This document shows positions 1-64,000 of a DNA stretch of 64,000 bases, in pieces. Numbering within the stretch: the first letter of the stretch is position 1; each line of letters starts with the position of its first letter. This stretch comes from Psychromonas sp. MME1 (GTDB taxonomy: Bacteria; Pseudomonadota; Gammaproteobacteria; Enterobacterales; Psychromonadaceae): the NCBI RefSeq assembly GCF_041080865.1, contig NZ_CP160906.1, positions 496,001-560,000 of the forward strand. Reading direction: 5' to 3'. The notes below the pieces were generated by a model, which ran no database searches, was not told the origin of the DNA, and saw nothing but the letters and a program-made list of their open reading frames with translations. A program made the position numbers and the translations under genes.

Positions 1-597
1 CTGATAACGCATGCCATGACGAATAGTGATGCTATTTTTATCTTCACCATACACACTTATTTTAGCACCATTAAGTTGGGGAGGGTTGAGCTCTAAATCA
101 CGGCTATTTTGCGCTAGGTAGATAGTTGTTGTTAATCGCAGTGGTTGGTCAATATAAACACTTTTCTTGGTGATGCTGTTTTCCATAAATACCGCGTTAT
201 CGGCAAGTTTAGTTGCTTCTTCGGAGGGTTTTTTGACGGAAATTTGAATCGGTTTTGTTTTCAAAGAACCGATATTGATGGCGGGAATGGTTAGCTCACC
301 AATTCGTTTTGCCTGTAGATTAATTTGCCAGACCGTTTGTCGCTGAGCATTTCCGTTAATAATCTGAGTGCTTCGGCTTTCAGAGGGGCGATATACTGTG
401 AATTCTTGTTCAAGTGGTCGTGTATCTAACTTATATTCTGATCCCGTATCATTAAGTTCAATAGTTAACACAAATAGGTCACCTAAGAAAACTTGATTAC
501 TAGAAACAGATGTTTGTAATTGTGTGTTAGCTAAAGCACTAGGTAGTTGAAATAACATTAATAAAAGTGCGATAAAAAGAGATATTTGTGTGCGCAT
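1..597 (-). CDS. batD: BatD, oxygen-tolerance family protein (N-terminal part)
   Basis: The leftward frame is open from the ATG at 597 to the window edge, giving 199 residues of a longer protein. It begins with a signal peptide (MRTQISLFIALLLMLF, cut after about SALA), then a beta-rich periplasmic region with the look of BatD (pfam DUF7939/BatD type). The start ATG overlaps the batB stop by one base (TAATG), so the two are translationally coupled. BatD is a membrane-anchored periplasmic partner of the BatA/BatB VWA proteins; its biochemical role is not settled. The C-terminus, with the expected membrane anchor, is outside the window. Confidence 0.8.
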   Translation of the reverse strand, partial: MRTQISLFIALLLMLFQLPSALANTQLQTSVSSNQVFLGDLFVLTIELNDTGSEYKLDTRPLEQEFTVYRPSESRSTQIINGNAQRQTVWQINLQAKRIGELTIPAINIGSLKTKPIQISVKKPSEEATKLADNAVFMENSITKKSVYIDQPLRLTTTIYLAQNSRDLELNPPQLNGAKISVYGEDKNSITIRHGMRYQ

Positions 598-2537
598 TAC
601 CAACTGTCTCCACTGTTTTGTCGTTTGACGGGTTTTGACTCCGCTCTTTTGTGATATTCCAAACGCATTTTGTTGCGTAATAAAAGAGCGGGATCATCGG
701 GCATGTTTTTTAACCACATGGGAAGATCTTCAAGCTCTTGATTTTTTTCAGGGCCATTTTCTTGCTCAGCTAATTGTTGTGGTTCATTTTGTTGCTGCTC
801 ATTTTGCTGCTGCTCATTTTGCTGCTGCTCATTTTGCTGCTGCTCATTTTGTTGCTGCTCATTTTGTTGCTGCTCATTGTGCTGCTGCTCATTTTGCTGC
901 TGCTCATTTTGTTGCTGCTCATTTTGCTGCTGCTCATTTTGCTGCTGCTCATTTTGCTGCTGCTCATTTTGCTGCTGCTCATTTTGCTGCTGCTCATTTT
1001 GCTGCTGCTCATTTTGTTGCTGCTCATTTTGCTGCTGCTCATTTTGTTGCTGCTCATTTTGCTGCTGCTCATTTTGTTGCTGCTCATTTTGCTGCTGCTC
1101 ATTTTGCTGCTGTTCGTTTTGCTGCTGCTCATTTTGTTGCTGTTCGTTTTGTTGCTGTTGATTTTGTAACTCTTCAATTAATTTTTTATTATCTGCCGCA
1201 ACTTGTAATGTCGGATCGATTTTTAGTGCTTGTTCATAGGCTGTGATAGCTTTATCAAGCTCTTGCAATTGTGCTAAGGCATTTCCTTGATTATAAAAAG
1301 CCGTGGCATCATTGGGATTGGCTCGCGTAGCTTTGTTATATTGCTCTAGTGCTTCTTGGTACTGCTTGTTTTGATAGAGCGCGCTGCCCTTTGCATTGGG
1401 GTTTTTGTATAATTCTGCGGCAATGTCATAGTTTTTTTCTTGGTATGCTTGGTAGGCATTTTGTTGATTATTTTGCCAAATTGACGCCTGTGCCGCTGGC
1501 GGGGTAACTAAGGTTGTCGTTAACCCTAGTAAGGCGATATAAAAAAGACCTTTTCTAAATAGTAATAAAAAAAGTGGTAGCAATAGAAAAGCGATCCAAT
1601 AGCCATCATCTTTAGGAAATTGATCCGCTGATGAGGTTTTGTCTTCGCTTTTGTGACCCGTTGGTACGCTAAAATAATTGCCGAGTTGTTTAATATCTGA
1701 ATTTGTATTTTTTATTGTTAAAAATAAGCCATCACTAGCCTTTGTTATTGCATACATCGCTTTAGTTTGTAAGGTCGGGATAACAATATCCCCTTGCTGA
1801 TCTTTTAATAGAGTGCCATCCGTTAATTTTATTGGTGCTCCTTTGCTAGTGCCGACAGCTAACATTGAAACAATCCAATCTGTTCCTTCAATGCGTTGTA
1901 ACATTTTTTGTGATGTTTCTTCATCAATACCATCACTAATAAAAACAATATGCCCTTGTTGGTAATTGGCATTTTGTAACAATGCAATGGCTTTCTCTAG
2001 CGCTATGTCTGCATTCGATCCCGTTACGGGCATGATATCCGGTGAAAGACTGGCTATGTGATTGATGATGGAATTACCATCTGGGGTTAAGGGAGAAATA
2101 GTAAAGGGCTCGCCAGCATAAGCTATTAGCGCTTTTTCGCCTTCCCCCCATTGTTTAATAAGATCGATTGCTTTGTATTTAGCTTGGCTTACGCGGTTAG
2201 GTTTGATGTCCGTTGCGTACATAGAGTAGGAGAGATCTAGCACTAAAACTTGTGCTTTTTGCATCTCATAAACGGGTAATTGTAGACTACGCCAACTTGG
2301 TCCCGATAATGCGATGCACGCAATCGTAGTGAGTAAAGGTAACAGCAGTTGTTTGCTTTTGCTGAAGGTATCGGTACTCACTAACTGTTTGCTTAAATGG
2401 GGAGCAATTAACGGGTTTGCACGCTCTTTTTTAGCCGATTGTTGTTTTATCAACAAAAAGAGAGGGATAACAAACAATCCAAGTAACCATAAAGGTCGTA
2501 AAAATTGCAGTGGCATCAAGGTGCTTTCAGGCAACAT
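597..2537 (-). CDS. batB: BatB-BatC type protein: VWA domain, TPRs and a Gln/Asn/Glu pentapeptide tract
   Basis: 646 residues. The N-terminus has two membrane segments (about 12-30 and 60-80), followed by a von Willebrand A domain with the MIDAS motif DLSYS near residue 98. A further membrane segment lies near 315-350. The C-terminal part (about 360-455) holds TPR-like helices, then 25 copies of a five-residue unit (QQQNE) at 460-584, and a charged tail. Elsewhere BatB (VWA) and BatC (TPR) are separate; here they form one chain. It overlaps batA by 11 bp and batD by 1 bp. The repeat tract leaves other frames open, which creates spurious ORFs on both strands. A role in stress or aerotolerance is inferred from the family. 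Confidence 0.85.
   Translation of the reverse strand: MLPESTLMPLQFLRPLWLLGLFVIPLFLLIKQQSAKKERANPLIAPHLSKQLVSTDTFSKSKQLLLPLLTTIACIALSGPSWRSLQLPVYEMQKAQVLVLDLSYSMYATDIKPNRVSQAKYKAIDLIKQWGEGEKALIAYAGEPFTISPLTPDGNSIINHIASLSPDIMPVTGSNADIALEKAIALLQNANYQQGHIVFISDGIDEETSQKMLQRIEGTDWIVSMLAVGTSKGAPIKLTDGTLLKDQQGDIVIPTLQTKAMYAITKASDGLFLTIKNTNSDIKQLGNYFSVPTGHKSEDKTSSADQFPKDDGYWIAFLLLPLFLLLFRKGLFYIALLGLTTTLVTPPAAQASIWQNNQQNAYQAYQEKNYDIAAELYKNPNAKGSALYQNKQYQEALEQYNKATRANPNDATAFYNQGNALAQLQELDKAITAYEQALKIDPTLQVAADNKKLIEELQNQQQQNEQQQNEQQQNEQQQNEQQQNEQQQNEQQQNEQQQNEQQQNEQQQNEQQQNEQQQNEQQQNEQQQNEQQQNEQQQNEQQQNEQQQNEQQHNEQQQNEQQQNEQQQNEQQQNEQQQNEQQQNEPQQLAEQENGPEKNQELEDLPMWLKNMPDDPALLLRNKMRLEYHKRAESKPVKRQNSGDSW
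784..1158 (-). repeat. 15-bp tandem repeat, 25 units, inside batB
   Basis: Twenty-five head-to-tail copies of a 15-bp unit (plus strand TCATTTTGCTGCTGC) with no length variation, so reading frame is always kept. Differences are mostly third-position T/C changes, plus one unit that encodes His instead of Gln (near 880). The unit encodes NEQQQ on the coding strand. In-frame, near-identical copies suggest slippage or unequal recombination that can vary the length of the tract. Confidence 0.97.
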
Positions 2538-3510
2538 AAATCCCTCTTAATTTAAAGTACAGTGAAGATATGATTAATATCAGCAAGGCGATTGATAGGG
2601 GCCAATAAAAAAGATCTTTTTCTGGACGAAACTCTAAGAAGTCACTATCTATTGGTTCTAGTCGATTCAATTGTGTGTAGATATCATCTAGCTCCTGCTG
2701 GTTGCGGGCTCGAAAATATTTTCCTCCTGTAATTTTAGCAATCTCAGTTAACGCCTTTTCATCAAGATCTGCAGAAGGATTTACCTTCTGGTAGCCGAAT
2801 ATATCGCGCTTAATCATCTCATCCGCACCAATACCAATGGTATAGATGGTGATGTTATTTTTAGCTGCTTGTGTAGCTGCTTGTATGGGATCAATTCGTC
2901 CTGCGGTATTTGCGCCATCGGTCAATAAAATCAGTACGCGTTGATCATTTTGGTTTTCAACAAAACGTTTAATCGCCAGTGCGATAGATTCTCCGATAGC
3001 GGTGCGTTTACCTACCAAGCCAATTTCCGTTTCATCAATCATTTGATTAATGGTTTTTAAGTCAAAGGTGAGTGGTGTTTGTAGATACGCATGGTCAGCA
3101 AAAAGGATTAATCCTAAACGGTCACCTTCGCGTTTGTTAATAAAGGTTTTTAATAGATCTTTGACAAGGGTAAGGCGATCGACGTTTCTGCCATTTAAGG
3201 GCATATCCACTTCTTGCATACTGCCTGATAAATCTAATGAGATAACCATATCTCGGCCTTGTTGTTGCAGGCGTATTGGCTCGCCAAACCAGATTGGTTT
3301 GGCTAATGCTGTTAGTAATAATAACCATACAAGCCATGGAATAAATTGCTTAAATTTATTACTACTTAGTGGTGACTGTCGTGGTGATAGAGCGCGAGCA
3401 AGGGGCAGCCAAATTTGCTGAGCCTGTTGTTTTTTGGCCTGTAACAATTGTCGTACCACTAATGGCAGTGGTAAAAGTAGGAAAATCCACCAATAAATAA
3501 ACTCAAACAT
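2527..3510 (-). CDS. batA: BatA, VWA-domain membrane protein
   Basis: 327 residues. Membrane segments at about 5-22, 56-72 and 303-320 frame a VWA domain whose MIDAS begins DLSGS near residue 94; a later TDGAN supplies the remaining metal ligands. This is the usual BatA architecture. It overlaps the DUF4381 gene upstream by 8 bp and batB downstream by 11 bp, so the operon is tightly coupled. BatA and BatB are thought to form a membrane complex worked on by the MoxR ATPase; that link rests on family context, not on anything visible here. Confidence 0.87.
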   Translation of the reverse strand: MFEFIYWWIFLLLPLPLVVRQLLQAKKQQAQQIWLPLARALSPRQSPLSSNKFKQFIPWLVWLLLLTALAKPIWFGEPIRLQQQGRDMVISLDLSGSMQEVDMPLNGRNVDRLTLVKDLLKTFINKREGDRLGLILFADHAYLQTPLTFDLKTINQMIDETEIGLVGKRTAIGESIALAIKRFVENQNDQRVLILLTDGANTAGRIDPIQAATQAAKNNITIYTIGIGADEMIKRDIFGYQKVNPSADLDEKALTEIAKITGGKYFRARNQQELDDIYTQLNRLEPIDSDFLEFRPEKDLFYWPLSIALLILIISSLYFKLRGIYVA

Positions 3511-4000
3511 TTTTATTAACCTCTTGTTCTCGTTTTCTGATTTGTACAGGGAGGTTTTTTATCCACCTTTTGGCCTGATCATAATCATTATCGGTGCAGG
3601 CAGGTGTATCATTTCGATATAGACGTTTTACAAAGGCTTCTTTGCTGTTGAAAATAGGCTCTTTGGCATGGATATGTAAAAATTCAAACCATTGTTCACC
3701 ATGCAATGATGCCACTTTTTGTCTTGGAAAGTAACTTAATGCGACACCTTTTAATAGTTGATTTAACAGTACAAAATTAGCATTAGAGCGTTGCAGTTGC
3801 CGTAATTGTTGCAGCGCTTTTTGCTGTTTCTGTTTTTCTTGCTGTTGTTTTTTATAGAGATAGGTAGATGCGATTGCTAAGCCAATAACAAGCGCTATTA
3901 GAAACCAATATATTGCAGCGAGAGGCCACCAACTCGGTATACTCGGTGCTATCACATCATGTAGTTGAGCGAGTGGACTTGCATTAGCTTGCGGGGACAT
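3503..4000 (-). CDS. DUF4381 domain membrane protein of the Bat operon
   Basis: 165 residues with one membrane segment (about 27-48) after a short N-terminus containing the PSIPSWWPLA motif, then a basic, Gln-rich cytoplasmic part. This matches DUF4381, which typically sits between the DUF58 gene and batA in MoxR/Bat operons. It overlaps the DUF58 gene by 17 bp and batA by 8 bp. Function is unknown; a scaffold or adaptor role is only inferred from the conserved position. Confidence 0.8.
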   Translation of the reverse strand: MSPQANASPLAQLHDVIAPSIPSWWPLAAIYWFLIALVIGLAIASTYLYKKQQQEKQKQQKALQQLRQLQRSNANFVLLNQLLKGVALSYFPRQKVASLHGEQWFEFLHIHAKEPIFNSKEAFVKRLYRNDTPACTDNDYDQAKRWIKNLPVQIRKREQEVNKNV

Positions 4001-4928
4001 GAAATTGCTCCATTAATGAGGTTGCTGCCGTAAGCTGATGAAGTGGGATACCTTGTTTGATAAATAGGCTCGCGATCTGCTGTTGGCGCTGACTCGCATC
4101 ATTTTGATATTGTTGCAGTGCATTTTTTTCGTTGAAGTAGCCGCTGCCGTACAGGCTATTAATTTTCAGATTAATTTTTTGTACATTTTTAGGGAGTGTT
4201 AACTCGAGCGGATCACTAATTTGCCATGCATTGATTTGATTATGTCGACGCATCAAGCTAATTAGTTTTTGGCAGTCACTGTTTAGCTGTGAAAAATCGC
4301 TAATTAAATGAATTTGGCTGCCCGTTTGTACTAAACGAGAAAGGCGTTGTAGCTGTAATACTAAAGCTTGAGGATTATCATTCAATTTCAAGGGGGCAGA
4401 TTGACATAATGCTTCACTTTGGTGAAGGAATGCCATTAAACCTCTATTTCGGCCTGCGGGTTTTAACTCTGCGACACTCTGCTGATTGAATATTATGCCA
4501 CCTAAACGGTCATTACGTTGTTTCGCTTGCCAGCCTAATAAAGCCCCTAAATGACAAGCTTGTACGGATTTAAACGCAAATTGACTACCAAAAATCATGC
4601 TGTCAGAGAGATCGAGTAAAATAAAAACGGGGCGCTCTTTCTCTTCTTGAAACAGTTTAGTATGTGCTTTTCCGGTGCGAGCCGTGACCGACCAATCTAT
4701 CGAGCGGACATCATCACCCGGTTGATAATGACGTACTTCGGCAAACTCCATGCCGCGGCCTTTAATATTGGCTAAATAGTTGCCTGCTAAATGCTTTGCC
4801 GCAACATGAGTAATGGGTTGCAGCTTCAGTTTTGCCTGTTGTTTATAACTGAGCAATTCATTAAGGCTAACATCCACGCCCGTTAAATAGGGCGTATTAG
4901 CAAAAATTTGTGGTTTAGTGACGTTCAT
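3984..4928 (-). CDS. DUF58 domain protein, MoxR-associated
   Basis: 314 residues, no signal peptide. The DUF58 signature GMEFAEVRHYQPGDDVRSID lies at about residues 58-77, followed by a VWA-like fold with DLSDS near 107. The start codon touches the stop of moxR (shared base 4928), giving strict MoxR-DUF58 coupling. DUF58 proteins are regular partners of MoxR AAA+ ATPases, probably as substrates or adaptors; the molecular activity is not known. Confidence 0.87.
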   Translation of the reverse strand: MNVTKPQIFANTPYLTGVDVSLNELLSYKQQAKLKLQPITHVAAKHLAGNYLANIKGRGMEFAEVRHYQPGDDVRSIDWSVTARTGKAHTKLFQEEKERPVFILLDLSDSMIFGSQFAFKSVQACHLGALLGWQAKQRNDRLGGIIFNQQSVAELKPAGRNRGLMAFLHQSEALCQSAPLKLNDNPQALVLQLQRLSRLVQTGSQIHLISDFSQLNSDCQKLISLMRRHNQINAWQISDPLELTLPKNVQKINLKINSLYGSGYFNEKNALQQYQNDASQRQQQIASLFIKQGIPLHQLTAATSLMEQFHVPAS

Positions 4929-5887
4929 TAGGCTGGAATCGCTACCTGATTGATAATCTCTTGAATAACGCGGTTAGCATTAATGCCCTGTGCTTCGGCT
5001 TCGTAGCTTAGTATCAGGCGATGACGTAATACAGGATAAAGGTTGCTAATAATATCATCAGGCATCACATAATCGCGATTATCAAGCCATGCGCGTGCTT
5101 TTGCGGTACGCATTAATGCCAAAGTTGCACGGGGACTGGCCCCATAATTTATCCACTCTTTTAATTGTGCACCATATTTTTCTGGTTGACGTGTTGCGAT
5201 GATGAGGTCGATTAAATATTGCTCTAAATGAGGAGCAATATTAATGGTCATTATCTCTTCACGTATAGAGAATATTTGCTCGTTTAATAGTGGTGTTACT
5301 TCGGCAACCTTTTCTTTTAAAATTTCTTTTTGATTAAGTTGTAAAATTTCTTTTTCAGTAGCCGCATCAGGGTAATCTAGTTCTAAATGCATGATGAAAC
5401 GATCCAATTGTGCTTCAGGCAATGGGTAGGTGCCTTCTTGCTCTAATGGATTTTGTGTCGCCATTACTAAAAATAGTTCGGGTAATGGATAGGTTTTTTT
5501 ACCCACGGTAATTTGACGCTCAGCCATCGCTTCTAATAGTGCTGATTGTACTTTGGCTGGTGCGCGGTTTATCTCATCGGCTAAAATTAAATTATGAAAT
5601 AGAGGCCCTTTTTCAAAAATAAATTCACCAGTCTCTTGGCGAAATATATCGGTGCCCGTTAAATCAGAGGGTAACAAGTCGGGCGTAAATTGAATTCGGT
5701 GAAAATCACCTTCAATCCCCTCTGATAACGCATTGATTGCTCGTGTTTTTGCAAGCCCTGGAGGGCTTTCCACAAGGATATGGCCATCAGCAAGTAAGGC
5801 AATTAATAAGCCATCAACCAGTTCGCTTTGTCCTAAAATCATTTTATTAAGGTAAGTTCGTAATGCATCAAGTTGTTTTTTAGCCAT
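4928..5887 (-). CDS. moxR: MoxR-family AAA+ ATPase
   Basis: 319 residues, the usual size. Walker A is ESPPGLAKT (about 40-48, where many relatives read EGxPGxGKT), Walker B is LILADEINRAP near 110, and the sensor-1 region is ATQNPLEQEGTYPLPEAQLD. MoxR ATPases act as chaperone-like factors for partner proteins carrying VWA domains. This is the first gene of a six-gene leftward operon (moxR, DUF58, DUF4381, batA, batB, batD), so its promoter should lie in 5888-6090. Confidence 0.9.
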   Translation of the reverse strand: MAKKQLDALRTYLNKMILGQSELVDGLLIALLADGHILVESPPGLAKTRAINALSEGIEGDFHRIQFTPDLLPSDLTGTDIFRQETGEFIFEKGPLFHNLILADEINRAPAKVQSALLEAMAERQITVGKKTYPLPELFLVMATQNPLEQEGTYPLPEAQLDRFIMHLELDYPDAATEKEILQLNQKEILKEKVAEVTPLLNEQIFSIREEIMTINIAPHLEQYLIDLIIATRQPEKYGAQLKEWINYGASPRATLALMRTAKARAWLDNRDYVMPDDIISNLYPVLRHRLILSYEAEAQGINANRVIQEIINQVAIPA

Positions 5888-6099
5888 CTTTATACTCTAT
5901 TAAAATATTGATTTTTATGGAAAGAAAGAAAATATACTGAGTATGATACCCAACTTCAAGATATATAGTTTATTTAAAATAATGCAATACCTTGTATATA
6001 GTGTCAATAATCGACTAAGCTAAAAAATTATGATATTGCGCATGTTTTTTTCTTAGTTATTACGTATCCTTACCATTAATTTAAAGAAGAGGAATAAAA

Positions 6100-6240
6100 A
6101 TGAGTGAATTAGAATCTATTATTTGGCACATTCTCGGTTACTCTGCCATGCCTGTGATTTTTATTATGGGCTTTATTGGTGTGTTTTGTGTCTCTGCTGT
6201 TATATTGAATATGTTAGGCGAAACCCCTATTGAAGATTAA
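6100..6240 (+). CDS. Short single-span membrane protein, TIGR02808-like
   Basis: A 46-residue protein starting MSELESIIWHILGYSAMP and ending GETPIED, with one long hydrophobic segment (about 16-38). A good ribosome site (AAGAAGAGGA) lies 6 bases before the ATG. The length, the LE..IWH.LGYSAMPV start and the single span fit the short TIGR02808 family seen in Vibrio and relatives, as I remember it. That family is often near periplasmic nitrate reductase genes, but none is present here. Function unknown. Confidence 0.75.
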   Translation: MSELESIIWHILGYSAMPVIFIMGFIGVFCVSAVILNMLGETPIED

Positions 6241-6325
6241 TGTTGTTTAGCAATATTTATTAAATAGCCATTGCAAGCTGATTTAGTGATACTCTTCAAT
6301 GAAAAAGAGTTATCAAGGATAACCA

Positions 6326-6814
6326 ATGAATATATATATTATGCGCCATGGACAAGCTGAAATGATGGCTAACTCTGATGCAGAAAGACCTTTAACGTCA
6401 TTAGGTCAAGCTGAGTCAGAAAAAATGGCGACACATTTAGCCAACCGAGGTGTGACTCTTGATGCGGTTCTAGTCAGTCCATACTTACGCGCTCAGCAAA
6501 CATGGGAATCTGTTCGCCCTTTTTTTCCTGAGGTGGCTAATGTTCAAACCATTAAATCGTTAACACCAGGTGGCAGCGCGAGAAAATCCGTCAATGAAAT
6601 ATCAGCTTTGCAAGCAGAGGGCGTTAACAATTTATTAGTGGTCTCACATCTCCCCTTAGTAGGGTATATTATAGGCGAATTGGTTCCTTCTGCGGGAGTT
6701 CCTGCCTTTGCAACCTCTTCCGTTGGGCATGTTGAAATAGATGATAATGGTTTTGCTGTTTTACACGGTTTAACCTCTGTTATGCAAATTAACCATCAAA
6801 TCAACTTAAGCTAG
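6326..6814 (+). CDS. sixA: Phosphohistidine phosphatase SixA
   Basis: 162 residues, the usual SixA length. The histidine phosphatase RHG motif is at residues 7-9 (catalytic His8), with a second SH near residue 108 and an SPYLRAQQT motif near 51. SixA removes phosphate from phosphohistidine proteins; in E. coli it was tied to the HPt domain of ArcB and later to the nitrogen phosphotransferase system. An arcB gene lies 44 kb away in this window. It stands alone, with a terminator-like hairpin just after the stop. Confidence 0.9.
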   Translation: MNIYIMRHGQAEMMANSDAERPLTSLGQAESEKMATHLANRGVTLDAVLVSPYLRAQQTWESVRPFFPEVANVQTIKSLTPGGSARKSVNEISALQAEGVNNLLVVSHLPLVGYIIGELVPSAGVPAFATSSVGHVEIDDNGFAVLHGLTSVMQINHQINLS

Positions 6815-6846
6815 CAAGCCATCGCACCTGATGGCTTGAATTTTAC
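6815..6846. terminator. Bidirectional hairpin between sixA and uspA
   Basis: CAAGCCATC and GATGGCTTG form a perfect 9-bp stem with a 6-base loop, followed by AATTTTA on the plus strand. It lies directly between two convergent genes, so it probably ends transcripts from both sides. The weak T-run lowers certainty. Confidence 0.65.
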
Positions 6847-6849
6847 GGA

Positions 6850-7503
6850 TTAAACTTGCACGATAAATATATCTATCACTGATTTTCTAAGTAACTTTCG
6901 TGATGATGATAACAGTCCACTCCAAAAGTCGTGATGGTGCCCGCAGACTAATAGATCTGCACCTAGTTCCTCTGTGGATTGCAGAATATTTTTACTTAAA
7001 TCACCGCTTTCAAATAAGCGATGACTAATAGGGTAATCAACTTTTTCTGCTAACGATTTTAATTCATTTTGTAGTGAGGTAACTCTTTGGCTATCTGGCT
7101 CAATTTTCGTAAATTCTGAATAACTTAACCCTGTGTAAATATTACTATAATCCATATCAACATAGATTAATGATAGCTCTGCATTGCTCATTTTCGCTAA
7201 AGAAACTGCCTTATTGATAATATATTCGCTTGAATCAGTTAAATCGATTGCAACTAAAATATGTCGATATTTCATTATCTCTCTCCCGTTTTTGGTAATC
7301 TTTTTGTCGATTAGGGCGCTGCTATGGGTGATTTTTTCAGAATCCTTAAGGAGTAATGGTTTGTTTAAGGCCGTTTTTGTTTGTTCAGCTTGTTTGGCTT
7401 GCTTATCGTGCAGCTCTTGTATCAATTGCTGGTCTAATTTAGCAAAATAAATATCTTCTTCTGCCTGCCCTTTATAGTGAATCTTTTGTACAAAGTCAGC
7501 CAT
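6850..7503 (-). CDS. uspA: Universal stress protein UspA, preceded in frame by a short extra segment
   Basis: The open frame encodes 217 residues, but the last 141 (from the ATG at 7275, MKYRHILVAIDL) are a complete UspA-type protein, with the typical C-terminal CGHHHDFWSGLLSSSRKLL. This stretch is close to the 144-residue E. coli UspA. A strong ribosome site (GGGAGAG at 7281-7287) precedes the internal ATG, so I take 6850-7275 as the uspA coding region. The first 76 residues (MADFVQKIHYKGQAEEDIYF start, Gln/Lys-rich) look like a separate small cytoplasmic protein. One extra A in the A5 run just upstream would let it end in TAATG overlapping the uspA start, so the fusion may be a frameshift artefact. 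Confidence 0.8.
   Translation of the reverse strand: MADFVQKIHYKGQAEEDIYFAKLDQQLIQELHDKQAKQAEQTKTALNKPLLLKDSEKITHSSALIDKKITKNGREIMKYRHILVAIDLTDSSEYIINKAVSLAKMSNAELSLIYVDMDYSNIYTGLSYSEFTKIEPDSQRVTSLQNELKSLAEKVDYPISHRLFESGDLSKNILQSTEELGADLLVCGHHHDFWSGLLSSSRKLLRKSVIDIFIVQV
7273..7287 (-). promoter_or_regulatory. Internal ribosome binding site and start of uspA
   Basis: On the minus strand GGGAGAG lies 5 bases before ATG (7275-7273). It is the best Shine-Dalgarno match in this reading frame and sits exactly where UspA homology begins. This decides the likely true start of uspA. Confidence 0.75.
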
Positions 7504-7694
7504 TTTCGATTCCTAAAACACCTACTTACTATAATTTTAGTCTATGGATGAGGTCTTGTTAGTGTTATTGAATGTTATTTTTTGAGTGATTTTTATGAAA
7601 ACAAGAGCATCATCGCGCTACAAATTGTTACTTGTTAATGAAATAGGGGTATAATCACCACGACAGTGTATTACATTTAATATCAGGCAGTTTA

Positions 7695-8251
7695 ATGAGC
7701 GGAATATATAGGAAAATTGAGCAATTAGTATCAGTATTGTGGTCTATTATAGTTTTTTTTAAATCGCCGTTGCTCAGTACCTTTATTTGCTTAATTCCCA
7801 GTTTGGCTTTTGCTCAAACTGTTCACCCTAACATCGATCTTGTTTTAATCGAAAAAGCAAAGCGTAAAATGTATTTAATGAGCAATGGAGAGACTTATCG
7901 TGAGTTTTACATCTCTCTAGGTGAAAATCCCATCGGTCATAAGCAACAGGAGGGCGACGATAAAACCCCTGAAGGTAGATATCTTATTGATTACAGAAAT
8001 GAGAATAGTCGATTTCATCTTTCATTACATATTACCTATCCCAGTGCCAAGGATATAGAAATAGCTAAACAAAATGGCGTGGATCCCGGGGGGATATTTT
8101 CATACATGGCGTACCTAATGGCATGGAAAAAAAGGAAGCTGCATTTTATTATCGAGATTGGACCAATGGCTGTATCGGTGTATTGAATAGTGAAATAAAA
8201 GAGATATGGGAATTGGTTGAAATAGGAACTGTGATTGAAATCAGGCCTTAG
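7695..8251 (+). pseudogene. L,D-transpeptidase (YkuD family), interrupted by a single-base frameshift
   Basis: The first frame (7695-8186) has a hydrophobic leader ending near SLAFA (about residue 35) and the first half of a YkuD domain up to GVDPGG. After the G6 run at 8088-8093 the family motif continues in another frame: DIFIHG, then the catalytic DWTNGCIGV, ending at the TAG at 8249-8251. Seven Gs instead of six would restore PGGDIFIHG and give a 185-residue protein. Such enzymes cross-link peptidoglycan or attach lipoproteins in the periplasm. Either the gene is broken or one G was missed in sequencing. The base count is direct observation; the cause is inference. Confidence 0.8.
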
Positions 8252-8297
8252 TCATTGAGGTTGTTTTGCAAAGTAGCAAATGATTGTCATTTAATTT

Positions 8298-9121
8298 ATG
8301 GAAGAATTAATTATATTGTACATACTTAAAATAAAGCTCATAAACAGATTATTTGTTGTGCTGTTTTTATTGAGTTATGCAGTCTGTACATCTGCTCAGA
8401 CATCTATTGAATATGCAACCAGTGATGAAAATTGGTTTCCTTTTCGTTATATTAAAGAGGGGGATAATATCAATAGAGGAATATTTCCTGAGATGTTAAC
8501 CCTTTTATTTGAACAAGAACTAGGCTTAGCGCTTAATTATAAATTACTGCCATGGAAAAGAGCACAACTCGAAGTGGAGATTGGTCATAGCGACTTTATC
8601 CTTACCATTCCTACCAACAGAGGCGCACTTATAGTGCAGTAACGGAGTTTCCATTTTACCAGTTATATTTCAACCTCTATGTTTATGCTAATCACCCCAA
8701 CATTGAAGCAATTAAAAAGATAAAAACCATTGAAGATATTAAAGCGTTGAATTTATTATTGGTTTCTACAGCTGGAAATGGGTGGCATAGTGTGAATGTT
8801 GAAAAAAAGGGCGTGCGCACTGAAATAGTAAAAAAAGATAGGTACGCAGCCCGTTTTGTTGCATCAAAAAAAGTTGATGGGATGATTAATGTCGCCTTCT
8901 CAATGTCGCCTATTATTGCTGAATTAGGCCTAAGTAAAGAGATTGAGCTAACGAATGTAAGGTTTGGCCCCGTTGATTTTCATCTTATGATGAGCAAAAA
9001 ATCGCCATATGTTAGCTTAATGCCTGAGATTGATAGGGCACTACAAAAATTGAAAGATAACGATCAATTCACAAAGATATTCGCAAAATATTCAGTGGAC
9101 TCATCAACATTGGTACGATGA
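8298..9121 (+). pseudogene. Periplasmic solute-binding protein (SBP_bac_3-like), interrupted by a single-base frameshift
   Basis: The first part (8298-8642) has a leader (ending near CTSAQ) and the start of a family 3 binding-protein fold (YATSDENWFPFRYI). It stops at 8642. The rest continues in the next frame from about 8628 (RRTYSAVTEFPFYQLYFNLY) to the TGA at 9121. Insertion of one base near 8620-8630 gives a 274-residue protein of normal size, with SKKVDGMINVAFS and a C-terminal helix as in polar-amino-acid or ArtI-like binding proteins. There is no ABC permease nearby, so it may be an orphan or sensor-linked protein. The start is uncertain because the ribosome site is weak. Confidence 0.7.
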
Positions 9122-9126
9122 GACGT

Positions 9127-10295
9127 TTATAAGCTTACCCGCTCATCTTCCTCAGGGGAGACTTTCCAAACTTTAATGCACCAGAATATAGGGATTAGCA
9201 TTATCGACATTATTAAAAATATATTTCCCTGTAGCGATTTAAAAAATAGTCCAGAAAGATAGGTAAATAACGCCATAATTAAACCCAATGCAATACCAGA
9301 GTAAAGTGATTGGTAACGTACCATTTCATGATTTTTTTGTAGCCCAATGTAGCGTACTGCCGCTAAGTGTGTTGCTGCAAAAGTGAATGCGTGGAATGTC
9401 TGTATTACGCCGAGTAGATAGACATCAGTAGAAAGTCCCAGTACTAACCAACGTGCAATGGCAGCAGTTAACCCTAATAACAACATCTGTCTTATGGACC
9501 ACTTGGAAAATAATGAATAATTAAAACGCATTAATATCACCTCTGCAAAGACGGCAATTCCCCATAGCCATGCAATTGATACTTCAGAAAGGCCTTGATG
9601 ATTCCAGTATATAGCACTAAATGCATAGTAGGCTCCGTGGCTTCCTTGAATGGCCCCCGTGATCAGGATAAACAGCCGAACATCGGAACGTTTCAGTAGT
9701 GAAAATAGTGATTTCTTAGGTTCATTTGATGTTGTTGCCTGTTCTTCTAATTGCGGTGATAATTGTAATAAAGTAAGTAGCCACATGACCAATGTGGCAC
9801 AAACTATTACCCACAGGATAGCCTGTTTGCCGTATTCGCCAATAAACCAACCGACACAGGTTAACCGGCAATAAAGCTTACCGATCCCCATAATCTAACG
9901 CGTCCATAATCTAAATTAATCTGTTTTACTAATCGCGCACCAATAATATCGCCTAATGGCATCATCGGAGCCATCAGGAAGTTGACTAATAGTGTTATTA
10001 ACGCCCAAATAAACTCCCCTTTGAGATAAAATAGGGTGCTAAAAGCCAGTAAGCTTAAAAAGCCCAATATACGTATTAGTTGTAATAATGAAGGACCACG
10101 AGAGATATTTGGTAATAAGGTCAGACTACTGACAAAACGCAAAGCTAAGCCAATCGAAAAAAGTAGGCCTATTGTTTCACTAGAGATGCCTTGCTCTTCT
10201 AGCCAAATGCCCCAAAAAGGTAAAAATACCCCCCAAATAAAGAGGAAAGAGATGAAGTATAAACTAAGCCATGATTTAGCCGCGATAGAAAACAA
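9127..10295 (-). pseudogene. HcaT-like major facilitator transporter, interrupted by a single-base frameshift
   Basis: The N-terminal part (10295 down to 9861) ends LDYGRVRLWGSVSFIAG then stops; the C-terminal part continues in another frame with VGWFIGEYGKQ and runs to 9127. The two halves together align along the whole of E. coli HcaT as I remember it, including RVRLWGS and HAAYY-like SHGAYYAFSAIYW. One extra base near 9858-9866 (for example TT to TTT after GG) gives 389 residues with about 12 membrane segments, the normal size. HcaT is a putative 3-phenylpropionate transporter; the substrate here is unknown. It is convergent with the binding-protein gene, only 5 bp away. Confidence 0.8.
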
Positions 10296-10429
10296 GTGAC
10301 ACCTCTGATCTTTTTATATTGTTAAGTGTAAGGATCGATATTTTTAAAAAATGGATAAGTTGTTAAGTTAAGCAAATTCGTTATATGCTGATAGTAAATT
10401 AAAATCTCATTTTAGTGGATATAATTATT

Positions 10430-10897
10430 ATGATTACACTTAGAAAATATAATGAACAGGATGCGCAGGCAACGTGGTCACTCTTCTTTAATACAGTGCG
10501 TAATATTAATAAACAGGATTATACGCAAGAACAGTTACAAGCATGGGCAGCAGAATCGATGGATCTTTTTATATGGAATAAAAGGATGATTGATATTGAA
10601 CCCTTTGTTGCAGAGATAGAGGGTAAAATAGTTGGTTATGCCGATTTACAAAATGATGGTCTAATCGACCATTTTTTTTGCCACCATCAGTATCAACGTC
10701 ATGGCATTGGGCGAACATTAATGATGGCGATATTTCATGAAGGCGAGAAGAAAAAAATAAAGTGTTACTTTGCACAGGTGAGTATTACAGCTAAGCCTTT
10801 TTTTGAACACTTTGGTTTTAAAGTTAAAAAACAGTTAAGCACCGAAATCGGTGAACAAAAGTTGATCTCCTTTCACATGGAAAAAGCGGCAGACTAA
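10430..10897 (+). CDS. GNAT-family N-acetyltransferase, YafP-like
   Basis: 155 residues from the ATG at 10430 (MITLRKYNEQDAQATW); a GTG at 10415 would add five residues but makes a less typical start. The acetyl-CoA loop region is HHQYQRHGIGRTLMMAIFHE (about 83-102), and the C-terminal motif VSITAKPFFEHFGF resembles E. coli YafP. The LQAWA segment near residue 38 also fits YafP. GNAT enzymes move acetyl groups to amines; the substrate is unknown. Directly after it comes a 264-bp inverted-repeat element. Confidence 0.8.
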   Translation: MITLRKYNEQDAQATWSLFFNTVRNINKQDYTQEQLQAWAAESMDLFIWNKRMIDIEPFVAEIEGKIVGYADLQNDGLIDHFFCHHQYQRHGIGRTLMMAIFHEGEKKKIKCYFAQVSITAKPFFEHFGFKVKKQLSTEIGEQKLISFHMEKAAD

Positions 10898-10902
10898 GAA
10901 TA

Positions 10903-11166
10903 TATACCCATGTTACCTCAAGCTGCTTTGTCAGGCACTAGTTCGGATACCAGAGCAAGACGTAACACGAGGTAATTGTTATTCACTTTTCAAGTGTTAC
11001 AACGCAGGGCTGGTTTTCGAGCTAGCGCCCCGTAGGGCAAGAAAAATAGCACCTATCTGCTTTGTTATAAAATCTCGATGTAGAATAACTATAGTTCAAT
11101 TTTATGCCTCGCATCTCGGCACTCTTTTTCCTTGCTGACTTTGCATCTTGAATTAACATGGGTATA
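10903..11166. repeat. MITE-like element, family A, complete copy
   Basis: The element is bounded by TATACCCATGTTA (10903-10915) and its perfect inverse TAACATGGGTATA (11154-11166); with a few mismatches the inverted ends extend to about 24 bp. The 264-bp interior encodes nothing. A copy in the opposite orientation lies at 45161-45420, a truncated one at about 16745-16880, and an internally deleted one at 22416-22471. It fills the gap between a GNAT gene and xseA. Confidence 0.85.
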
Positions 11167-11188
11167 AACGCATGCATACTTTGTAACA

Positions 11189-12523
11189 TTATTCTGCTAG
11201 AACTTGTGCCCGTATTTCGCCTTTATCCAAGCGAATTGAAATTTTTTCTTTCGCATTGACGCTATCGGCATTGGTTATTACATTGCCATTTTTATCTTTG
11301 ACGATGGCATAGCCTCGAGCGAGGGTCGCCAGTGGGCTAACGGCATGTAACTTTGCCATTGTACCGTGCAGGTCCATTTCACACTCTTTTAATTTATGCT
11401 GCATTGCTTGTTGTAAATTGGCTAATAACTGGGCTTGTTTTTGGCCTTCTATGCGAATTGTTTGTGCTGGGCTAAAGTGACGTAATTTATTGTGTAATTG
11501 TTGTTGATGTTGCTCGTGTGAATTTAATATTTGCTGCATCGCATGGCTAAGACGTAAAGAGAGTTCATCAAGCTGTAAATTTTGTTGCTGTAATTTATGT
11601 TTGGGATCCTGTTGTCTAAGCTTTTCTTGCAGCAAACTGTGTTGATGATGGTGCCGTTGTAATTGCCCCTGTATCGCTTGCTTTAAACGGTTAACTAAGG
11701 TTTGTAGTTGTGTTTCTACATTGGCTTTATTGTCACTCACCAACTCTGCCGCTGCTGAGGGAGTTGCCGCCCGTAGATCGGCGACAAAATCACTGATAGT
11801 GACATCTATTTCGTGGCCAACCGCACTGATAATGGGTAATTCACTATGATAAATGGCATAGGCAACCACGGCTTCATTAAAACACCAAAGATCTTCTAAA
11901 GAGCCGCCACCACGACCAACAATTAGCAGGTCACATTCATTACGTGCATTGGCGAGTTGAATTTGTGCTGCGACCGATTGTGCACTGCTTGCGCCTTGTA
12001 CTAAGGAGGGGTAAATAATTACCTGCAAGCGAGGATCACGTCGTTGTAATACGCTGAGAATATCATGCAGAGCAGCACCGGTAGATGAAGTGATAATGCC
12101 AATACGTTTAATTATTTGTGGTAAAGGCTTTTTGTGGCTTTGTGCAAATAATCCCTCACCCGCTAATTGGCATTTTAGTTGTTCAAATTGCTGTTTTAAT
12201 AAACCATCTCCTTCGGGAGCGATACTCTCTATAATTAATTGGTATTCGCCGCGCGCTTCGTAGAGACTCAATTTAGCGCGAACTAAAACCTGTTGACCAT
12301 GTTTTGGGGTAAAGCCGCTATGGCGATTGTTGCCCTTAAACATCGCGCAACGTACCTGTGCATTATGATCTTTAAGGGTAAAGTACCAATGCCCCGATAC
12401 AGCAATAGTTAGGTTAGATATTTCACCAGACAACCAAATAACGCCGAGTCCAGATTCAAGTAAGGTTTTAGCCGCGCGATTGAGGCTGCTAACACTGTAG
12501 ATGTTTTTATTTTGTAAAGCCAT
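11189..12523 (-). CDS. xseA: Exodeoxyribonuclease VII large subunit XseA
   Basis: 444 residues, the family length. An N-terminal OB-fold (about 5-100) precedes the catalytic domain with the GRGGGSLEDLW motif (near 203), SAVGHEIDVTISD (near 234) and AATPSAAAEL. A long Gln-rich coiled-coil stretch follows (about 265-390), then the conserved LARGYAI segment. With the small subunit XseB (not in this window) it degrades single-stranded DNA in both directions. It is divergent from guaB with 176 bp between them. Confidence 0.95.
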   Translation of the reverse strand: MALQNKNIYSVSSLNRAAKTLLESGLGVIWLSGEISNLTIAVSGHWYFTLKDHNAQVRCAMFKGNNRHSGFTPKHGQQVLVRAKLSLYEARGEYQLIIESIAPEGDGLLKQQFEQLKCQLAGEGLFAQSHKKPLPQIIKRIGIITSSTGAALHDILSVLQRRDPRLQVIIYPSLVQGASSAQSVAAQIQLANARNECDLLIVGRGGGSLEDLWCFNEAVVAYAIYHSELPIISAVGHEIDVTISDFVADLRAATPSAAAELVSDNKANVETQLQTLVNRLKQAIQGQLQRHHHQHSLLQEKLRQQDPKHKLQQQNLQLDELSLRLSHAMQQILNSHEQHQQQLHNKLRHFSPAQTIRIEGQKQAQLLANLQQAMQHKLKECEMDLHGTMAKLHAVSPLATLARGYAIVKDKNGNVITNADSVNAKEKISIRLDKGEIRAQVLAE

Positions 12524-12699
12524 TATCGTTTATCAGCACTGTTTTATAAATGAAATATGAGCCCTGATGTTAACATTTTTTCAATTTGATAAAAAGAAAT
12601 GGTCTACAAGTGATTTTTTAATTGTAGTTAGCGCGCATAACGATTAAAATCCATCCGCAATATTATACCTATCCTCCCAACTATAAGTGAGATATTGCA

Positions 12700-14166
12700 A
12701 TGCTACGAATTGCCAAAGATGCATTAACATTTGATGATGTATTATTAGTACCAAGTCACTCGACTGTACTACCCAATACCGCGGATTTAAAAACCCAACT
12801 AACAGCAACCATATCTTTGAATATTCCCGTTGTTTCTGCGGCGATGGATACTGTGACTGAAGCGCGTTTTGCGATTGCTTTGGCACAGGAAGGTGGCATG
12901 GGATTTATTCATAAAAACATGTCTATTGAGCAACAGGCTGAACAAGTTCGTTTAGTTAAAATCCATGAAAGTGGTGTGGTTAATAAACCCGTTACCGTTT
13001 CACCAGAAACGACACTTGGAGAGATTAAAAAGCTCACTGAGCAAAATGGCTTTGCAGGTTATCCAGTGGTGGAAACAACGGGTGAATTAGTCGGTATCAT
13101 AACGGGGCGAGATGTACTATTTGAAACTGATTTGAGCAAGCCGGTGTCTGCAGTAATGACTGGAAAAGCTGATTTAGTGACTGCAAAACCTGACACTCCA
13201 CGCGATGAAATTGAAGCATTAATGCATGCTAAACGTATTGAAAAAGTACTGTTAACCGATGATAACTTTAAGTTACAAGGCATGATTACGGTTAAAGATT
13301 TCCGTAAAGCAGAACGCAAACCAAACGCTTGTAAAGATGGATTTGGTCGCTTACGCGTTGGTGCGGCAGTTGGCGCTGGAGCTGGCAATGAAGAGCGTAT
13401 CGACGCATTAGTTGAGGCGGGCGTTGATGTATTGCTGATCGACTCATCACATGGCCACTCACAGGGTGTATTAGATCGCATTAAAGCGACTCGTGCTAGT
13501 TATCCAGATCTACAAATTATTGGTGGTAACGTGGCAACGGGTGAAGGCGCTAAAGCGTTAGTTGCTGCTGGATGTAGCGCCGTAAAAGTGGGAATTGGCC
13601 CTGGTTCAATTTGTACTACGCGTATTGTAACAGGTGTAGGCGTTCCACAAATCACCGCGATTTCTGATGCCGTAGCCGCATTAGAAGGTACTGGTATTCC
13701 TGTCATTGCAGATGGCGGTATTCGTTTCTCTGGTGATATAGCGAAAGCTTTAGCGGCAGGCGCATCCTGTGTAATGATGGGCAGTATGTTTGCGGGTACT
13801 GAAGAGTCTCCTGGTGAAATTATTTTATTCCAAGGCCGTTCATATAAATCATACCGTGGAATGGGATCATTAGGAGCGATGTCTCAAGGATCGTCTGATC
13901 GTTATTTCCAATCTGATAATGCAGCCGATAAATTAGTACCTGAAGGAATTGAAGGCCGTGTTCCTTATAAAGGTAAAGTAAAAGAAATAATCCATCAGCA
14001 AATGGGTGGCGTGCGTTCTTCTATGGGATTGACTGGTTGTGCAACAATCAAAGAGATGAATACCAAAGCGATGTTTGTAAAAATTACTAGCGCTGGTATG
14101 GGTGAAAGCCACGTGCACGATGTTGCTATTACCAAAGAAGCACCAAACTATCGCACCGGTGGTTAA
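12700..14166 (+). CDS. guaB: Inosine-5'-monophosphate dehydrogenase GuaB
   Basis: 488 residues. It carries the TIM-barrel catalytic domain split by two CBS domains (about 95-205), the active-site loop GPGSICTTR (catalytic Cys near 305) and the flap region with SSDRYFQ. It oxidises IMP to XMP with NAD+, the first committed step to GMP. guaA follows on the same strand, so the two steps are probably one operon. A TATTAT sequence at 12660-12665 could be the promoter -10 element, but the -35 is poor. Confidence 0.97.
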
Positions 14167-14184
14167 TTATTGTTTGCGAGATAA

Positions 14185-14214
14185 GTTAACCAATTCAGTG
14201 CCGGATTGGTTAAC
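14185..14214 (+). other. Hairpin in the guaB-guaA gap
   Basis: GTTAACCAAT and ATTGGTTAAC form a perfect 10-bp stem around a 10-base loop. No T-run follows, so it is not a standard terminator. It could be a processing or attenuation site in the guaBA transcript; that is a guess. Confidence 0.5.
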
Positions 14215-14292
14215 CCGCTTACCTCTTTAATTAAGATGATTTTTGAAAGGCGTATTGACGTCTTTTGTTCTTTTATATGCAAGGATTTTTCA

Positions 14293-15873
14293 ATGAGCAA
14301 AAACATTCATGAACAGCGAATTCTAATATTAGATTTTGGTTCTCAATACACACAATTAATTGCCCGTCGTATTCGTGAAATTGGAGTGTACTGTGAGCTT
14401 TGGAGCTGGGATGTTAACGAAGAAGATATCAAAGAATTTAGCCCTAACGGTATTATTTTAGCGGGTGGTCCTGAAAGTGTGACTGAACAAGGCTCACCGC
14501 GTGCGCCTGAATATGTATTTACGGCCGGAGTCCCTGTATTAGGCATTTGCTACGGCATGCAAACCATGTCACAACAGTTAGGTGGTGCGGTTATCAAGGG
14601 TGAAGGTGAGGGGGAGTTTGGTTACGCGCAAGTTGAAGTGCAAGCTGCCTGTGAATTATTTAAGTCGATTGAAGATGCGGTAGCGCCAAGTGGCAATGCA
14701 TTATTAGATGTTTGGATGAGCCACGGTGATAAAGTCTCAGCTATTCCCTCTGATTTTGTCGCTGTCGCTAATACGGCAACATGTCAGTTCGCTGCCATTG
14801 CCAATGAAGAAAAGCATTTTTATGGTGTGCAATTTCACCCCGAGGTTACACATACTCGCCAAGGTGAACGTATGTTGCGTAACTTTGTTGTTGATATTTG
14901 TGGCTGTGAAACGCTATGGACACCGGCTTCGATTATTGATGATGCCGTTGCTCGTATGAAAGAGCAAATTGGTGATGATGAAGTTATTCTTGGTCTTTCT
15001 GGCGGTGTTGATTCTTCCGTGGTTGCTATGTTACTGCAACGTGCGATTGGTAATAAACTGACCTGTGTGTTCGTTGATAATGGCCTGTTGCGTTTAAATG
15101 AAGGCAAACAGGTAATGGAGATGTTTGGCGACCATTTCGGGTTAAACATCATTCATGTTAATGCTGAACATCGTTTTCTTGAGCAAATGGCAGGTGTCAG
15201 TGAGCCTGAAGCGAAACGTAAAATTATTGGTCGTGTCTTTGTTGAAATTTTCGATGAAGAATCTAAAAAACTTGCAAATGCTAAGTGGTTGGCTCAGGGA
15301 ACGATTTACCCTGACGTGATTGAATCTGCCGCTTCTAAAAATGGCAAAGCACATGTTATTAAATCTCACCATAATGTGGGGGGGTTACCCGATGATATGG
15401 TAATGGGACTGGTTGAGCCGCTTCGTGAGTTGTTTAAAGACGAAGTACGTAAAATCGGCTTAGAATTAGGTTTGCCTTACGATATGCTTTATCGTCATCC
15501 ATTCCCTGGGCCTGGTTTAGGGGTGCGCGTATTAGGTGAGGTGAAGAAAGAGTATTGTGATCTACTACGCCGTGCCGATGCTATTTTTATTGAAGAGTTA
15601 CACAAAGCCGATTTGTACCATAAGGTAAGTCAGGCTTTTGTTGTCTTTTTGCCTGTGCGCTCGGTTGGGGTAATGGGTGACTGCCGTAAATATGATTGGG
15701 TTGTCTCTTTACGTTGTGTGGAAACGATAGACTTTATGACGGCTCGTTGGTCTCATCTACCCTATGAACTAATTGGTCATGTATCAAATCGTATTATTAA
15801 TGAAATTGATGGTATTTCACGCGTTGTTTATGATGTTTCAGGTAAACCGCCTGCCACCATTGAATGGGAATAG
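14293..15873 (+). CDS. guaA: GMP synthase (glutamine-hydrolysing) GuaA
   Basis: 526 residues from the ATG at 14293, which has AAGGA 7 bases upstream and begins [20 protein letters not shown] like its E. coli counterpart (525 residues); the frame is open further upstream but that extension is not conserved. The glutamine amidotransferase domain has GICYGMQ (catalytic Cys near 86), followed by the ATP-pyrophosphatase P-loop LSGGVDSSV and a dimerisation domain ending in PPATIEWE. It aminates XMP to GMP. A strong terminator follows. Confidence 0.97.
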
Positions 15874-15900
15874 GGTAACTTACCACCATTAATGATGAAT

Positions 15901-15924
15901 AAAGGCGCTTATTGCGCCTTTTTA
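15901..15924 (+). terminator. Rho-independent terminator of guaBA
   Basis: AAAGGCGC and GCGCCTTT form an 8-bp stem with loop TTATT, followed by a T-run (TTTTTAC). Confidence 0.92.
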
Positions 15925-15938
15925 CTTTTCATATCATT

Positions 15939-16100
15939 ATACCAATTCCGATAAATAGCTGATCTATTTTACTGGTTAAAACAACTTACTGCTGCGTTGT
16001 AATTTTCGCAAAGGGAATAACCATTTACGTCAAATTACGCCTTGAATTAAGCTGTTTTTCCTACGCAAAATTTAGATCACATACTTACCGGAGTTGGTAT
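15939..16100. repeat. MITE-like element, family B, complete copy
   Basis: The element starts ATACCAATTCCG (15939-15950) and ends CGGAGTTGGTAT (16089-16100), inverted ends that match over about 28 bp with a few mismatches. The 162-bp interior is non-coding. Related copies lie at 33186-33316 (right end lost) and 63278-63436. Together with the terminator it accounts for most of the guaA-to-GNAT gap. Confidence 0.8.
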
Positions 16101-16172
16101 TACTCATCCATGGCCGTTCTTTGATAAAGTAAAAGTATAGATCTCCATGATAGGTTAACTTAGGAAGATACA

Positions 16173-16607
16173 ATGAAGGGATTTAGAATAAGTACAAATA
16201 ATAACGAGTTGGATTTTGAGGTTATTTATCAATTCATCTCTCAAAGTTATTGGGCGATAGGTATTCCTAAAGAGACGTTAAAAAAATCTATCGCTAACTC
16301 TTTTTGCTTTGCTGTCTTTGATAGTCAGGGGGCACAAGTCGGTTTTGCGCGGTTAATTACAGATAAAGCGACATTTGCATACCTTGCTGATGTTTTTATC
16401 CTTGAAACCTATCGTGGGCAGGGGCTAAGTAAGTGGCTGTTGAAAACAATCATTGAACATCACGAGCTACAAGGGCTAAGGCGTATGGTACTCGCAACAC
16501 GTGATGCACATGGGCTATATTCGCAGTTTGGTTTTAAGGAAATTGAAAACCCTGAGATGCTAATGCAGATTTGGCAGCCCAATATTTATCGAGATCCGGT
16601 AACATGA
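16173..16607 (+). CDS. GNAT-family N-acetyltransferase
   Basis: 144 residues, a single GNAT domain. The beta-4/alpha-3 acetyl-CoA motif is ETYRGQGLSKWLLKTIIEHH (about 88-107), preceded by YLADVFI. The C-terminus LYSQFGFKEIENPEMLMQIW is typical of small acetyltransferases annotated as YkkB or ElaA-like. The AGGAAG before the ATG is a reasonable ribosome site. No neighbour gives a clue to the substrate. It does not closely resemble the other GNAT at 10430. Confidence 0.82.
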   Translation: MKGFRISTNNNELDFEVIYQFISQSYWAIGIPKETLKKSIANSFCFAVFDSQGAQVGFARLITDKATFAYLADVFILETYRGQGLSKWLLKTIIEHHELQGLRRMVLATRDAHGLYSQFGFKEIENPEMLMQIWQPNIYRDPVT

Positions 16608-16987
16608 ATAACAACAAGGATGATGGCTTAGGCAGCGAAGTGTGAAACATGTTCAAAATGGCGTACTAAGCGTGGTCATTTCTGTATTGTTAATAAAGGG
16701 CGCAAATAGATCATATCAAAATTTTAATGAAGTTGTTGCTCCTCACCTTTCGCGTGTTACGCAGCACTGGTTTGCTCGCTGCGGCCCCGTAAATCGTCCT
16801 GATCAGCTTTGTTGTAAAATTGCTATGTAGAATAACGGTAGTTCAATTTTATATCTTGCATCTTGGCACTCTTTTTCTTAATGGGGAGGTGATTTTTTCT
16901 CCCCAAGCTGCGATAAATATGTGCTATTATGCGCAACTATTTTTATCTGAAATATACAAACCAATAACGGACTAGGGTGCTTTAGAC
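16608..16987. other. Intergenic gap with a decayed repeat copy
   Basis: 380 bp without a convincing gene. The second half contains a truncated family A element (about 16745-16880). A GGGGAG/CTCCCC inverted repeat with a T-rich loop lies at 16883-16904, just before the ydiJ leader. The open frame at 16642-16830 runs across the repeat and shows no ribosome site or family resemblance. Confidence 0.6.
16745..16880. repeat. MITE-like element, family A, truncated copy
   Basis: This stretch resembles 11000-11130 in the same orientation: the shared blocks are GTGTTAC.GCA, CTGG.TT.CG, GCCCCGTA, AGCTTTGTTGTAAAAT, ATGTAGAATAACGGTAGTTC and CTTGGCACTCTTTTTC. Both terminal inverted repeats are missing, so it is an old, immobile remnant. 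Boundaries are approximate. Confidence 0.65.
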
Positions 16988-19900
16988 ATGATCCCCAAAT
17001 TAACCCATCAAGAAAATATTAAAAAAGATTACTTTGCTTTCTTAGAAGCGTTAAGTCGCACGGATTACAGCGGCGATATTGAAAAAAGCTATGCGAGTCG
17101 TTTAGCTGTTGCAACGGATAATAGCGTCTATCAGTGCTTACCGCAGGGGGTTCTTTTCCCTAAATCTACGCAGGATATTGTCGAAATTTGTCAGCTTGCA
17201 CAGCAAGATGAGTTTGCTGATATTCGTTTTTCACCTCGCGGTGGTGGTACGGGGACCAATGGACAATCATTGAGCAATGACCTTGTTCTAGATTTATCCC
17301 GTTACATGAACAATATTCTTGAATTAAATGAAAAAGAAGGTTGGGTACGTGTACAAACTGGGGTGGTTAAAGATCAACTCAATGCCTATTTGCGTCCCTA
17401 TGGCTTGTTCTTTTCCCCTGAATTATCAACCAGTAACCGTGCGACAATTGGCGGAATGGTAAGTTGTGATGCTTCAGGGCAAGGCTCTTTAGTTTATGGT
17501 AAAACCAGTGATCACGTATTAGCGCTGCAGTCTGTTTTAGTTGATGGGGCTCTCTTAAATAGCGCCCCTATTAAAGGTGCCGAGCTAGTTGAACTGAGGG
17601 GGCGAGATGATAGTATCGGTAAAATTTACCGTCAAATTTTAGAAACTTGTGCTACTAAGCAACAGAAAATCAGCGATGCTTTTCCAAAATTAAATCGCTT
17701 TTTAACGGGATATGACCTAAAACACGTTTATGATGCAGAAACGGGCACGGTGGATTTAACGCGTATTTTGTGTGGTGCGGAAGGATCGCTTGCTTTTATC
17801 ACCGAAGCTAAATTACACATTCAAAAAATTCCGACTTACCGTACGCTTTTTAATGTTAAGTACGATAGTTTCCAATCGGCATTACAACATGCGCCATTTT
17901 TGGTTAATGCCAATGCGTTATCCGTGGAAACAATTGATTCTAAGGTGATGAATTTAGCGAAGTTAGATATCGTGTGGCACAGCGTTAGTGAGCTTATTGC
18001 TGACGTCCCTGGGAAGTGTGTTGATGGTTTAAATATCGTTGAATTTGTTGAAGAAGATGCACAAATACAGGCACAAAAAGTGGCCGCATTAGCCGCTAAA
18101 CTAGATGCCTTGATTGCAAATCAAGAAGATGGCGTGATCGGTTATCAAATCTGTGATGATTTAGCTGATATTAATCGCATCTATGGCATGCGTAAAAAAG
18201 CGGTGGGGCTGTTAGGTAATACAGCAGGCAGCGCAAAACCGATTGCCTTTGTCGAAGATACCTGTGTGCCACCAGAAAACTTAGCGGCCTATATCATTGA
18301 GTTTCGTCAACTGCTTGATGAACATAATCTCCATTACGGTATGTTTGGTCATGTTGATGCGGGGGTGTTGCATGTTCGCCCCGCCTTAGATATGTGCGAT
18401 CCTGAACAAGAAAAAATGATGCGCAATATTTCCGATAAGGTGGTGGCTTTAACAGCAAAATATAAAGGGTTGATGTGGGGAGAGCATGGTAAAGGTTTTC
18501 GCAGTGAGTATGGCCCTGAGTTTTTTGGTGAAGAGTTATTTACTGAACTGCGTAAAATTAAAGCGGCATTTGACCCAAATAACCGTGTTAATCCGGGTAA
18601 AATTTGTACTCCACTTAATTCAATGGAATCATTGGTAAGTGTTGATGCGCTAAAACGTGGCACCTTCGACCGTCAAATTCCCATTAAAGTGCGTGAAAGT
18701 TTTAAAGAGAGTATCGACTGTAACGGTAATGGCTTATGTTTTAATTACGATACCAGTTCACCGATGTGTCCGTCGGTGAAGGTGACTAAAGATCGTCGTC
18801 ATTCACCTAAAGGGCGAGCGGGTTTGATGCGTGAATGGCTGCGTCAATTAGCTAACAATGATATTGATGTATTGCAATTGGAGAGCAATCTTTACGCGGG
18901 TAAAAATGCCACTGTCTTTAAAAAGTTTTTCAACACAGTCGCAAAACGTAAAGGTGAATATGATTTCTCCCATGAAGTGATGGAAGCTATGCAGGGCTGT
19001 TTGGCCTGTAAGGCTTGTACGAGTCAGTGTCCTATTCAGGTTGATGTACCGACTTTCCGTGCGCGTTTTATGCACCTTTACCATAACCGTTATTTACGTC
19101 CGTTAAAGGATTATTTTGTTGCCTATGTTGAAACCTATGCACCTTTGATGGGGAAAATGCCGAATTTCTTTAACTTTTTTATGAAGATGAAATTGACGGC
19201 GACACTAACTGAGAAATTTGTTGGTATGGTGGATATTCCTTTATTATCCTCACCGACACTGAAGTCGTCCGTTAAACAACATGATATTAGTGAGTTTGAT
19301 TTACAAAAATTACAGGTATTATCAGACGCCGAACGTGAATCTTACGTATTAGTCGTACAGGATCCTTTTACCACATATTATGATGCTGATGTGGTACGAG
19401 ACCTATTATTAACGATTAAAAAGCTAGGTTATAAGCCGTTACTGTTACCCTTTAAACCTAATGGTAAGCCGCAGCATATTAAGGGTTTTTTAAGTCAGTT
19501 TGCGAAAACTGCAGAGGACTCGGCTGCCTTTCTTAATCAAATGGCACAATTAAATATTCCGATGCTCGGTACTGATCCTGCGATGGTGCTCTGCTACCGT
19601 GATGAATATAAACATGCCTTGGGAGATAAGCGTGGTGACTTTAACGTGCATCTATTTCAAGAATGGTTATTGCCTCGATTAGGCGAAGCCGAACGTCCTC
19701 AAAGCAATGAACAGTTTTTCCTATTTGGTCATTGTACAGAAGTGACCGCTGAGCCGACATCAAGCAGTGATTGGGCTAAAATATTTAAACACTATGGTGC
19801 AACATTAACGAATGTGCCCGTTGGTTGTTGTGGTATGGCGGGAACCGATGGTCATGATGCGGGGCATTTAAGCGATTCTAAAGCTATTTATAGTTTGAGT

Positions 19901-20032
19901 TGGGAAAGGGAGATAGCGAAGCGTGACCGCAGTCGTTGTTTGGCAACGGGGTATTCTTGCCGTAGTCAAGTAAAACGCATAGAAGGGCAGACGCTAAAAC
20001 ATCCAGTACAAGCTTTATTGTCTATTCTATAA
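16988..20032 (+). CDS. ydiJ: FAD/Fe-S oxidoreductase YdiJ (D-2-hydroxyglutarate dehydrogenase type)
   Basis: 1014 residues, against 1018 in E. coli YdiJ. The N-terminal FAD-binding (PCMH) domain has SPRGGGTGTNGQS near 80, followed by the FAD-oxidase C-terminal domain (to about 560). The C-terminal part carries iron-sulphur cysteines: CNGNGLCFNYDTSSPMCPSV near 578 and CLACKACTSQCP near 674, then a GlpC/CCG-like region with GCCGMAG. The family oxidises D-2-hydroxyglutarate and passes electrons on. It is followed after 17 bp by menI, the same pairing as ydiJ-ydiI in E. coli. Confidence 0.93.
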   Translation: MIPKLTHQENIKKDYFAFLEALSRTDYSGDIEKSYASRLAVATDNSVYQCLPQGVLFPKSTQDIVEICQLAQQDEFADIRFSPRGGGTGTNGQSLSNDLVLDLSRYMNNILELNEKEGWVRVQTGVVKDQLNAYLRPYGLFFSPELSTSNRATIGGMVSCDASGQGSLVYGKTSDHVLALQSVLVDGALLNSAPIKGAELVELRGRDDSIGKIYRQILETCATKQQKISDAFPKLNRFLTGYDLKHVYDAETGTVDLTRILCGAEGSLAFITEAKLHIQKIPTYRTLFNVKYDSFQSALQHAPFLVNANALSVETIDSKVMNLAKLDIVWHSVSELIADVPGKCVDGLNIVEFVEEDAQIQAQKVAALAAKLDALIANQEDGVIGYQICDDLADINRIYGMRKKAVGLLGNTAGSAKPIAFVEDTCVPPENLAAYIIEFRQLLDEHNLHYGMFGHVDAGVLHVRPALDMCDPEQEKMMRNISDKVVALTAKYKGLMWGEHGKGFRSEYGPEFFGEELFTELRKIKAAFDPNNRVNPGKICTPLNSMESLVSVDALKRGTFDRQIPIKVRESFKESIDCNGNGLCFNYDTSSPMCPSVKVTKDRRHSPKGRAGLMREWLRQLANNDIDVLQLESNLYAGKNATVFKKFFNTVAKRKGEYDFSHEVMEAMQGCLACKACTSQCPIQVDVPTFRARFMHLYHNRYLRPLKDYFVAYVETYAPLMGKMPNFFNFFMKMKLTATLTEKFVGMVDIPLLSSPTLKSSVKQHDISEFDLQKLQVLSDAERESYVLVVQDPFTTYYDADVVRDLLLTIKKLGYKPLLLPFKPNGKPQHIKGFLSQFAKTAEDSAAFLNQMAQLNIPMLGTDPAMVLCYRDEYKHALGDKRGDFNVHLFQEWLLPRLGEAERPQSNEQFFLFGHCTEVTAEPTSSSDWAKIFKHYGATLTNVPVGCCGMAGTDGHDAGHLSDSKAIYSLSWEREIAKRDRSRCLATGYSCRSQVKRIEGQTLKHPVQALLSIL

Positions 20033-20049
20033 TAAGTTGGTAAAACATT

Positions 20050-20496
20050 ATGGCAATTTGGAAAAAAAACACCGATTTAGCGCGTTTAAATAAGCTCAGT
20101 GAAAATACCATTATTGCCCATTTGGGGATTTTTTATACGCAAATCGGCGATGATTTTTTACAAGCAACCATGCCCGTTGATGCGAGAACGCATCAACCTC
20201 ATGGTTTGTTACATGGCGGCGCTTCCGTGGTGTTAGCGGAAACATTAGGCAGTGTGGCCGCTAATCTTACCGTATCAGAAAATAAAATTTGCGTCGGTTT
20301 AGAGGTAAATGCAAGCCATTTACGTAGTGCAAAGCAAGGCATTGTTACGGGAATTGCACGCCCGCTACGCATTGGACGTACTACACAAGTATGGGATATT
20401 GAAATTGTTAATGAAAGGGCGCAACTGCTCTGTTGTTCGCGCCTGACGGTGGCTGTGCTAGATAAACCGAAACAGCATTTAGCGACTGATGTTTAA
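20050..20496 (+). CDS. menI: Hotdog-fold acyl-CoA thioesterase, MenI/YdiI type
   Basis: 148 residues. The hotdog signature GLLHGGASVVLAETLGSVAA (about 56-75) contains the catalytic Glu, and MPVDARTHQPHG precedes it, as in E. coli YdiI. That enzyme hydrolyses 1,4-dihydroxy-2-naphthoyl-CoA in menaquinone synthesis, and the family also accepts other acyl-CoAs. It probably shares a transcript with ydiJ. The specific substrate is inferred from resemblance. Confidence 0.87.
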   Translation: MAIWKKNTDLARLNKLSENTIIAHLGIFYTQIGDDFLQATMPVDARTHQPHGLLHGGASVVLAETLGSVAANLTVSENKICVGLEVNASHLRSAKQGIVTGIARPLRIGRTTQVWDIEIVNERAQLLCCSRLTVAVLDKPKQHLATDV

Positions 20497-20543
20497 TTAT
20501 CAGCGCTGAATGATTAATTGAAATTTAAAATAAAGAGAAATTT

Positions 20544-21377
20544 ATGGTCAAAATAGGTGCTTATAACGAGCTGACTATTATTAAGCGTGTTGATTTTGGT
20601 TTTTACTTAGATGGTTGGTCTGAAGGGGAAATATTACTCCCTAAACGCTATATTACAGATGCAATGAAAGTGGGTGATAAAGTCACTGTTTTTTTATATT
20701 TTGATTCAGAAGATAGACTGATTGCTACCACCCAAAAAGCGAAAGCGGAAGTCGGACAGTTTGCGTCATTGAAGGTGATTGATACTAATAGAGCGGGGGC
20801 TTTTTTAGATTGGGGCTTACCTAAAGACCTTTTAGTGCCTTTTAATCAACAAAAAATTCCTATGAAAGTGGGCTTTGGTTACATTGTTTATGTGTATCAA
20901 GACGATATTAGTGAGCGGCTAGTTGCTTCATCGAAATTAGATCGATTTTTAGATAAGGAGCCCGTTAACTATAAAGTGGGTGAGAGAGTTGAGTTGTTGA
21001 TTGCCGATAAAACCGATTTAGGTTTTAAAGCAATTATCAACAATAAACACTGGGGAGTTTTATTTGAAAGTGAAGTTTTTGGTGAAATGGGCATTGGTAA
21101 AAAATGCGTTGGTTATATCAAACAGATCCGTGAAGATGGAAAAATTGATGTTGGTCTGACAAAGGTGGGTTATGCGAAGGTTGATGCATTGGCGGAACGA
21201 ATTCTGCAAACAATGAAGGTACACCAAGGTTTCTTACAACTTTCCGATAAAAGCTCCCCTGAGCAAATTGCTAAAATATTAAAAATGAGTAAGGGTAATT
21301 TCAAAAAATCGATTGGTCAGCTATATCGCAGTCATTTGATTGATATTGAAGAAAAGGGTATTCGCTTAAAAGAGTAG
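20544..21377 (+). CDS. cvfB: CvfB-family S1 RNA-binding protein
   Basis: 277 residues. The protein consists of S1-like beta barrels (about 5-65, 70-130 and 150-215) and a C-terminal winged-helix-like end (SPEQIAKILKMSKGNFKKSI), which is the CvfB/YitL layout (COG2996). The start VKIGAYNELTIIKRVDFGFYL is characteristic. In Staphylococcus CvfB affects virulence gene expression and binds RNA; the role in Gram-negatives is unknown. It ends just before a bidirectional terminator shared with cheV. Confidence 0.85.
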   Translation: MVKIGAYNELTIIKRVDFGFYLDGWSEGEILLPKRYITDAMKVGDKVTVFLYFDSEDRLIATTQKAKAEVGQFASLKVIDTNRAGAFLDWGLPKDLLVPFNQQKIPMKVGFGYIVYVYQDDISERLVASSKLDRFLDKEPVNYKVGERVELLIADKTDLGFKAIINNKHWGVLFESEVFGEMGIGKKCVGYIKQIREDGKIDVGLTKVGYAKVDALAERILQTMKVHQGFLQLSDKSSPEQIAKILKMSKGNFKKSIGQLYRSHLIDIEEKGIRLKE

Positions 21378-21393
21378 TAGGTTAAACTGCAAT

Positions 21394-21415
21394 AAAAGGC
21401 TCAAGAGAGCCTTTT
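21394..21415. terminator. Bidirectional terminator between cvfB and cheV
   Basis: AAAAGGCTC and GAGCCTTTT form a perfect 9-bp stem with loop AAGA; A/T tails serve both strands. The genes on either side are convergent. Confidence 0.88.
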
Positions 21416-21431
21416 AAATGAATAGTAAAGG

Positions 21432-22316
21432 CTATTTGTTATCACTATTGGCCCTTAACATGGCATCTACCAACGCCTGTGCTGCAAATTTAGTGAGAGC
21501 CTCATTGGCTCCCACTTGTGTTGCCTGAGATACACTCATTTTACTCGATAGAGAGGAGTGTAAAATAATATAGGGTTGCGGAATATCAGCCATACTGCGG
21601 ACTTCAAAGGTTAACTCATAGCCATCTAATCCGGGCATCTCAATATCACTCACTAGAATATCAATGGCATTGGTTGTCTTTGCGAGTTTTTTTATGATCT
21701 CCAATGCATCCATCCCGTTGGTACAGACTTTAAAGGGCACATCAATATTAGTTAATGCCTGTTCAAGCTGTTTACGAGCGACAGCGGAGTCATCCACCAA
21801 AAGGATATTTTTATTTTGTAAAAAGCCTTTTTGCATACCATTGATTGTGACATTTTTTTCATCTTGACTCGGAAAAACCTGCGAAAGCAATAACTCAACA
21901 TCTAATAATTGTATGAGTTTGTTTTCAAAATGAGTGATTCCAGTGATATAACTTCTATTGCCTAATGATGCTGGTGGTGGAGCGATGTCTCGCCAATTAC
22001 ATTCGATAATTCGCTCTATTTTACGTACTAAAAAACCGACTTTCATACGGCTACAATCGGTAATAATGATCACACAATCTTTTCTTTCTTCAATTGGGAT
22101 TGCAGGGAACCCCACCGCGGCAGCAATATCAATCACCGAAAGTGTCATGCCACGGAAACTCGCTGCTCCAATGACATCAGCTTGTGCATTGGGAAGTTGA
22201 GTTAATGGTTGAAAAGGGATTATTTCTTGTATTTTTAGCGTGCCTAGTGCGAAGCTTTGTAACGCGGATAATTTGAAAAGTAATAATCCTTGAGATTGGC
22301 TGGATTTTAACTGCAT
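21432..22316 (-). CDS. cheV: Chemotaxis protein CheV (CheW-like domain plus receiver)
   Basis: 294 residues from the ATG at 22316, preceded by AGGA at a good distance; an upstream ATG at 22349 has no ribosome site. The CheW-like domain (about 5-145) couples to receptors. The receiver domain has the acidic pair in ILLVDDSAVAR (near 172), the phosphorylation site in ILVSDIEMPGLDG (near 222) and the conserved Lys near the end (TKFAAQAL). CheV links chemoreceptors to CheA and its receiver tunes adaptation. It is an isolated copy, with no other chemotaxis gene in the window. Confidence 0.92.
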   Translation of the reverse strand: MQLKSSQSQGLLLFKLSALQSFALGTLKIQEIIPFQPLTQLPNAQADVIGAASFRGMTLSVIDIAAAVGFPAIPIEERKDCVIIITDCSRMKVGFLVRKIERIIECNWRDIAPPPASLGNRSYITGITHFENKLIQLLDVELLLSQVFPSQDEKNVTINGMQKGFLQNKNILLVDDSAVARKQLEQALTNIDVPFKVCTNGMDALEIIKKLAKTTNAIDILVSDIEMPGLDGYELTFEVRSMADIPQPYIILHSSLSSKMSVSQATQVGANEALTKFAAQALVDAMLRANSDNK

Positions 22317-22415
22317 AAATAATTTCCTATTAAAAGCTAACACTGACAAATGATAAATAACTTTTGTAAAGTCGTTTTACTTTGCAAGTGAGACAATGTT
22401 TAACACCTAGTACCC

Positions 22416-22471
22416 TATATCCATGATACTTCAATATGTCAGACAAAGCATCTTGAGGTAACATGGCTATA
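22416..22471. repeat. MITE-like element, family A, internally deleted copy
   Basis: Only 56 bp: one end reads TATATCCATGATA then CTTCAATATG, the other GACAAAGCATCTTGAGG then TAACATGGCTATA. These match the two ends of the 264-bp element at 10903-11166 (in reverse orientation), with the middle lost. Confidence 0.75.
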
Positions 22472-22551
22472 TAACAATTGTATAAATTTTTCTGAGAATA
22501 TTCAGGGCTTCAAGCTATGATAGTTAATAATTATGATAAAAAGGAATAAGC

Positions 22552-22848
22552 ATGACTAGTGAAGAACAAATTAAAATTGAAGCGGCTGCATTTCGACAAC
22601 TATTAAAACACCTAGATAGTCGCAAGGATGTACAAAATATTGAGTTAATGAATTTGGCCGGATTTTGTCGCAATTGTTTATCCAAATGGATGGTTGAAGA
22701 GGCTAAATTGTCTGACCTTTCCCTTGATTATGAGCAGGCCAGAGAACATGTTTACGGTATGCCTTATGAGCAATGGAAAGAGAAGCATCAACAACCCGCC
22801 AGCGAAGAGCAAATGGCGGTTTTCCATGCGTTACAGGCGAAAAAATAA
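22552..22848 (+). CDS. DUF1244 family protein
   Basis: 98 residues. The signature NLAGFCRNCLSKWM (about 41-54) with its two cysteines and the following VYGMPYEQWKEKHQ define DUF1244, a small all-helical cytoplasmic family common in proteobacteria with no assigned function. An AAGGAAT ribosome site lies 6 bases upstream. It is convergent with the methyltransferase gene, with only 16 bp between them. Confidence 0.88.
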   Translation: MTSEEQIKIEAAAFRQLLKHLDSRKDVQNIELMNLAGFCRNCLSKWMVEEAKLSDLSLDYEQAREHVYGMPYEQWKEKHQQPASEEQMAVFHALQAKK

Positions 22849-22864
22849 GTACTGGGCAGGGAAG

Positions 22865-23653
22865 TTACTCCGATAACTTTATTGCCCATAGTTTTTCAAA
22901 TTCGACCATCTTTTTATGTTTCACTGAATTATTATGTTTGTTTCGGTCAACCTCATTAATAAATGGGCCGACTTGACACATAGAGCAACAATTATTTAGT
23001 TGATACATTGCCGGCGTTAGCTGTTTAGCGAGTGAATGATTTTTGTGTAGACTCCATGCATAGGTGATCCCTCTTGTATCCTTGACATGTTTATCACGAT
23101 CTACGTTACGCACTCTGTAATTTGGGAAATTATCTATATTAAAGGGGCTTGACCCGAGATAGTGAATATCGGTATCAATATGTAAGGCATTTTCTATATT
23201 CCACTGGCGGTATGGATTGACATCTTTAGAGGTTATAAAACAGAGCTGTTGACCTTTGGGATCAAGAAAATGTGCAAAAGAATGTACTAAAAAACTGCGT
23301 AATAAAGCTCTATTTAAGGTATTAACATTAATGCCATTACAGCGTGCTTTATACTCTTCTAAGGATTTGAATCCAGGTAGTAATGGAAATTGAAATATGA
23401 CCAGATCAAAGCTATGTTTTGTTAACCCCTGCCACGTTTTAGGGGCGGTAACGTCAAATTCAAATAATACTTGAATCTTATTTTCTGTGAGTTGTTGATA
23501 AAATAGGTCATCATATTTATCACGCATCGCTTCTAGAGAATCATAAACCGTGGCTGTTAGCGTTGCAGGTCCATAGGTTGTTTGCAATGCATTGGAAAAT
23601 GATAAATCACCATCGCCAATGGTTAAAATACGCCAGTTTTTTTCAAGGATCAT
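22865..23653 (-). CDS. BMT5-like (DUF2431) methyltransferase with a C-terminal C2H2 zinc finger
   Basis: 262 residues. The N-terminus ILTIGDGDLSFSNAL (about 9-23) is the S-adenosylmethionine motif of DUF2431 proteins, whose yeast member BMT5 methylates U2634 of 25S rRNA. FDLVIFQFPLLPG near 104 corresponds to the catalytic-side motif. The C-terminus has Cys223, Cys226, His240 and His246 in a C-x2-C-x13-H-x5-H spacing, like U1-type zinc fingers that bind double-stranded RNA. The target is unknown; RNA is likely. The family is mainly eukaryotic, so its presence here is notable. Confidence 0.72.
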   Translation of the reverse strand: MILEKNWRILTIGDGDLSFSNALQTTYGPATLTATVYDSLEAMRDKYDDLFYQQLTENKIQVLFEFDVTAPKTWQGLTKHSFDLVIFQFPLLPGFKSLEEYKARCNGINVNTLNRALLRSFLVHSFAHFLDPKGQQLCFITSKDVNPYRQWNIENALHIDTDIHYLGSSPFNIDNFPNYRVRNVDRDKHVKDTRGITYAWSLHKNHSLAKQLTPAMYQLNNCCSMCQVGPFINEVDRNKHNNSVKHKKMVEFEKLWAIKLSE

Positions 23654-23754
23654 GCGGTAATACTCTAAACAATAAATTAGCGTTGTAATTTAACATGTTA
23701 TGAACGTTAATATCGCTTTCAAAATATAAAAAATATTATAACGAGGAATTAGCA

Positions 23755-24114
23755 ATGATGAATAAAAATGTATTTAGTTACTGTTTATTACTCTGTTTAT
23801 CTTTTTATATTAATAGTAGTAATGCAGCACAAATTATAGATTCTGAAAATAATAATAATACCTATCAAATAGGGCGAATGGTACAAAAAATCCAAATAGC
23901 ACTAGATACTTTCGATGAAAAGCAGTCGTTACAGATTATCGTAGCTTATGGAACAGATTCCCGATATTACATGATGATTCGAGGTTGGCTCTTTCAAGAG
24001 CTCGTTGCCGTTGAGAGCCAATTATATGCGGCTAAAAAAGCACAAGTGAAACAAGCTTTTCAAGATAAATCAAATTTTTTAAAAAAAGCAATTAGAGCAA
24101 TTGATCTAGAATAG
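23755..24114 (+). CDS. Small secreted protein of unknown function
   Basis: 119 residues. A signal peptide (hydrophobic 6-20, likely cut after SSNAA near 25) is followed by a mostly helical, charged mature part of about 94 residues with no cysteine and no motif I recognise. ACGAGGAATTAGC before the ATG is a good ribosome site. It probably works in the periplasm. It lies between the methyltransferase promoter and the tRNA tail repeats, with no obvious partner. Confidence 0.65.
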   Translation: MMNKNVFSYCLLLCLSFYINSSNAAQIIDSENNNNTYQIGRMVQKIQIALDTFDEKQSLQIIVAYGTDSRYYMMIRGWLFQELVAVESQLYAAKKAQVKQAFQDKSNFLKKAIRAIDLE

Positions 24115-24190
24115 GAATGATTAGCAATTGCAATAAATTGTAGTAGCTGAACCTATCTTAGTTTTCTTCCTTTCATTTTCTTACAGGCAT

Positions 24191-24214
24191 AAAAAAACCA
24201 GCAATAAGCTGGTT
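24191..24214 (-). terminator. Terminator in tail repeat 1
   Basis: On the minus strand AACCAGC, loop TTATT, GCTGGTT, then seven Ts. It is a copy of the terminators at 24341 and 24491 and is the last of the three met by the tRNA transcript. Confidence 0.85.
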
Positions 24215-24340
24215 AATTTATTTCTTTATCTCGATAAAGAATGGTGCGGAATGAGAGACTTGAACTCTCACACCCTTCGCGTTCTTTAAGGAATAGCTGA
24301 ACCTATCTTAGCTTTCTTCCTTTCATTTTCTTACAGGCAT

Positions 24341-24364
24341 AAAAAAACCAGCAATAAGCTGGTT
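24341..24364 (-). terminator. Terminator in tail repeat 2
   Basis: Same 7-bp stem, 5-base loop and T-run as its two sister copies; second in line for polymerase reading through the tRNA operon. Confidence 0.85.
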
Positions 24365-24490
24365 AATTTATTTCTTTATCTCGATAAAGAATGGTGCGGA
24401 ATGAGAGAGTTGAGTTTTTACACCCTTCGCGTTCTTTAAGGAATAGCTGAACCTATCTTAGCTTTCTTCCTTTCATTTTCTTACAGGCAT

Positions 24491-24514
24491 AAAAAAACCA
24501 GCAATAAGCTGGTT
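24491..24514 (-). terminator. Primary terminator of the tRNA operon
   Basis: AACCAGC/GCTGGTT stem with a T-run on the minus strand, 28 bases beyond the last tRNA-Leu. It is the first of three identical terminators. Confidence 0.9.
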
Positions 24515-24541
24515 AATTTATTTCTTTATCTCGATAAAGAA

Positions 24542-24626
24542 TGGTGCGGAATGAGAGACTTGAACTCTCACACCCTTCGATACTAGAACCTAAATCTAGC
24601 GCGTCTACCAATTCCGCCAATTCCGC
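24542..24626 (-). tRNA. tRNA-Leu (TAG)
   Basis: 85 bases, starting GCGGAATTGG and ending in encoded CCA. The anticodon stem CTAGA/TCTAG encloses TTTAGGT, giving anticodon TAG; the long variable arm is typical of Leu. It is the last gene of the operon, and its 3' end is the source of the tandem tail repeats. Confidence 0.95.
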
Positions 24627-24633
24627 AAAAAAG

Positions 24634-24708
24634 TGGCTGGGATAAGAGGATTTGAACCTCTGAATGCCGAGATCAAAACCCGGTGCCTTACCGCTTGGCG
24701 ATATCCCA
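24634..24708 (-). tRNA. tRNA-Gln (TTG)
   Basis: 75 bases, starting TGGGATATCGCC and ending in CCA. The anticodon loop is TTTTGAT, giving TTG. It is identical to the copy at 24765-24839. Only 7 bases separate it from the next tRNA-Leu. Confidence 0.96.
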
Positions 24709-24764
24709 GTTGTAAGTTTATACTTCTTCAAGTTTACCAATTTGTTTACACAAATTAGTGAAAG

Positions 24765-24839
24765 TGGCTGGGATAAGAGGATTTGAACCTCTGAATGCCG
24801 AGATCAAAACCCGGTGCCTTACCGCTTGGCGATATCCCA
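24765..24839 (-). tRNA. tRNA-Gln (TTG), second copy
   Basis: Identical 75-base gene to the neighbouring tRNA-Gln, with encoded CCA. The duplication matches the glnU/glnW arrangement in the E. coli metT operon. Confidence 0.96.
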
Positions 24840-24894
24840 ACTGTTATTTTTTAAGAGTGAATTCTCTATAGGTAATTCTTTATTAAATAAAGAA

Positions 24895-24979
24895 TGGTGC
24901 GGAAAGAGAGACTTGAACTCTCACACCTTACGATACTAGAACCTAAATCTAGCGCGTCTACCAATTCCGCCATTTCCGC
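24895..24979 (-). tRNA. tRNA-Leu (TAG), first copy
   Basis: 85 bases with the same anticodon arm (TTTAGGT loop) as the copy at 24542. It differs at compensating acceptor-stem positions (GCGGAAA with TTTCCGC) and in the variable arm (GTAAGG), so both are probably functional. Confidence 0.95.
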
Positions 24980-24992
24980 AACTAAAAGTAAA

Positions 24993-25069
24993 TGGTGGCT
25001 ACACCGAGATTTGAACTTGGGACCCCATCATTATGAGTGATGTGCTCTAACCAGCTGAGCTATGTAGCC
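24993..25069 (-). tRNA. tRNA-Met (CAT), elongator
   Basis: 77 bases, starting GGCTACATAGCTCAGC and ending in CCA; the anticodon loop is CTCATAA. Base pairing at the first position and the overall sequence fit elongator Met (metT type), not the initiator. It is the first gene of the operon. Confidence 0.95.
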
Positions 25070-25124
25070 ATTTTACTTTCTAATCTCAACCTTGTCTGTT
25101 ACCAGCAACGTTTCGATGGGGCGC

Positions 25125-25153
25125 ATTATGCGGATATCGATGATTGTCGTCAA
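25125..25153 (-). promoter_or_regulatory. Sigma-70 promoter of the tRNA operon
   Basis: On the minus strand TTGACG, a 17-base spacer, then CATAAT, followed by GCGCCCC. The near-consensus elements with a GC-rich discriminator are typical of stringently controlled stable RNA promoters. It lies 55 bases before the first tRNA. Confidence 0.85.
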
Positions 25154-25441
25154 CTGATTTTTGAGAAAAAAAGTTATTTTTCTTTCGTTTGCTTAAATGC
25201 TAGACAAGTTGTTTTTATTTTAAACAGATAAAGTGCAATTTTCAATAGCGAATACTTTTCTTAAATAGCATTCTCATCACAAATAAGTTTGCAGCGGTCA
25301 CGCAACACAAGGTGCCATTCTATTTGTTAACGACAAGCGCGTTACGATGTGAATATGAGTAAGATATGAAATAGAGAGGGAAAGGCGTCTATAGCGCTTT
25401 TATTGGCTTTAAAAGCGCAGCGTGATGTAAATATGTTTAGG
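25154..25441. other. Intergenic region upstream of the tRNA promoter
   Basis: AT-rich stretch without an ORF that has a ribosome site or family resemblance. It may contain upstream activating A/T tracts for the tRNA promoter (for example TTTTTCTCAAAAATC on the minus strand next to the -35). I see no repeat or RNA gene here. Confidence 0.5.
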
Positions 25442-26005
25442 CTATTTATCTAACCGTTTAATTAATTTAGCGGGTTGACCGCCGACCATTGTATCTGCTG
25501 CAACATTTTTGGTTACTACTGAGCCTGCTGCAACGACAGAACGCGCTCCTATTGTTACTCCTTGGCAGATAACGACATTACCGCCAATCCAAACATCATC
25601 TTCGACAACAATGGGCAGGCAAGTTGTTTTCCACTCTCTACGTTGACGATAATCGAGCGGGTGAGAAGGGGTATAGAATTGTGCATTGGGGCCAATGAGA
25701 ACATGCTTACCAATGGTTATTGGTGCATTATCTAGCATCATTGCCCCCATGTTGATAAATGTTTTTTCACCGATTGAGATTGTTTTTCCATATTCACAGT
25801 GAAATGGAGGATAAATATAGCTTGTTTCAGCCATTTTTTTTAATAATCTCATAAAAAATGGTCTGCTATTTTGTAGTGTATTTTGATTGATTCGCTGCAA
25901 TAGATTAAATGCTTGTTCTCGCATTGCCAGCAATTCGGGATCAAAATCATCCCATTCTATATTTAATTGCATTTTTTCAAATTCGGTCACAGTTAAAAAC
26001 CTCAA
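25442..26005 (-). CDS. Sugar O-acetyltransferase, maltose/NodL type
   Basis: 187 residues. An N-terminal Mac domain (about 12-60) is followed by left-handed beta-helix hexapeptide repeats (TIGKHVLIGPNAQFYTPSHP, IVVEDDVWIGGNVVICQGVT, IGARSVVAAGSVVTKNV). The catalytic His is in the YTPSHPLD loop. This is the Maa/LacA/NodL group, which acetylates sugars using acetyl-CoA. It lies downstream of ychF beyond a terminator and is probably transcribed separately. Confidence 0.88.
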   Translation of the reverse strand: MRFLTVTEFEKMQLNIEWDDFDPELLAMREQAFNLLQRINQNTLQNSRPFFMRLLKKMAETSYIYPPFHCEYGKTISIGEKTFINMGAMMLDNAPITIGKHVLIGPNAQFYTPSHPLDYRQRREWKTTCLPIVVEDDVWIGGNVVICQGVTIGARSVVAAGSVVTKNVAADTMVGGQPAKLIKRLDK

Positions 26006-26017
26006 ATTACGTATATA

Positions 26018-26040
26018 AAAAAAGCAACCGAGGTTGCTTT
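26018..26040 (-). terminator. Terminator downstream of ychF
   Basis: AAAGCAACC and GGTTGCTTT pair over 9 bp around a 2-base GA turn, with the minus-strand T-run after it. The terminal pairs probably open to give a larger loop. Confidence 0.85.
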
Positions 26041-26065
26041 TAAATTATTTCAATTTAACGCTTAC

Positions 26066-27157
26066 TTAAACGTTAAAGCGGAAGTGGATCACATCACCAT
26101 CTTGAGTAACGTAATTTTTGCCTTCTAAGCGCCATTTTCCTGCTTCTTTAGCACCAGATTCACCTTTAAATTGTACAAAGTCATCAAATCCAATCACTTC
26201 TGCACGAATGAAACCACGCTCAAAATCACTATGAATAACGCCTGCTGCCTGTGGTGCTGTCGCACCTATTTTTACCGTCCAAGCACGCACTTCTTTAACA
26301 CCTGCTGTAAAGTAGGTTTGTAAGTGTAATAGTTGATAGCCGCTATAGATAACACGATTTAATCCTGCTTCTTCTTGACCTATACCTTCTAAAAACTCTT
26401 TTTTATCTTCTTCGTCGAGTTCGGCAATTTCCGATTCAATCGCGGCACATACAGGCACGACAACCGATCCTTCTTTTTCTGCAATTTCACGTACGATGTC
26501 TAAATATTCATTATCTTCAAAACCATCTTCACTTACATTGGCAATATACATTGTTGGCTTGCCAGTGAGAAAGTTAAGATAAGCAACGGCTTGTTTTTCT
26601 TCTTTTTCTAACGCTAATCCTCGAACCATGCCATCATTTTCAAGGTGGGCTTTAATCTTCTCTAAAACAGGCAGTTCGAATTTTGCGTCTTTATCGCCGC
26701 CTTTCGCTTTTTTAGCGATACGTAAAATACTACGGTCACAACTTTCTAAATCTGCTAATGCGAGTTCTGTATTGATTGTTTCGATATCGCCTTTAGGATC
26801 AATTTTTCCTGCAACATGGATAATATTATCATCTTGGAAACAGCGTACTACGTGACCTATTGCATCGGTTTCACGGATATTAGCGAGAAATTTATTACCT
26901 AGTCCTTCACCCTTTGATGCACCTTCAACTAAACCTGCAATATCCACAAATTCCATGGTTGTTGGTAAAATACGTTGTGGGTTTACAATAGCGGCGAGTT
27001 GATCAAGACGCGGATCAGGTACCGGAACGATGCCGGTATTTGGCTCAATAGTACAAAATGGAAAGTTAGCTGCTTCAATGCCCGCTTTAGTTAACGCGTT
27101 AAATAATGTTGATTTCCCAACATTTGGTAAACCGACTATGCCACATTTGAAACCCAT
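26066..27157 (-). CDS. ychF: Redox-regulated ATPase YchF
   Basis: 363 residues, as in E. coli. The G1 motif GLPNVGKST is at about 8-16, G3 is [10 protein letters not shown], and the atypical G4 (NVSED in place of NKxD) fits the preference of this Obg-family member for ATP. A C-terminal TGS domain is present. YchF binds ribosomes and negatively affects the oxidative stress response. It follows pth by 51 bp in the order seen across gammaproteobacteria. Confidence 0.96.
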
Positions 27158-27208
27158 GATTGTTATCCTATTTTGTTAGTTATTTATGAGGTGGTTTTAA
27201 TTATAATT

Positions 27209-27799
27209 CTATTCAGCTTTAAAACTATGTAATCGATTCATTGCTTTTGCTAAGCCATCTTGCCCTAATATGTGGGTGCAACGTGCTGCTTCATCGATAG
27301 TTTGGTCAATTAGATTTTGTTCGCTACTTGGGGCTTTGCCCAGTACATAACCACTGACTCTATTTTTATCACCAGGATGGCCAATACCAATACGTAGGCG
27401 ATAAAAATTCTTATTATTACCCAGTTTATTAATAATATCTTTTAAACCATTATGGCCGCCATGACCGCCACCTAATTTAAATTTTGCAATACCAGGAGGG
27501 AGGTCTAGCTCATCGTGTGCAACAAGGATCTCTTCTGGCTTAATATTATAAAAATTCGCCATTGCAGCAACAGATTTGCCACTTAAATTCATATAGGTTG
27601 TTGGTACCAAAAGACGCAGATCATGACCTGCAAAGTGAATACGTCCGGTGAGGCCGTAAAATTTTGCTTCTGCTTTAAGTGAGATATTTTCTTGGGAGGC
27701 GAGTTGATTTATGTACCATTGCCCAGCATTATGTCGGGTGTTTGCATATTCGGGGCCTGGATTAGCCAGGCCCACAAGCAATTTAATTGCTACTGCCAC
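27209..27799 (-). CDS. pth: Peptidyl-tRNA hydrolase
   Basis: 196 residues. The motifs [19 protein letters not shown] (catalytic His near 24) and [14 protein letters not shown] are diagnostic. The enzyme frees tRNA from peptidyl-tRNA that has dropped off the ribosome. It lies 2 bp downstream of rplY, so the two are surely co-transcribed. Confidence 0.97.
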
Positions 27800-27801
27800 A
27801 A

Positions 27802-28407
27802 TTATTCAGCAGTTTCTTCTTCAGCAGCCGGAGCTGTTTTAGAAAGAGAGATAGAAACTAAAGCTTGGTCATGGTCACTACCTTTTAGTAGCTCAACAGA
27901 CTCAACACCTTTTGGCAGTACTAAATCAGAGATATGAATGGTATCACCGATTGCCATTTTGCAGATATCTACTTCAATAAATGATGGTAGATCTGCTGGT
28001 AGACAAGTTACTTCAAGTTCGTTTGCTGTATGTGCAACAACACCACCATTTTTAACAGCTTCAGCTGTTTCTTCATTGATGAAGTGTAGTGGAACAATAG
28101 TGTGAAGTTTATGAGTAGCATCAACACGTAATAGATCTAAATGTTGAATTAAATCTTTAAATGCATGACGTTGTACGGCTTTAAGTACAACTTGCTCTGA
28201 AACACCATCAATTTCAACATTAAGAACAGAAGAGTAAAATGCTTCAACAGATTCTACTTTACGTAATTCTTTTTGTTCAAAAGTTACAGATACTGGCTCT
28301 TTGCCTGCACCGTAAACAATTCCAGGTACAAGGTCTGTATGACGAAGGCGGCGGCTCGCACCTTTCCCTAAATCAGTACGGACTGTTGCGATTAATTTAA
28401 TAGACAT
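27802..28407 (-). CDS. rplY: Ribosomal protein L25, long (Ctc) form
   Basis: 201 residues, made of the N-terminal 5S rRNA-binding L25 domain (about 1-95, with [20 protein letters not shown]) and the C-terminal TL5/Ctc beta domain, unlike the 94-residue E. coli protein. It ends in an acidic AEEETAE tail. The long form is common in marine gammaproteobacteria. The next gene downstream is pth. Confidence 0.95.
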
Positions 28408-28585
28408 GGTTTAACTCCAATAGTGAGAGCGTGATTAAATCGTAGCTCTGCAAATTTAAAATAGGTTATATCTTGCGACCAGATACAACCACCTTATCTA
28501 ACTGCGAAATAGAGGCATATAAAAAAGGCGCGCTATGATAACGTAGGAAATTTATTTTGTACAATGTTAAAGCAAATTTAAAGGA

Positions 28586-28620
28586 TAAAAAAACGCTTAT
28601 TAGTTACCCTAATAAGCGTT
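28586..28620 (-). terminator. Terminator downstream of prs
   Basis: AACGCTTATTAG and CTAATAAGCGTT make a perfect 12-bp stem with loop TTACC (plus-strand reading), followed on the minus strand by seven Ts. It separates the prs transcript from rplY-pth-ychF. Confidence 0.9.
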
Positions 28621-28650
28621 ATGCAATTTTATAAAATTAATTTTATAAAA

Positions 28651-29598
28651 TTAGTAGTGGAACATTGCTGAAATTGACTCTTCATTACTAACGCGACGAA
28701 TCGCTTCTGCAAGCATGCCACTTAATGTTAATTGCTTAACTTTACCCGTTGCAATAAGCTCATCTGAAAGCGGGATAGAGTCAGTTACAATGAATTCATC
28801 AATGACAGAGTTTTTGATGTTTTCAACGGCTTTACCTGAGAATACGGCATGTGTTGCGTATGCATATACAGAAAGCGCGCCACGTTCTTTAAGGGCTGCA
28901 GCTGCTTGACATAGGGTGCCACCAGTATCGATCATATCATCAACGATGATACAATGACGTCCTTCAACGTCACCAATTAGGTGCATGACTTGGGCAACAT
29001 TTGCTTTTGGACGGCGTTTGTCAATGATAGCAAGGTCTGCATCATCCAATAGTTTCGCATGTGCACGAGCACGAACAACACCACCGATATCAGGTGATAC
29101 AATCATTGGATTATCGAGTTTTTTCTCTAACATATCTTCTAAAAGAACAGAGCTGCCAAATACGTTATCGACAGGTACATCAAAGAAACCTTGAATTTGT
29201 TCTGCGTGAAGGTCCACCGTTAATACGCGGTCAACTCCAACATTCGATAAAAAGTCGGCGACTACTTTTGCTGTAATAGGAACACGGCTTGAACGCACTC
29301 GACGATCCTGACGAGCATAACCAAAATAAGGAATAACAGCAGTAATACGGCCAGCTGATGCACGACGAAGTGCATCGATCATGACGATTAATTCCATTAA
29401 GTTGTCATTCGTTGGGGCACAAGTCGATTGCACGATAAAAATATCATCTCCACGCACATTCTCGTTAATTTGTACGTGAATTTCACCATCACTAAAGCGT
29501 CCTACTTCTGCGCTTCCTAATTTAATGAAAAGGCGATCAGCAATTTTTTGTGCTAGATCGGGTGTGGCGTTACCTGCAAATAGTTTCATATTTGGCAC
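28651..29598 (-). CDS. prs: Ribose-phosphate pyrophosphokinase Prs
   Basis: 315 residues if translation starts at the GTG at 29598 (reads [16 protein letters not shown] after the start), exactly the length and start of E. coli Prs. GAGG precedes this GTG by 8 bases, while an ATG at 29616 would add six non-conserved residues. The PRPP-binding [10 protein letters not shown] and the PPi loop [12 protein letters not shown] are present. It makes PRPP from ribose 5-phosphate and ATP for nucleotide, His and Trp synthesis. It follows ispE. Confidence 0.95.
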
Positions 29599-29645
29599 TG
29601 TGAGGACCTCTGTCATCCTGTTGAATTTGTGTTAATAGCAACATG

Positions 29646-30521
29646 CTAATTAACAATATTTTGTTGATTTTGATCTAGAGTGGATAATAATTCATTTAGT
29701 GGTGAATTATTTAAACCTTGAGTGGTGCGAATATTCAACCACTTAGGCGCTTTATCCATTACAACTTGGGCTTCACTTGCATTATTAAAGGTGCTAAAAA
29801 CACATCCTCCCGTTCCAGTTAACCTAGTCGGTGCGTATTCTACCAACCACTCTATTATCTTGGCAACCTCGGGGTAGTTATTTTTTACACAAGTTTGGCA
29901 ATCATTTTCCCATGCCTGTTGCATTAATCGTTGATGGGGTTGCTTACGTGTATCACGTGTTAGCTCTGGATCCCCAAAAACAAGGGGCGTAGAGACATGG
30001 CATGAGGGGATGGCTAGCAGATAATAGTTTTCAGTTGGAGTTACTGGGCTTAATATTTCCCCAATCCCTTCTGCAATAGCGGCTTTACCAAAAATAAAAA
30101 TAGGGACATCGGCCCCGAGTGTCATACTCAATTTAGCTAATTGTTGTCTGTCCAACTGGAGTTGCCAATGGTAATTTAATGCCACTAAGGTCGTTGCTGC
30201 ATCGGATGAGCCTCCCCCTAAGCCCCCACCCATAGGTAGATTTTTTTCAACATTAATATTCGCACCGAGATGTTTTGGCGCTGATTTTTTTAATAACATG
30301 GCGGCCTTATAGATAAGGTTGTCTTCTAATGCAATATTAGCAATAGCGCCAGATAGTGTTATTTCACTAGATGAATTAGGTGTAATAGTTAAGTAGTCAC
30401 AAATATCGATAAATTGAAATAGGGTCTGTAATTCGTGATAGCCATCTTGGCGTTGTCCATTGATATATAGAAAAAGATTCAATTTAGCAGGGGCTGGCCA
30501 ACGAATTGTTTGAATTTTCAT
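29646..30521 (-). CDS. ispE: 4-diphosphocytidyl-2-C-methyl-D-erythritol kinase IspE
   Basis: 291 residues. It is a GHMP kinase with PAPAKLNLFLYI (catalytic Lys near 12) and the ATP loop LPMGGGLGGGSSDAAT near 95, plus the C-terminal LTGTGGCVFSTF. It phosphorylates CDP-methylerythritol in the non-mevalonate isoprenoid pathway. It sits between lolB and prs, the conserved order in this class. Confidence 0.96.
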   Translation of the reverse strand: MKIQTIRWPAPAKLNLFLYINGQRQDGYHELQTLFQFIDICDYLTITPNSSSEITLSGAIANIALEDNLIYKAAMLLKKSAPKHLGANINVEKNLPMGGGLGGGSSDAATTLVALNYHWQLQLDRQQLAKLSMTLGADVPIFIFGKAAIAEGIGEILSPVTPTENYYLLAIPSCHVSTPLVFGDPELTRDTRKQPHQRLMQQAWENDCQTCVKNNYPEVAKIIEWLVEYAPTRLTGTGGCVFSTFNNASEAQVVMDKAPKWLNIRTTQGLNNSPLNELLSTLDQNQQNIVN

Positions 30522-30581
30522 ATTTTATTGTCACTATAAATATTGGGTTCAGGATATAAATGCATTGGATTTGTTGTCAGA

Positions 30582-31169
30582 TTATTCAATGTGCCATTCA
30601 GAGATGGCAAATTTAAGTCGCAAATCGTGGTGTTTGAGTTGAATGCTGTAAGGCAAGTTAATGCCCTGTGTTGCTTCATATTGTTGGTATTCGACTAGCC
30701 AGTCACTTTTTTCTAAGTCATGACCAGATAGCGTTGCAACATTGTTATGGTCGTTAAGTTGATAGCGAGCACCGTTTGGGTTTCCTTTAATCCATTGTTG
30801 CAGGTTATCAATAGGTAACGTTAATCCCGATAATTGTTTAATTAACAGTTGTGCATCATCACCCCAATATATTTTGCCATCATCATCGGTAATCTTCGTT
30901 CCTTGTTCACTTTTTTGGATGTCTAAAATAGTGGTCCCTATAAAGGTAGTGAGATTAATATGAAAGTCATCGCCTGTTTGCTGCCAATGTATATTTAAGC
31001 TGCGTCTTTCCTTTGTGGTGAAGAACGCTATTTTGCCGTGAAAATCCCAATTATGTAACGCTTGCAACCGCGCTTGGTGTTGCTGCCATGATGATATCTG
31101 TGGCGCTGGTCGTTGCGCACATCCACTAACGAACAATACAAGAAGAAGAGAAAACAATAATTTTTTCAT
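30582..31169 (-). CDS. lolB: Outer membrane lipoprotein LolB
   Basis: 195 residues. The lipoprotein signal ends FVSGC, so Cys17 would be lipidated. The mature part is a LolB beta-barrel fold (WDFHGKIAFFTTKERRSLNIHW; LSGLTLPIDNLQQWIKG). LolB takes lipoproteins from LolA and inserts them into the outer membrane. It is the first gene of the lolB-ispE-prs cluster. Confidence 0.93.
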   Translation of the reverse strand: MKKLLFSLLLVLFVSGCAQRPAPQISSWQQHQARLQALHNWDFHGKIAFFTTKERRSLNIHWQQTGDDFHINLTTFIGTTILDIQKSEQGTKITDDDGKIYWGDDAQLLIKQLSGLTLPIDNLQQWIKGNPNGARYQLNDHNNVATLSGHDLEKSDWLVEYQQYEATQGINLPYSIQLKHHDLRLKFAISEWHIE

Positions 31170-31261
31170 AAAAACGATACCGATATTAAATGCGAGGATT
31201 TAGCGAACAGGATAGTAGCAAATCTATTCATTAGGGTCAGCTTTACTTATTACATTTGTTA

Positions 31262-33121
31262 TCATCGACGAATAATAACCTGTGCTTCCATTATAATTGT
31301 GCGTTGTAATTGTGACTCTATTGCTGCTTTTATCGTATCGAGTTCTTCATCAGTTATGCCGCTAGGGGAAACTAATTCAATGGATAACGATAAGGGGTGT
31401 ACCGCTCTTGCATGAACTTGACGAATAGTTACTTCACCGATTTGCCTCCCTTGTAATTGATGTATGATAGATGATTCATCCGATAACCGCATAAAACTAA
31501 TGACCAGTGGCACACTAACAATTAATACCGCTATAAAGGCGATAGTTAACCCTTTTTTAGCACGATTAAAAGGGGCAAAACCTAACACTAAAAAAGTTAA
31601 AGCCGCAGCTAATACGATACCTGCTAAGTTAGTGAAAAAGAGTAATAATGCGCCCCAAGCAACATTAAAATTGAGCCATCCTAAGCCGATGCCAGTTACA
31701 GCAAGTGGTGGAACTAAGGCGACAGCAATGGCCACACCTGCCATGCTTTTTGCGGCTTCAATACGGGCATGTGCATAGGCACCAGCGATGCCGGAGATAA
31801 TTGCCACGGCTAAATCTAGCAAATTGGGGCTTAACCTAGCCGCTATCTCTGGTGTCACTGTTTTCATGGGCATGATAAAGCTACCTAAGGAGGCGAATCC
31901 AAGTGATAAACATAGACCTATTGAGAGTGTTTTTATACTGTTGCTTAACAGTTGTGGATCTTGCCTTACTAACGCCATTGATAGGGATATAATAGGGGCC
32001 ATTAAAGGGGCTAAGATCATTGCGCCGATGATCACGGGTGCGGAACTTGCAAATAATCCAACACTTGCTAATAAAGTCGCTAAAACCATTAGTGTTAAAA
32101 ATGTGGGGGAAGCTGAAGCGTTTTCACGTAATAGTTGATAAAGCTCTTTGAACTCATCCGTTGCAGCACAGGCGATGAATGGTAGTTCTTTGCAGACCAT
32201 AGCGGAAATCGCTTCACCTGAAGGTAAGCGTGATATTTTTCTCTGCTCTTTATGATTCGACGATGTCTCATTTATTGGTAAGGCATCACTCACTAACAGA
32301 TTCAATACCCGAGCCTCTGTAGTAATAGTCAACTGCTCTGCTTGATGGTCATGGCCATCAATTTTATAACTGACCTCATTTTCACTGCTAAGTGTAAATG
32401 ATTTGGTTTTTAATAATCCAAGAAAGTTCGGCAGTTTAACTCTTCGATGTAGCGGTGCCATGGTAAAAAAACGGAGAATTTCCATCGAACTACGAGGAGC
32501 AACAATCATGGCGTGACACATGCCATCATTAATATCAGTATCTGGTAAAATATGCTGGGATAAGGATGAACCATAGGCATGGTCAATGATAACTAAACCA
32601 ATGGCTGCAGTGCTAAAGCAATTTTCATTTTCGGTTGTAAAACTCATTTTTTGTGGTCTGAGCATGCGAATTTTCGAGATACTTTTGATGGCAAATTGTA
32701 TCCGTTCTCGCCAACTCAAGCTTTTCGCTGTAGGGAGTAGATTAAAACATTCACCGAGTACCACTGAGCTTAAAACTAATTGGCCATTACAGCGTAGTAT
32801 ATCGACTTTCTTGGGCGGAGCGAGTTGTGCTTGTTGAATTGCTTGTTGTAAATTATCTTCGACGCAGAATCCTCGGCGTGCATAATAGGATTGTTTATGG
32901 GGTAAAATAGCGAGAAACCATTGCCCTGCAATTGCTGCTTCAATAATTGCAGGGGCATTTGTATCACTGACATAGGCATACACTCTACTTTCGGAGCTAA
33001 ATTTTGCCGGCGCATCATTTACCCACTCTTTTGGTAAGACCTTGTCGGTAAAAAAAGGTAAGATGTTTGCGCTAATTTGTTCTTTTGTTTCATTATCAAA
33101 AAGTAAAAAACTATCGGACAT
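31262..33121 (-). CDS. DUF389 (TIGR00341) membrane protein with a lipid-kinase-like N-terminal region
   Basis: 619 residues from the ATG at 33121 (MSDSFLLFDNETKEQ); the frame is open to 33199 but that part overlaps a family B repeat and is unlikely to be coding. The N-terminal 300 residues resemble the C-terminal half of diacylglycerol/YegS-type kinases (FTLSSENEVSYKIDGHD near 255) but lack the GGDGT nucleotide loop. The C-terminal half has six to eight membrane segments with the DUF389 motif SSAPVIIGAMILAPLMAPI (near 380) and AVALVPPLAVTGIGLG. Function is unknown; transport or lipid binding is a guess. It lies between recN and lolB, alone. Confidence 0.75.
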   Translation of the reverse strand: MSDSFLLFDNETKEQISANILPFFTDKVLPKEWVNDAPAKFSSESRVYAYVSDTNAPAIIEAAIAGQWFLAILPHKQSYYARRGFCVEDNLQQAIQQAQLAPPKKVDILRCNGQLVLSSVVLGECFNLLPTAKSLSWRERIQFAIKSISKIRMLRPQKMSFTTENENCFSTAAIGLVIIDHAYGSSLSQHILPDTDINDGMCHAMIVAPRSSMEILRFFTMAPLHRRVKLPNFLGLLKTKSFTLSSENEVSYKIDGHDHQAEQLTITTEARVLNLLVSDALPINETSSNHKEQRKISRLPSGEAISAMVCKELPFIACAATDEFKELYQLLRENASASPTFLTLMVLATLLASVGLFASSAPVIIGAMILAPLMAPIISLSMALVRQDPQLLSNSIKTLSIGLCLSLGFASLGSFIMPMKTVTPEIAARLSPNLLDLAVAIISGIAGAYAHARIEAAKSMAGVAIAVALVPPLAVTGIGLGWLNFNVAWGALLLFFTNLAGIVLAAALTFLVLGFAPFNRAKKGLTIAFIAVLIVSVPLVISFMRLSDESSIIHQLQGRQIGEVTIRQVHARAVHPLSLSIELVSPSGITDEELDTIKAAIESQLQRTIIMEAQVIIRR

Positions 33122-33185
33122 ATCCCTATCTCTGATTGATAAAAGATAGCCATAGTATGGTATTGCATTGTTATTAAAGCAACTC

Positions 33186-33316
33186 ATACCAATCAACATA
33201 AGTATCTGATCTATCTTATTGGTAAAAATAAGGGATAGTTAGGTTACATGCAATCGCAATAGCCAGCTATTACTCATCATCCACCTTTTGATCTCTTATT
33301 TTTCCTCAATACGCAT
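33186..33316. repeat. MITE-like element, family B, right end missing
   Basis: Begins ATACCAATCAACATAAGTAT and matches 63278-63400 in order: ATCTGATCTAT, ATTGGTAAAAATAA, GCAATCGCAATAGC, AGCTATTACTCA, TTTTTCCTCAA. The closing inverted repeat is absent, so the copy is truncated. The left end lies upstream of the DUF389 gene. Confidence 0.72.
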
Positions 33317-33358
33317 ATTTTAAACTGATGAATGGTCGCTTATTTATTATTCAGTAAC

Positions 33359-35032
33359 TTATTTAATAAGTAACTCCTGGGCGTTAGCAAGAGTGCGTTC
33401 GGTAATGCTATCACCACCTAATAATCGTGCGAGTTCCTTAATTCGGGCATCGGTATTGAGTTTTTTCATGGTGGTGTTAGTTGTTTTGCCATCGCTCTGT
33501 TTGCCAACAAACATTTGGTGGTGGCCATTTCCAGCTACTTGTGGAAGATGTGTAACACAAAAGATTTGTGTATTTTCGCCTAAGCTGCGTAATAACTTGC
33601 CAACAACAGCGGCAGTGGCTCCACTAATTCCCACATCAACTTCATCAAAAATTAGTGTCGGAGTGGATATACGCTGACTAATAATGACTTGGATAGCTAA
33701 ACCGATACGTGATAATTCACCACCAGAGGCTATTTTTCCTAACTCTGCTAATTCTTGTCCTGCGTTGGTTGCGACTTGAAATTCAATACTATCAATGCCA
33801 AGTGGGCTTAAATATTTATTCTTACTTTGTTCTAAGGAGACGTGGAAGCGGCCATCTTCCATATTTAATTGTTGGATACTTTTGGTTATCTTTTGACTGA
33901 GTTCCTTGCTGTAACGTATGCGACTTTTACTTAATTTTTCAGCGTGTTGAAAATAGCTCTGCTCTGCTTGCTGTAGTTCAATGGTTAGTTCTTCTATCTG
34001 CGCTTCGCTATTATTGAGCTGTCTATACTCTTTACTTAATTTTTGATGAAATGGGTAGAGCATCTCTGGCTGTATTTGATGTTTACGTGCCAAAGAGAGC
34101 GCTTCACTCATGCGATTTTCTAATGTTTGAAAATGTTCAGGATCTAATTCTAAGTTGTCACTAAAATGACGCAGTTCATAACTCGCCTCTTCAATTTGAA
34201 TGAGTGCCTCCTGTAAGCTATTAACGATGGGAGATAATTGCGCATCGTTATCAATTTGCGCCTCAAGTCTGGATATGCTTTTTCTGAGTAATGTGAGTGC
34301 ATCGATTTCATCACCATCACAGAGTTGGTCAAGACTTATTTGACAGCTATCTAAAAGTGCACCACTGTTGGCTAAACGTTTATGCTCTTGTTCAATTTGT
34401 TGGAATTCATCTTCAGCCAATGCAAAATTATCTAATTCTTCAATTTGATACTCCAAAAGCTGTTTACGTGCTTGTTTTTCTTGTAATGAAAGTTGCTGCT
34501 GTTGCAATTGTTTATTTAAGAAGTGCCACCCTTGGTAAGTATCTTTTACCTTTTGCAGTAATTGGTGATGCCCGGCGTAATCGTCAATAATATTAAGCTG
34601 TATATCATTTTTTAAAAGGCTCTGATGAGCATGTTGACCATGGATATTGACCAATAGTTGCCCAAGGCTTTTTAGCTGAGAGAGTGGAACAGGGGTGCCA
34701 TTAATATAAGCTCGTGAACGACCTTCTTTCGTTATGATGCGGCGCAATAAGCATTCATTATTATCTGCGGTATTTTCGAGATCGTTATTTTTAAGCCAAG
34801 TCACTGCATTCGGCGTATCATTTAAGGTAAAACGGGCATTAACTTCTGCTTTATCAGAATCTTGACGTATCATATTGATTTCTGCTCGAGTGCCTAAACA
34901 TAGGCCTAATGCATCTATCGCAATTGATTTACCAGCTCCAGTTTCACCGGTGATGGTCGTCATTCCCTGATGAAAATCGAGTTCTAAAAATTGTACAATG
35001 GCAAAATGTTGGATAGTTAACTGGCTAAGCAT
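33359..35032 (-). CDS. recN: DNA repair protein RecN
   Basis: 557 residues from the ATG at 35032 (MLSQLTIQHFAIVQFLELDF); E. coli RecN has 553 and starts alike. A GTG at 35041 is an alternative but too close to the AGGG. SMC-type ATPase: Walker A GETGAGKS near 32, signature ASGGELSRIGLAIQ, Walker B LIFDEVDVGISG, and a central coiled coil (about 150-390). RecN acts in double-strand break repair and is normally SOS-induced; I did not find a convincing LexA site in the short 35042-35145 gap. Confidence 0.95.
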   Translation of the reverse strand: MLSQLTIQHFAIVQFLELDFHQGMTTITGETGAGKSIAIDALGLCLGTRAEINMIRQDSDKAEVNARFTLNDTPNAVTWLKNNDLENTADNNECLLRRIITKEGRSRAYINGTPVPLSQLKSLGQLLVNIHGQHAHQSLLKNDIQLNIIDDYAGHHQLLQKVKDTYQGWHFLNKQLQQQQLSLQEKQARKQLLEYQIEELDNFALAEDEFQQIEQEHKRLANSGALLDSCQISLDQLCDGDEIDALTLLRKSISRLEAQIDNDAQLSPIVNSLQEALIQIEEASYELRHFSDNLELDPEHFQTLENRMSEALSLARKHQIQPEMLYPFHQKLSKEYRQLNNSEAQIEELTIELQQAEQSYFQHAEKLSKSRIRYSKELSQKITKSIQQLNMEDGRFHVSLEQSKNKYLSPLGIDSIEFQVATNAGQELAELGKIASGGELSRIGLAIQVIISQRISTPTLIFDEVDVGISGATAAVVGKLLRSLGENTQIFCVTHLPQVAGNGHHQMFVGKQSDGKTTNTTMKKLNTDARIKELARLLGGDSITERTLANAQELLIK

Positions 35033-35145
35033 GATGATCACATCCCTAAAACTGTTATAAAGACTGGTTTTAAACAGAGTTTAATACTGTTTTTTTAAAC
35101 AGTAAAGTGGGTTGTGCTTTTTATTGATACTTTTTGTGATGATTA

Positions 35146-36045
35146 TTAAAAAAGTTTATTGCCCCAGCCTAGTTTATTTTGTAATACATGGAAATAGTTA
35201 TAGTTTTTGGGATGAACTAATTTTAACTGATGTGTTGTCTTTTTGATAATCACTTCATCACCCGGTAACACAGATAAATTGACATGGCTATCGCAACTTA
35301 TTTGCATTTCAGTACTATTGTTTTGTGACATTTTTAAGCGTACACAGCTATTAGCATCAATCACAATAGGGCGGCTATTTAAGGTATGTGGAAACATTGG
35401 AAGTAAGCTGATAGCGTCTAAATTGGGGGTTAAAATAGGGCCGCCTCCGGAGAGAGAATAAGCCGTTGAACCCGTTGGCGTCGATATAATTAATCCATCG
35501 GCACGTTGGTTGAGCATGAAGTTATCATTAACGTAAACTTCAAATTCAATCATGTGTGCTATTTTATCGGGATGCAGAACGGCTTCGTTTACCGCAGTAT
35601 TGGTACTTTTCATGTGGCCGTGACTGTGCACTTGGGCTTCTAATAAAAATCGATTTTCAGTTTGATAGTTACCTTTTAGTACTTCTGCCAATGGCTGCTC
35701 AAAGTTATCGGGATCAAGATCCGTTAAAAAGCCTAAATTGCCTCGATTCACACCGATTACTGAGATATTAAAACGGGATAAAACACGTGCTGCACCGAGC
35801 ATATAACCATCGCCACCAATCACGATGGCTAAATCACAGAGCCGGCCAATTTTAAGTAAGTCTGCTTTTATTACGTTATCAAAGGGGAGATCGTCAGCAA
35901 CGCGGCAATCGACCACGATATTGAGCTTATGTTTGAGTAGAAACGCGTATAAAGCTAATAAAGTTTGTTTAGCCTCGGGATGTTGTGGCTTTGCAATTAA
36001 GCCAATGGTTTTAAATTCAGAAATATCAGTATGTTGGCCAGTCAT
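35146..36045 (-). CDS. nadK: NAD kinase NadK
   Basis: 299 residues. The NAD kinase motif [11 protein letters not shown] (near 74; GGDGN in E. coli) and the substrate-binding [17 protein letters not shown] near 185 are clear. It makes NADP from NAD and ATP. It is divergent from grpE across 191 bp and followed by recN after about 113 bp, as in related genomes. Confidence 0.95.
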
Positions 36046-36163
36046 GAAAAACCTTTAAAAAGAGGTGTTGTGAAGTGTAAGTATAACGCTATTATTTTTT
36101 TTAGAATAGCATTTGTGTAATAACTAATGATCGTAAAGAATTTCATTTAATTGCAGTTAAAGT

Positions 36164-36190
36164 CTTGAAACGGTCGTTATCGCCCCCATA
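36164..36190 (+). promoter_or_regulatory. Sigma-32 heat-shock promoter of grpE
   Basis: CTTGAA (36164-36169), 14-base spacer, CCCCATA (36184-36190), very close to the sigma-32 consensus and 47 bases before the grpE ATG. Confidence 0.9.
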
Positions 36191-36236
36191 CTAGCTGCAA
36201 CTTAATGATTTCAAGTAAAGATAGGGTAAATAAGTT

Positions 36237-36836
36237 ATGAGTGAAGAAAATAAAGTAGCTGATGAAGCGTTAGATGCAGTTGATGCAGTAGCAAGTGATG
36301 AACAGATTAAAGCAGAAGCTGAAGTTGAAACCGAATCAGAGGTTGGTGCTGAGGTTGATCTTGTCTCTGAGCTTACTAAAAAATTAGCCTTAGCTGAGAA
36401 AACTATTAATGATCAAAAAGAATCTGTGCTTCGCGCCCAAGCGGATATGGAAAATTTACGTCGTAGAGCAACGCTGGATATAGAAAAGGCACATAAATTT
36501 GCACTGGATAAATTTGCCGATGGTTTATTACCTGTCATTGATAGTTTAGAAATGGCTATCAGTCATGCTGACAAAGAAGACGAAGCGTTAAAACCAATGG
36601 TTGATGGGGTTGAGCTAACGTTGAAATCAATGCTCTCTACCATCGAAAAATTTGGTCTGAAAATGATCGATCCACAAGATCAAGAGTTTGATCCTGAGAA
36701 ACACCAAGCGATGAGCATGCAAGCTGTTGCTGGTGTTCCTGCTAATAAAGTTATTGCGGTAATGCAAAAAGGCTATGAATTAAATGGTCGCCTAATTCGT
36801 CCTGCGATGGTCATGGTTTCTAAGGCCGCCGATTAA
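36237..36836 (+). CDS. grpE: Nucleotide exchange factor GrpE
   Basis: 199 residues. An acidic, disordered N-terminus (to about 40) leads to a long coiled coil with the conserved RAQADMENLRRRA (near 62) and the beta-wing end with DPEKHQAMSM and GYELNGRLIRPAMV. GrpE drives ADP release from DnaK. dnaK follows after 161 bp and has its own heat-shock promoter. Confidence 0.97.
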   Translation: MSEENKVADEALDAVDAVASDEQIKAEAEVETESEVGAEVDLVSELTKKLALAEKTINDQKESVLRAQADMENLRRRATLDIEKAHKFALDKFADGLLPVIDSLEMAISHADKEDEALKPMVDGVELTLKSMLSTIEKFGLKMIDPQDQEFDPEKHQAMSMQAVAGVPANKVIAVMQKGYELNGRLIRPAMVMVSKAAD

Positions 36837-36893
36837 GCGTGATTGACGCAAGAAGTTTTAACCTTAAAAATTTAACTTTTTTTTCAGATAAAC

Positions 36894-36919
36894 CTTGAAA
36901 GTAAAAAATAGCCCCATAT
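36894..36919 (+). promoter_or_regulatory. Sigma-32 heat-shock promoter of dnaK
   Basis: CTTGAA (36894-36899), 12-base spacer, CCCCATAT (36912-36919), 79 bases before the dnaK ATG. It is a second good match to the heat-shock consensus. Confidence 0.9.
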
Positions 36920-36997
36920 ATAGAGAGTATCAAAGCAGCAATACTAAATCAGAAAATGCTGACTTTACATAATGAATAAAATTGGAGAGACAAAAAA

Positions 36998-38920
36998 ATG
37001 GGTAAAATAATTGGTATTGATTTAGGTACAACAAATTCATGTATTTCTGTCATGGATGGTAATGTTGCTAAAATTATTGAAAATGCAGAGGGCGATCGTA
37101 CAACGCCATCAATTATCGCCTACACTGAAGGCGGTGAAATCTTAGTTGGTCAACCAGCTAAACGTCAATCAGTGACTAACCCTACAAATACATTATTTGC
37201 GATTAAACGACTAATCGGTCGTCGTTTTGAAGATGAAGAAGTACAACGTGATATCAAGATCATGCCTTACAAAATTATCAAATCAGATAATGATGATGCA
37301 TGGGTTGAAGCGCGTGGTAAGAAAATGGCGCCGCCACAAGTCTCTGCTGAAGTTTTGAAAAAAATGAAGAAAACAGCGGAAGATTACTTAGGTGAAGCGG
37401 TTACCGGTGCTGTTATTACTGTGCCTGCCTATTTTAACGATGCACAACGTCAAGCAACGAAAGATGCGGGGCGCATCGCTGGCTTAGATGTAAAACGTAT
37501 CATCAATGAGCCAACGGCTGCAGCATTTGCATACGGTGTTAATACATCTAAGGGTGACAGCGTAGTTGCGGTATACGACTTAGGTGGCGGTACATTTGAT
37601 ATTTCAATCATTGAAATTGATGAAGTAGACGGCGAAAAAACCTTTGAAGTATTAGCGACAAATGGTGATACCCACCTTGGTGGTGAAGATTTTGATAACC
37701 GTTTAATCAATTACTTAGTGAGTGAATTTAAAAAAGACCAAGGCTTTGATTTATCGAGCGACCCATTGGCAATGCAACGTGTTAAAGAAGCAGCAGAAAA
37801 AGCTAAAATTGAGCTTTCATCTGCACAGCATACCGATATTAATTTACCTTACATCACTGCTGATGCATCTGGTCCAAAACATCTTAATATCAAGGTTACG
37901 CGTGCAAAACTTGAATCGCTTGTTGAAGATATGGTTAAAGCGACACTTGAACCACTTCGTATTGCCCTAAAAGATGCTGATTTATCTGTTGGTGAAATCA
38001 ACGATGTAATTTTAGTTGGTGGCCAAACGCGTATGCCACTGGTACAAAAAACAGTAGCTGAGTTCTTTGGTAAAGAAGCGCGTAAAGATGTAAATCCTGA
38101 TGAAGCTGTGGCAATGGGTGCTGCGATTCAAGGTGCGGTATTGTCTGGTGATAAAACAGATGTATTGTTATTAGACGTGACACCATTATCAATGGGCATT
38201 GAAACTATGGGTGGTGTGATGACTAAGGTTATTGACAAAAATACCACTATCCCAACCAAACAGTCACAAACCTTTTCAACGGCCGAAGACAACCAAAGTG
38301 CGGTTACTATTCACATTTTACAAGGTGAGCGTAAACGTGCTGCGGATAATAAGTCGCTTGGTCAGTTTAATCTTGAAGGTATTCGTGCTGCAACCCGTGG
38401 TACTCCACAAATCGAAGTGACTTTTGATATGGATGCTGATGGTATACTACATGTATCAGCGAAAGACAAAGATACGAATAAAGAGCAAAAAATAACCATT
38501 AAATCAAATTCTGGTTTAAGTGATGATGAAATTGAACAAATGGTGAGAGATGCTGAAGCGAATGCCGAAGCGGATAAAGTGTTTGAAGAAGTTGTACAGG
38601 CTCGCAACCAAGCAGATGCAATGATCCATGGAACACGTAAACAAATTGAAGAAGCTGGTGATGCATTACCTGGTGATGAAAAAGAGAAAATTGAAGCGGC
38701 TATCAAAGAATTAGAAGATGTTCTAAAAAGTGAAGACAAAGCTGCAATTGAAGCTAAAACAACAGCCCTTGCTGAAGCATCACAAAAGCTAATGGAAATT
38801 GCACAACAAAAAGCACAAGCTGAACAAGCGGGTGGTGCAGAGCCGACTCAGAAAAATGAAAAGCAAGATGATGATATCGTTGATGCTGAGTTTGAAGAAG
38901 TAAAGGATGATAAAAAGTAA
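36998..38920 (+). CDS. dnaK: Chaperone DnaK (Hsp70)
   Basis: 640 residues. The ATPase domain starts [16 protein letters not shown] and contains [13 protein letters not shown]; the linker [15 protein letters not shown] (near 388) joins the substrate-binding domain; the tail ends [16 protein letters not shown], close to the EEVKD consensus. The site GAGAG before the ATG is a good ribosome site. It works with DnaJ and GrpE, which flank it. Confidence 0.98.
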
Positions 38921-38961
38921 TTCGAAAAAACTAAATTTTCAATGAGTTACTCTTTATGTTA

Positions 38962-39000
38962 AATAATGCGGGTTATGGTTTGTCTATAATCCGCATTATT
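38962..39000 (+). other. Hairpin between dnaK and dnaJ
   Basis: AATAATGCGG and CCGCATTATT form a 10-bp stem around a 19-base loop that pairs further (GTTAT with ATAAT). The trailing T-run is weak (GTTTAAATTT), so it may act as a partial terminator that lowers dnaJ relative to dnaK. Confidence 0.6.
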
Positions 39001-39029
39001 GTTTAAATTTCATAAGTTTGAGAAATAAA

Positions 39030-40151
39030 ATGGCAAAACGAGACTGTTATGAAGTACTAGGTATCACCCGAAGTGCAACAGAAAAAGAGATTAAAAAAGC
39101 GTATAAACGCTTGGCTATGAAGTACCATCCCGACCGTACAAAAGGCGATGGTGAGCTTGAAGAGAAATTTAAAGAGCTACAGGGTGCATACGAAATTTTA
39201 AGTGATCCACAAAAGAAAGCGGCTTATGATCAATATGGTCACGAAGGCGTCAACCAAGGCCAGGGTGGATTTGGTCACGGTGATTTTGGTGATCAGTTTG
39301 GTGATATTTTTGGTGATATTTTTGGTGGTGGTAGACGTGGTGGCGCTCAACGCCCAATGCAAGGTGCCGACCTACGCTATAATATGGATTTGACGCTTGA
39401 AGAAGCGGTGAAAGGTATTTCCAAAGAGATCCAAGTACCAACTTTAGTTCATTGTGAACAATGTAATGGTTCTGGTGCGAAAAAGGGGACTGATGCAAAA
39501 ACATGTGGAACTTGTCATGGACAAGGTCAAGTGCAAATGCGTCAAGGATTTTTTGCTGTCAATCAGACCTGTCCTACCTGTCGTGGTAAAGGTAAAATCA
39601 TTACAGATCCTTGTCATAAGTGTCATGGTCAAGGGCGCTATGAAAGAAGTAAAACCCTATCTGTGAAAATACCAGCAGGGGTTGATACTGGCGATCGTAT
39701 TCGCTTAAGTGGTGAGGGCGAGGCTGGTGAAAATGGTGCTCCAGCGGGCGATTTATATGTGCAAATGAATGTCTTGCAGCATGAAGTTTTTGTGCGTGAT
39801 GGCAATAATCTTTATTGTGAAGTGCCTATTAGCTTTACAGAAGCCGCTTTGGGGGGCGAAATAGAAGTACCGACTCTTGATGGTCGAGTCAAACTGAAAA
39901 TTTCGGCTGAAACTCAAACGGGGCGAATTTATCGCATGCGCAATAAAGGTATTAAATCTGTGCGCAGTAATGCCGTTGGTGATTTATTATGTAAAGTGAT
40001 CGTTGAAACACCAGTGAAACTATCTGCTAAACAGCGAGAACTACTCAAAGAGTTTGAATCTCTTTGTTCTTCTAGTTCAGGAAAACATAAACCTAAATCG
40101 GAAGGTTTTTTGGCTAGCTTAAAAACATTCTTTGATGATTTAAGTAGTTAA
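39030..40151 (+). CDS. dnaJ: Chaperone DnaJ (Hsp40)
   Basis: 373 residues from the ATG at 39030 ([12 protein letters not shown]); a TTG 12 bases earlier is in frame but unconserved. J-domain with the HPD in [10 protein letters not shown], a Gly/Phe region with short repeats ([18 protein letters not shown]), and four zinc-binding CxxCxGxG repeats ([32 protein letters not shown]). It stimulates DnaK and delivers unfolded proteins. Confidence 0.97.
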
Positions 40152-40176
40152 TTTCCATTATTTTACCAATCGGCAT

Positions 40177-40207
40177 AAAATACCATCCTCGTGATGGTAT
40201 TTTTTTA
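40177..40207 (+). terminator. Terminator of the dnaKJ operon
   Basis: AAAATACCATC and GATGGTATTTT pair over 11 bp around CTCGT, followed by more Ts. Confidence 0.92.
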
Positions 40208-40369
40208 TTTATTTTAAAATATCCCTTTAAAAATAAATTTGCTGCCCCATATCTACTTATTAACAATATAAAATATCAGTTACTATTTTCGTTGTTATCG
40301 CTAAAGAATTAAATTTTAATAAAGAATAAGTGCGTTAGGCGCTGTTCTTTCACTACAAGAGAAATATAT

Positions 40370-40990
40370 ATGTCTGAATTACAACTAAACACACAAGAGC
40401 AGCAAGTAAGTTACGGTATTGGTTTGCAAATGGGTGAGCAGCTAGCTTCTAATCCATTTGAAGGGCTTGATATTTCAGCTGTTTCTCAAGGACTGAAGGA
40501 TGCATTTGCGGGTCTTGAAAGTAAAGTTAGCCAAGCTGATTTACAAGCTGCTTTCCAAGTTATCTCTGAACGTATGCAAGCTGTAGAAGCGGAACAAGCA
40601 AAAGTACTTGGTGCTGCAGGCGAAGCATTTCTTGCTGAAAATGCGAAGAAAGAAGGCGTTGTAGTGACTGAATCAGGTCTTCAATATGAAGTTATCTCTG
40701 CTGGTGAAGGCGAAAAACCGACTGCAGCTTCAACGGTTCGTGTTCACTACCATGGTTCTTTAATTGATGGTACTGTATTTGATAGTTCTGTTGAACGTGG
40801 TCAACCTGCTGAATTCCCTGTAGGTGGTGTGATTGCTGGTTGGACGGAAGCGTTACAATTAATGCCTGTTGGTGCTAAATATCGTTTAGCTATTCCTGCA
40901 GACTTAGCATATGGTGCTCGTGGTGCGGGTGCGGCGATTGGTCCCCACTCTACATTAGTATTTGATGTTGAGTTATTAGAGATTAAATAA
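40370..40990 (+). CDS. fklB: FKBP-type peptidyl-prolyl isomerase FklB (FKBP22)
   Basis: 206 residues, the same length as E. coli FklB. The N-terminal helical dimerisation domain (about 1-90, SYGIGLQMGEQL) joins a C-terminal FKBP domain with VRVHYHGSLIDGTVFDSS and LAYGARGAGAAIGPHSTLVF. There is no signal peptide, which fits cytoplasmic FklB and not periplasmic FkpA. It catalyses proline cis-trans isomerisation during folding. Confidence 0.93.
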   Translation: MSELQLNTQEQQVSYGIGLQMGEQLASNPFEGLDISAVSQGLKDAFAGLESKVSQADLQAAFQVISERMQAVEAEQAKVLGAAGEAFLAENAKKEGVVVTESGLQYEVISAGEGEKPTAASTVRVHYHGSLIDGTVFDSSVERGQPAEFPVGGVIAGWTEALQLMPVGAKYRLAIPADLAYGARGAGAAIGPHSTLVFDVELLEIK

Positions 40991-41020
40991 CAGCAAATCC
41001 GATTATAAACGATTATTGCC

Positions 41021-41056
41021 AGCCCTTCATTTAGTGATAGATGAAGGGCTTTTTTA
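41021..41056 (+). terminator. Terminator of fklB
   Basis: AGCCCTTCAT and ATGAAGGGCT form a perfect 10-bp stem with a 10-base loop and a TTTTTT tail. It runs into the convergent CbiB-like gene's 3' end. Confidence 0.92.
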
Positions 41057-42016
41057 ATGGATTTTAGTTATAAAAGTAAGGATTAATGGAAAAAAAGTAT
41101 AACCAGAGATGCACATTAACCAGAACCAAGCCGTTAAACGAATACGCTGTAGGGAGAGGGAGATTGACTCTATTGTCGGGGAGATATCATTACCAAGGGC
41201 GGCATAATTTATTTTTTGTGTTTGGTAAAGACGTACTCCGCCTAAACTAATATGCATACTCAAAGCAAAGCTTGCTAGCATTAATCCCGATGAAAAATGG
41301 TGCCAGTGAATACTCTGTTTAAATTTTGTTGGTAAATTTTCAAGTGGCTTGTCATATAATGCAAAGGTAAAGCTGACTAGGAGATGTACCGGAAATAACA
41401 TCAGTGAGTAGATCAATGATGGAATAGTGCTTAGTGCGTCGAACTCTTCTCTTTTTTTATTCCATTGCTGCGCACAAATTTGAATGGTGCGATAAAATAA
41501 CGCGCCATAAATCCCCGTTAATAGATACCAAAAAATAACCGCAAACCAGGAGTTCGCTAATTGTAAAACCATGGATTCAATGGTTGCCTTATTAACGCCT
41601 AGTGGCGATAACGGCTTAGTCTGCCGCTCTGTTAAAGTCGCTAGCGTATATTTTGCTTGTGCTAATTTATTGTGTTTTAAGGCATTGATTATCTCTTTAT
41701 AAGCACTGCTTTTATCGTGCCATGACAACAATATAAACAATAGCATAACGTTAATGATAATCGGCTTATAAACGACATTATAGAGTTGGCTAATGATTAA
41801 TATTGTGGGTAAATAGATGAGACAAATCGATAACACACTTGCTAAGCGTTTATAGCTATCGCTACGTGTCTCTAAATTAACTTTTTTAGCAATCTGCTGA
41901 AACATTAATTCTACTGCCGAAATGGGGCTAAGATCTTTCGGCAGCGAAATAAAGAAAGAGGCAACAGCAATGCTTATAAAACTAAAGAAGTCGCTATATT
42001 GCTCAATAAATTGCAT
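41054..42016 (-). CDS. CbiB/CobD-like membrane protein
   Basis: 320 residues with about five membrane segments (near 8-25, 62-80, 85-100, 155-180 and 295-315). The layout, the ANSWFAVIFWYLLTGIYGAL segment (about 155-174) and the position next to mtnN match the cobalamin biosynthesis CobD/CbiB-related proteins found beside pfs in Vibrio. True CbiB makes adenosylcobinamide, but no other cobalamin gene is here and this branch may do something else. The start codon is directly after the mtnN stop (1 bp), so the two are an operon. Confidence 0.7.
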   Translation of the reverse strand: MQFIEQYSDFFSFISIAVASFFISLPKDLSPISAVELMFQQIAKKVNLETRSDSYKRLASVLSICLIYLPTILIISQLYNVVYKPIIINVMLLFILLSWHDKSSAYKEIINALKHNKLAQAKYTLATLTERQTKPLSPLGVNKATIESMVLQLANSWFAVIFWYLLTGIYGALFYRTIQICAQQWNKKREEFDALSTIPSLIYSLMLFPVHLLVSFTFALYDKPLENLPTKFKQSIHWHHFSSGLMLASFALSMHISLGGVRLYQTQKINYAALGNDISPTIESISLSLQRIRLTAWFWLMCISGYTFFPLILTFITKIH

Positions 42017-42712
42017 TTAATCGATTCGTTTTAGAATTGCTTCAACAAGTATAGAAGCATTTTTGGCAGCAATGGGTAAATATTGTTCAAATGAGAGTTC
42101 TGATTTCTTACCTGCAATATCAGATAAAGAGCGAATAATGACAAATGGCATGTGAAATTGGTGGCAAACTTGCGCTATTGCGGCTGCTTCCATTTCACAG
42201 GCTGCCATAGTTGGAAAGTTATTAAGTGCCACGGCTGCTTTATTTGGATCGGCCATAAAAATATCACCAGAGCAGATAAGCCCTTGTATTATTTTCAATG
42301 AATCTAACGTTTGTGCTGCTTGTTGTGCAATATCGATTAGTTTTTGATCTGCTTTAAAAGCGGCAGGTAGCTGAGCCATTTGTCCTATTTCATAGCCAAA
42401 GGCCGTTAAATCTACGTCATGAAAACGCACTTCTGTAGAAATAACAATGTCACCAACATTGAGCGAACTGTCATAACCGCCTGCAGATCCCGTATTAATG
42501 ATGATATTCGGCGCGAATTTTTCTAATAATAGGGTTGTCGCAATAGCTGCAGCTACTTTTCCGATTCCTGATTTAGTTAAAATAACCTCTTTTTTCTCTA
42601 ATTCACCTTGGTAAAATTCACATCCAGCAATGATAGTCGTTTGTACATTACTCATTTTTTCTTTTAGAAGGCGAACTTCTTCATCCATTGCACCAATAAT
42701 GCCTATTTTCAT
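42017..42712 (-). CDS. mtnN: 5'-methylthioadenosine/S-adenosylhomocysteine nucleosidase
   Basis: 231 residues. MKIGIIGAMDEEV is the typical start; NTGSAGGYD, CEMEAAAIAQVCH and the catalytic Asp in RSLSDIAGKK are all present. It cleaves MTA and SAH, and is the Pfs step in autoinducer-2 formation. It is the first gene of a two-gene leftward operon, divergent from tyrS. Confidence 0.96.
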   Translation of the reverse strand: MKIGIIGAMDEEVRLLKEKMSNVQTTIIAGCEFYQGELEKKEVILTKSGIGKVAAAIATTLLLEKFAPNIIINTGSAGGYDSSLNVGDIVISTEVRFHDVDLTAFGYEIGQMAQLPAAFKADQKLIDIAQQAAQTLDSLKIIQGLICSGDIFMADPNKAAVALNNFPTMAACEMEAAAIAQVCHQFHMPFVIIRSLSDIAGKKSELSFEQYLPIAAKNASILVEAILKRID

Positions 42713-42855
42713 CGGTTTTACTCTTTAAACTATTATTAAAACGCTGATGTTAACATAAAATTTGCTAGATCTTCACTCTATGGTTTTTTTGTGTGCGCTA
42801 ACTGTGTAAAATCGCCCCCACTAAAAGTTGATCAAGCTAAACTAGGAAAAAATAG

Positions 42856-44124
42856 ATGAATGCCTTACTTGAAGATTTAAAAGCACGCGGACTTGTTGCG
42901 CAAACAACAGCTGATGAAGAATTACATGAACATCTATCGGAAGGCTGTAAAACTCTCTATTGTGGTTTCGATCCAACGGCGGACAGTTTGCATATAGGTA
43001 GCTTAGTGCCGCTTTTAACGTTAAAACGTTTTCAACAAGCAGGGCATAAACCGTTGGCGTTAGTGGGTGGCGCAACAGGTTTAATTGGCGATCCAAGTTT
43101 TAAAGCCGCAGAACGTAAACTCAACAGTGATGACATAGTAGAAAGTTGGGTGAGCAAAATAAAAACACAAGTGAGTGCTTTTATTGAATTTGGTGATCAA
43201 GAGAACTCAGCTGAAGTGGTTAATAACCTTGATTGGATCGGTAAAATGGATAGTATTTCATTTTTACGCGATGTGGGTAAACATTTTAGTGTGAATGCAA
43301 TGATTCAAAAGGAATCGGTTAAACAACGTATTGAACGCGAAGGTTCGGGTATTTCATTTACTGAATTCAGTTACATGTTATTACAATCCTATGATTTTGC
43401 TGCACTAAATAAAGCAAACGGTTGCTCATTACAAATTGGTGGTTCTGATCAGTGGGGAAATATCACTGGGGGAATTGAACTAACTCGCCGTATGAATAAA
43501 GAGAAAGTATTTGGCCTAACGCTTCCTTTGGTAACTAAAGCGGATGGCACTAAATTTGGTAAAACCGAGTCGGGTACTATTTGGTTAGACGCAGAGAAAA
43601 CATCTCCCTATGCCTTTTACCAATTTTGGATCACCACACTAGATGCTGATGTTTATAAATTTCTAAGATACTTTACCTTTTTGTCTATCGAACAGATCGC
43701 CGCTATCGAAGAAAAGGATAAAACCATAGCCGGACGTCCAGAAGGGCAGACAATTCTTGCTCAAGAAGTGACCCGTATCGTTCATGGTGAAGCTGGGCTT
43801 GCATCGGCACAACGTATTACTGAAGCACTATTTTCTGGTGATTTAAGTCAATTGTGTGAATCTGATCTAGCGCAGCTCGCGCAGGATGGGTTGCCAACGA
43901 CGCTCGTTGAAGGTGAACAAAAATCATTAGTTGAATTACTCACTAGTTGTGAATTGGCTAAGTCCAATAAAATGGCGCGTGAATTTATTAACAACGGTGC
44001 GGTGAGTGTTAACGGTGAGAAACAAGTTAATAGTGAAGCCGTACTTTATAAAGCCGATGCTTTATATGGTAAATATACATTGATGAAACGTGGTAAACGT
44101 CTATTTAACCTATTTATTTGGTAA
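42856..44124 (+). CDS. tyrS: Tyrosyl-tRNA synthetase
   Basis: 422 residues, the usual bacterial length. The class I HIGH-like motif is HIGSLVPL (near 47) and the KMSKS-like motif is KFGKTESG (near 235). The tyrosine-binding [11 protein letters not shown] and a C-terminal S4 RNA-binding domain are also seen. It charges tRNA-Tyr. A strong terminator follows. Confidence 0.97.
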
Positions 44125-44153
44125 GTAAGATAATTTATTGAATTTGTTATTAC

Positions 44154-44194
44154 AAAGCCGTTATAGCTCAACGTCCGCTATAACGGCTTTTTAT
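44154..44194 (+). terminator. Terminator of tyrS
   Basis: AAAGCCGTTATAGC and GCTATAACGGCTTT pair over 14 bp with a 9-base loop, followed by TTTATT. Confidence 0.93.
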
Positions 44195-44207
44195 TTGGAA
44201 TCATTTG

Positions 44208-45113
44208 ATGCAGCTCACTGACTTTGTGACAACCTTAGGAGCAGATTTGAAGCTTCGCTATGGGGAAAAAGTACATAAATTAACATTGCATGGGAACTTT
44301 AGCTGTCCTAATCGTGATGGTACGTTAGGGTTAGGCGGCTGTACTTTTTGTAGTGTTGCTGCCTTTGCCGATGAAGGACAAGCTGCATATAGCATCGAAA
44401 ATCAATTACAGCTTCGCGCTCAAGAAGTGATCCATAAAGCGACTAAATATCTAGCTTATTTTCAAGCATATACAAGTACCTATGCAGAAATAGAGCAATT
44501 AGCATCATTATATGAACAAGCAACGCTAAATAGTAACATCGTAGGTCTTTGCGTTGGTACACGTCCTGATTGTGTCTCCGATGAGGTTTTAAATTTATTA
44601 AGCAGTTATCTTTTTCGTGGTTACGAGGTATGGCTAGAGTTAGGGTTACAGTCAGCGAATGATAAAACGCTTAAACGTATTAATCGTGGTCATGGTTTTG
44701 CTGAATATGAGGCGGTTTGTGTAAAAGCGCGAGCGAGGGGGATAAAAGTATGTACGCATTTAATACTAGGATTGCCTAATGAGCAGCAGAGCGATTACCA
44801 ACAAACGTTAAATCAAGTAGTTGCGACAGGCGTTGATGGGTTAAAATTACACCCCTTGCATATCGTACGAGGTGCTATAATGGAAAAAGCATGGCAAGCG
44901 GGGCGATTAGCTACGTTGACATTAGAAGAGTATAGTCAAGCAGCGGTCTCTTTAATTCGTCATACCCCGGCTCATATTGTTTATCATCGTATTTCAGCGA
45001 CGGCAAAACGCAGTGAGTTACTTGCGCCTATGTGGAGTGAAAAACGCTGGCCTGTACAGAATAGAATGGCCAAACTGATGCAACAACTCGGTGGACAGGG
45101 AAGTGCTTTATAA
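44208..45113 (+). CDS. yhcC: Radical SAM protein YhcC (TIGR01212)
   Basis: 301 residues from the ATG at 44208; an in-frame TTG just before it is not needed. The cluster cysteines are in CPNRDGTLGLGGCTFC (about 30-45), a spacing wider than the usual CxxxCxxC and typical of YhcC/TIGR01212. EVWLELGLQSANDKTLKRIN follows. The substrate is not known. It stands alone after tyrS. Confidence 0.9.
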   Translation: MQLTDFVTTLGADLKLRYGEKVHKLTLHGNFSCPNRDGTLGLGGCTFCSVAAFADEGQAAYSIENQLQLRAQEVIHKATKYLAYFQAYTSTYAEIEQLASLYEQATLNSNIVGLCVGTRPDCVSDEVLNLLSSYLFRGYEVWLELGLQSANDKTLKRINRGHGFAEYEAVCVKARARGIKVCTHLILGLPNEQQSDYQQTLNQVVATGVDGLKLHPLHIVRGAIMEKAWQAGRLATLTLEEYSQAAVSLIRHTPAHIVYHRISATAKRSELLAPMWSEKRWPVQNRMAKLMQQLGGQGSAL

Positions 45114-45517
45114 TAAGTATGCGTATTTTTATTTAAAATAAGTGTATTATTAGTGGTTTATATAGCCTGCGACTTCAAAATGCAAAGTCAGCAAGAAAAA
45201 GTGTACCGAGATGCGAGGCTTAAAATAGAAGTATCGTTATACGACATAGCAATTTTTAACAAAACCAATTACTGTTATTTTCCTTGCTTTATGTGGCGCC
45301 AGACTGAAAACGTGCGTTACGCTGTAATGCGTGAAAGTGAATAAAATTTACCTTATGTTACGTCTTGAACTGGTATCCGAACTAGCGTATAGCAAAGCAT
45401 ATTGAGCTAATATGGGTATACGATATCTTAAGGAATATTTAAATTTATCTCGCTATTGCCGATTGAAATTTGCCAATGAAATAAATTTTTTTAATTCATA
45501 CTGAACTGGATTTTACT
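45114..45517. other. Intergenic gap filled by a repeat element
   Basis: 404 bp without a convincing gene; 45161-45420 is a full family A element. The open frame at 45153-45344 is inside that element. The remaining 97 bp before the sensor gene are AT-rich and probably hold its promoter. Confidence 0.6.
45161..45420. repeat. MITE-like element, family A, complete copy, inverted
   Basis: A 260-bp copy of the element at 10903-11166 in the opposite orientation. Shared blocks include ATGCAAAGTCAGCAAG, CCGAGATGCGAGGC, GTTACGTCTTG and TGGTATCCGAACTAG. The right end TAATATGGGTATA is well kept; the left end TATAGCCTGCGA has drifted. Confidence 0.85.
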
Positions 45518-48040
45518 ATGATGAAATTTTTTTCTGTTTTCCCTTTATTAATCTGTTTTATGTCTGCTCATGCTGCGTTAAATGAGACAGAAAAGCCGTC
45601 AGTGCTTAACGTTTACATTGACCAAAACCTCCCCTATTCTGGATTTGATGCTAATCAAAAAGCGCAGGGAGTCGTTGTAGATTATTGGCAATTATGGTCA
45701 ACACAGAGCGATATTGCAGTTAATTTTCATCCCTACAACAATGAATCTCTCTTTTATTTATTGAATTCGAATCCTATTGCTATTTATAGCGGCTTGCTGG
45801 CGAAAGAGCAGAATTTAGCTTCATTAGAAAAAGAATTGCTATTTGATTTTAAAGCTGATTTTTACTATTTATCTTCCCATAAGCAAGATATTGAGCATCG
45901 CATCGGTCTCGATGGAGGAGCTTTAATTGTTGGGGGCTTGTTTCCTCGGGCTCAGCAAATATTAGTTTTCGGCAACAACACGCAGGTAGTATACAAAGAG
46001 TATCCCGGTTTATTGGACTTATTTGTTGATATATATAGTGGCAAATTAGATGCTTTTATTTTGTTTAATAGTGGTCAGGGAGTGCGTCATATTGTTGATC
46101 GTATTATTTCTTTGCTATTTGAAAAAAGTTCTCACTATATTACATCTAAACCCTTCTTTGTTTATGTTCCTATTGAGCGAGAACTTGTATTAGATTGGAT
46201 AAATTGGGGAAATCAGCTTGAGCAAGTCGAAGATAATACCCATTTGTTGCTAGAAAATGCTGAAAATCCTATATGGGGCGTTTCTAAAGATATGGCAACT
46301 AAATTATTTGTTTTTCTCTTTTTTATGTTGCTGGTAATTATCTTTAGCCATAGGAGACGCCGTAAGGATAAAGAATTTAAAAATATTTTAGACTCATCTC
46401 CCTATCCATTAGCTATTTTTTCATTAGATGGCCAGGACATCTATTACTTAAATAATGAACTTAAATCGTTATTTTCTTTCCATTACAAAAAAAATAAATA
46501 TCTTTTTGAAGATATTGAAAATCAACAACAATTATCCTCTTTCATCAATAAAGCGAGCCATTTAGTTACAATTGATGAGCAACGCTTACATATTTTAGTT
46601 GATGGTAGTTTTCACGATGTTGAGATAAGCGCAAAGAGAGTTCATTATAAAGGTAAAACGGCTTGGTTTTGCTATTTTAAAGATGTTACCGCCCTATTGC
46701 GTGCCGAGCGCGAATTAACTGAAGAGCGAGAGTTGTTGCGTAAGGTGCTTGATTCCATTCCGGAACAAATTTCCTTTAAATCATCGAAAGGCACCATCAT
46801 TGGCTGTAATAAAGCTTGGGCGACAGCGCATAATACAACGGTTAATCATGCAACAGGGCGTCGCATTGCTGATATGCTTCCTGCGCATGTCATTGAAAAG
46901 CAGAAGCGGCAAGAAGTTAATGTTTGGTTGGGAGAGATTTACAATAAACAAGAATGGATTAATGAAAATTATGATACATCAAGTTTAGTGAATTTTGTTA
47001 AATTGCCTTTATACAATGATAAAGGGGCTATTTTTGCGGTACTAAGTATTGATAGTGATATTACCGATTTTTATAATTTGAATGAACAGCTAAAAGAAGA
47101 ACACTTAAAACGTCTGGAAGCTGAAAAATCGTTGTCTGTGCAACATTCATTATTGCGCAGAACATTAGAGGTAACAGATGATGCCCTAGTTATGCTTGAT
47201 CAAGCGGGACGAATTACGGTTGCTAATAAATGCTTTGCAAAATTAATCAATGTAAATATGGAAAACTTGATAGGCTTGTCAGTGAGTGACGTTTTTTCAG
47301 ATGGTCGTGCAGACTGGATTGAACGTGAAAATCAACTGTTAATAGAGTCCGGTAGCGCACACACATTTGAAGAGTTTCTTTTTGTGGATGGTGAAAAAAG
47401 ATGCTATCAAATAGAAAAAAATGCATTCCATGATCAAGATAATGATTATAGTGGGATCGTTATTACTGCGCGAGATATTACATCGCAGAAGCAACATCAA
47501 GAAAAACAGCAGCTAGCTTCGGTGCAGATTGAATCTAAAATGGTAAATGATCAATTAACAGGTATCGCGAACCGTGATACTTTTGAATTACAATTTAAGC
47601 AACTTTGGCAAGATGCATATCAAGAAGAAGACCTGCTAACCCTTATTGTTTGTGATATAGATTGCTTTAAAGCTTATTGTGACAACTATGGAGTATTAGA
47701 AGGTGATCAATTGATCAAACACATTAGTCATGTTTTAGAAAAGTTTTGCATACAGTTTGGTTGCTTTGTCGCACGATATGATATTGATAAGTTTGTCATA
47801 ATAACTAAAGGTGGTAATGCAACGAATGCTTTAAAACTTGCTGAAAATATTCGCATGGAAGTCGTGAGTGAAAAAATAGAGCATCTTTATTCATCGGTTA
47901 ATCGTATAGTTACACTTAGTATGGGGCTATCAAGTTTGTTCCCAAGTGATCTCAATTCGACAAAAATATTGTTAGCAGAAGCAGAAGGCGCTTTACATAT
48001 TGCAAAACAAACGGGAAAAGATCAACTTTATGTTCATTGA
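45518..48040 (+). CDS. Membrane sensor: periplasmic binding-protein domain, three PAS domains, degenerate GGDEF
   Basis: 840 residues. A signal peptide (ends about SAHAA, 19) leads to a family 3 solute-binding-like domain (about 30-250) in the periplasm, a membrane segment near 265-282, then three PAS-like domains (about 290-395, 405-520 and 540-665). The C-terminal GGDEF-type domain keeps DQLTGIANRDTF and CDIDCFKAY, but the active-site motif reads DIDKF (near 754) and not GGDEF. Diguanylate cyclase activity is therefore unlikely; it may sense c-di-GMP or GTP, or pass a signal by protein contact. The next gene carries two related degenerate domains. Confidence 0.82.
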   Translation: MMKFFSVFPLLICFMSAHAALNETEKPSVLNVYIDQNLPYSGFDANQKAQGVVVDYWQLWSTQSDIAVNFHPYNNESLFYLLNSNPIAIYSGLLAKEQNLASLEKELLFDFKADFYYLSSHKQDIEHRIGLDGGALIVGGLFPRAQQILVFGNNTQVVYKEYPGLLDLFVDIYSGKLDAFILFNSGQGVRHIVDRIISLLFEKSSHYITSKPFFVYVPIERELVLDWINWGNQLEQVEDNTHLLLENAENPIWGVSKDMATKLFVFLFFMLLVIIFSHRRRRKDKEFKNILDSSPYPLAIFSLDGQDIYYLNNELKSLFSFHYKKNKYLFEDIENQQQLSSFINKASHLVTIDEQRLHILVDGSFHDVEISAKRVHYKGKTAWFCYFKDVTALLRAERELTEERELLRKVLDSIPEQISFKSSKGTIIGCNKAWATAHNTTVNHATGRRIADMLPAHVIEKQKRQEVNVWLGEIYNKQEWINENYDTSSLVNFVKLPLYNDKGAIFAVLSIDSDITDFYNLNEQLKEEHLKRLEAEKSLSVQHSLLRRTLEVTDDALVMLDQAGRITVANKCFAKLINVNMENLIGLSVSDVFSDGRADWIERENQLLIESGSAHTFEEFLFVDGEKRCYQIEKNAFHDQDNDYSGIVITARDITSQKQHQEKQQLASVQIESKMVNDQLTGIANRDTFELQFKQLWQDAYQEEDLLTLIVCDIDCFKAYCDNYGVLEGDQLIKHISHVLEKFCIQFGCFVARYDIDKFVIITKGGNATNALKLAENIRMEVVSEKIEHLYSSVNRIVTLSMGLSSLFPSDLNSTKILLAEAEGALHIAKQTGKDQLYVH

Positions 48041-48388
48041 TGTTAGGCACAAATATCCTTGAAAATAAAGTATTTATCTGTTTTAGACATTTAAACTGTG
48101 AAGACTAGCAAGTTACTTAGATGAAAGTGCAAATATCGTGTGATCTCTGGTTTTTTAAAGAATACAATGTAATTTGATTGTTAAGTGAGCAGTTTGCAAG
48201 TGTTTTTTATACATTTACTTGATAAATATCTATTTGCTAAAGAATAGCGATAGAATAAATGGTACTGTATAGTTTATAATTGATCGTATGGTTTTATCTA
48301 TTACTTATGTTGATAAGCGTTTTCATTGATGAATTAAATAATACTTAATAAATTTTAAACTTAATTAAGGTTAATAAAGGGATAATTT
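48041..48388. other. Intergenic region between the two GGDEF-type genes
   Basis: 348 bp, strongly AT-rich, with no hairpin terminator, repeat or small ORF that I can support. It probably contains the promoter of the downstream tandem-domain gene. Confidence 0.5.
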
Positions 48389-49696
48389 ATGGCGCAACAC
48401 AAACAGGCTGAAGATACAAATAAGGTTGATTCATTTATTTCTTCTTTAGAAGGTAAAAATGGCGACAATATGGGTGTTGTGAATATTGCTAAATATAAAC
48501 AACCCGAAGAGGCTGTTAGCGCAGAAATATCTGCATTTGAACAGGTGATGTCGCAAATGAATATTGCAGATCGTCGAGCTTTCGACAATAAATATTCACA
48601 ATTATGGCAAGAGGCAAGTGATGAAAACACATTACTTTCCGTCATGCTTTGTGAAATAGACTTTTTTAAAGCTTATAATGATAATTATGGCCATCAAGGC
48701 GCTTCATTCATGCTGCTTGTTATTGGTCTTGCTCTGAAAAAAGCATGTGAAGAGCATGATTGTTTCTTAGCTCGTTATGAAAATGAAGAATTTGCCATTT
48801 TAATGAAAGGTGGCAATGAAGAAAAAGCATTAGCAGTCGCAGAAGCGTTACGTAAATCTGTTGAGTTATCACGAACTGAACATAAATATTCGAGTGTTAG
48901 TAAAGTCGTTACATTAAGCATTGGTGTTTCAAGTGTATACCCTAATTCCATGAAAATGTTGGTCCGTGAGGCTAATCGAGCACTGCATGATGCGACAGCT
49001 GATGGGCGAAATCAAGTTTCAAGCATCTTTCCTCATAAAAGTAATGTAGAGTTGAGTGATAATGCACTTGAAAATAGAGAGTCAGTAACAGAAGAGGACT
49101 CCATTAAACATAATAGTGCAGAAGCTGTTAAAGCTAACGAAGAAAAAGCAAATGCAGCAGCGGATACGCTTAGCAACTCTCCTTCGGTAGATTTTAAACA
49201 GAAAATTCGCGATATGAAAATAGCAGATCGTGGCTCTTTTCATGATAACTTTGTAAAACTGTGGGAAGAGAGTAAAAAAGAAAATGAGCTATTATCAATG
49301 TTAATGTGTGAAGTTGATTTTTTCCAACCTTACATTGATAATTATGGCGTTGCAGCTAGTGAAGATATGTTAATTACAGTGGCAACTGTTTTACAAAAGA
49401 TCGCGATCATTAATGGTTGTTTTGTTGCTCATGTAGAAGGTGAAAAATTTATTATCTTAATGAAAGGTGGTAATGCAACGAGTGCATTGAAAGTCGCACA
49501 ATCTCTACATAAGGGCGTAGTAAAATCAAATCTTAAACATGACCATTCCGAAGCTACTGACATTGTAACAATGAGTATCGGATTATCTAGTTTATTCCCA
49601 AGTGATTTAAATACGATGAAATCTTTGATGATAGAGGCTAATACTGCATTACACGCTGCTATAACAACTGGCAGAAATCAGATTAGCGTGCACTAA
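48389..49696 (+). CDS. Soluble protein with two tandem degenerate GGDEF-like domains
   Basis: 435 residues, no signal peptide or membrane segment. The first domain (about 50-210) has ENEEF in the active-site position (near 132), and the second (about 270-435) has EGEKF (near 351). Both replace the usual DxLTGLxNR start with IADRRAF or IADRGSF. A charged linker (about 212-265) joins them. Conserved blocks (LCEIDFFKAYNDNYG; LSSLFPSDLN) resemble the C-terminal domain of the gene just upstream, so these are probably duplicates of one ancestor. Catalysis is unlikely. Function is unknown; a regulatory partner of the sensor is a reasonable guess. Confidence 0.8.
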   Translation: MAQHKQAEDTNKVDSFISSLEGKNGDNMGVVNIAKYKQPEEAVSAEISAFEQVMSQMNIADRRAFDNKYSQLWQEASDENTLLSVMLCEIDFFKAYNDNYGHQGASFMLLVIGLALKKACEEHDCFLARYENEEFAILMKGGNEEKALAVAEALRKSVELSRTEHKYSSVSKVVTLSIGVSSVYPNSMKMLVREANRALHDATADGRNQVSSIFPHKSNVELSDNALENRESVTEEDSIKHNSAEAVKANEEKANAAADTLSNSPSVDFKQKIRDMKIADRGSFHDNFVKLWEESKKENELLSMLMCEVDFFQPYIDNYGVAASEDMLITVATVLQKIAIINGCFVAHVEGEKFIILMKGGNATSALKVAQSLHKGVVKSNLKHDHSEATDIVTMSIGLSSLFPSDLNTMKSLMIEANTALHAAITTGRNQISVH

Positions 49697-49720
49697 TAAC
49701 CATTACAGATAACAATAAAT

Positions 49721-49749
49721 AAAAAAAGGAGCAAAATGCTCCTTTTTTT
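49721..49749. terminator. Bidirectional terminator between the GGDEF-like gene and folE2
   Basis: AAAAAAAGGAGC and GCTCCTTTTTTT pair over 12 bp around a 5-base loop; both strands end in a T-run. The flanking genes are convergent. Confidence 0.93.
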
Positions 49750-49772
49750 ATTTATACCAGTTGAATCAAATA

Positions 49773-50692
49773 TTAAGCAGAGTAACCGCCTTTAATGCCC
49801 TTACTGGTAATTGACACGGCATCATGTGCATGTAAGCTTTCATAGTGATTTACACGTAACCAAAAGTCATCAAACTTAATTTCTGGAATAAGAACATGCT
49901 GAAGTTGTCTTGCAGCATCTTCACAGAACATTAAATTTTGTCCATTTAAACGCGCAAACTCTTGTTCATCTTCGCGTTTAACCGCTGCTTGAACTGGCGT
50001 TTTCAAGGTACTTTCCACTAAATCAATTAATTCAATAACCGGGAATGATTTGTTTGATTTATTTAATTTAACTTTGACATCTACGACGCTTCGTTGACTG
50101 TGAGGGGTTGCTACTATCCCTTTTGTTGAGCCTAACCAATTCATCACCTCATCTTTATTCACTTCTGTTTGTTGTGAATATGTATTTGCAAATTCACGTT
50201 GAATAAGTTGTCTTGCTAACGCAGCGAACAAGGACAAGTGGATGAGTAGGGCACTTTAACTTGCATTTCAAATGTTAAATGTGTATCGATAAGCTGTCCA
50301 ATAATCGTCACAGGGTAAGCTTTCCAGCCTCTTTTTTCACTAATTAATGATTTGCGTCGTAAGTGGTAATCAAACTCAAATTTCACATAGGCCTGTTGAC
50401 TTAATTCATGGTGACTTTGTATGAAGCCATTGAGCAATTCTGTTAATGTATTTAACGTTAACTCTGAGTCTGTTGATAATTGATCAAGTTGTAGATACAA
50501 ACGAGACATGTGAATGCCTTTGGCTTGAGGATCGCCTAAATTCACAAACACCTCAGCTTTGGCGCTTACTTGTTGTGGTACGCAATCATCAGTTTGTACC
50601 ATTAAAGGTAACTCAATATTACTCATGCCAACTCGATCAAGTTTACCCTCTGTTTGAGCTTGTGCACTATTTGCTATATCTGGCATTGCCAT
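49773..50692 (-). CDS. folE2: GTP cyclohydrolase FolE2, interrupted by an apparent single-base frameshift
   Basis: The N-terminal part (50692 down to 50216) reads through [10 protein letters not shown] then leaves frame; the C-terminal part resumes at [19 protein letters not shown] and ends at 49773. Insertion of one base near 50229 (TTCGCTG to TTCGGCTG or TTCCGCTG) gives a continuous 306-residue protein of normal size. The CPCS cysteine, a GTP cyclohydrolase signature of this family, lies right at the break. FolE2 starts folate and queuosine synthesis from GTP and is metal-flexible, used when zinc is short. It is divergent from arcB. The break could be real or a missed base. Confidence 0.85.
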
Positions 50693-50982
50693 TAGGTAAA
50701 ACTCCCTTAATCATGATTAAGCATTTATAGATAATTTAAAGGCTGCATTATAGACGTCTTCTAAACATTTAAAAACCATGAAATGCAAAGGATTATCAAC
50801 AGTCAGTGAAAGTGGCTGTTTTTTGAGCCATTTGTTTTGGTTAAGTGATTAAAAATGGGTATATTATGGTGATTTATGACACTAGTCACTTATTTTCAGC
50901 CTTTTATATCAAATTGTAGATAGAATTGTCCTTCTTTCACTTTTAAAAGTAATAAAATCATTCGAAATTTTCAGGGGGCATT

Positions 50983-53235
50983 GTGAATATATTTATTCTA
51001 AAAACATGGGTGCATTATTACGTTGCACTATTAAAAAAACTCGGAGCATTTCGTTTTAGTTTGATTTTAGCTGTTGCAATTATTACTGCCGATTCGATTT
51101 TGCAGATTTTATTAGGATACTACTTCAATGCACCTTTGGATATTGTCGATATATCGCGATCTTTCATTTTAGGGTTAATTATTACACCTTGGGCTGTTTA
51201 TTTTTTAACTGTGGTGGTTGGAGATCTAGAAGACGCCAGACAGCGCTTAGGAAACACCGTTGCAAAATTGCAAGTGATGTTAAAAAATGATCAGGAAAAA
51301 ACGGATGCTTTAGAGTGTGAAATTATTGAACATCAGAAGAGCCAAAGGCAACTTGAAGAAACGGCTATTTTATTGCGTTCCTTTTTAGATACTTCCCCCA
51401 ATCTCTTTTTTCATCGTGACTTGAAAGGATGCTTTGTTAGTTGCAATAAGGCGATGGAAGAGTTAGCTGGAAAAACCGAGGAGCAGCTTATAGGTTTAAC
51501 ACCCTTTGATATATATCCAGAATCCTATGCCAGACAGGTCGTTGAACGAGATTTAAAAACGCAAGAAACGAATCAAGAGCAGATTAATGAGCATTGGTTG
51601 CATTATCCTAATGGACGACAAGCTTATTTTGAAGTACGGGCATTACCTTTGTATAACAGCCATAAGAAATGTGTTGGTATCATTGGTTTCGGCCGTGATA
51701 TTACTGAACGTAAAAAATACCAAGAGTCTTTAGAGAAGGCTAGCCGCGATAAAACAACATTTATTGCGACGATTAGTCATGAATTACGTACGCCACTAAA
51801 TGGTATCGTTGGACTAAGTCGTATGCTGTTAGATGAAAACCTGACCAGTGAGCAAATTAAATACCTTAAAACTATCCATATTAGTGCTATTACATTGGGC
51901 AATATATTCAATGATATTATTGACTTAGATAAACTTGATCGAAGACGCTTAAATTTAGTTAGTAATCATATTAACATGCCTGATTTTATTACCGATCTGA
52001 AAAGTCTTGCTTTTATTCAAACTGAACAAAAGGGGTTGGCATTACGTTTTCAGCAGAAAAGTTTACTGCCAAATTATATTACAGCAGATGATACTCGACT
52101 TAGGCAGGTGCTCTGGAATCTAATTACTAACGCGGTGAAATTTACAGTAGAAGGCACTGTCACCATTGACTGTTATAGTGAAGCAATTAATGAAACACAA
52201 GGCCTACTGACTTTTGAGGTACAGGATACTGGTATTGGTATTCCCACTGATCAGTTAGAAAAAATATTTGCGATGTATTACCAAGTTAAAGGTAATCGAC
52301 ATGCAACGGGAACAGGGATTGGTTTGGCTGTTTCCGCACAAATCGTCAAAGCTATGGGGGGCACGCTTACGGTACAAAGTACCCTCGGTGAAGGGAGTCT
52401 ATTTAAGTTATCTATCCCTGTAGAGTGTTCTGAAACAAATCATAATAATCGACTTATTTCCCATTCATTGCCCACCTTATCTATTTTATTGGTTGAAGAT
52501 ATAGATTTAAATATTGTGGTAGCTAAAGCTTTATTAGAAAAGCTAGGGCACCATGTAGATAGCGCTATTAATGGCCAAGAAGCACTTGATAAAGTGGCTA
52601 ATAACAAATATCAGTTGATTTTAATGGATATTCAGTTGCCTGATATGGATGGGTATCAAGTGACCCAAGCATTGCGCCATAGATATGTAGATGATCTTCC
52701 GCCTATTGTGGCATTAACGGCAAATGTTTTTGCCGATAAACAAAAGTTTATCGAACAAGGCATGGATGATGCGCTTGGAAAACCGCTTGGGATTGAATCC
52801 TTTAATGAGATGATCGTAAGACTGTTTACGAACCAGAAAAAGGAGGATAATAGTGATATGCCTATAGTGATTAACGATGTTAATGAAACGATTATCAATG
52901 AGCCAATGTTGTGTGAACTGTTCGATTTTCTACCAACGTCAGTAATGCTTGAAAACGTTGCTCTTTTTGCGCAGATGATACCCGATTATTTACAAATTCT
53001 TGATTCAAATATCATTGCTAAGGATAAAAAGGGAATAGTGAGTGAGGCACATAAAATCAAAGGTGCAGCTGCTTCAGTCGGCTTAATACGTCTTCAGGAG
53101 TTAGCGCAAAAAATTCAATCACCAGAATTGCCTGCTTGGTGGGATAATATTGATGATTGGCATGAATTGTTCAAATCCAGTTATGAAGGAGATATTGATA
53201 CATTAAAAAAATGGATTGTTAGCCATGGAAAATAG
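50983..53235 (+). CDS. arcB: Aerobic respiration control hybrid sensor kinase ArcB
   Basis: 750 residues from a GTG start with AGGGGG 7 bases upstream. Two membrane segments (about 22-45 and 58-80), a coiled-coil linker, a PAS domain (about 130-240), the histidine kinase with ISHELRTPLNG (phospho-His266), an ATPase domain with DTGIGIP and GTGIGLA, a receiver with the Asp at 549 (LILMDIQLPDMDG) and an HPt domain with His690 (EAHKIKGAAASVG). This is the full ArcB phosphorelay, reporting quinone redox state to ArcA. The arcA gene is not in this window. Confidence 0.95.
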   Translation: MNIFILKTWVHYYVALLKKLGAFRFSLILAVAIITADSILQILLGYYFNAPLDIVDISRSFILGLIITPWAVYFLTVVVGDLEDARQRLGNTVAKLQVMLKNDQEKTDALECEIIEHQKSQRQLEETAILLRSFLDTSPNLFFHRDLKGCFVSCNKAMEELAGKTEEQLIGLTPFDIYPESYARQVVERDLKTQETNQEQINEHWLHYPNGRQAYFEVRALPLYNSHKKCVGIIGFGRDITERKKYQESLEKASRDKTTFIATISHELRTPLNGIVGLSRMLLDENLTSEQIKYLKTIHISAITLGNIFNDIIDLDKLDRRRLNLVSNHINMPDFITDLKSLAFIQTEQKGLALRFQQKSLLPNYITADDTRLRQVLWNLITNAVKFTVEGTVTIDCYSEAINETQGLLTFEVQDTGIGIPTDQLEKIFAMYYQVKGNRHATGTGIGLAVSAQIVKAMGGTLTVQSTLGEGSLFKLSIPVECSETNHNNRLISHSLPTLSILLVEDIDLNIVVAKALLEKLGHHVDSAINGQEALDKVANNKYQLILMDIQLPDMDGYQVTQALRHRYVDDLPPIVALTANVFADKQKFIEQGMDDALGKPLGIESFNEMIVRLFTNQKKEDNSDMPIVINDVNETIINEPMLCELFDFLPTSVMLENVALFAQMIPDYLQILDSNIIAKDKKGIVSEAHKIKGAAASVGLIRLQELAQKIQSPELPAWWDNIDDWHELFKSSYEGDIDTLKKWIVSHGK

Positions 53236-53296
53236 CCTAAGTTATTTTAGTGTAGGTATTAGGTTAATACCTACATATTAAGAACTATTTTATCGC

Positions 53297-53848
53297 TTAT
53301 TTTGTGGTTGTTTTTTGAACAGTGATGCTGTTAATGATGATAGGTTGAGTCGGACGATCTCCCGCGTTTGTTTTGACCTTTGCAATTGCATCAACTACAT
53401 CCATCCCTGAAGTCACTTTTCCAAATACGGCATATCCCCAATTGCCATTTTTAGCATCTAAAAAATAATTATCTTTTTGGTTAATAAAGAATTGTCGCGT
53501 TGCTGAGTGAGGGAAGTTTGTTCTTGCCATGGCAATCGTACCGCGTTCATTACTCAAGCCATTACGCGATTCATTTTTAATCGCAGCAAAGGTTACAAAT
53601 TTTTTTCCTGTGGCATTTTCTCCACCACCTTGAATCATAAAACCATTAATAACACGATGAAATATTGTCTCTTTAAAACCATCTTGATTTACATAGGCTA
53701 AAAAGTTAGAGACGCTTTGTGGGGCTTGGTCGGGGAAAAGTTCAATAGCTATTTTCCCCTGTGAAGTATCGATAACTACACTGGGGTTGCCAGCGGCAAA
53801 GCTAGTGGTGCTCAATATTAGTAGTAAAGCAGATAACAGGTATTTCAT
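53297..53848 (-). CDS. ppiA: Peptidyl-prolyl cis-trans isomerase A (cyclophilin), periplasmic
   Basis: 183 residues. A signal peptide (hydrophobic 3-16, cut after SFAA) is followed by a cyclophilin domain: FHRVINGFMIQGGG holds the active-site Arg, and NSATRQFFIN-like HSATRQFFINQKDN follows. Periplasmic PpiA speeds proline isomerisation of secreted proteins. It lies 15 bp downstream of yajG and probably shares its transcript. Confidence 0.93.
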   Translation of the reverse strand: MKYLLSALLLILSTTSFAAGNPSVVIDTSQGKIAIELFPDQAPQSVSNFLAYVNQDGFKETIFHRVINGFMIQGGGENATGKKFVTFAAIKNESRNGLSNERGTIAMARTNFPHSATRQFFINQKDNYFLDAKNGNWGYAVFGKVTSGMDVVDAIAKVKTNAGDRPTQPIIINSITVQKTTTK

Positions 53849-53863
53849 ATTTATTCCTTAGGA

Positions 53864-54454
53864 TTAGAGTTTTTGTAGTTTAGCGTTAAGTTCAGGGTCT
53901 TGAATGATTTCAGTTAATATTTGTGATAATTGCGTATTTAATTGTTCAGCCAATTTATCACTATCTGCTTTAAACACGCCTTGTTGTGCAAATCGTGATT
54001 TATAGGTTTTGCTAAAAATCTGATTATCAAATGTTAATTCTATCTTTATAACAATGTCAGCATTATTTTCAAAGGAGACACTACCTTGTTCGACTTTAGC
54101 AAGTAATTTAATTAATTGAACATTAATAATATTGCTACTATCAGCTTGGAAGTTTTGGCTCTGTTGTTGCCATTGTTCACGTAGCGTCCTTTCAATGACT
54201 AACCGGCTGCTTTGGCTTTCATTTACTAACATAGCAACGCCATCTCCCTTGCTAATTTCAATAATATGGCGCGCAATTCGTCTGTCTTGGCTGGTTAAGT
54301 GCCAAGTGACTTTGCTGTTTTCTAGGTTGTTTGTTGCTGCAATAGATAGCTCTGGATTAAGTTGCACAGTGGTTGACGGAGCGCTGCAAGCCATTAATAA
54401 TGCTGTACAAACAACCCCTACTTGGAGTGATATTTTTTTAAACAAGAAATGCAT
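53864..54454 (-). CDS. yajG: YajG-family lipoprotein
   Basis: 196 residues. The lipoprotein signal ends LLMAC, so Cys23 is probably lipidated, and the mature part (TVQLNPELSIAATNNL; IVINVQLIKLLAKVEQG-like) matches YajG. Serine at +2 predicts outer membrane sorting. Function is not known; in E. coli it lies near bolA and ampG. Here it forms a pair with ppiA. Confidence 0.82.
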   Translation of the reverse strand: MHFLFKKISLQVGVVCTALLMACSAPSTTVQLNPELSIAATNNLENSKVTWHLTSQDRRIARHIIEISKGDGVAMLVNESQSSRLVIERTLREQWQQQSQNFQADSSNIINVQLIKLLAKVEQGSVSFENNADIVIKIELTFDNQIFSKTYKSRFAQQGVFKADSDKLAEQLNTQLSQILTEIIQDPELNAKLQKL

Positions 54455-55328
54455 GGTAGTAGATCCTCTGACTAATTAGTGACACAGAGCATAGCAAATA
54501 AAGGGCGTGATTTATTCTTTGTTTGTAAACATATTGCTATTTTTTTTGTGCGCTTTTTAATCACGATAAATATTGAATGTTAAATATAGGCTAATAGAAG
54601 GTTAATTTTATTTCTATTTCTACAATTATGGAACAATTGATCATGTAAATTCCTGTTTACAGCTTTTTTTACCTTTTTGTATGAAATATGATCAAACTAT
54701 TACTTTGCTTTTTTGAATTTATTTAAAAAAATAATTCACAATATCCTACAAAGCCCATGTTATCTAGCTTCATCACGGTTATCCACTTTTTCTGTGGATA
54801 ACTCTGTGGGGAGTTTTATTAAAAGTTGCTGAAAGCCTTATGATTACTTACTTTGTCGTGGGTTGTTGCAAAAACAAGCGGAAATTAAATTTATTAAAAA
54901 ACAGTCACTTAAGAATGTCAAGTGTTTGTTGTTAATCTATATTTGATGTTTTGTTTGTGATAATTGTTTCGCTACAAGTCAATACTTTTCTGTGAATTAT
55001 TTTTTCGGTTATTTGCATAAATAGATTGACAAGCAACTGATTGTTGTGAATTTTTATTGTTTGTTTTAGCAGCGCTTACCATGCTAACAAAATAAATACT
55101 GAGCCATATTGTTATGATTCTGTAACATATGAAGATTTCTTTTGTGCACCTTTATAGTGCTATAAATCTGCTGATAATGGTTTTAAATGAGGCTTTGGAT
55201 GATTTTTTTTCATCAAGCTTGTATTTATATACTTTTAATGAAGTATAAAATAATTTATAGAGTCAGTTACATGATCACAGATGGTGTTAAACTATCTAAA
55301 CGATAAAATATGCTGTAATAGGGCTGTT
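54455..55328. other. Long AT-rich intergenic region upstream of uvrB
   Basis: 874 bp between divergent yajG and uvrB with no ORF I can support. It contains a close pair of inverted DnaA-box-like sequences at 54778-54802 and several T- and A-rich tracts. I found no perfect LexA box (CTGT-N8-ACAG) before uvrB. It is too poor in DnaA boxes to be a replication origin. Confidence 0.6.
54778..54802. promoter_or_regulatory. Inverted pair of DnaA-box-like sites
   Basis: TTATCCACT (54779-54787) and TGTGGATAA (54793-54801, the exact inverse of consensus TTATCCACA) lie 5 bases apart and also make a 9-bp hairpin stem. The second is a perfect DnaA box. It could be a DnaA-binding or titration site influencing uvrB or yajG. 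Confidence 0.6.
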
Positions 55329-57341
55329 ATGAAAAAAAAATTTCAATTGTCATCAACATTTTCGCCTGCAGGCGATCAACCTCAAGCGATTGAAAAACTC
55401 GTTGATGGTATTGAATCGGGGCTCGCTTTCCAGACGCTTTTGGGAGTGACTGGCTCAGGGAAAACATTCACCTTGGCCAATACCATTGCCCAGTTGAATC
55501 GCCCTACATTGATTCTTGCACCGAATAAGACCTTAGCTGCGCAATTGTATGGCGAAATGAAGGATTTTTTTCCCCATAACGCCGTTGAATATTTCGTCTC
55601 CTATTATGATTATTATCAACCAGAAGCCTATGTACCGAGTTCTGATTCCTTTATTGAGAAAGATGCCGCGGTCAATGCCCATATTGAACAGATGCGTTTA
55701 TCTGCAACTAAAGCCTTATTAGAACGTGATGACGTGGTGTTGGTCGCCTCTGTTTCTGCTATTTATGGATTAGGGGATCCCACTGCGTATTTAAAAATGA
55801 TGTTGCATCTCACCCTTGGTGAAATAATCTCTAGCCGTGAAATTCTGCAACGCTTGGTTGATTTACAATATAGTCGTAATGAAACGGAATTAAGCCGTGG
55901 TACTTTTCGTGTACGTGGGGAGGTCATTGATATTTTTCCTGCTGATTCGGAAAAAGAGGCGTTGCGTATCGAATTATTTGATGATGAAGTGGAAAATATA
56001 ACGATTTTTGACCCATTAACGGGGCAACAGCTCGATAAACTAACACGTGTGACCGTATACCCTAAGACCCACTATGTAACGCCTAGAGAGCAAATTTTAA
56101 AAGCCGTTGAGGCCATTAAAATAGAACTCAATGAACGTAAAAAAGCGTTTTTAGCTGAAAATAAACTCATTGAAGAGCAGCGTATTTCTCAGCGTACCTT
56201 ATATGATATCGAAATGATGAATGAGTTAGGTTATTGCTCGGGTATTGAAAATTATTCTCGCTACTTGTCTGGGCGCGCACCGGGTGAAGCACCACCGACG
56301 TTATTTGATTACCTCCCTAACAATGGTTTGTTGATTATTGATGAAAGTCATGTAACCGTCCCACAAATTGGCGCTATGTACAAAGGTGATCGTTCCCGTA
56401 AAGAAAACTTAGTGAATTACGGTTTCCGTTTGCCATCGGCTTTGGATAATCGTCCGCTTAAATTTGCGGAATTTGAGAAATTGGCACCACAAACCATTTA
56501 TGTTTCTGCCACACCCAGTGATTATGAAATTGAAAAATCAGAGGGTGATGTAGTACGGCAAGTGATTCGTCCGACAGGATTACTTGATCCAGAAATAGAG
56601 GTGCGCCCAGTTACTACTCAAGTCGATGATCTGCTTTCGGAAATCAATCTTCGCTTACCATTAAATGAGCGTGTATTAGTGACCACCTTAACCAAACGCA
56701 TGGCAGAAGATCTTACCGATTACCTTAATGAACATGGTATTAAAGTACGTTATTTACATTCCGATGTTGATACTGTTGAGCGTGTTGAGATTATACGCGA
56801 TCTACGCTTAGGGGTTTTTGATGTATTAGTGGGGATCAACTTACTACGTGAAGGGTTAGATATTCCTGAAGTTTCACTGGTGGCAATATTAGATGCGGAC
56901 AAAGAGGGCTTTTTACGTTCTGAGCGTTCGTTAATTCAAACCATGGGGCGTGCTGCACGTAACTTAAAAGGTAAAGCCATTTTATATGCCGACAAAGTGA
57001 CGGCATCCATGCAAAAGGCGATGAAGGTGACCGAAGATCGCCGCCTTCTGCAACATAATTTTAATCAAGCCAATGGCATTGTTCCACAAGGCTTAAATAA
57101 GCAGGTCAATGATGTTCTGCAACTTGGGCAGCGCAATCTTAAAAAAGGCAATAGTAAACAAGATAAGGTCGCTGAGTATAAAGCCAACTACCAAGTTAAC
57201 AGTGAGCAGGAGATCCTTAAGCAGATCGTTAAATTGGAAAAGCAGATGTTTACATACGCCAAAGAACTCGAGTTTGAACAAGCTGCAAAAATCAGGGATG
57301 AAGTTACTAAATTACAGGAACAATTAGTTTCTATGGGGTAA
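55329..57341 (+). CDS. uvrB: Excinuclease ABC subunit B UvrB
   Basis: 670 residues from the ATG at 55329 ([20 protein letters not shown]); AGGG precedes it by 7 bases, and the open frame upstream to 55281 is unconserved. The helicase-like motifs include Walker [11 protein letters not shown], the beta-hairpin [21 protein letters not shown] and QTMGRAARN. The UvrC-binding UVR motif closes the protein ([20 protein letters not shown]). UvrB verifies DNA damage for nucleotide excision repair. It is normally SOS-induced, but no clear LexA site is visible. Confidence 0.97.
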
Positions 57342-57435
57342 GGGGAGTACAACGTATCCTCAGTGTCAGTTGTTGCTAATACAAATATTGGGGAGATAAT
57401 GGCAAGATGGAAAATTTTGTCATGATAGAAGATAC

Positions 57436-57477
57436 ATGCAACTTGAATATGTTATATCAGTCATCTTCAAGTTGCAT
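57436..57477. repeat. Inverted repeat between uvrB and maf
   Basis: ATGCAACTTGAA (57436-57447) and TTCAAGTTGCAT (57466-57477) are perfect 12-bp inverses with an 18-base loop. It lies between convergent genes, so it may serve as a terminator or a REP-like site. It loosely resembles the ends of the family A elements and a single GATACCCAACTTCAAGATAT at 5946-5965. Confidence 0.7.
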
Positions 57478-57484
57478 TGATATA

Positions 57485-58066
57485 TTAAATGACGGAAAAG
57501 TTTTCGTTCTCTAGCATTTTAATTAGCGATATGAGTGGTAAGCCGATTAAACTATTGGGATCTTTGCCTTCAAAAGAGTCAAATAGGGCGATACCATACC
57601 CCTCACTTTTAAAGCTGCCTGCGCAATTGTACGGTTGTTCTTTTTCTAGGTAACGAGTGATCATTGCATCACTCAACTCTCTAAATTGCACGGTATAAGG
57701 CTCAACCAGAGACTGAACTCGTCCCGTTGCACTGTTAACTAAAGCGAGACCCGTATAAAAGGTGATGCGTTTACCACTGGCGGCTTTGAGCTGCTTAAAT
57801 GCGTTTTCAAAGTTACCTGGTTTGCCTAAAATAACACCGTCATTCACGCAGACTTGGTCACTGCCGATAATCAATGCATGCTCATATTTGTCTGTGACAG
57901 CCTGTGCTTTTTGTATAGCTAAACGCGTCACTAATTGTTGTGCATTTTCACTGGGCAAGGCGGTTTCATCAACATTGGGTTTGTCGGTTAAAAATGCTAG
58001 ATGCAATTTTTCCAGTAGTTGCTTTCGAAAGGGGGAGGTGGATGCTAAAACAAGAAATTGGGGCAT
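57485..58066 (-). CDS. Maf-like nucleotide pyrophosphatase (YceF type)
   Basis: 193 residues. LASTSPFRKQLLEKL, the catalytic Asp in VDETAL, GSDQVCV and the closing NSLIGLPL are Maf signatures; the SPFR and DPNSLIGLP wording fits the YceF (7-methyl-GTP) branch and not YhdE. It hydrolyses modified nucleotides, keeping them out of nucleic acids. It is divergent from yceD, the same pairing as in E. coli. Confidence 0.9.
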   Translation of the reverse strand: MPQFLVLASTSPFRKQLLEKLHLAFLTDKPNVDETALPSENAQQLVTRLAIQKAQAVTDKYEHALIIGSDQVCVNDGVILGKPGNFENAFKQLKAASGKRITFYTGLALVNSATGRVQSLVEPYTVQFRELSDAMITRYLEKEQPYNCAGSFKSEGYGIALFDSFEGKDPNSLIGLPLISLIKMLENENFSVI

Positions 58067-58192
58067 ATTGGCCTCTTTTTTTATCTATGAATTGTGTTAT
58101 TCTATGGGCTTGAAAATAATAAAGCGATAACATAATAAAAAATGTCGCTTTTTCTTTGACTATCTTAACAGCAAACTATATTATTCGCGCCC

Positions 58193-58714
58193 ATGCAAAA
58201 GGTTAAATTACCGATTAGCGTTGATCCTGTTCGCGCTGCTCAAAAACAACTGGAACTTGATGCTCATATTCCTAAGTCGTTTTTGAACAGATTGGCAGAG
58301 TCAACAATCAGCGTTCAGTCTGATATCAACACGACTTTTTCATTTGATATTGATAAGCAAAAGCTGAGAATATTTCATGGCAAAGCTAGTGTTGAAGTAG
58401 AACTCATTTGTCAACGGTGCAGTGAGCCTATGCTTTATCAGTGTGAAGCTGAATTTACGTATTGTCCCGTTCATAACCAAGAACAGGAAAATAATTTACC
58501 AGACGCCTATGAACCCATTTACTATGATGAAAATGGAGAGGTAAATCTTTATCAGGTTGTTGAAGACGAACTGATTCTGGCTCTTCCGCAAATTGCAAAA
58601 CATGCAATAGAGGATTGTCAGCTCGGAGCGTACGAAGTTACCTTTGGTGAAATTGATGAAGAAGAACAGCGTCCCAACCCATTTGATGCATTAGCTAAGC
58701 TAAAGCACAAGTAA
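58193..58714 (+). CDS. yceD: YceD/DUF177 protein, 23S rRNA accumulation factor
   Basis: 173 residues. The DUF177 core has the two cysteines in LICQRCSEPM (about 81-90) and ends DEDELIL-like VVEDELILALPQIAKHA and RPNPFDALAKLK. The family affects 23S rRNA levels by an unknown mechanism. It is the first gene of the yceD-rpmF-plsX-fab block, 18 bp before rpmF. Confidence 0.93.
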   Translation: MQKVKLPISVDPVRAAQKQLELDAHIPKSFLNRLAESTISVQSDINTTFSFDIDKQKLRIFHGKASVEVELICQRCSEPMLYQCEAEFTYCPVHNQEQENNLPDAYEPIYYDENGEVNLYQVVEDELILALPQIAKHAIEDCQLGAYEVTFGEIDEEEQRPNPFDALAKLKHK

Positions 58715-58732
58715 CAAGCAGGAATTTTAAAA

Positions 58733-58906
58733 ATGGCAGTACAAAAAAGTCGTAAGACTCCTTCAAAACGTGGTATGCGTCGTTCACATGATGCACTAGG
58801 TGCAGGTGCTCAACTTTCTGTAGACTCTACATCTGGTGAAACTCATCGTCGTCATCACATGACTGCTGATGGTTTTTACAGAGGCAGAAAAGTAATCGAC
58901 CTATAA
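58733..58906 (+). CDS. rpmF: 50S ribosomal protein L32
   Basis: 57 residues, as in E. coli. It starts [20 protein letters not shown] and ends with YRGRKVIDL. The zinc cysteines found in some lineages are absent, as usual for gammaproteobacteria. The ribosome site is AGGAA, 8 bases before the ATG. Confidence 0.97.
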
Positions 58907-58913
58907 GATTACT

Positions 58914-59954
58914 TTGCGTAAATTTACTATTGCGCTTGATGTCATGGGGGGCGATGTCGGTCCCCATATTCCTATTTTAGCGGCTAAAAAATCACTTCAG
59001 TTACATACCAATCTGTCAATATTGATAGTTGGCAACCAAACACTGTTACACCCTTTTTTACAAAAGCATAATCTTCTAAATCATCCTCGTTTGCATGTTA
59101 TTCATACAGATACGTTTATCTCTATGGAAGATAATCCCGTATATGTTTTACGCCATGTTTCAGGTACATCTATGCACCTCGCATTAGATTTGGTGGCCCA
59201 GGGAAAGGCGGATGCATGTGTTAGTGCCGGTAATACAGGGGCGCTAATGTTGTTAGCAAAACAGGCATTGAAAACCTTGCCTGGTATCTCTCGACCCGCA
59301 TTAGTCTCTGGTTTGCCCAATAATTGTGCTGGCCACACTTATCTTTTAGACTTGGGCGCTATTTTACAGTGTGATAGTGACACTTTGTTTAATTTCGCGA
59401 TTATGGGCAGTGTACTTTGTGAAAAGGTAGAGCAAATTAAAAGTCCTACCGTTGCCCTGCTTAATGTGGGTAAAGAAAATAATAAAGGTAATGATATAAT
59501 TAAACGCTGTGCTGATTTGTTAAAGCAGACTCCGCATGTGAATTACATTGGTTTTATTGAGGCGAACGATATCTTTTCCTGCCAAGCCGATGTGGTTGTA
59601 ACCGATGGTTTTAGTGGTAACGTTGCATTAAAAAGTTATGAGGGGATGGGCCGTGTCTATCTATCGCAGTTAAATAAAGCACTGAATACAAACTTTTATA
59701 GTAAACTGTTAGGTAGGTTATTAAATCCAATTTTAAAAAAGCAGTTAAAACATTTGCATCCGGATATGTATAATGGAGCAAGTTTAATTGGGCTACGCGG
59801 TATTGTTGTTAAAAGTCATGGTAGTGCAAATGAAGTTGCATTTACCTATGCCATTGAACAAGCGATCAAAGAGATTCAATGGCAAATCCCTGCGTGTGTA
59901 GCTGAGACGTTAGAAACTGTTTTATCAGAGCGAGATTGTTTATCACATGAATAG
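58914..59954 (+). CDS. plsX: Phosphate acyltransferase PlsX
   Basis: 346 residues from a TTG start ([19 protein letters not shown] follows), 7 bp after rpmF. The PlsX motifs [20 protein letters not shown] and [13 protein letters not shown] are present. It converts acyl-ACP to acyl-phosphate for phospholipid synthesis. It overlaps fabH by 8 bp. A TTG start is consistent with the weak upstream site and with family practice, but other starts are not excluded. Confidence 0.94.
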
Positions 59955-60906
59955 TAAAATTATAGGTACTGGTAGCTATTTACCGGCAGCGATACGTACA
60001 AACGACGATTTAGAGAAAATGGTCGACACGAGTGATGAATGGATCACGACACGTACGGGTATTAAAGAGCGCCGTATCGCAAACAAACAAGAAACAATCG
60101 CCTTTATGGGAAAAGAGGCGGCGGTTAATGCATTGCAAGCTGCGAGTTTAACCGCGTCAGATTTAGATATGATTATTGTCGCAACGACCAGTAATCATAA
60201 CGCTTTCCCTTCTGCTGCCTGTGAAGTACAAAATTTATTAGGCATTTATAATATCCCCGCTTTTGATGTTGCTGCGGCCTGTGCTGGGTTTACCTATGCA
60301 TTAAGCATTGCCGATAATTTTATTAAAGCTGGTGGTGCTAAAAACATTCTTGTCATTGGTGCCGATAGTTTAGCTAATACCTGTGATCCAACGGATCGCT
60401 CAACAGTCATTTTATTTGGTGATGGTGCTGGGGCGGCTATTGTTAGTGCAACCACCGAAGTGGGCATTTTATCGACTCATATCAATGCCGATGGCCGTTA
60501 TGGTGATTTATTAAAATTGCCAAATGTTGAGCGTGGCAATATGGATACCCTGAATACGGCCTATTTATCAATGGCAGGAAACGATGTCTTCAAAGTTGCT
60601 GTGACAAGATTAAGTCAAGTGGTTGTTGATACTCTCGCGGCTAATAATATTGCTAAAGAAGAGTTAGATTGGTTGGTTCCTCATCAAGCGAACCAGCGAA
60701 TTATCAGTGCTACGGCTAAAAAATTAGGGATGTCCATGGATCAAGTTATTCTAACGCTTGATAAACATGGCAATACTTCTGCTGCATCAGTGCCCTTGGC
60801 GCTAGATGAAGGCATTCGTAGTGGCAAAATCAAACCCGGTCAGCTAGTTTTACTAGAGGCATTTGGTGGTGGGTTTACATGGGGTAGTGCCTTGCTCCGT
60901 ATGTAA
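59947..60906 (+). CDS. fabH: 3-oxoacyl-ACP synthase III FabH
   Basis: 319 residues. The catalytic Cys is in [14 protein letters not shown] (near 112), the His in [11 protein letters not shown] (near 246) and the Asn in [12 protein letters not shown] (near 276). It condenses acetyl-CoA with malonyl-ACP to start fatty acid synthesis. It overlaps plsX and is followed by a hairpin before fabD. Confidence 0.97.
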
Positions 60907-60961
60907 CACTCAATTCAGTAATTACCTACTTATTAATGCTTGTTAAAATGGATGTTAGCTT

Positions 60962-60984
60962 AAGGTGAAACAGTGTTTCACCTT
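60962..60984 (+). other. Hairpin between fabH and fabD
   Basis: AAGGTGAAAC and GTTTCACCTT make a perfect 10-bp stem with a 3-base loop. The downstream sequence GGTTATTC is not a T-run, so partial termination or RNA processing between fabH and fabD is more likely than a full stop. Confidence 0.6.
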
Positions 60985-61111
60985 GGTTATTCATTGTTTA
61001 ATCAGAAGCGCATACTTAATGATTATTTTCATTCATTTTTCCTATGCCTAAATAGAGTATTTGATGAGTGGGTTTAGTCTAAAAACAGTTATATTCATAG
61101 GAATTTAAAAT

Positions 61112-62055
61112 ATGACAAACTTTACTTTTGCCTTTCCTGGGCAAGGCTCGCAAAGTGTTGCTATGCTAGCTGAACTAGCAGAGACATTTCCTGTTGTTGT
61201 AGACACCTATAAAGAAGCAAGTGCTGCACTAGGTTATGATTTATGGGCGCTGGTGCAACAAGGTCCGAGCGAATCGTTGAATCAGACAGATAAAACACAA
61301 CCTGCATTACTTGCGGCATCAGTCGCTATTTGGCGTGTTTGGGAAGAGCAGGGTGGTATAAAGCCCACCGTTATTGCTGGTCATAGCTTAGGCGAATATT
61401 CCGCTTTAGTGTGTGCAGGTGTTATTAATTTTCAAGATGCCATTAAACTCGTTGAGTTACGCGGTCAATTAATGCAACAGGCTGTGCCTGCTGAACAGGG
61501 GCTATGGCTGCCATTATTGGTTTAGATAACGATGTTATTGCAACCTGTTGTGAAAATGCAGCACAGGGACAAGTTGTTTCTCCTGTTAACTTTAATTCTC
61601 CAGGACAAGTTGTTATTGCGGGCAATAAAGAAGCGGTAGAACGAGCGGGTCTATTATTAAAAGAAGCTGGTGCAAAGCGCGTACTTCCTTTACCTGTTAG
61701 TGTTCCTTCACACTGTGCATTGATGAAACCTGCCGCAGAGAAATTAGCTGTTGCGCTGCAAGACATTGAATTTAAAACACCGACAATGGCTGTTATTAAT
61801 AATGTCGATGTCGTTGCAGAAACGGATGCCGCTAAAATTAAAGACGCCTTAGTTCGTCAGTTATTTTCACCTGTTCGTTGGACAGAAACGATTGAAAAAA
61901 TGGCGGCAGAGGGGATCACACTACAAGTTGAAGCTGGACCTGGTAAAGTGTTAAGCGGCCTTGTACGACGTATCGATAAGAGTTTTACTGCCAGTTTTAT
62001 CAATGATAATGCTAGCCTTGAGCAATCACTGGCAGCAGTTAAAGGAGCACAATAA
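61112..62055 (+). CDS. fabD: Malonyl-CoA:ACP transacylase FabD, interrupted by an apparent single-base frameshift
   Basis: The frame from 61112 contains FPGQGSQS and the active-site serine in GHSLGEYSAL, then goes out of frame after AEQG and stops at 61525. The rest continues in the next frame as AMAAIIGLDNDV to the stop at 62055, with the catalytic His in VPSHCALM. A G5 in place of the G4 run at 61498-61501 would rejoin AEQGAMAAIIG and give 314 residues, the normal size. FabD is usually essential, so a missed G in the sequence is the most likely explanation. The stop overlaps the fabG start (TAATG). Confidence 0.9.
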
Positions 62056-62789
62056 TGAGTATGAAAGGTCAAGTGGTATTAGTAACGGGTGCAAGTCGTG
62101 GTATAGGACGTGCTATTGCTGAAAGTTTCGTTGCATTAGGTGCAACGGTACTTGGTACAGCGACGAGTGAAAATGGCGCAGCAGCGATCAGTGAATATTT
62201 AAGTGATGCAGGTAAAGGATTTGTGCTAAATGTAACAGAAACAGATTCTATCAGTACACTTTTTGATGAGATCAAAGCACAATATGGGGCTGTTGATGTG
62301 TTAGTCAATAACGCTGGCATTACTCGTGATAACTTATTGATGCGTATGAAAGATGATGAGTGGAATGATATCATTAACACGAATTTAACGCCCATCTTTA
62401 AAATGAGTAAAGCGGCATTGCGTCCAATGATGAAAAAACGTCATGGACGTATAATTAACGTCGGCTCTGTTGTTGGTACTATGGGCAATGCAGGGCAGGC
62501 TAACTATGCTGCTGCAAAAGCGGGTGTGATTGGCTTTACTAAGTCTTTAGCACGAGAAGTGGCAAGCCGTGGTATTACTGTTAATACAGTAGCTCCTGGG
62601 TTTATTGAAACTGATATGACTAAAGCATTAACAGAAGAGCAACGTGCAGCGACACTTTCTGCTGTACCTGCAGGTCGTTTAGGTGATCCGAAAGAGATTG
62701 CTGCAACGGTTGTATTTCTTGCATCAGAAGGCGCAGCTTACATTAATGGTGAAACAATTCACGTTAATGGCGGCATGTATATGGTCTAA
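62055..62789 (+). CDS. fabG: 3-oxoacyl-ACP reductase FabG
   Basis: 244 residues, E. coli length. A short-chain dehydrogenase: cofactor loop TGASRGIGRAIA (about 12-23), NNAG, the catalytic Ser in NVGSVVGTMGNAGQANYAAAK with Tyr and Lys, and PGFIETDMT. AAAGGAG precedes the start, and the ATG shares a base with the fabD stop. It reduces 3-oxoacyl-ACP with NADPH. Confidence 0.97.
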   Translation: MSMKGQVVLVTGASRGIGRAIAESFVALGATVLGTATSENGAAAISEYLSDAGKGFVLNVTETDSISTLFDEIKAQYGAVDVLVNNAGITRDNLLMRMKDDEWNDIINTNLTPIFKMSKAALRPMMKKRHGRIINVGSVVGTMGNAGQANYAAAKAGVIGFTKSLAREVASRGITVNTVAPGFIETDMTKALTEEQRAATLSAVPAGRLGDPKEIAATVVFLASEGAAYINGETIHVNGGMYMV

Positions 62790-62952
62790 AATTGACCGCT
62801 AAATTGGTGAAAATGGTTGGAATTTATATCTTTATTGATTAAGATCCAAAAAAAGTGGTCTAACCAGCAATAGAATACTTGAATATTAAACGTGATAGAA
62901 TAAACTGTCGCAACTAAATAACGCAACAGCGTATCCACAAAGGAAAATAAAA

Positions 62953-63186
62953 ATGAGCAATATCGAAGAACGCGTAAGAAACATCATCGTTGAACAACTA
63001 GGTGTTCAACTAGACGAAGTTAAAAACGAAGCTTCTTTCGTTGACGATCTTGGAGCTGATTCTCTAGATACAGTTGAGCTTGTAATGGCTCTTGAAGAAG
63101 AGTTTGATACAGAAATTCCAGATGAAGAAGCTGAGAAAATCACAACTGTTCAATCAGCTATTGATTACATTGTAAACAACGCTTAA
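62953..63186 (+). CDS. acpP: Acyl carrier protein
   Basis: 77 residues, very acidic. The phosphopantetheine attachment Ser is in [13 protein letters not shown] (near 37). It carries growing acyl chains. It has a 163-bp upstream gap and a strong terminator downstream, which suggests its own promoter and an abundant transcript. Codon use (for example CTA and GAA) is typical of a highly expressed gene. Confidence 0.98.
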
Positions 63187-63220
63187 TAATTCATTCAACT
63201 CTGAATGATTGTGTATTTTT

Positions 63221-63246
63221 AAAAGGCGGTCCTATGACCGCCTTTT
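63221..63246 (+). terminator. Terminator of acpP
   Basis: AAAAGGCGGTC and GACCGCCTTTT pair over 11 bp with loop CTAT. A short T-run is included in the stem. Confidence 0.92.
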
Positions 63247-63277
63247 GTGTCTTTAGCGGTTCAGATTAAAGTAACTA

Positions 63278-63436
63278 ATACCAATCCGTATAAGTATCTG
63301 ACCTATTTCGTTGGTTAAAATAATAGATAACAGCATTGCATTCAATCGTAATAGCGAGCTATTACTCAATCATGCGCCTTGCTCTCTATCATTTTTCCTC
63401 AACAAGCTATGACCGTAATATTATGTTAATTGGTAT
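63278..63436. repeat. MITE-like element, family B, complete copy
   Basis: 159 bp from ATACCAATCCG to the inverse ATTGGTAT, non-coding, with AGTATCTGACCTATTT, GAGCTATTACTCAATC and TTTTTCCTCAACA in common with the copy at 33186. It sits between acpP and fabF, genes that are usually close together. Confidence 0.82.
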
Positions 63437-63499
63437 GAATCAGCATTATTATGGTGATAATTGATTTAGTTTAAATAATCCTAATCAGGAGGGATCATC

Positions 63500-64000
63500 G
63501 TGTCAAAGCGAAGAGTTGTAATAACTGGCTTGGGGATGCTATCACCCGTAGGTAATACGGTGGAAGAATCATGGCAAGCAGTACAAGCTGGACAAAGTGG
63601 CATTTCTAATATTGACCATTTTGATACAGAAAAATTCTCTACAAAATTTGCTGGATTAGTCAAAAACTTCAATGTTGAAGATTATATGCCACGTAAAGAA
63701 GCCCGTAAAATGGATGAATTTATCCAATATGGTGTTGCCTCAGCGGAGCAAGCTTTACAGGATTCTGGGCTAATCATCAATGATGATAATGCCGAGCGAA
63801 TCGGTGTCGCCATCGGTTCGGGTATTGGTGGTATCACCACGATTGAAAACAATGTACGTAATTTCGAAAAAAGTGGTCCGCGTAAAATAAGCCCATTTTT
63901 TGTACCTGCAACGATTATCAACATGATCTCTGGCCATGTTTCAATTAATAAAGGCTTAAAAGGGCCTAACATTGCGATAACAACGGCTTGTACAACGGGA
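63500..64000 (+). CDS. fabF: 3-oxoacyl-ACP synthase II FabF (N-terminal part)
   Basis: 167 residues to the window edge, from a GTG with a strong AGGAGG 7 bases upstream. It starts [20 protein letters not shown] as in FabF, contains [10 protein letters not shown] and ends at the active-site ITTACTTG, where the catalytic Cys lies. It condenses malonyl-ACP with acyl-ACP and can act on C16:1 to help set membrane fluidity in the cold. The remaining C-terminal half is outside. Confidence 0.95.

Follow-up and report, generated by a model that had tools for sequence, protein, structure and literature searches.

Downstream of a tRNA operon of Psychromonas sp. MME1, the end of the operon appears three times in succession, which raises the question of how such an arrangement arose and whether the additional copies serve the cell. 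The stretch of DNA analysed here (the window) comprises 64,000 nucleotides (contig NZ_CP160906.1, positions 496,001 to 560,000) and stems from a genome that consists of one contig of 3.59 Mb. The operon lies on the minus strand and encodes tRNA-Met(CAU) as its first gene (24993..25069; ARAGORN and Rfam), a first copy of tRNA-Leu(UAG) (24895..24979), two tRNA-Gln(UUG) (24765..24839 and 24634..24708; all three identified by ARAGORN) and a second tRNA-Leu(UAG) (24542..24626; ARAGORN and Rfam RF00005), which is the last functional gene and the source of the repeated 3' end. A probable promoter of the operon on the same strand (TTGACG, 17 nt, CATAAT; 25125..25153) agrees with the consensus at 10 of 12 positions; the scan returned five promoter-like sites against a shuffled mean of 3.5, and a consensus match alone is no evidence of function.

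Behind this Met-Leu-Gln-Gln-Leu operon, a unit of 150 bp occurs three times on the minus strand (24144-24593). The units start at 24144, 24294 and 24444, so that both spacings are exactly 150, and by coordinate the second and third are 96% and 92% identical to the first. Tandem Repeats Finder reports the region 24144-24579 with a period of 150, 2.9 copies and a score of 830; because of the exact spacing and this score, the repeat is not due to chance, and the three repeats of exact 150-bp period described in the original prediction are confirmed. In the 5' to 3' direction of the minus strand, the elements of every unit follow in the order tRNA-Leu 3' end with CCA, 8-bp hairpin immediately behind the CCA, A/U-rich linker, terminator and spacer. 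Three tail repeats had been announced and three units are indeed present, but only two of them are extra copies, the remaining one being the functional tRNA-Leu(UAG) gene's own end. The first trailer hairpin (24522..24541), an 8-bp stem with a 4-nt loop, follows directly after the CCA of this gene and was found by folding, its arms covarying among congeners; the second and third (24372..24391 and 24222..24241) are fold predictions. The array terminator reads AACCAGC-TTATT-GCTGGTT, then a T run. Terminator 1 (AACCAGCTTATTGCTGGTT, then the T run) is located at 24496..24514, terminator 2 at 24346..24364 and terminator 3 at 24196..24214, and all three were recovered on the minus strand by the terminator scan, which combines consensus and fold prediction. 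In total, 24000-25300 contains six terminator-like sites, including plus-strand mirror images, compared to a shuffled mean of 1.3.

The claim that each repeat carries about 38 nt of the tRNA-Leu 3' end together with a terminator holds for the terminators and for the outer copy (24242..24279), whose 38 nt are identical to the gene; in the middle copy (24392..24429), the 3'-terminal identity to tRNA-Leu is reduced to 17 nt. The T-arm changes noted earlier in this copy were found as five substitutions within 11 nt, which break the T-stem, whereas only one of 139 sites elsewhere differs from the outer copy. Since the changes are packed and the rest of the copy is nearly identical, they look like one multi-base event; three of the five are G-to-A exchanges at alternating sites. 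Upstream of the 3' ends, sequence comparison places a pseudo-tRNA core at 24444..24455 in the first extra copy (TAGGTTCAGCTA, continuing TTC) and at 24294..24305 in the second, and the array ends with a third, truncated pseudo-tRNA piece, again a core, at 24144..24155. An open frame of 119 amino acids on the plus strand (23755-24114), without a Pfam match, faces the array with its end.

The closest known counterparts are the tRNA-linked repeats (TLRs) of E. coli, which have been known since 1978 (Egan and Landy 1978 and Rudd 1999, cited in PMC8144298). According to PMC8144298, E. coli K-12 has 22 TLRs at ten loci, and the 3' end of each repeats 18-19 bp of the tRNA or rRNA that precedes it; the class includes the tyrT/rtT repeats and rrB, has no established function, and the sections consulted offer no account of its origin. 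The window array shows the TLR features tested. Its units are located downstream of tRNA-Leu, on the same strand and in a tRNA operon, the 3' identity is 38 nt in the outer copy and, with 17 nt in the middle one, just under the E. coli range, and TLR loci have one to five copies, compared to two extra copies here and one to five in congeners. The proposed likeness to the repeats behind E. coli tyrT was correct as regards the plan, both being tRNA-linked repeats; the Rfam covariance model of RtT RNA returned no row at E<=1 in 23700-25400.

That the copies are only 3' fragments, as had been stated, is true of the window taken alone; in relatives, however, the corresponding units are eroded pseudo-tRNA genes, and seeing the 'fragments' as pseudo-tRNA-Leu genes is new. 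In P. antarctica (G001) and in genomes G009, G013, G014 and G023, the tRNA content of the units extends far beyond 38 nt, up to the whole gene. Near-complete pseudo-tRNA-Leu copies are found in G013, G014 and G009, and the P. antarctica copy spans tRNA positions 11-85 with the same insertion. This insertion of 10-13 nt on the anticodon/variable-arm side is common to several species: where the real tRNA reads TTAGGTTCTAGTATCG, the pseudo-tRNA reads TTAGGTTCAGCTATTC plus a linker, followed by GCG. The same insertion occurs in the pseudo-tRNA-Leu of a Pro-His-Leu-Pro type operon in G006, G007 and G011, and also in G012, where the copy is ended by the contig edge. A decayed tRNA-Gln end precedes the pseudo-tRNA-Leu in G009 (7/28 mismatches) and, by eye, in G014, from which it follows that the duplicated block was probably Gln-Leu-terminator. 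In the MME1 genome and in P. marina (G006), the 5' half of the pseudo-tRNA is gone. When compared with the tRNA 5' half, the P. antarctica unit reached a score matched by 0/1000 shuffles; the window spacer has no significant similarity to it (129/1000 shuffles reach the score), so that the pseudo-tRNA link of the window copies rests on the relatives.

A covariance model of the pseudo-tRNA, built from 22 rows, gave matches above 70 bits in 12/24 genus genomes and scored real tRNA-Leu(UAG) genes with 54-64 bits; in the window, the outer copy reached 79.4 and the middle one 64.6 bits. Similarity to the tRNA past the exact 3' match was detected in 17/23 Psychromonas units at p<=0.05 and in 14/23 at p<=0.01, in a test in which some units contain an earlier copy and in which, after a short exact match, T-arm similarity counts too; leaving out the P. 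marina row, which borders masked sequence, the numbers are 16/22 and 13/22. The middle copy of the window has a p of 0.0075 in this test, its exact match being short and its T-arm therefore counted, and the outer copy one of 0.25. Comparison with relatives supports the reading of the Psychromonas tRNA 'fragments' as putative eroded pseudo-tRNA-Leu genes, and likewise supports a probable loss of the 5' halves in several lineages, including that of the window, whose units after this 5' erosion consist of the core (TAGGTTCAGCTATT) and up to 38 nt of the 3' end. In P. marina (L041), one unit has lost its terminator, so that two pseudo-tRNA units follow each other directly; at their junction lies a shared AACCAG, a sequence that the terminator and the pseudo-tRNA have in common, and the junction shows the type of recombination at work. 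The first pseudo-tRNA-Leu of P. arctica (L161) and of G018 (L158) carries an insertion of about 150 nt right after the core, with inverted ends (TACCAAT...ATTGGTA) that look MITE-like by eye.

The E. coli TLRs differ in this respect. Their units match 18-19 nt exactly and little beyond, with further tRNA similarity in 3/14 units at p<=0.05, all of them tyr units, and in 0/14 at p<=0.01, unlike the Psychromonas Leu units, which are pseudo-tRNAs and are mostly followed by a trailer hairpin and a terminator. The idea that E. coli TLRs are pseudo-tRNAs in general is unsupported by these numbers, which come from 12 K-12 loci, five of them with repeats, and thus from a partial set, since PMC8144298 counts ten TLR loci. 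A helix closing on the 3' end (p<=0.05 against shuffles) was predicted for 6/14 E. coli units, comprising 4/4 tyr units (p 0.003-0.03) and 2/10 of the others, compared to 0/16 of the Psychromonas units tested. No such repeat was found behind the metT-leuW-gln operon of E. coli K-12, which has a similar gene content.

Within Psychromonas, operon ends were compared, as had been suggested as a check: among 22 assessable genomes, the pseudo-tRNA core is located downstream of the operon in 16, and the tail has at least two terminators of this type in nine. No core was found in the remaining 6/22 genomes (G005, G008, G010, G012, G017 and G020), which have one terminator or none, and the array is therefore dispensable; in G017, a copy in an advanced state of decay lies about 1 kb further downstream. 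The count covers 22 of 24 genomes, leaving out G002 (14 nt only) and G021 (operon not located); the last readable tRNA is one other than Leu(UAG) in G004, G005, G006 and G013, and about 250 nt each of G014 and G022 are covered. All 24 genus genomes, this one included, match the query, which alone does not show tails because real tRNA-Leu genes also match. The signature TTAGGTTCARCTATTC..GCG was detected in 7/295 genomes drawn from the order, all of them Psychromonas, and in 0/272 others; the pattern as written does not capture the copies of the window itself, in which the sequence is ATAGG, and among 369 genomes drawn from the class one, namely this one, has a close variant. The genus includes natural operon ends that carry one, two, three or four terminators, and the last unit is without a terminator in G001, G009, G018 and G023. 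No description of these Psychromonas arrays was found in the literature searched, from which subscription journals were mostly absent. Taken together, the array is real, is of the TLR kind and is widespread in the genus, where it takes a form that exposes its pseudo-tRNA origin.

Related arrangements are found at other tRNA operons. In a scan of 34 further tRNA-bearing stretches of this genome with their downstream flanks, which together include all tRNA sites that the tRNA search listed beyond the window and four of which were inspected in full, a second array of the same plan was identified behind Arg(CCG)-His-Pro(UGG) (L148; C1 ~2,528,980-2,529,370, minus strand). It has three terminators (AAGACCGCACTTG(C/T)TGCGGTTTTTT) with spacings of 175 and 174 bp and two extra Pro 3' ends with a tRNA similarity of 14 nt; the test used for the Leu units revealed no tRNA similarity beyond these 14 nt, which is a point against the favoured explanation given below. 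The same genome contains a four-gene initiator-Met array, and the pseudo copy behind it has an interrupted anticodon arm. Extra 3' ends also follow the tRNA-Leu(UAA) of congeners, which is mostly the last gene of a Gly-Cys-Leu operon, in 7/14 genomes examined (G003, G012, G016, G017, G018, G021 and G023), and none were seen in G000, G001, G005, G007, G013, G015 and G022. Outside Psychromonas, a Met tRNA of G073 from another family of the order (L093, 976-1540) is followed by four terminators spaced by exactly 126 bp, the extra copies having an enlarged T-loop region, and G217 and G142 have extra Phe ends; in units of other families, tRNA similarity beyond the 3' end was seen in 1/3 at p<=0.05 and in 0/3 at p<=0.01. 

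Further pseudo-tRNAs were noticed during this survey. Pseudo-tRNA-Pro, -Gln and -initiator-Met with extra anticodon-arm bases are located in or beside tRNA operons (L137, L148, L139 (own genome), L044, L046, L161, L158 and L010), and in 11/13 rows for Pro and Gln the tRNA 3' end is missing, a pattern opposite to that of the Leu tails. When pseudo-tRNA-Pro genes whose anticodon arm is enlarged were searched for by pattern, most matches fell in the D-loop of real tRNA-Pro; among the matches listed, two (G181 and G081) look like interrupted copies. The related marine bacterium Photobacterium phosphoreum reportedly has a repetitive tRNA-Pro/tRNA-His cluster with many duplicated and pseudo-tRNA copies, which would resemble the present case as a tRNA operon with duplicated and pseudo-tRNA copies. 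Another repeat of the window is of a different nature: a 646-aa open frame (597-2537, minus strand), which by eye looks like a von Willebrand/TPR protein, contains 25.5 copies of a 15-bp repeat (784-1166) that encodes QQQNE runs.

Which parts of the units are conserved was analysed in part using alignment A2, whose 22 rows do not include every copy; the first copies of P. arctica and G018, which are split by the insertion, are omitted, and this omission carries into the conservation and fold results based on it. The conservation figures drawn from A2 further exclude G015, G016 and G019 as well as the first copy of G003 and that of G018, all of which had been identified through the core pattern. 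Between genomes, the last 28 nt have a mean identity of 0.81, the 44 nt before them one of 0.77, the 45 nt upstream one of 0.51 and the trailer one of 0.54, compared to 0.37-0.44 for shuffled sequence. In 13 rows of A2 that were picked by their 3' ends and hence independently of the core, the core is the most conserved 15-nt window (0.87), closely followed by the T-arm (0.86). Exact matches to the 14-mer TAGGTTCAGCTATT were found at 23 places, spread over 14/24 genus genomes, and a reversed-pattern control gave one; 22/23 places are pseudo-tRNA-Leu, and the remaining one, in an apparent coding gene of G021, is taken as chance. The core is found in two operons and is kept in G015, G016 and at the window's array end, places at which the tRNA 3' end and the terminator have decayed or disappeared and the core itself served for recognition. 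An exceptional conservation of the core in comparison with unalignable operon spacers, considered at one point, proved wrong: two operon spacers and the leader are about equally conserved (0.72-0.79). The pseudo-tRNA part has no common fold by RNAalifold (3 pairs, -0.17 kcal/mol), and a stem with paired changes, which visual inspection suggested for G009 and G023, does not hold generally.

The trailer hairpin behaves differently depending on its position. Behind functional genes, 21/22 hairpins beat 95% of shuffles, and 10/11 distinct pairs of 8-bp arms are perfect versus 11/110 cross-species combinations, a count that omits five trailers with stems of 6-7 bp; by this covariation, the trailer is kept as a structure behind functional genes. 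In the extra copies, 12/23 hairpins beat 95% of shuffles; those of G001, G006, G013 and the last copies of G009 and G023 are below this level. Core identity is 0.91 within a genome versus 0.77 between genomes, which is what regular duplication or conversion of units would produce.

Taken as a whole, we consider it somewhat more probable than any other outcome combined that the locus is a TLR array that arose by duplication of the operon end, provides back-up termination and yields read-through RNA that is trimmed at the CCA copies. The operon end, consisting of the last tRNA gene, the trailer hairpin and the terminator, would have been duplicated in tandem, and the tRNA-Leu copies thereby placed between terminators would have decayed into pseudogenes within Psychromonas, the repeats staying alike within one genome. 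A polymerase that passes terminator 1 would encounter two further copies of the same terminator at intervals of 150 nt. Read-through RNA between the terminators would contain the tRNA 3' end as well as the pseudo-tRNA core and may be cut near the CCA by the usual tRNA 3'-processing enzymes, as was proposed for RrB between the two terminators of rrnB. Points for this explanation are the pseudo-tRNA model hits and near-complete copies in relatives, the tails with at least two terminators in 9/22 genomes, the covarying trailer hairpin behind functional genes, the likeness of copies within a genome, the second array behind Arg-His-Pro and the rrnB precedent. We infer termination, transcription and processing of the array from its DNA. 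Extra termination, one of the roles suggested originally, fits because all three units keep an intact predicted terminator and the same trailer hairpin, and the exact three-unit array with intact predicted terminators is a point for it; points against it are the 6/22 genomes without the core and with at most one terminator, and the weak hairpins of the extra copies (12/23 above the shuffles). The core, moreover, is not needed for back-up termination, yet G015, G016 and the end of the window's array still have it. The production of CCA-ended tRNA-like RNAs, a second suggested role, is weakly supported, given the broken T-stem of the middle copy, the three pairs found by RNAalifold and the absence of a helix closing on the 3' end in all 16 units.

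The main rival of the duplication and back-up termination model is that the array is neutral debris: unequal recombination would duplicate and homogenise the operon end, and the terminators and pseudo-tRNA pieces would be unselected. Such an origin, which we regard as rather unlikely, would account for a copy number that varies from one to five extra copies, for last units without a terminator in four genomes, for the terminator lost in the AACCAG-sharing junction of P. marina and for the likeness of copies within a genome, and it agrees with trailer hairpins that are weak in 11/23 extra copies and with the 6/22 genomes that have no core. It is harder to reconcile with the maintenance of the trailer hairpin behind functional genes by covariation and with the core being the most conserved 15-nt window, narrowly so with respect to the T-arm, while other parts reach 0.51-0.54. 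A remnant of mobile-element integration and excision at tRNA-Leu had also been suggested; in its favour, tRNA 3' ends are common attachment sites and pieces of such an end are repeated here. This suggestion is not upheld and has very little to recommend it: no integrase or phage family is present among the nine flanking proteins, searches of 50,697 phage and 72,556 plasmid records gave no match, the terminators repeat along with the tRNA piece, and relatives keep tRNA 5' halves in their units, in G009 with the decayed tRNA-Gln end upstream. Even less credible is an assembly artefact, which the original prediction had named as a possible refutation. Assemblers may mis-collapse or expand short, near-identical tandem units; the genome is, however, a single contig, and other species show the same architecture with different sequences, which makes a duplication by the assembler very unlikely.

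Next in rank after neutral debris is a gene for a small RNA, in which the core would act by base pairing or protein binding and terminator 1 would set the level, as for RrA, RrB and RrF. According to PMC8144298, rrB is located between the two terminators of rrnB, of which T1 stops 87% and T2 100% of transcripts, and its repeated 18 bp are spaced by 150 bp; RrB is made by read-through, a cut by RNase E at the repeat was proposed, and for RrA, RrB and RrF of E. coli the first terminator was proposed to set the RNA level. The window array shares with these RNAs an arrangement in which a spacer RNA and, after it, a copy of the mature RNA 3' end stand between two terminators, and with rrB the spacing, 150 bp being the distance between the 18-bp repeats of rrnB and the length of the unit here; predicted terminators flank a unit that ends in a copy of a mature-RNA 3' end. 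The E. coli RNAs, each of which lies between the two terminators of one of three rRNA operons, differ in that they involve 5S rRNA rather than a tRNA, and their expression and binding to Hfq or CsrA have been shown; the window array has three terminators. We judge a small RNA gene to be improbable. This E. coli precedent, the exact occurrence of the core 14-mer at 23 places in 14/24 genomes with one control match, its presence in two operons and its retention where the 5' half and the 3' end are lost argue for it; the pseudo-tRNA part has no conserved secondary structure, the consensus scan found no minus-strand promoter-like site within the array, and two operon spacers and the leader are similarly conserved.

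A comparable trailer RNA is 3'ETS-leuZ of the E. coli glyW-cysT-leuZ operon, which, according to PMC6191717 and PMC8144298, derives from the trailer of a tRNA-Leu operon, ends in a terminator and pairs with RyhB. The Psychromonas tRNA-Leu(UAA), mostly in a Gly-Cys-Leu operon, also bears tails; 3'ETS-leuZ, in contrast, is a single copy, and no repeated tRNA end was found in L185. A role of the core as a RyhB sponge was considered on the basis of a 9-bp match to E. coli RyhB and was dropped because RyhB was not found by Rfam in the 24 genus genomes; the model (RF00057) gave 0/24 hits with a positive E. coli control, and a strongly diverged RyhB would escape it. This also counts against the small RNA gene.

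The core may have a role as RNA that is under selection. In a bolder proposal, which we hold to be doubtful, TLRs as a class would start out as pseudo-tRNA genes arranged in tandem where operons end, and the Psychromonas pseudo-tRNA-Leu would have become selected, its core of about 15 nt, read only on terminator read-through, reporting the activity of the tRNA operon to a partner. The Psychromonas arrays suggest an origin for the E. coli repeat class, and this origin is testable because one genus spans the range from a near-complete pseudo-tRNA to a 38-nt remnant and also contains the TLR-like Pro array. Furthermore, the operon ends with one to four terminators are material for measuring the effect of stacked terminators.
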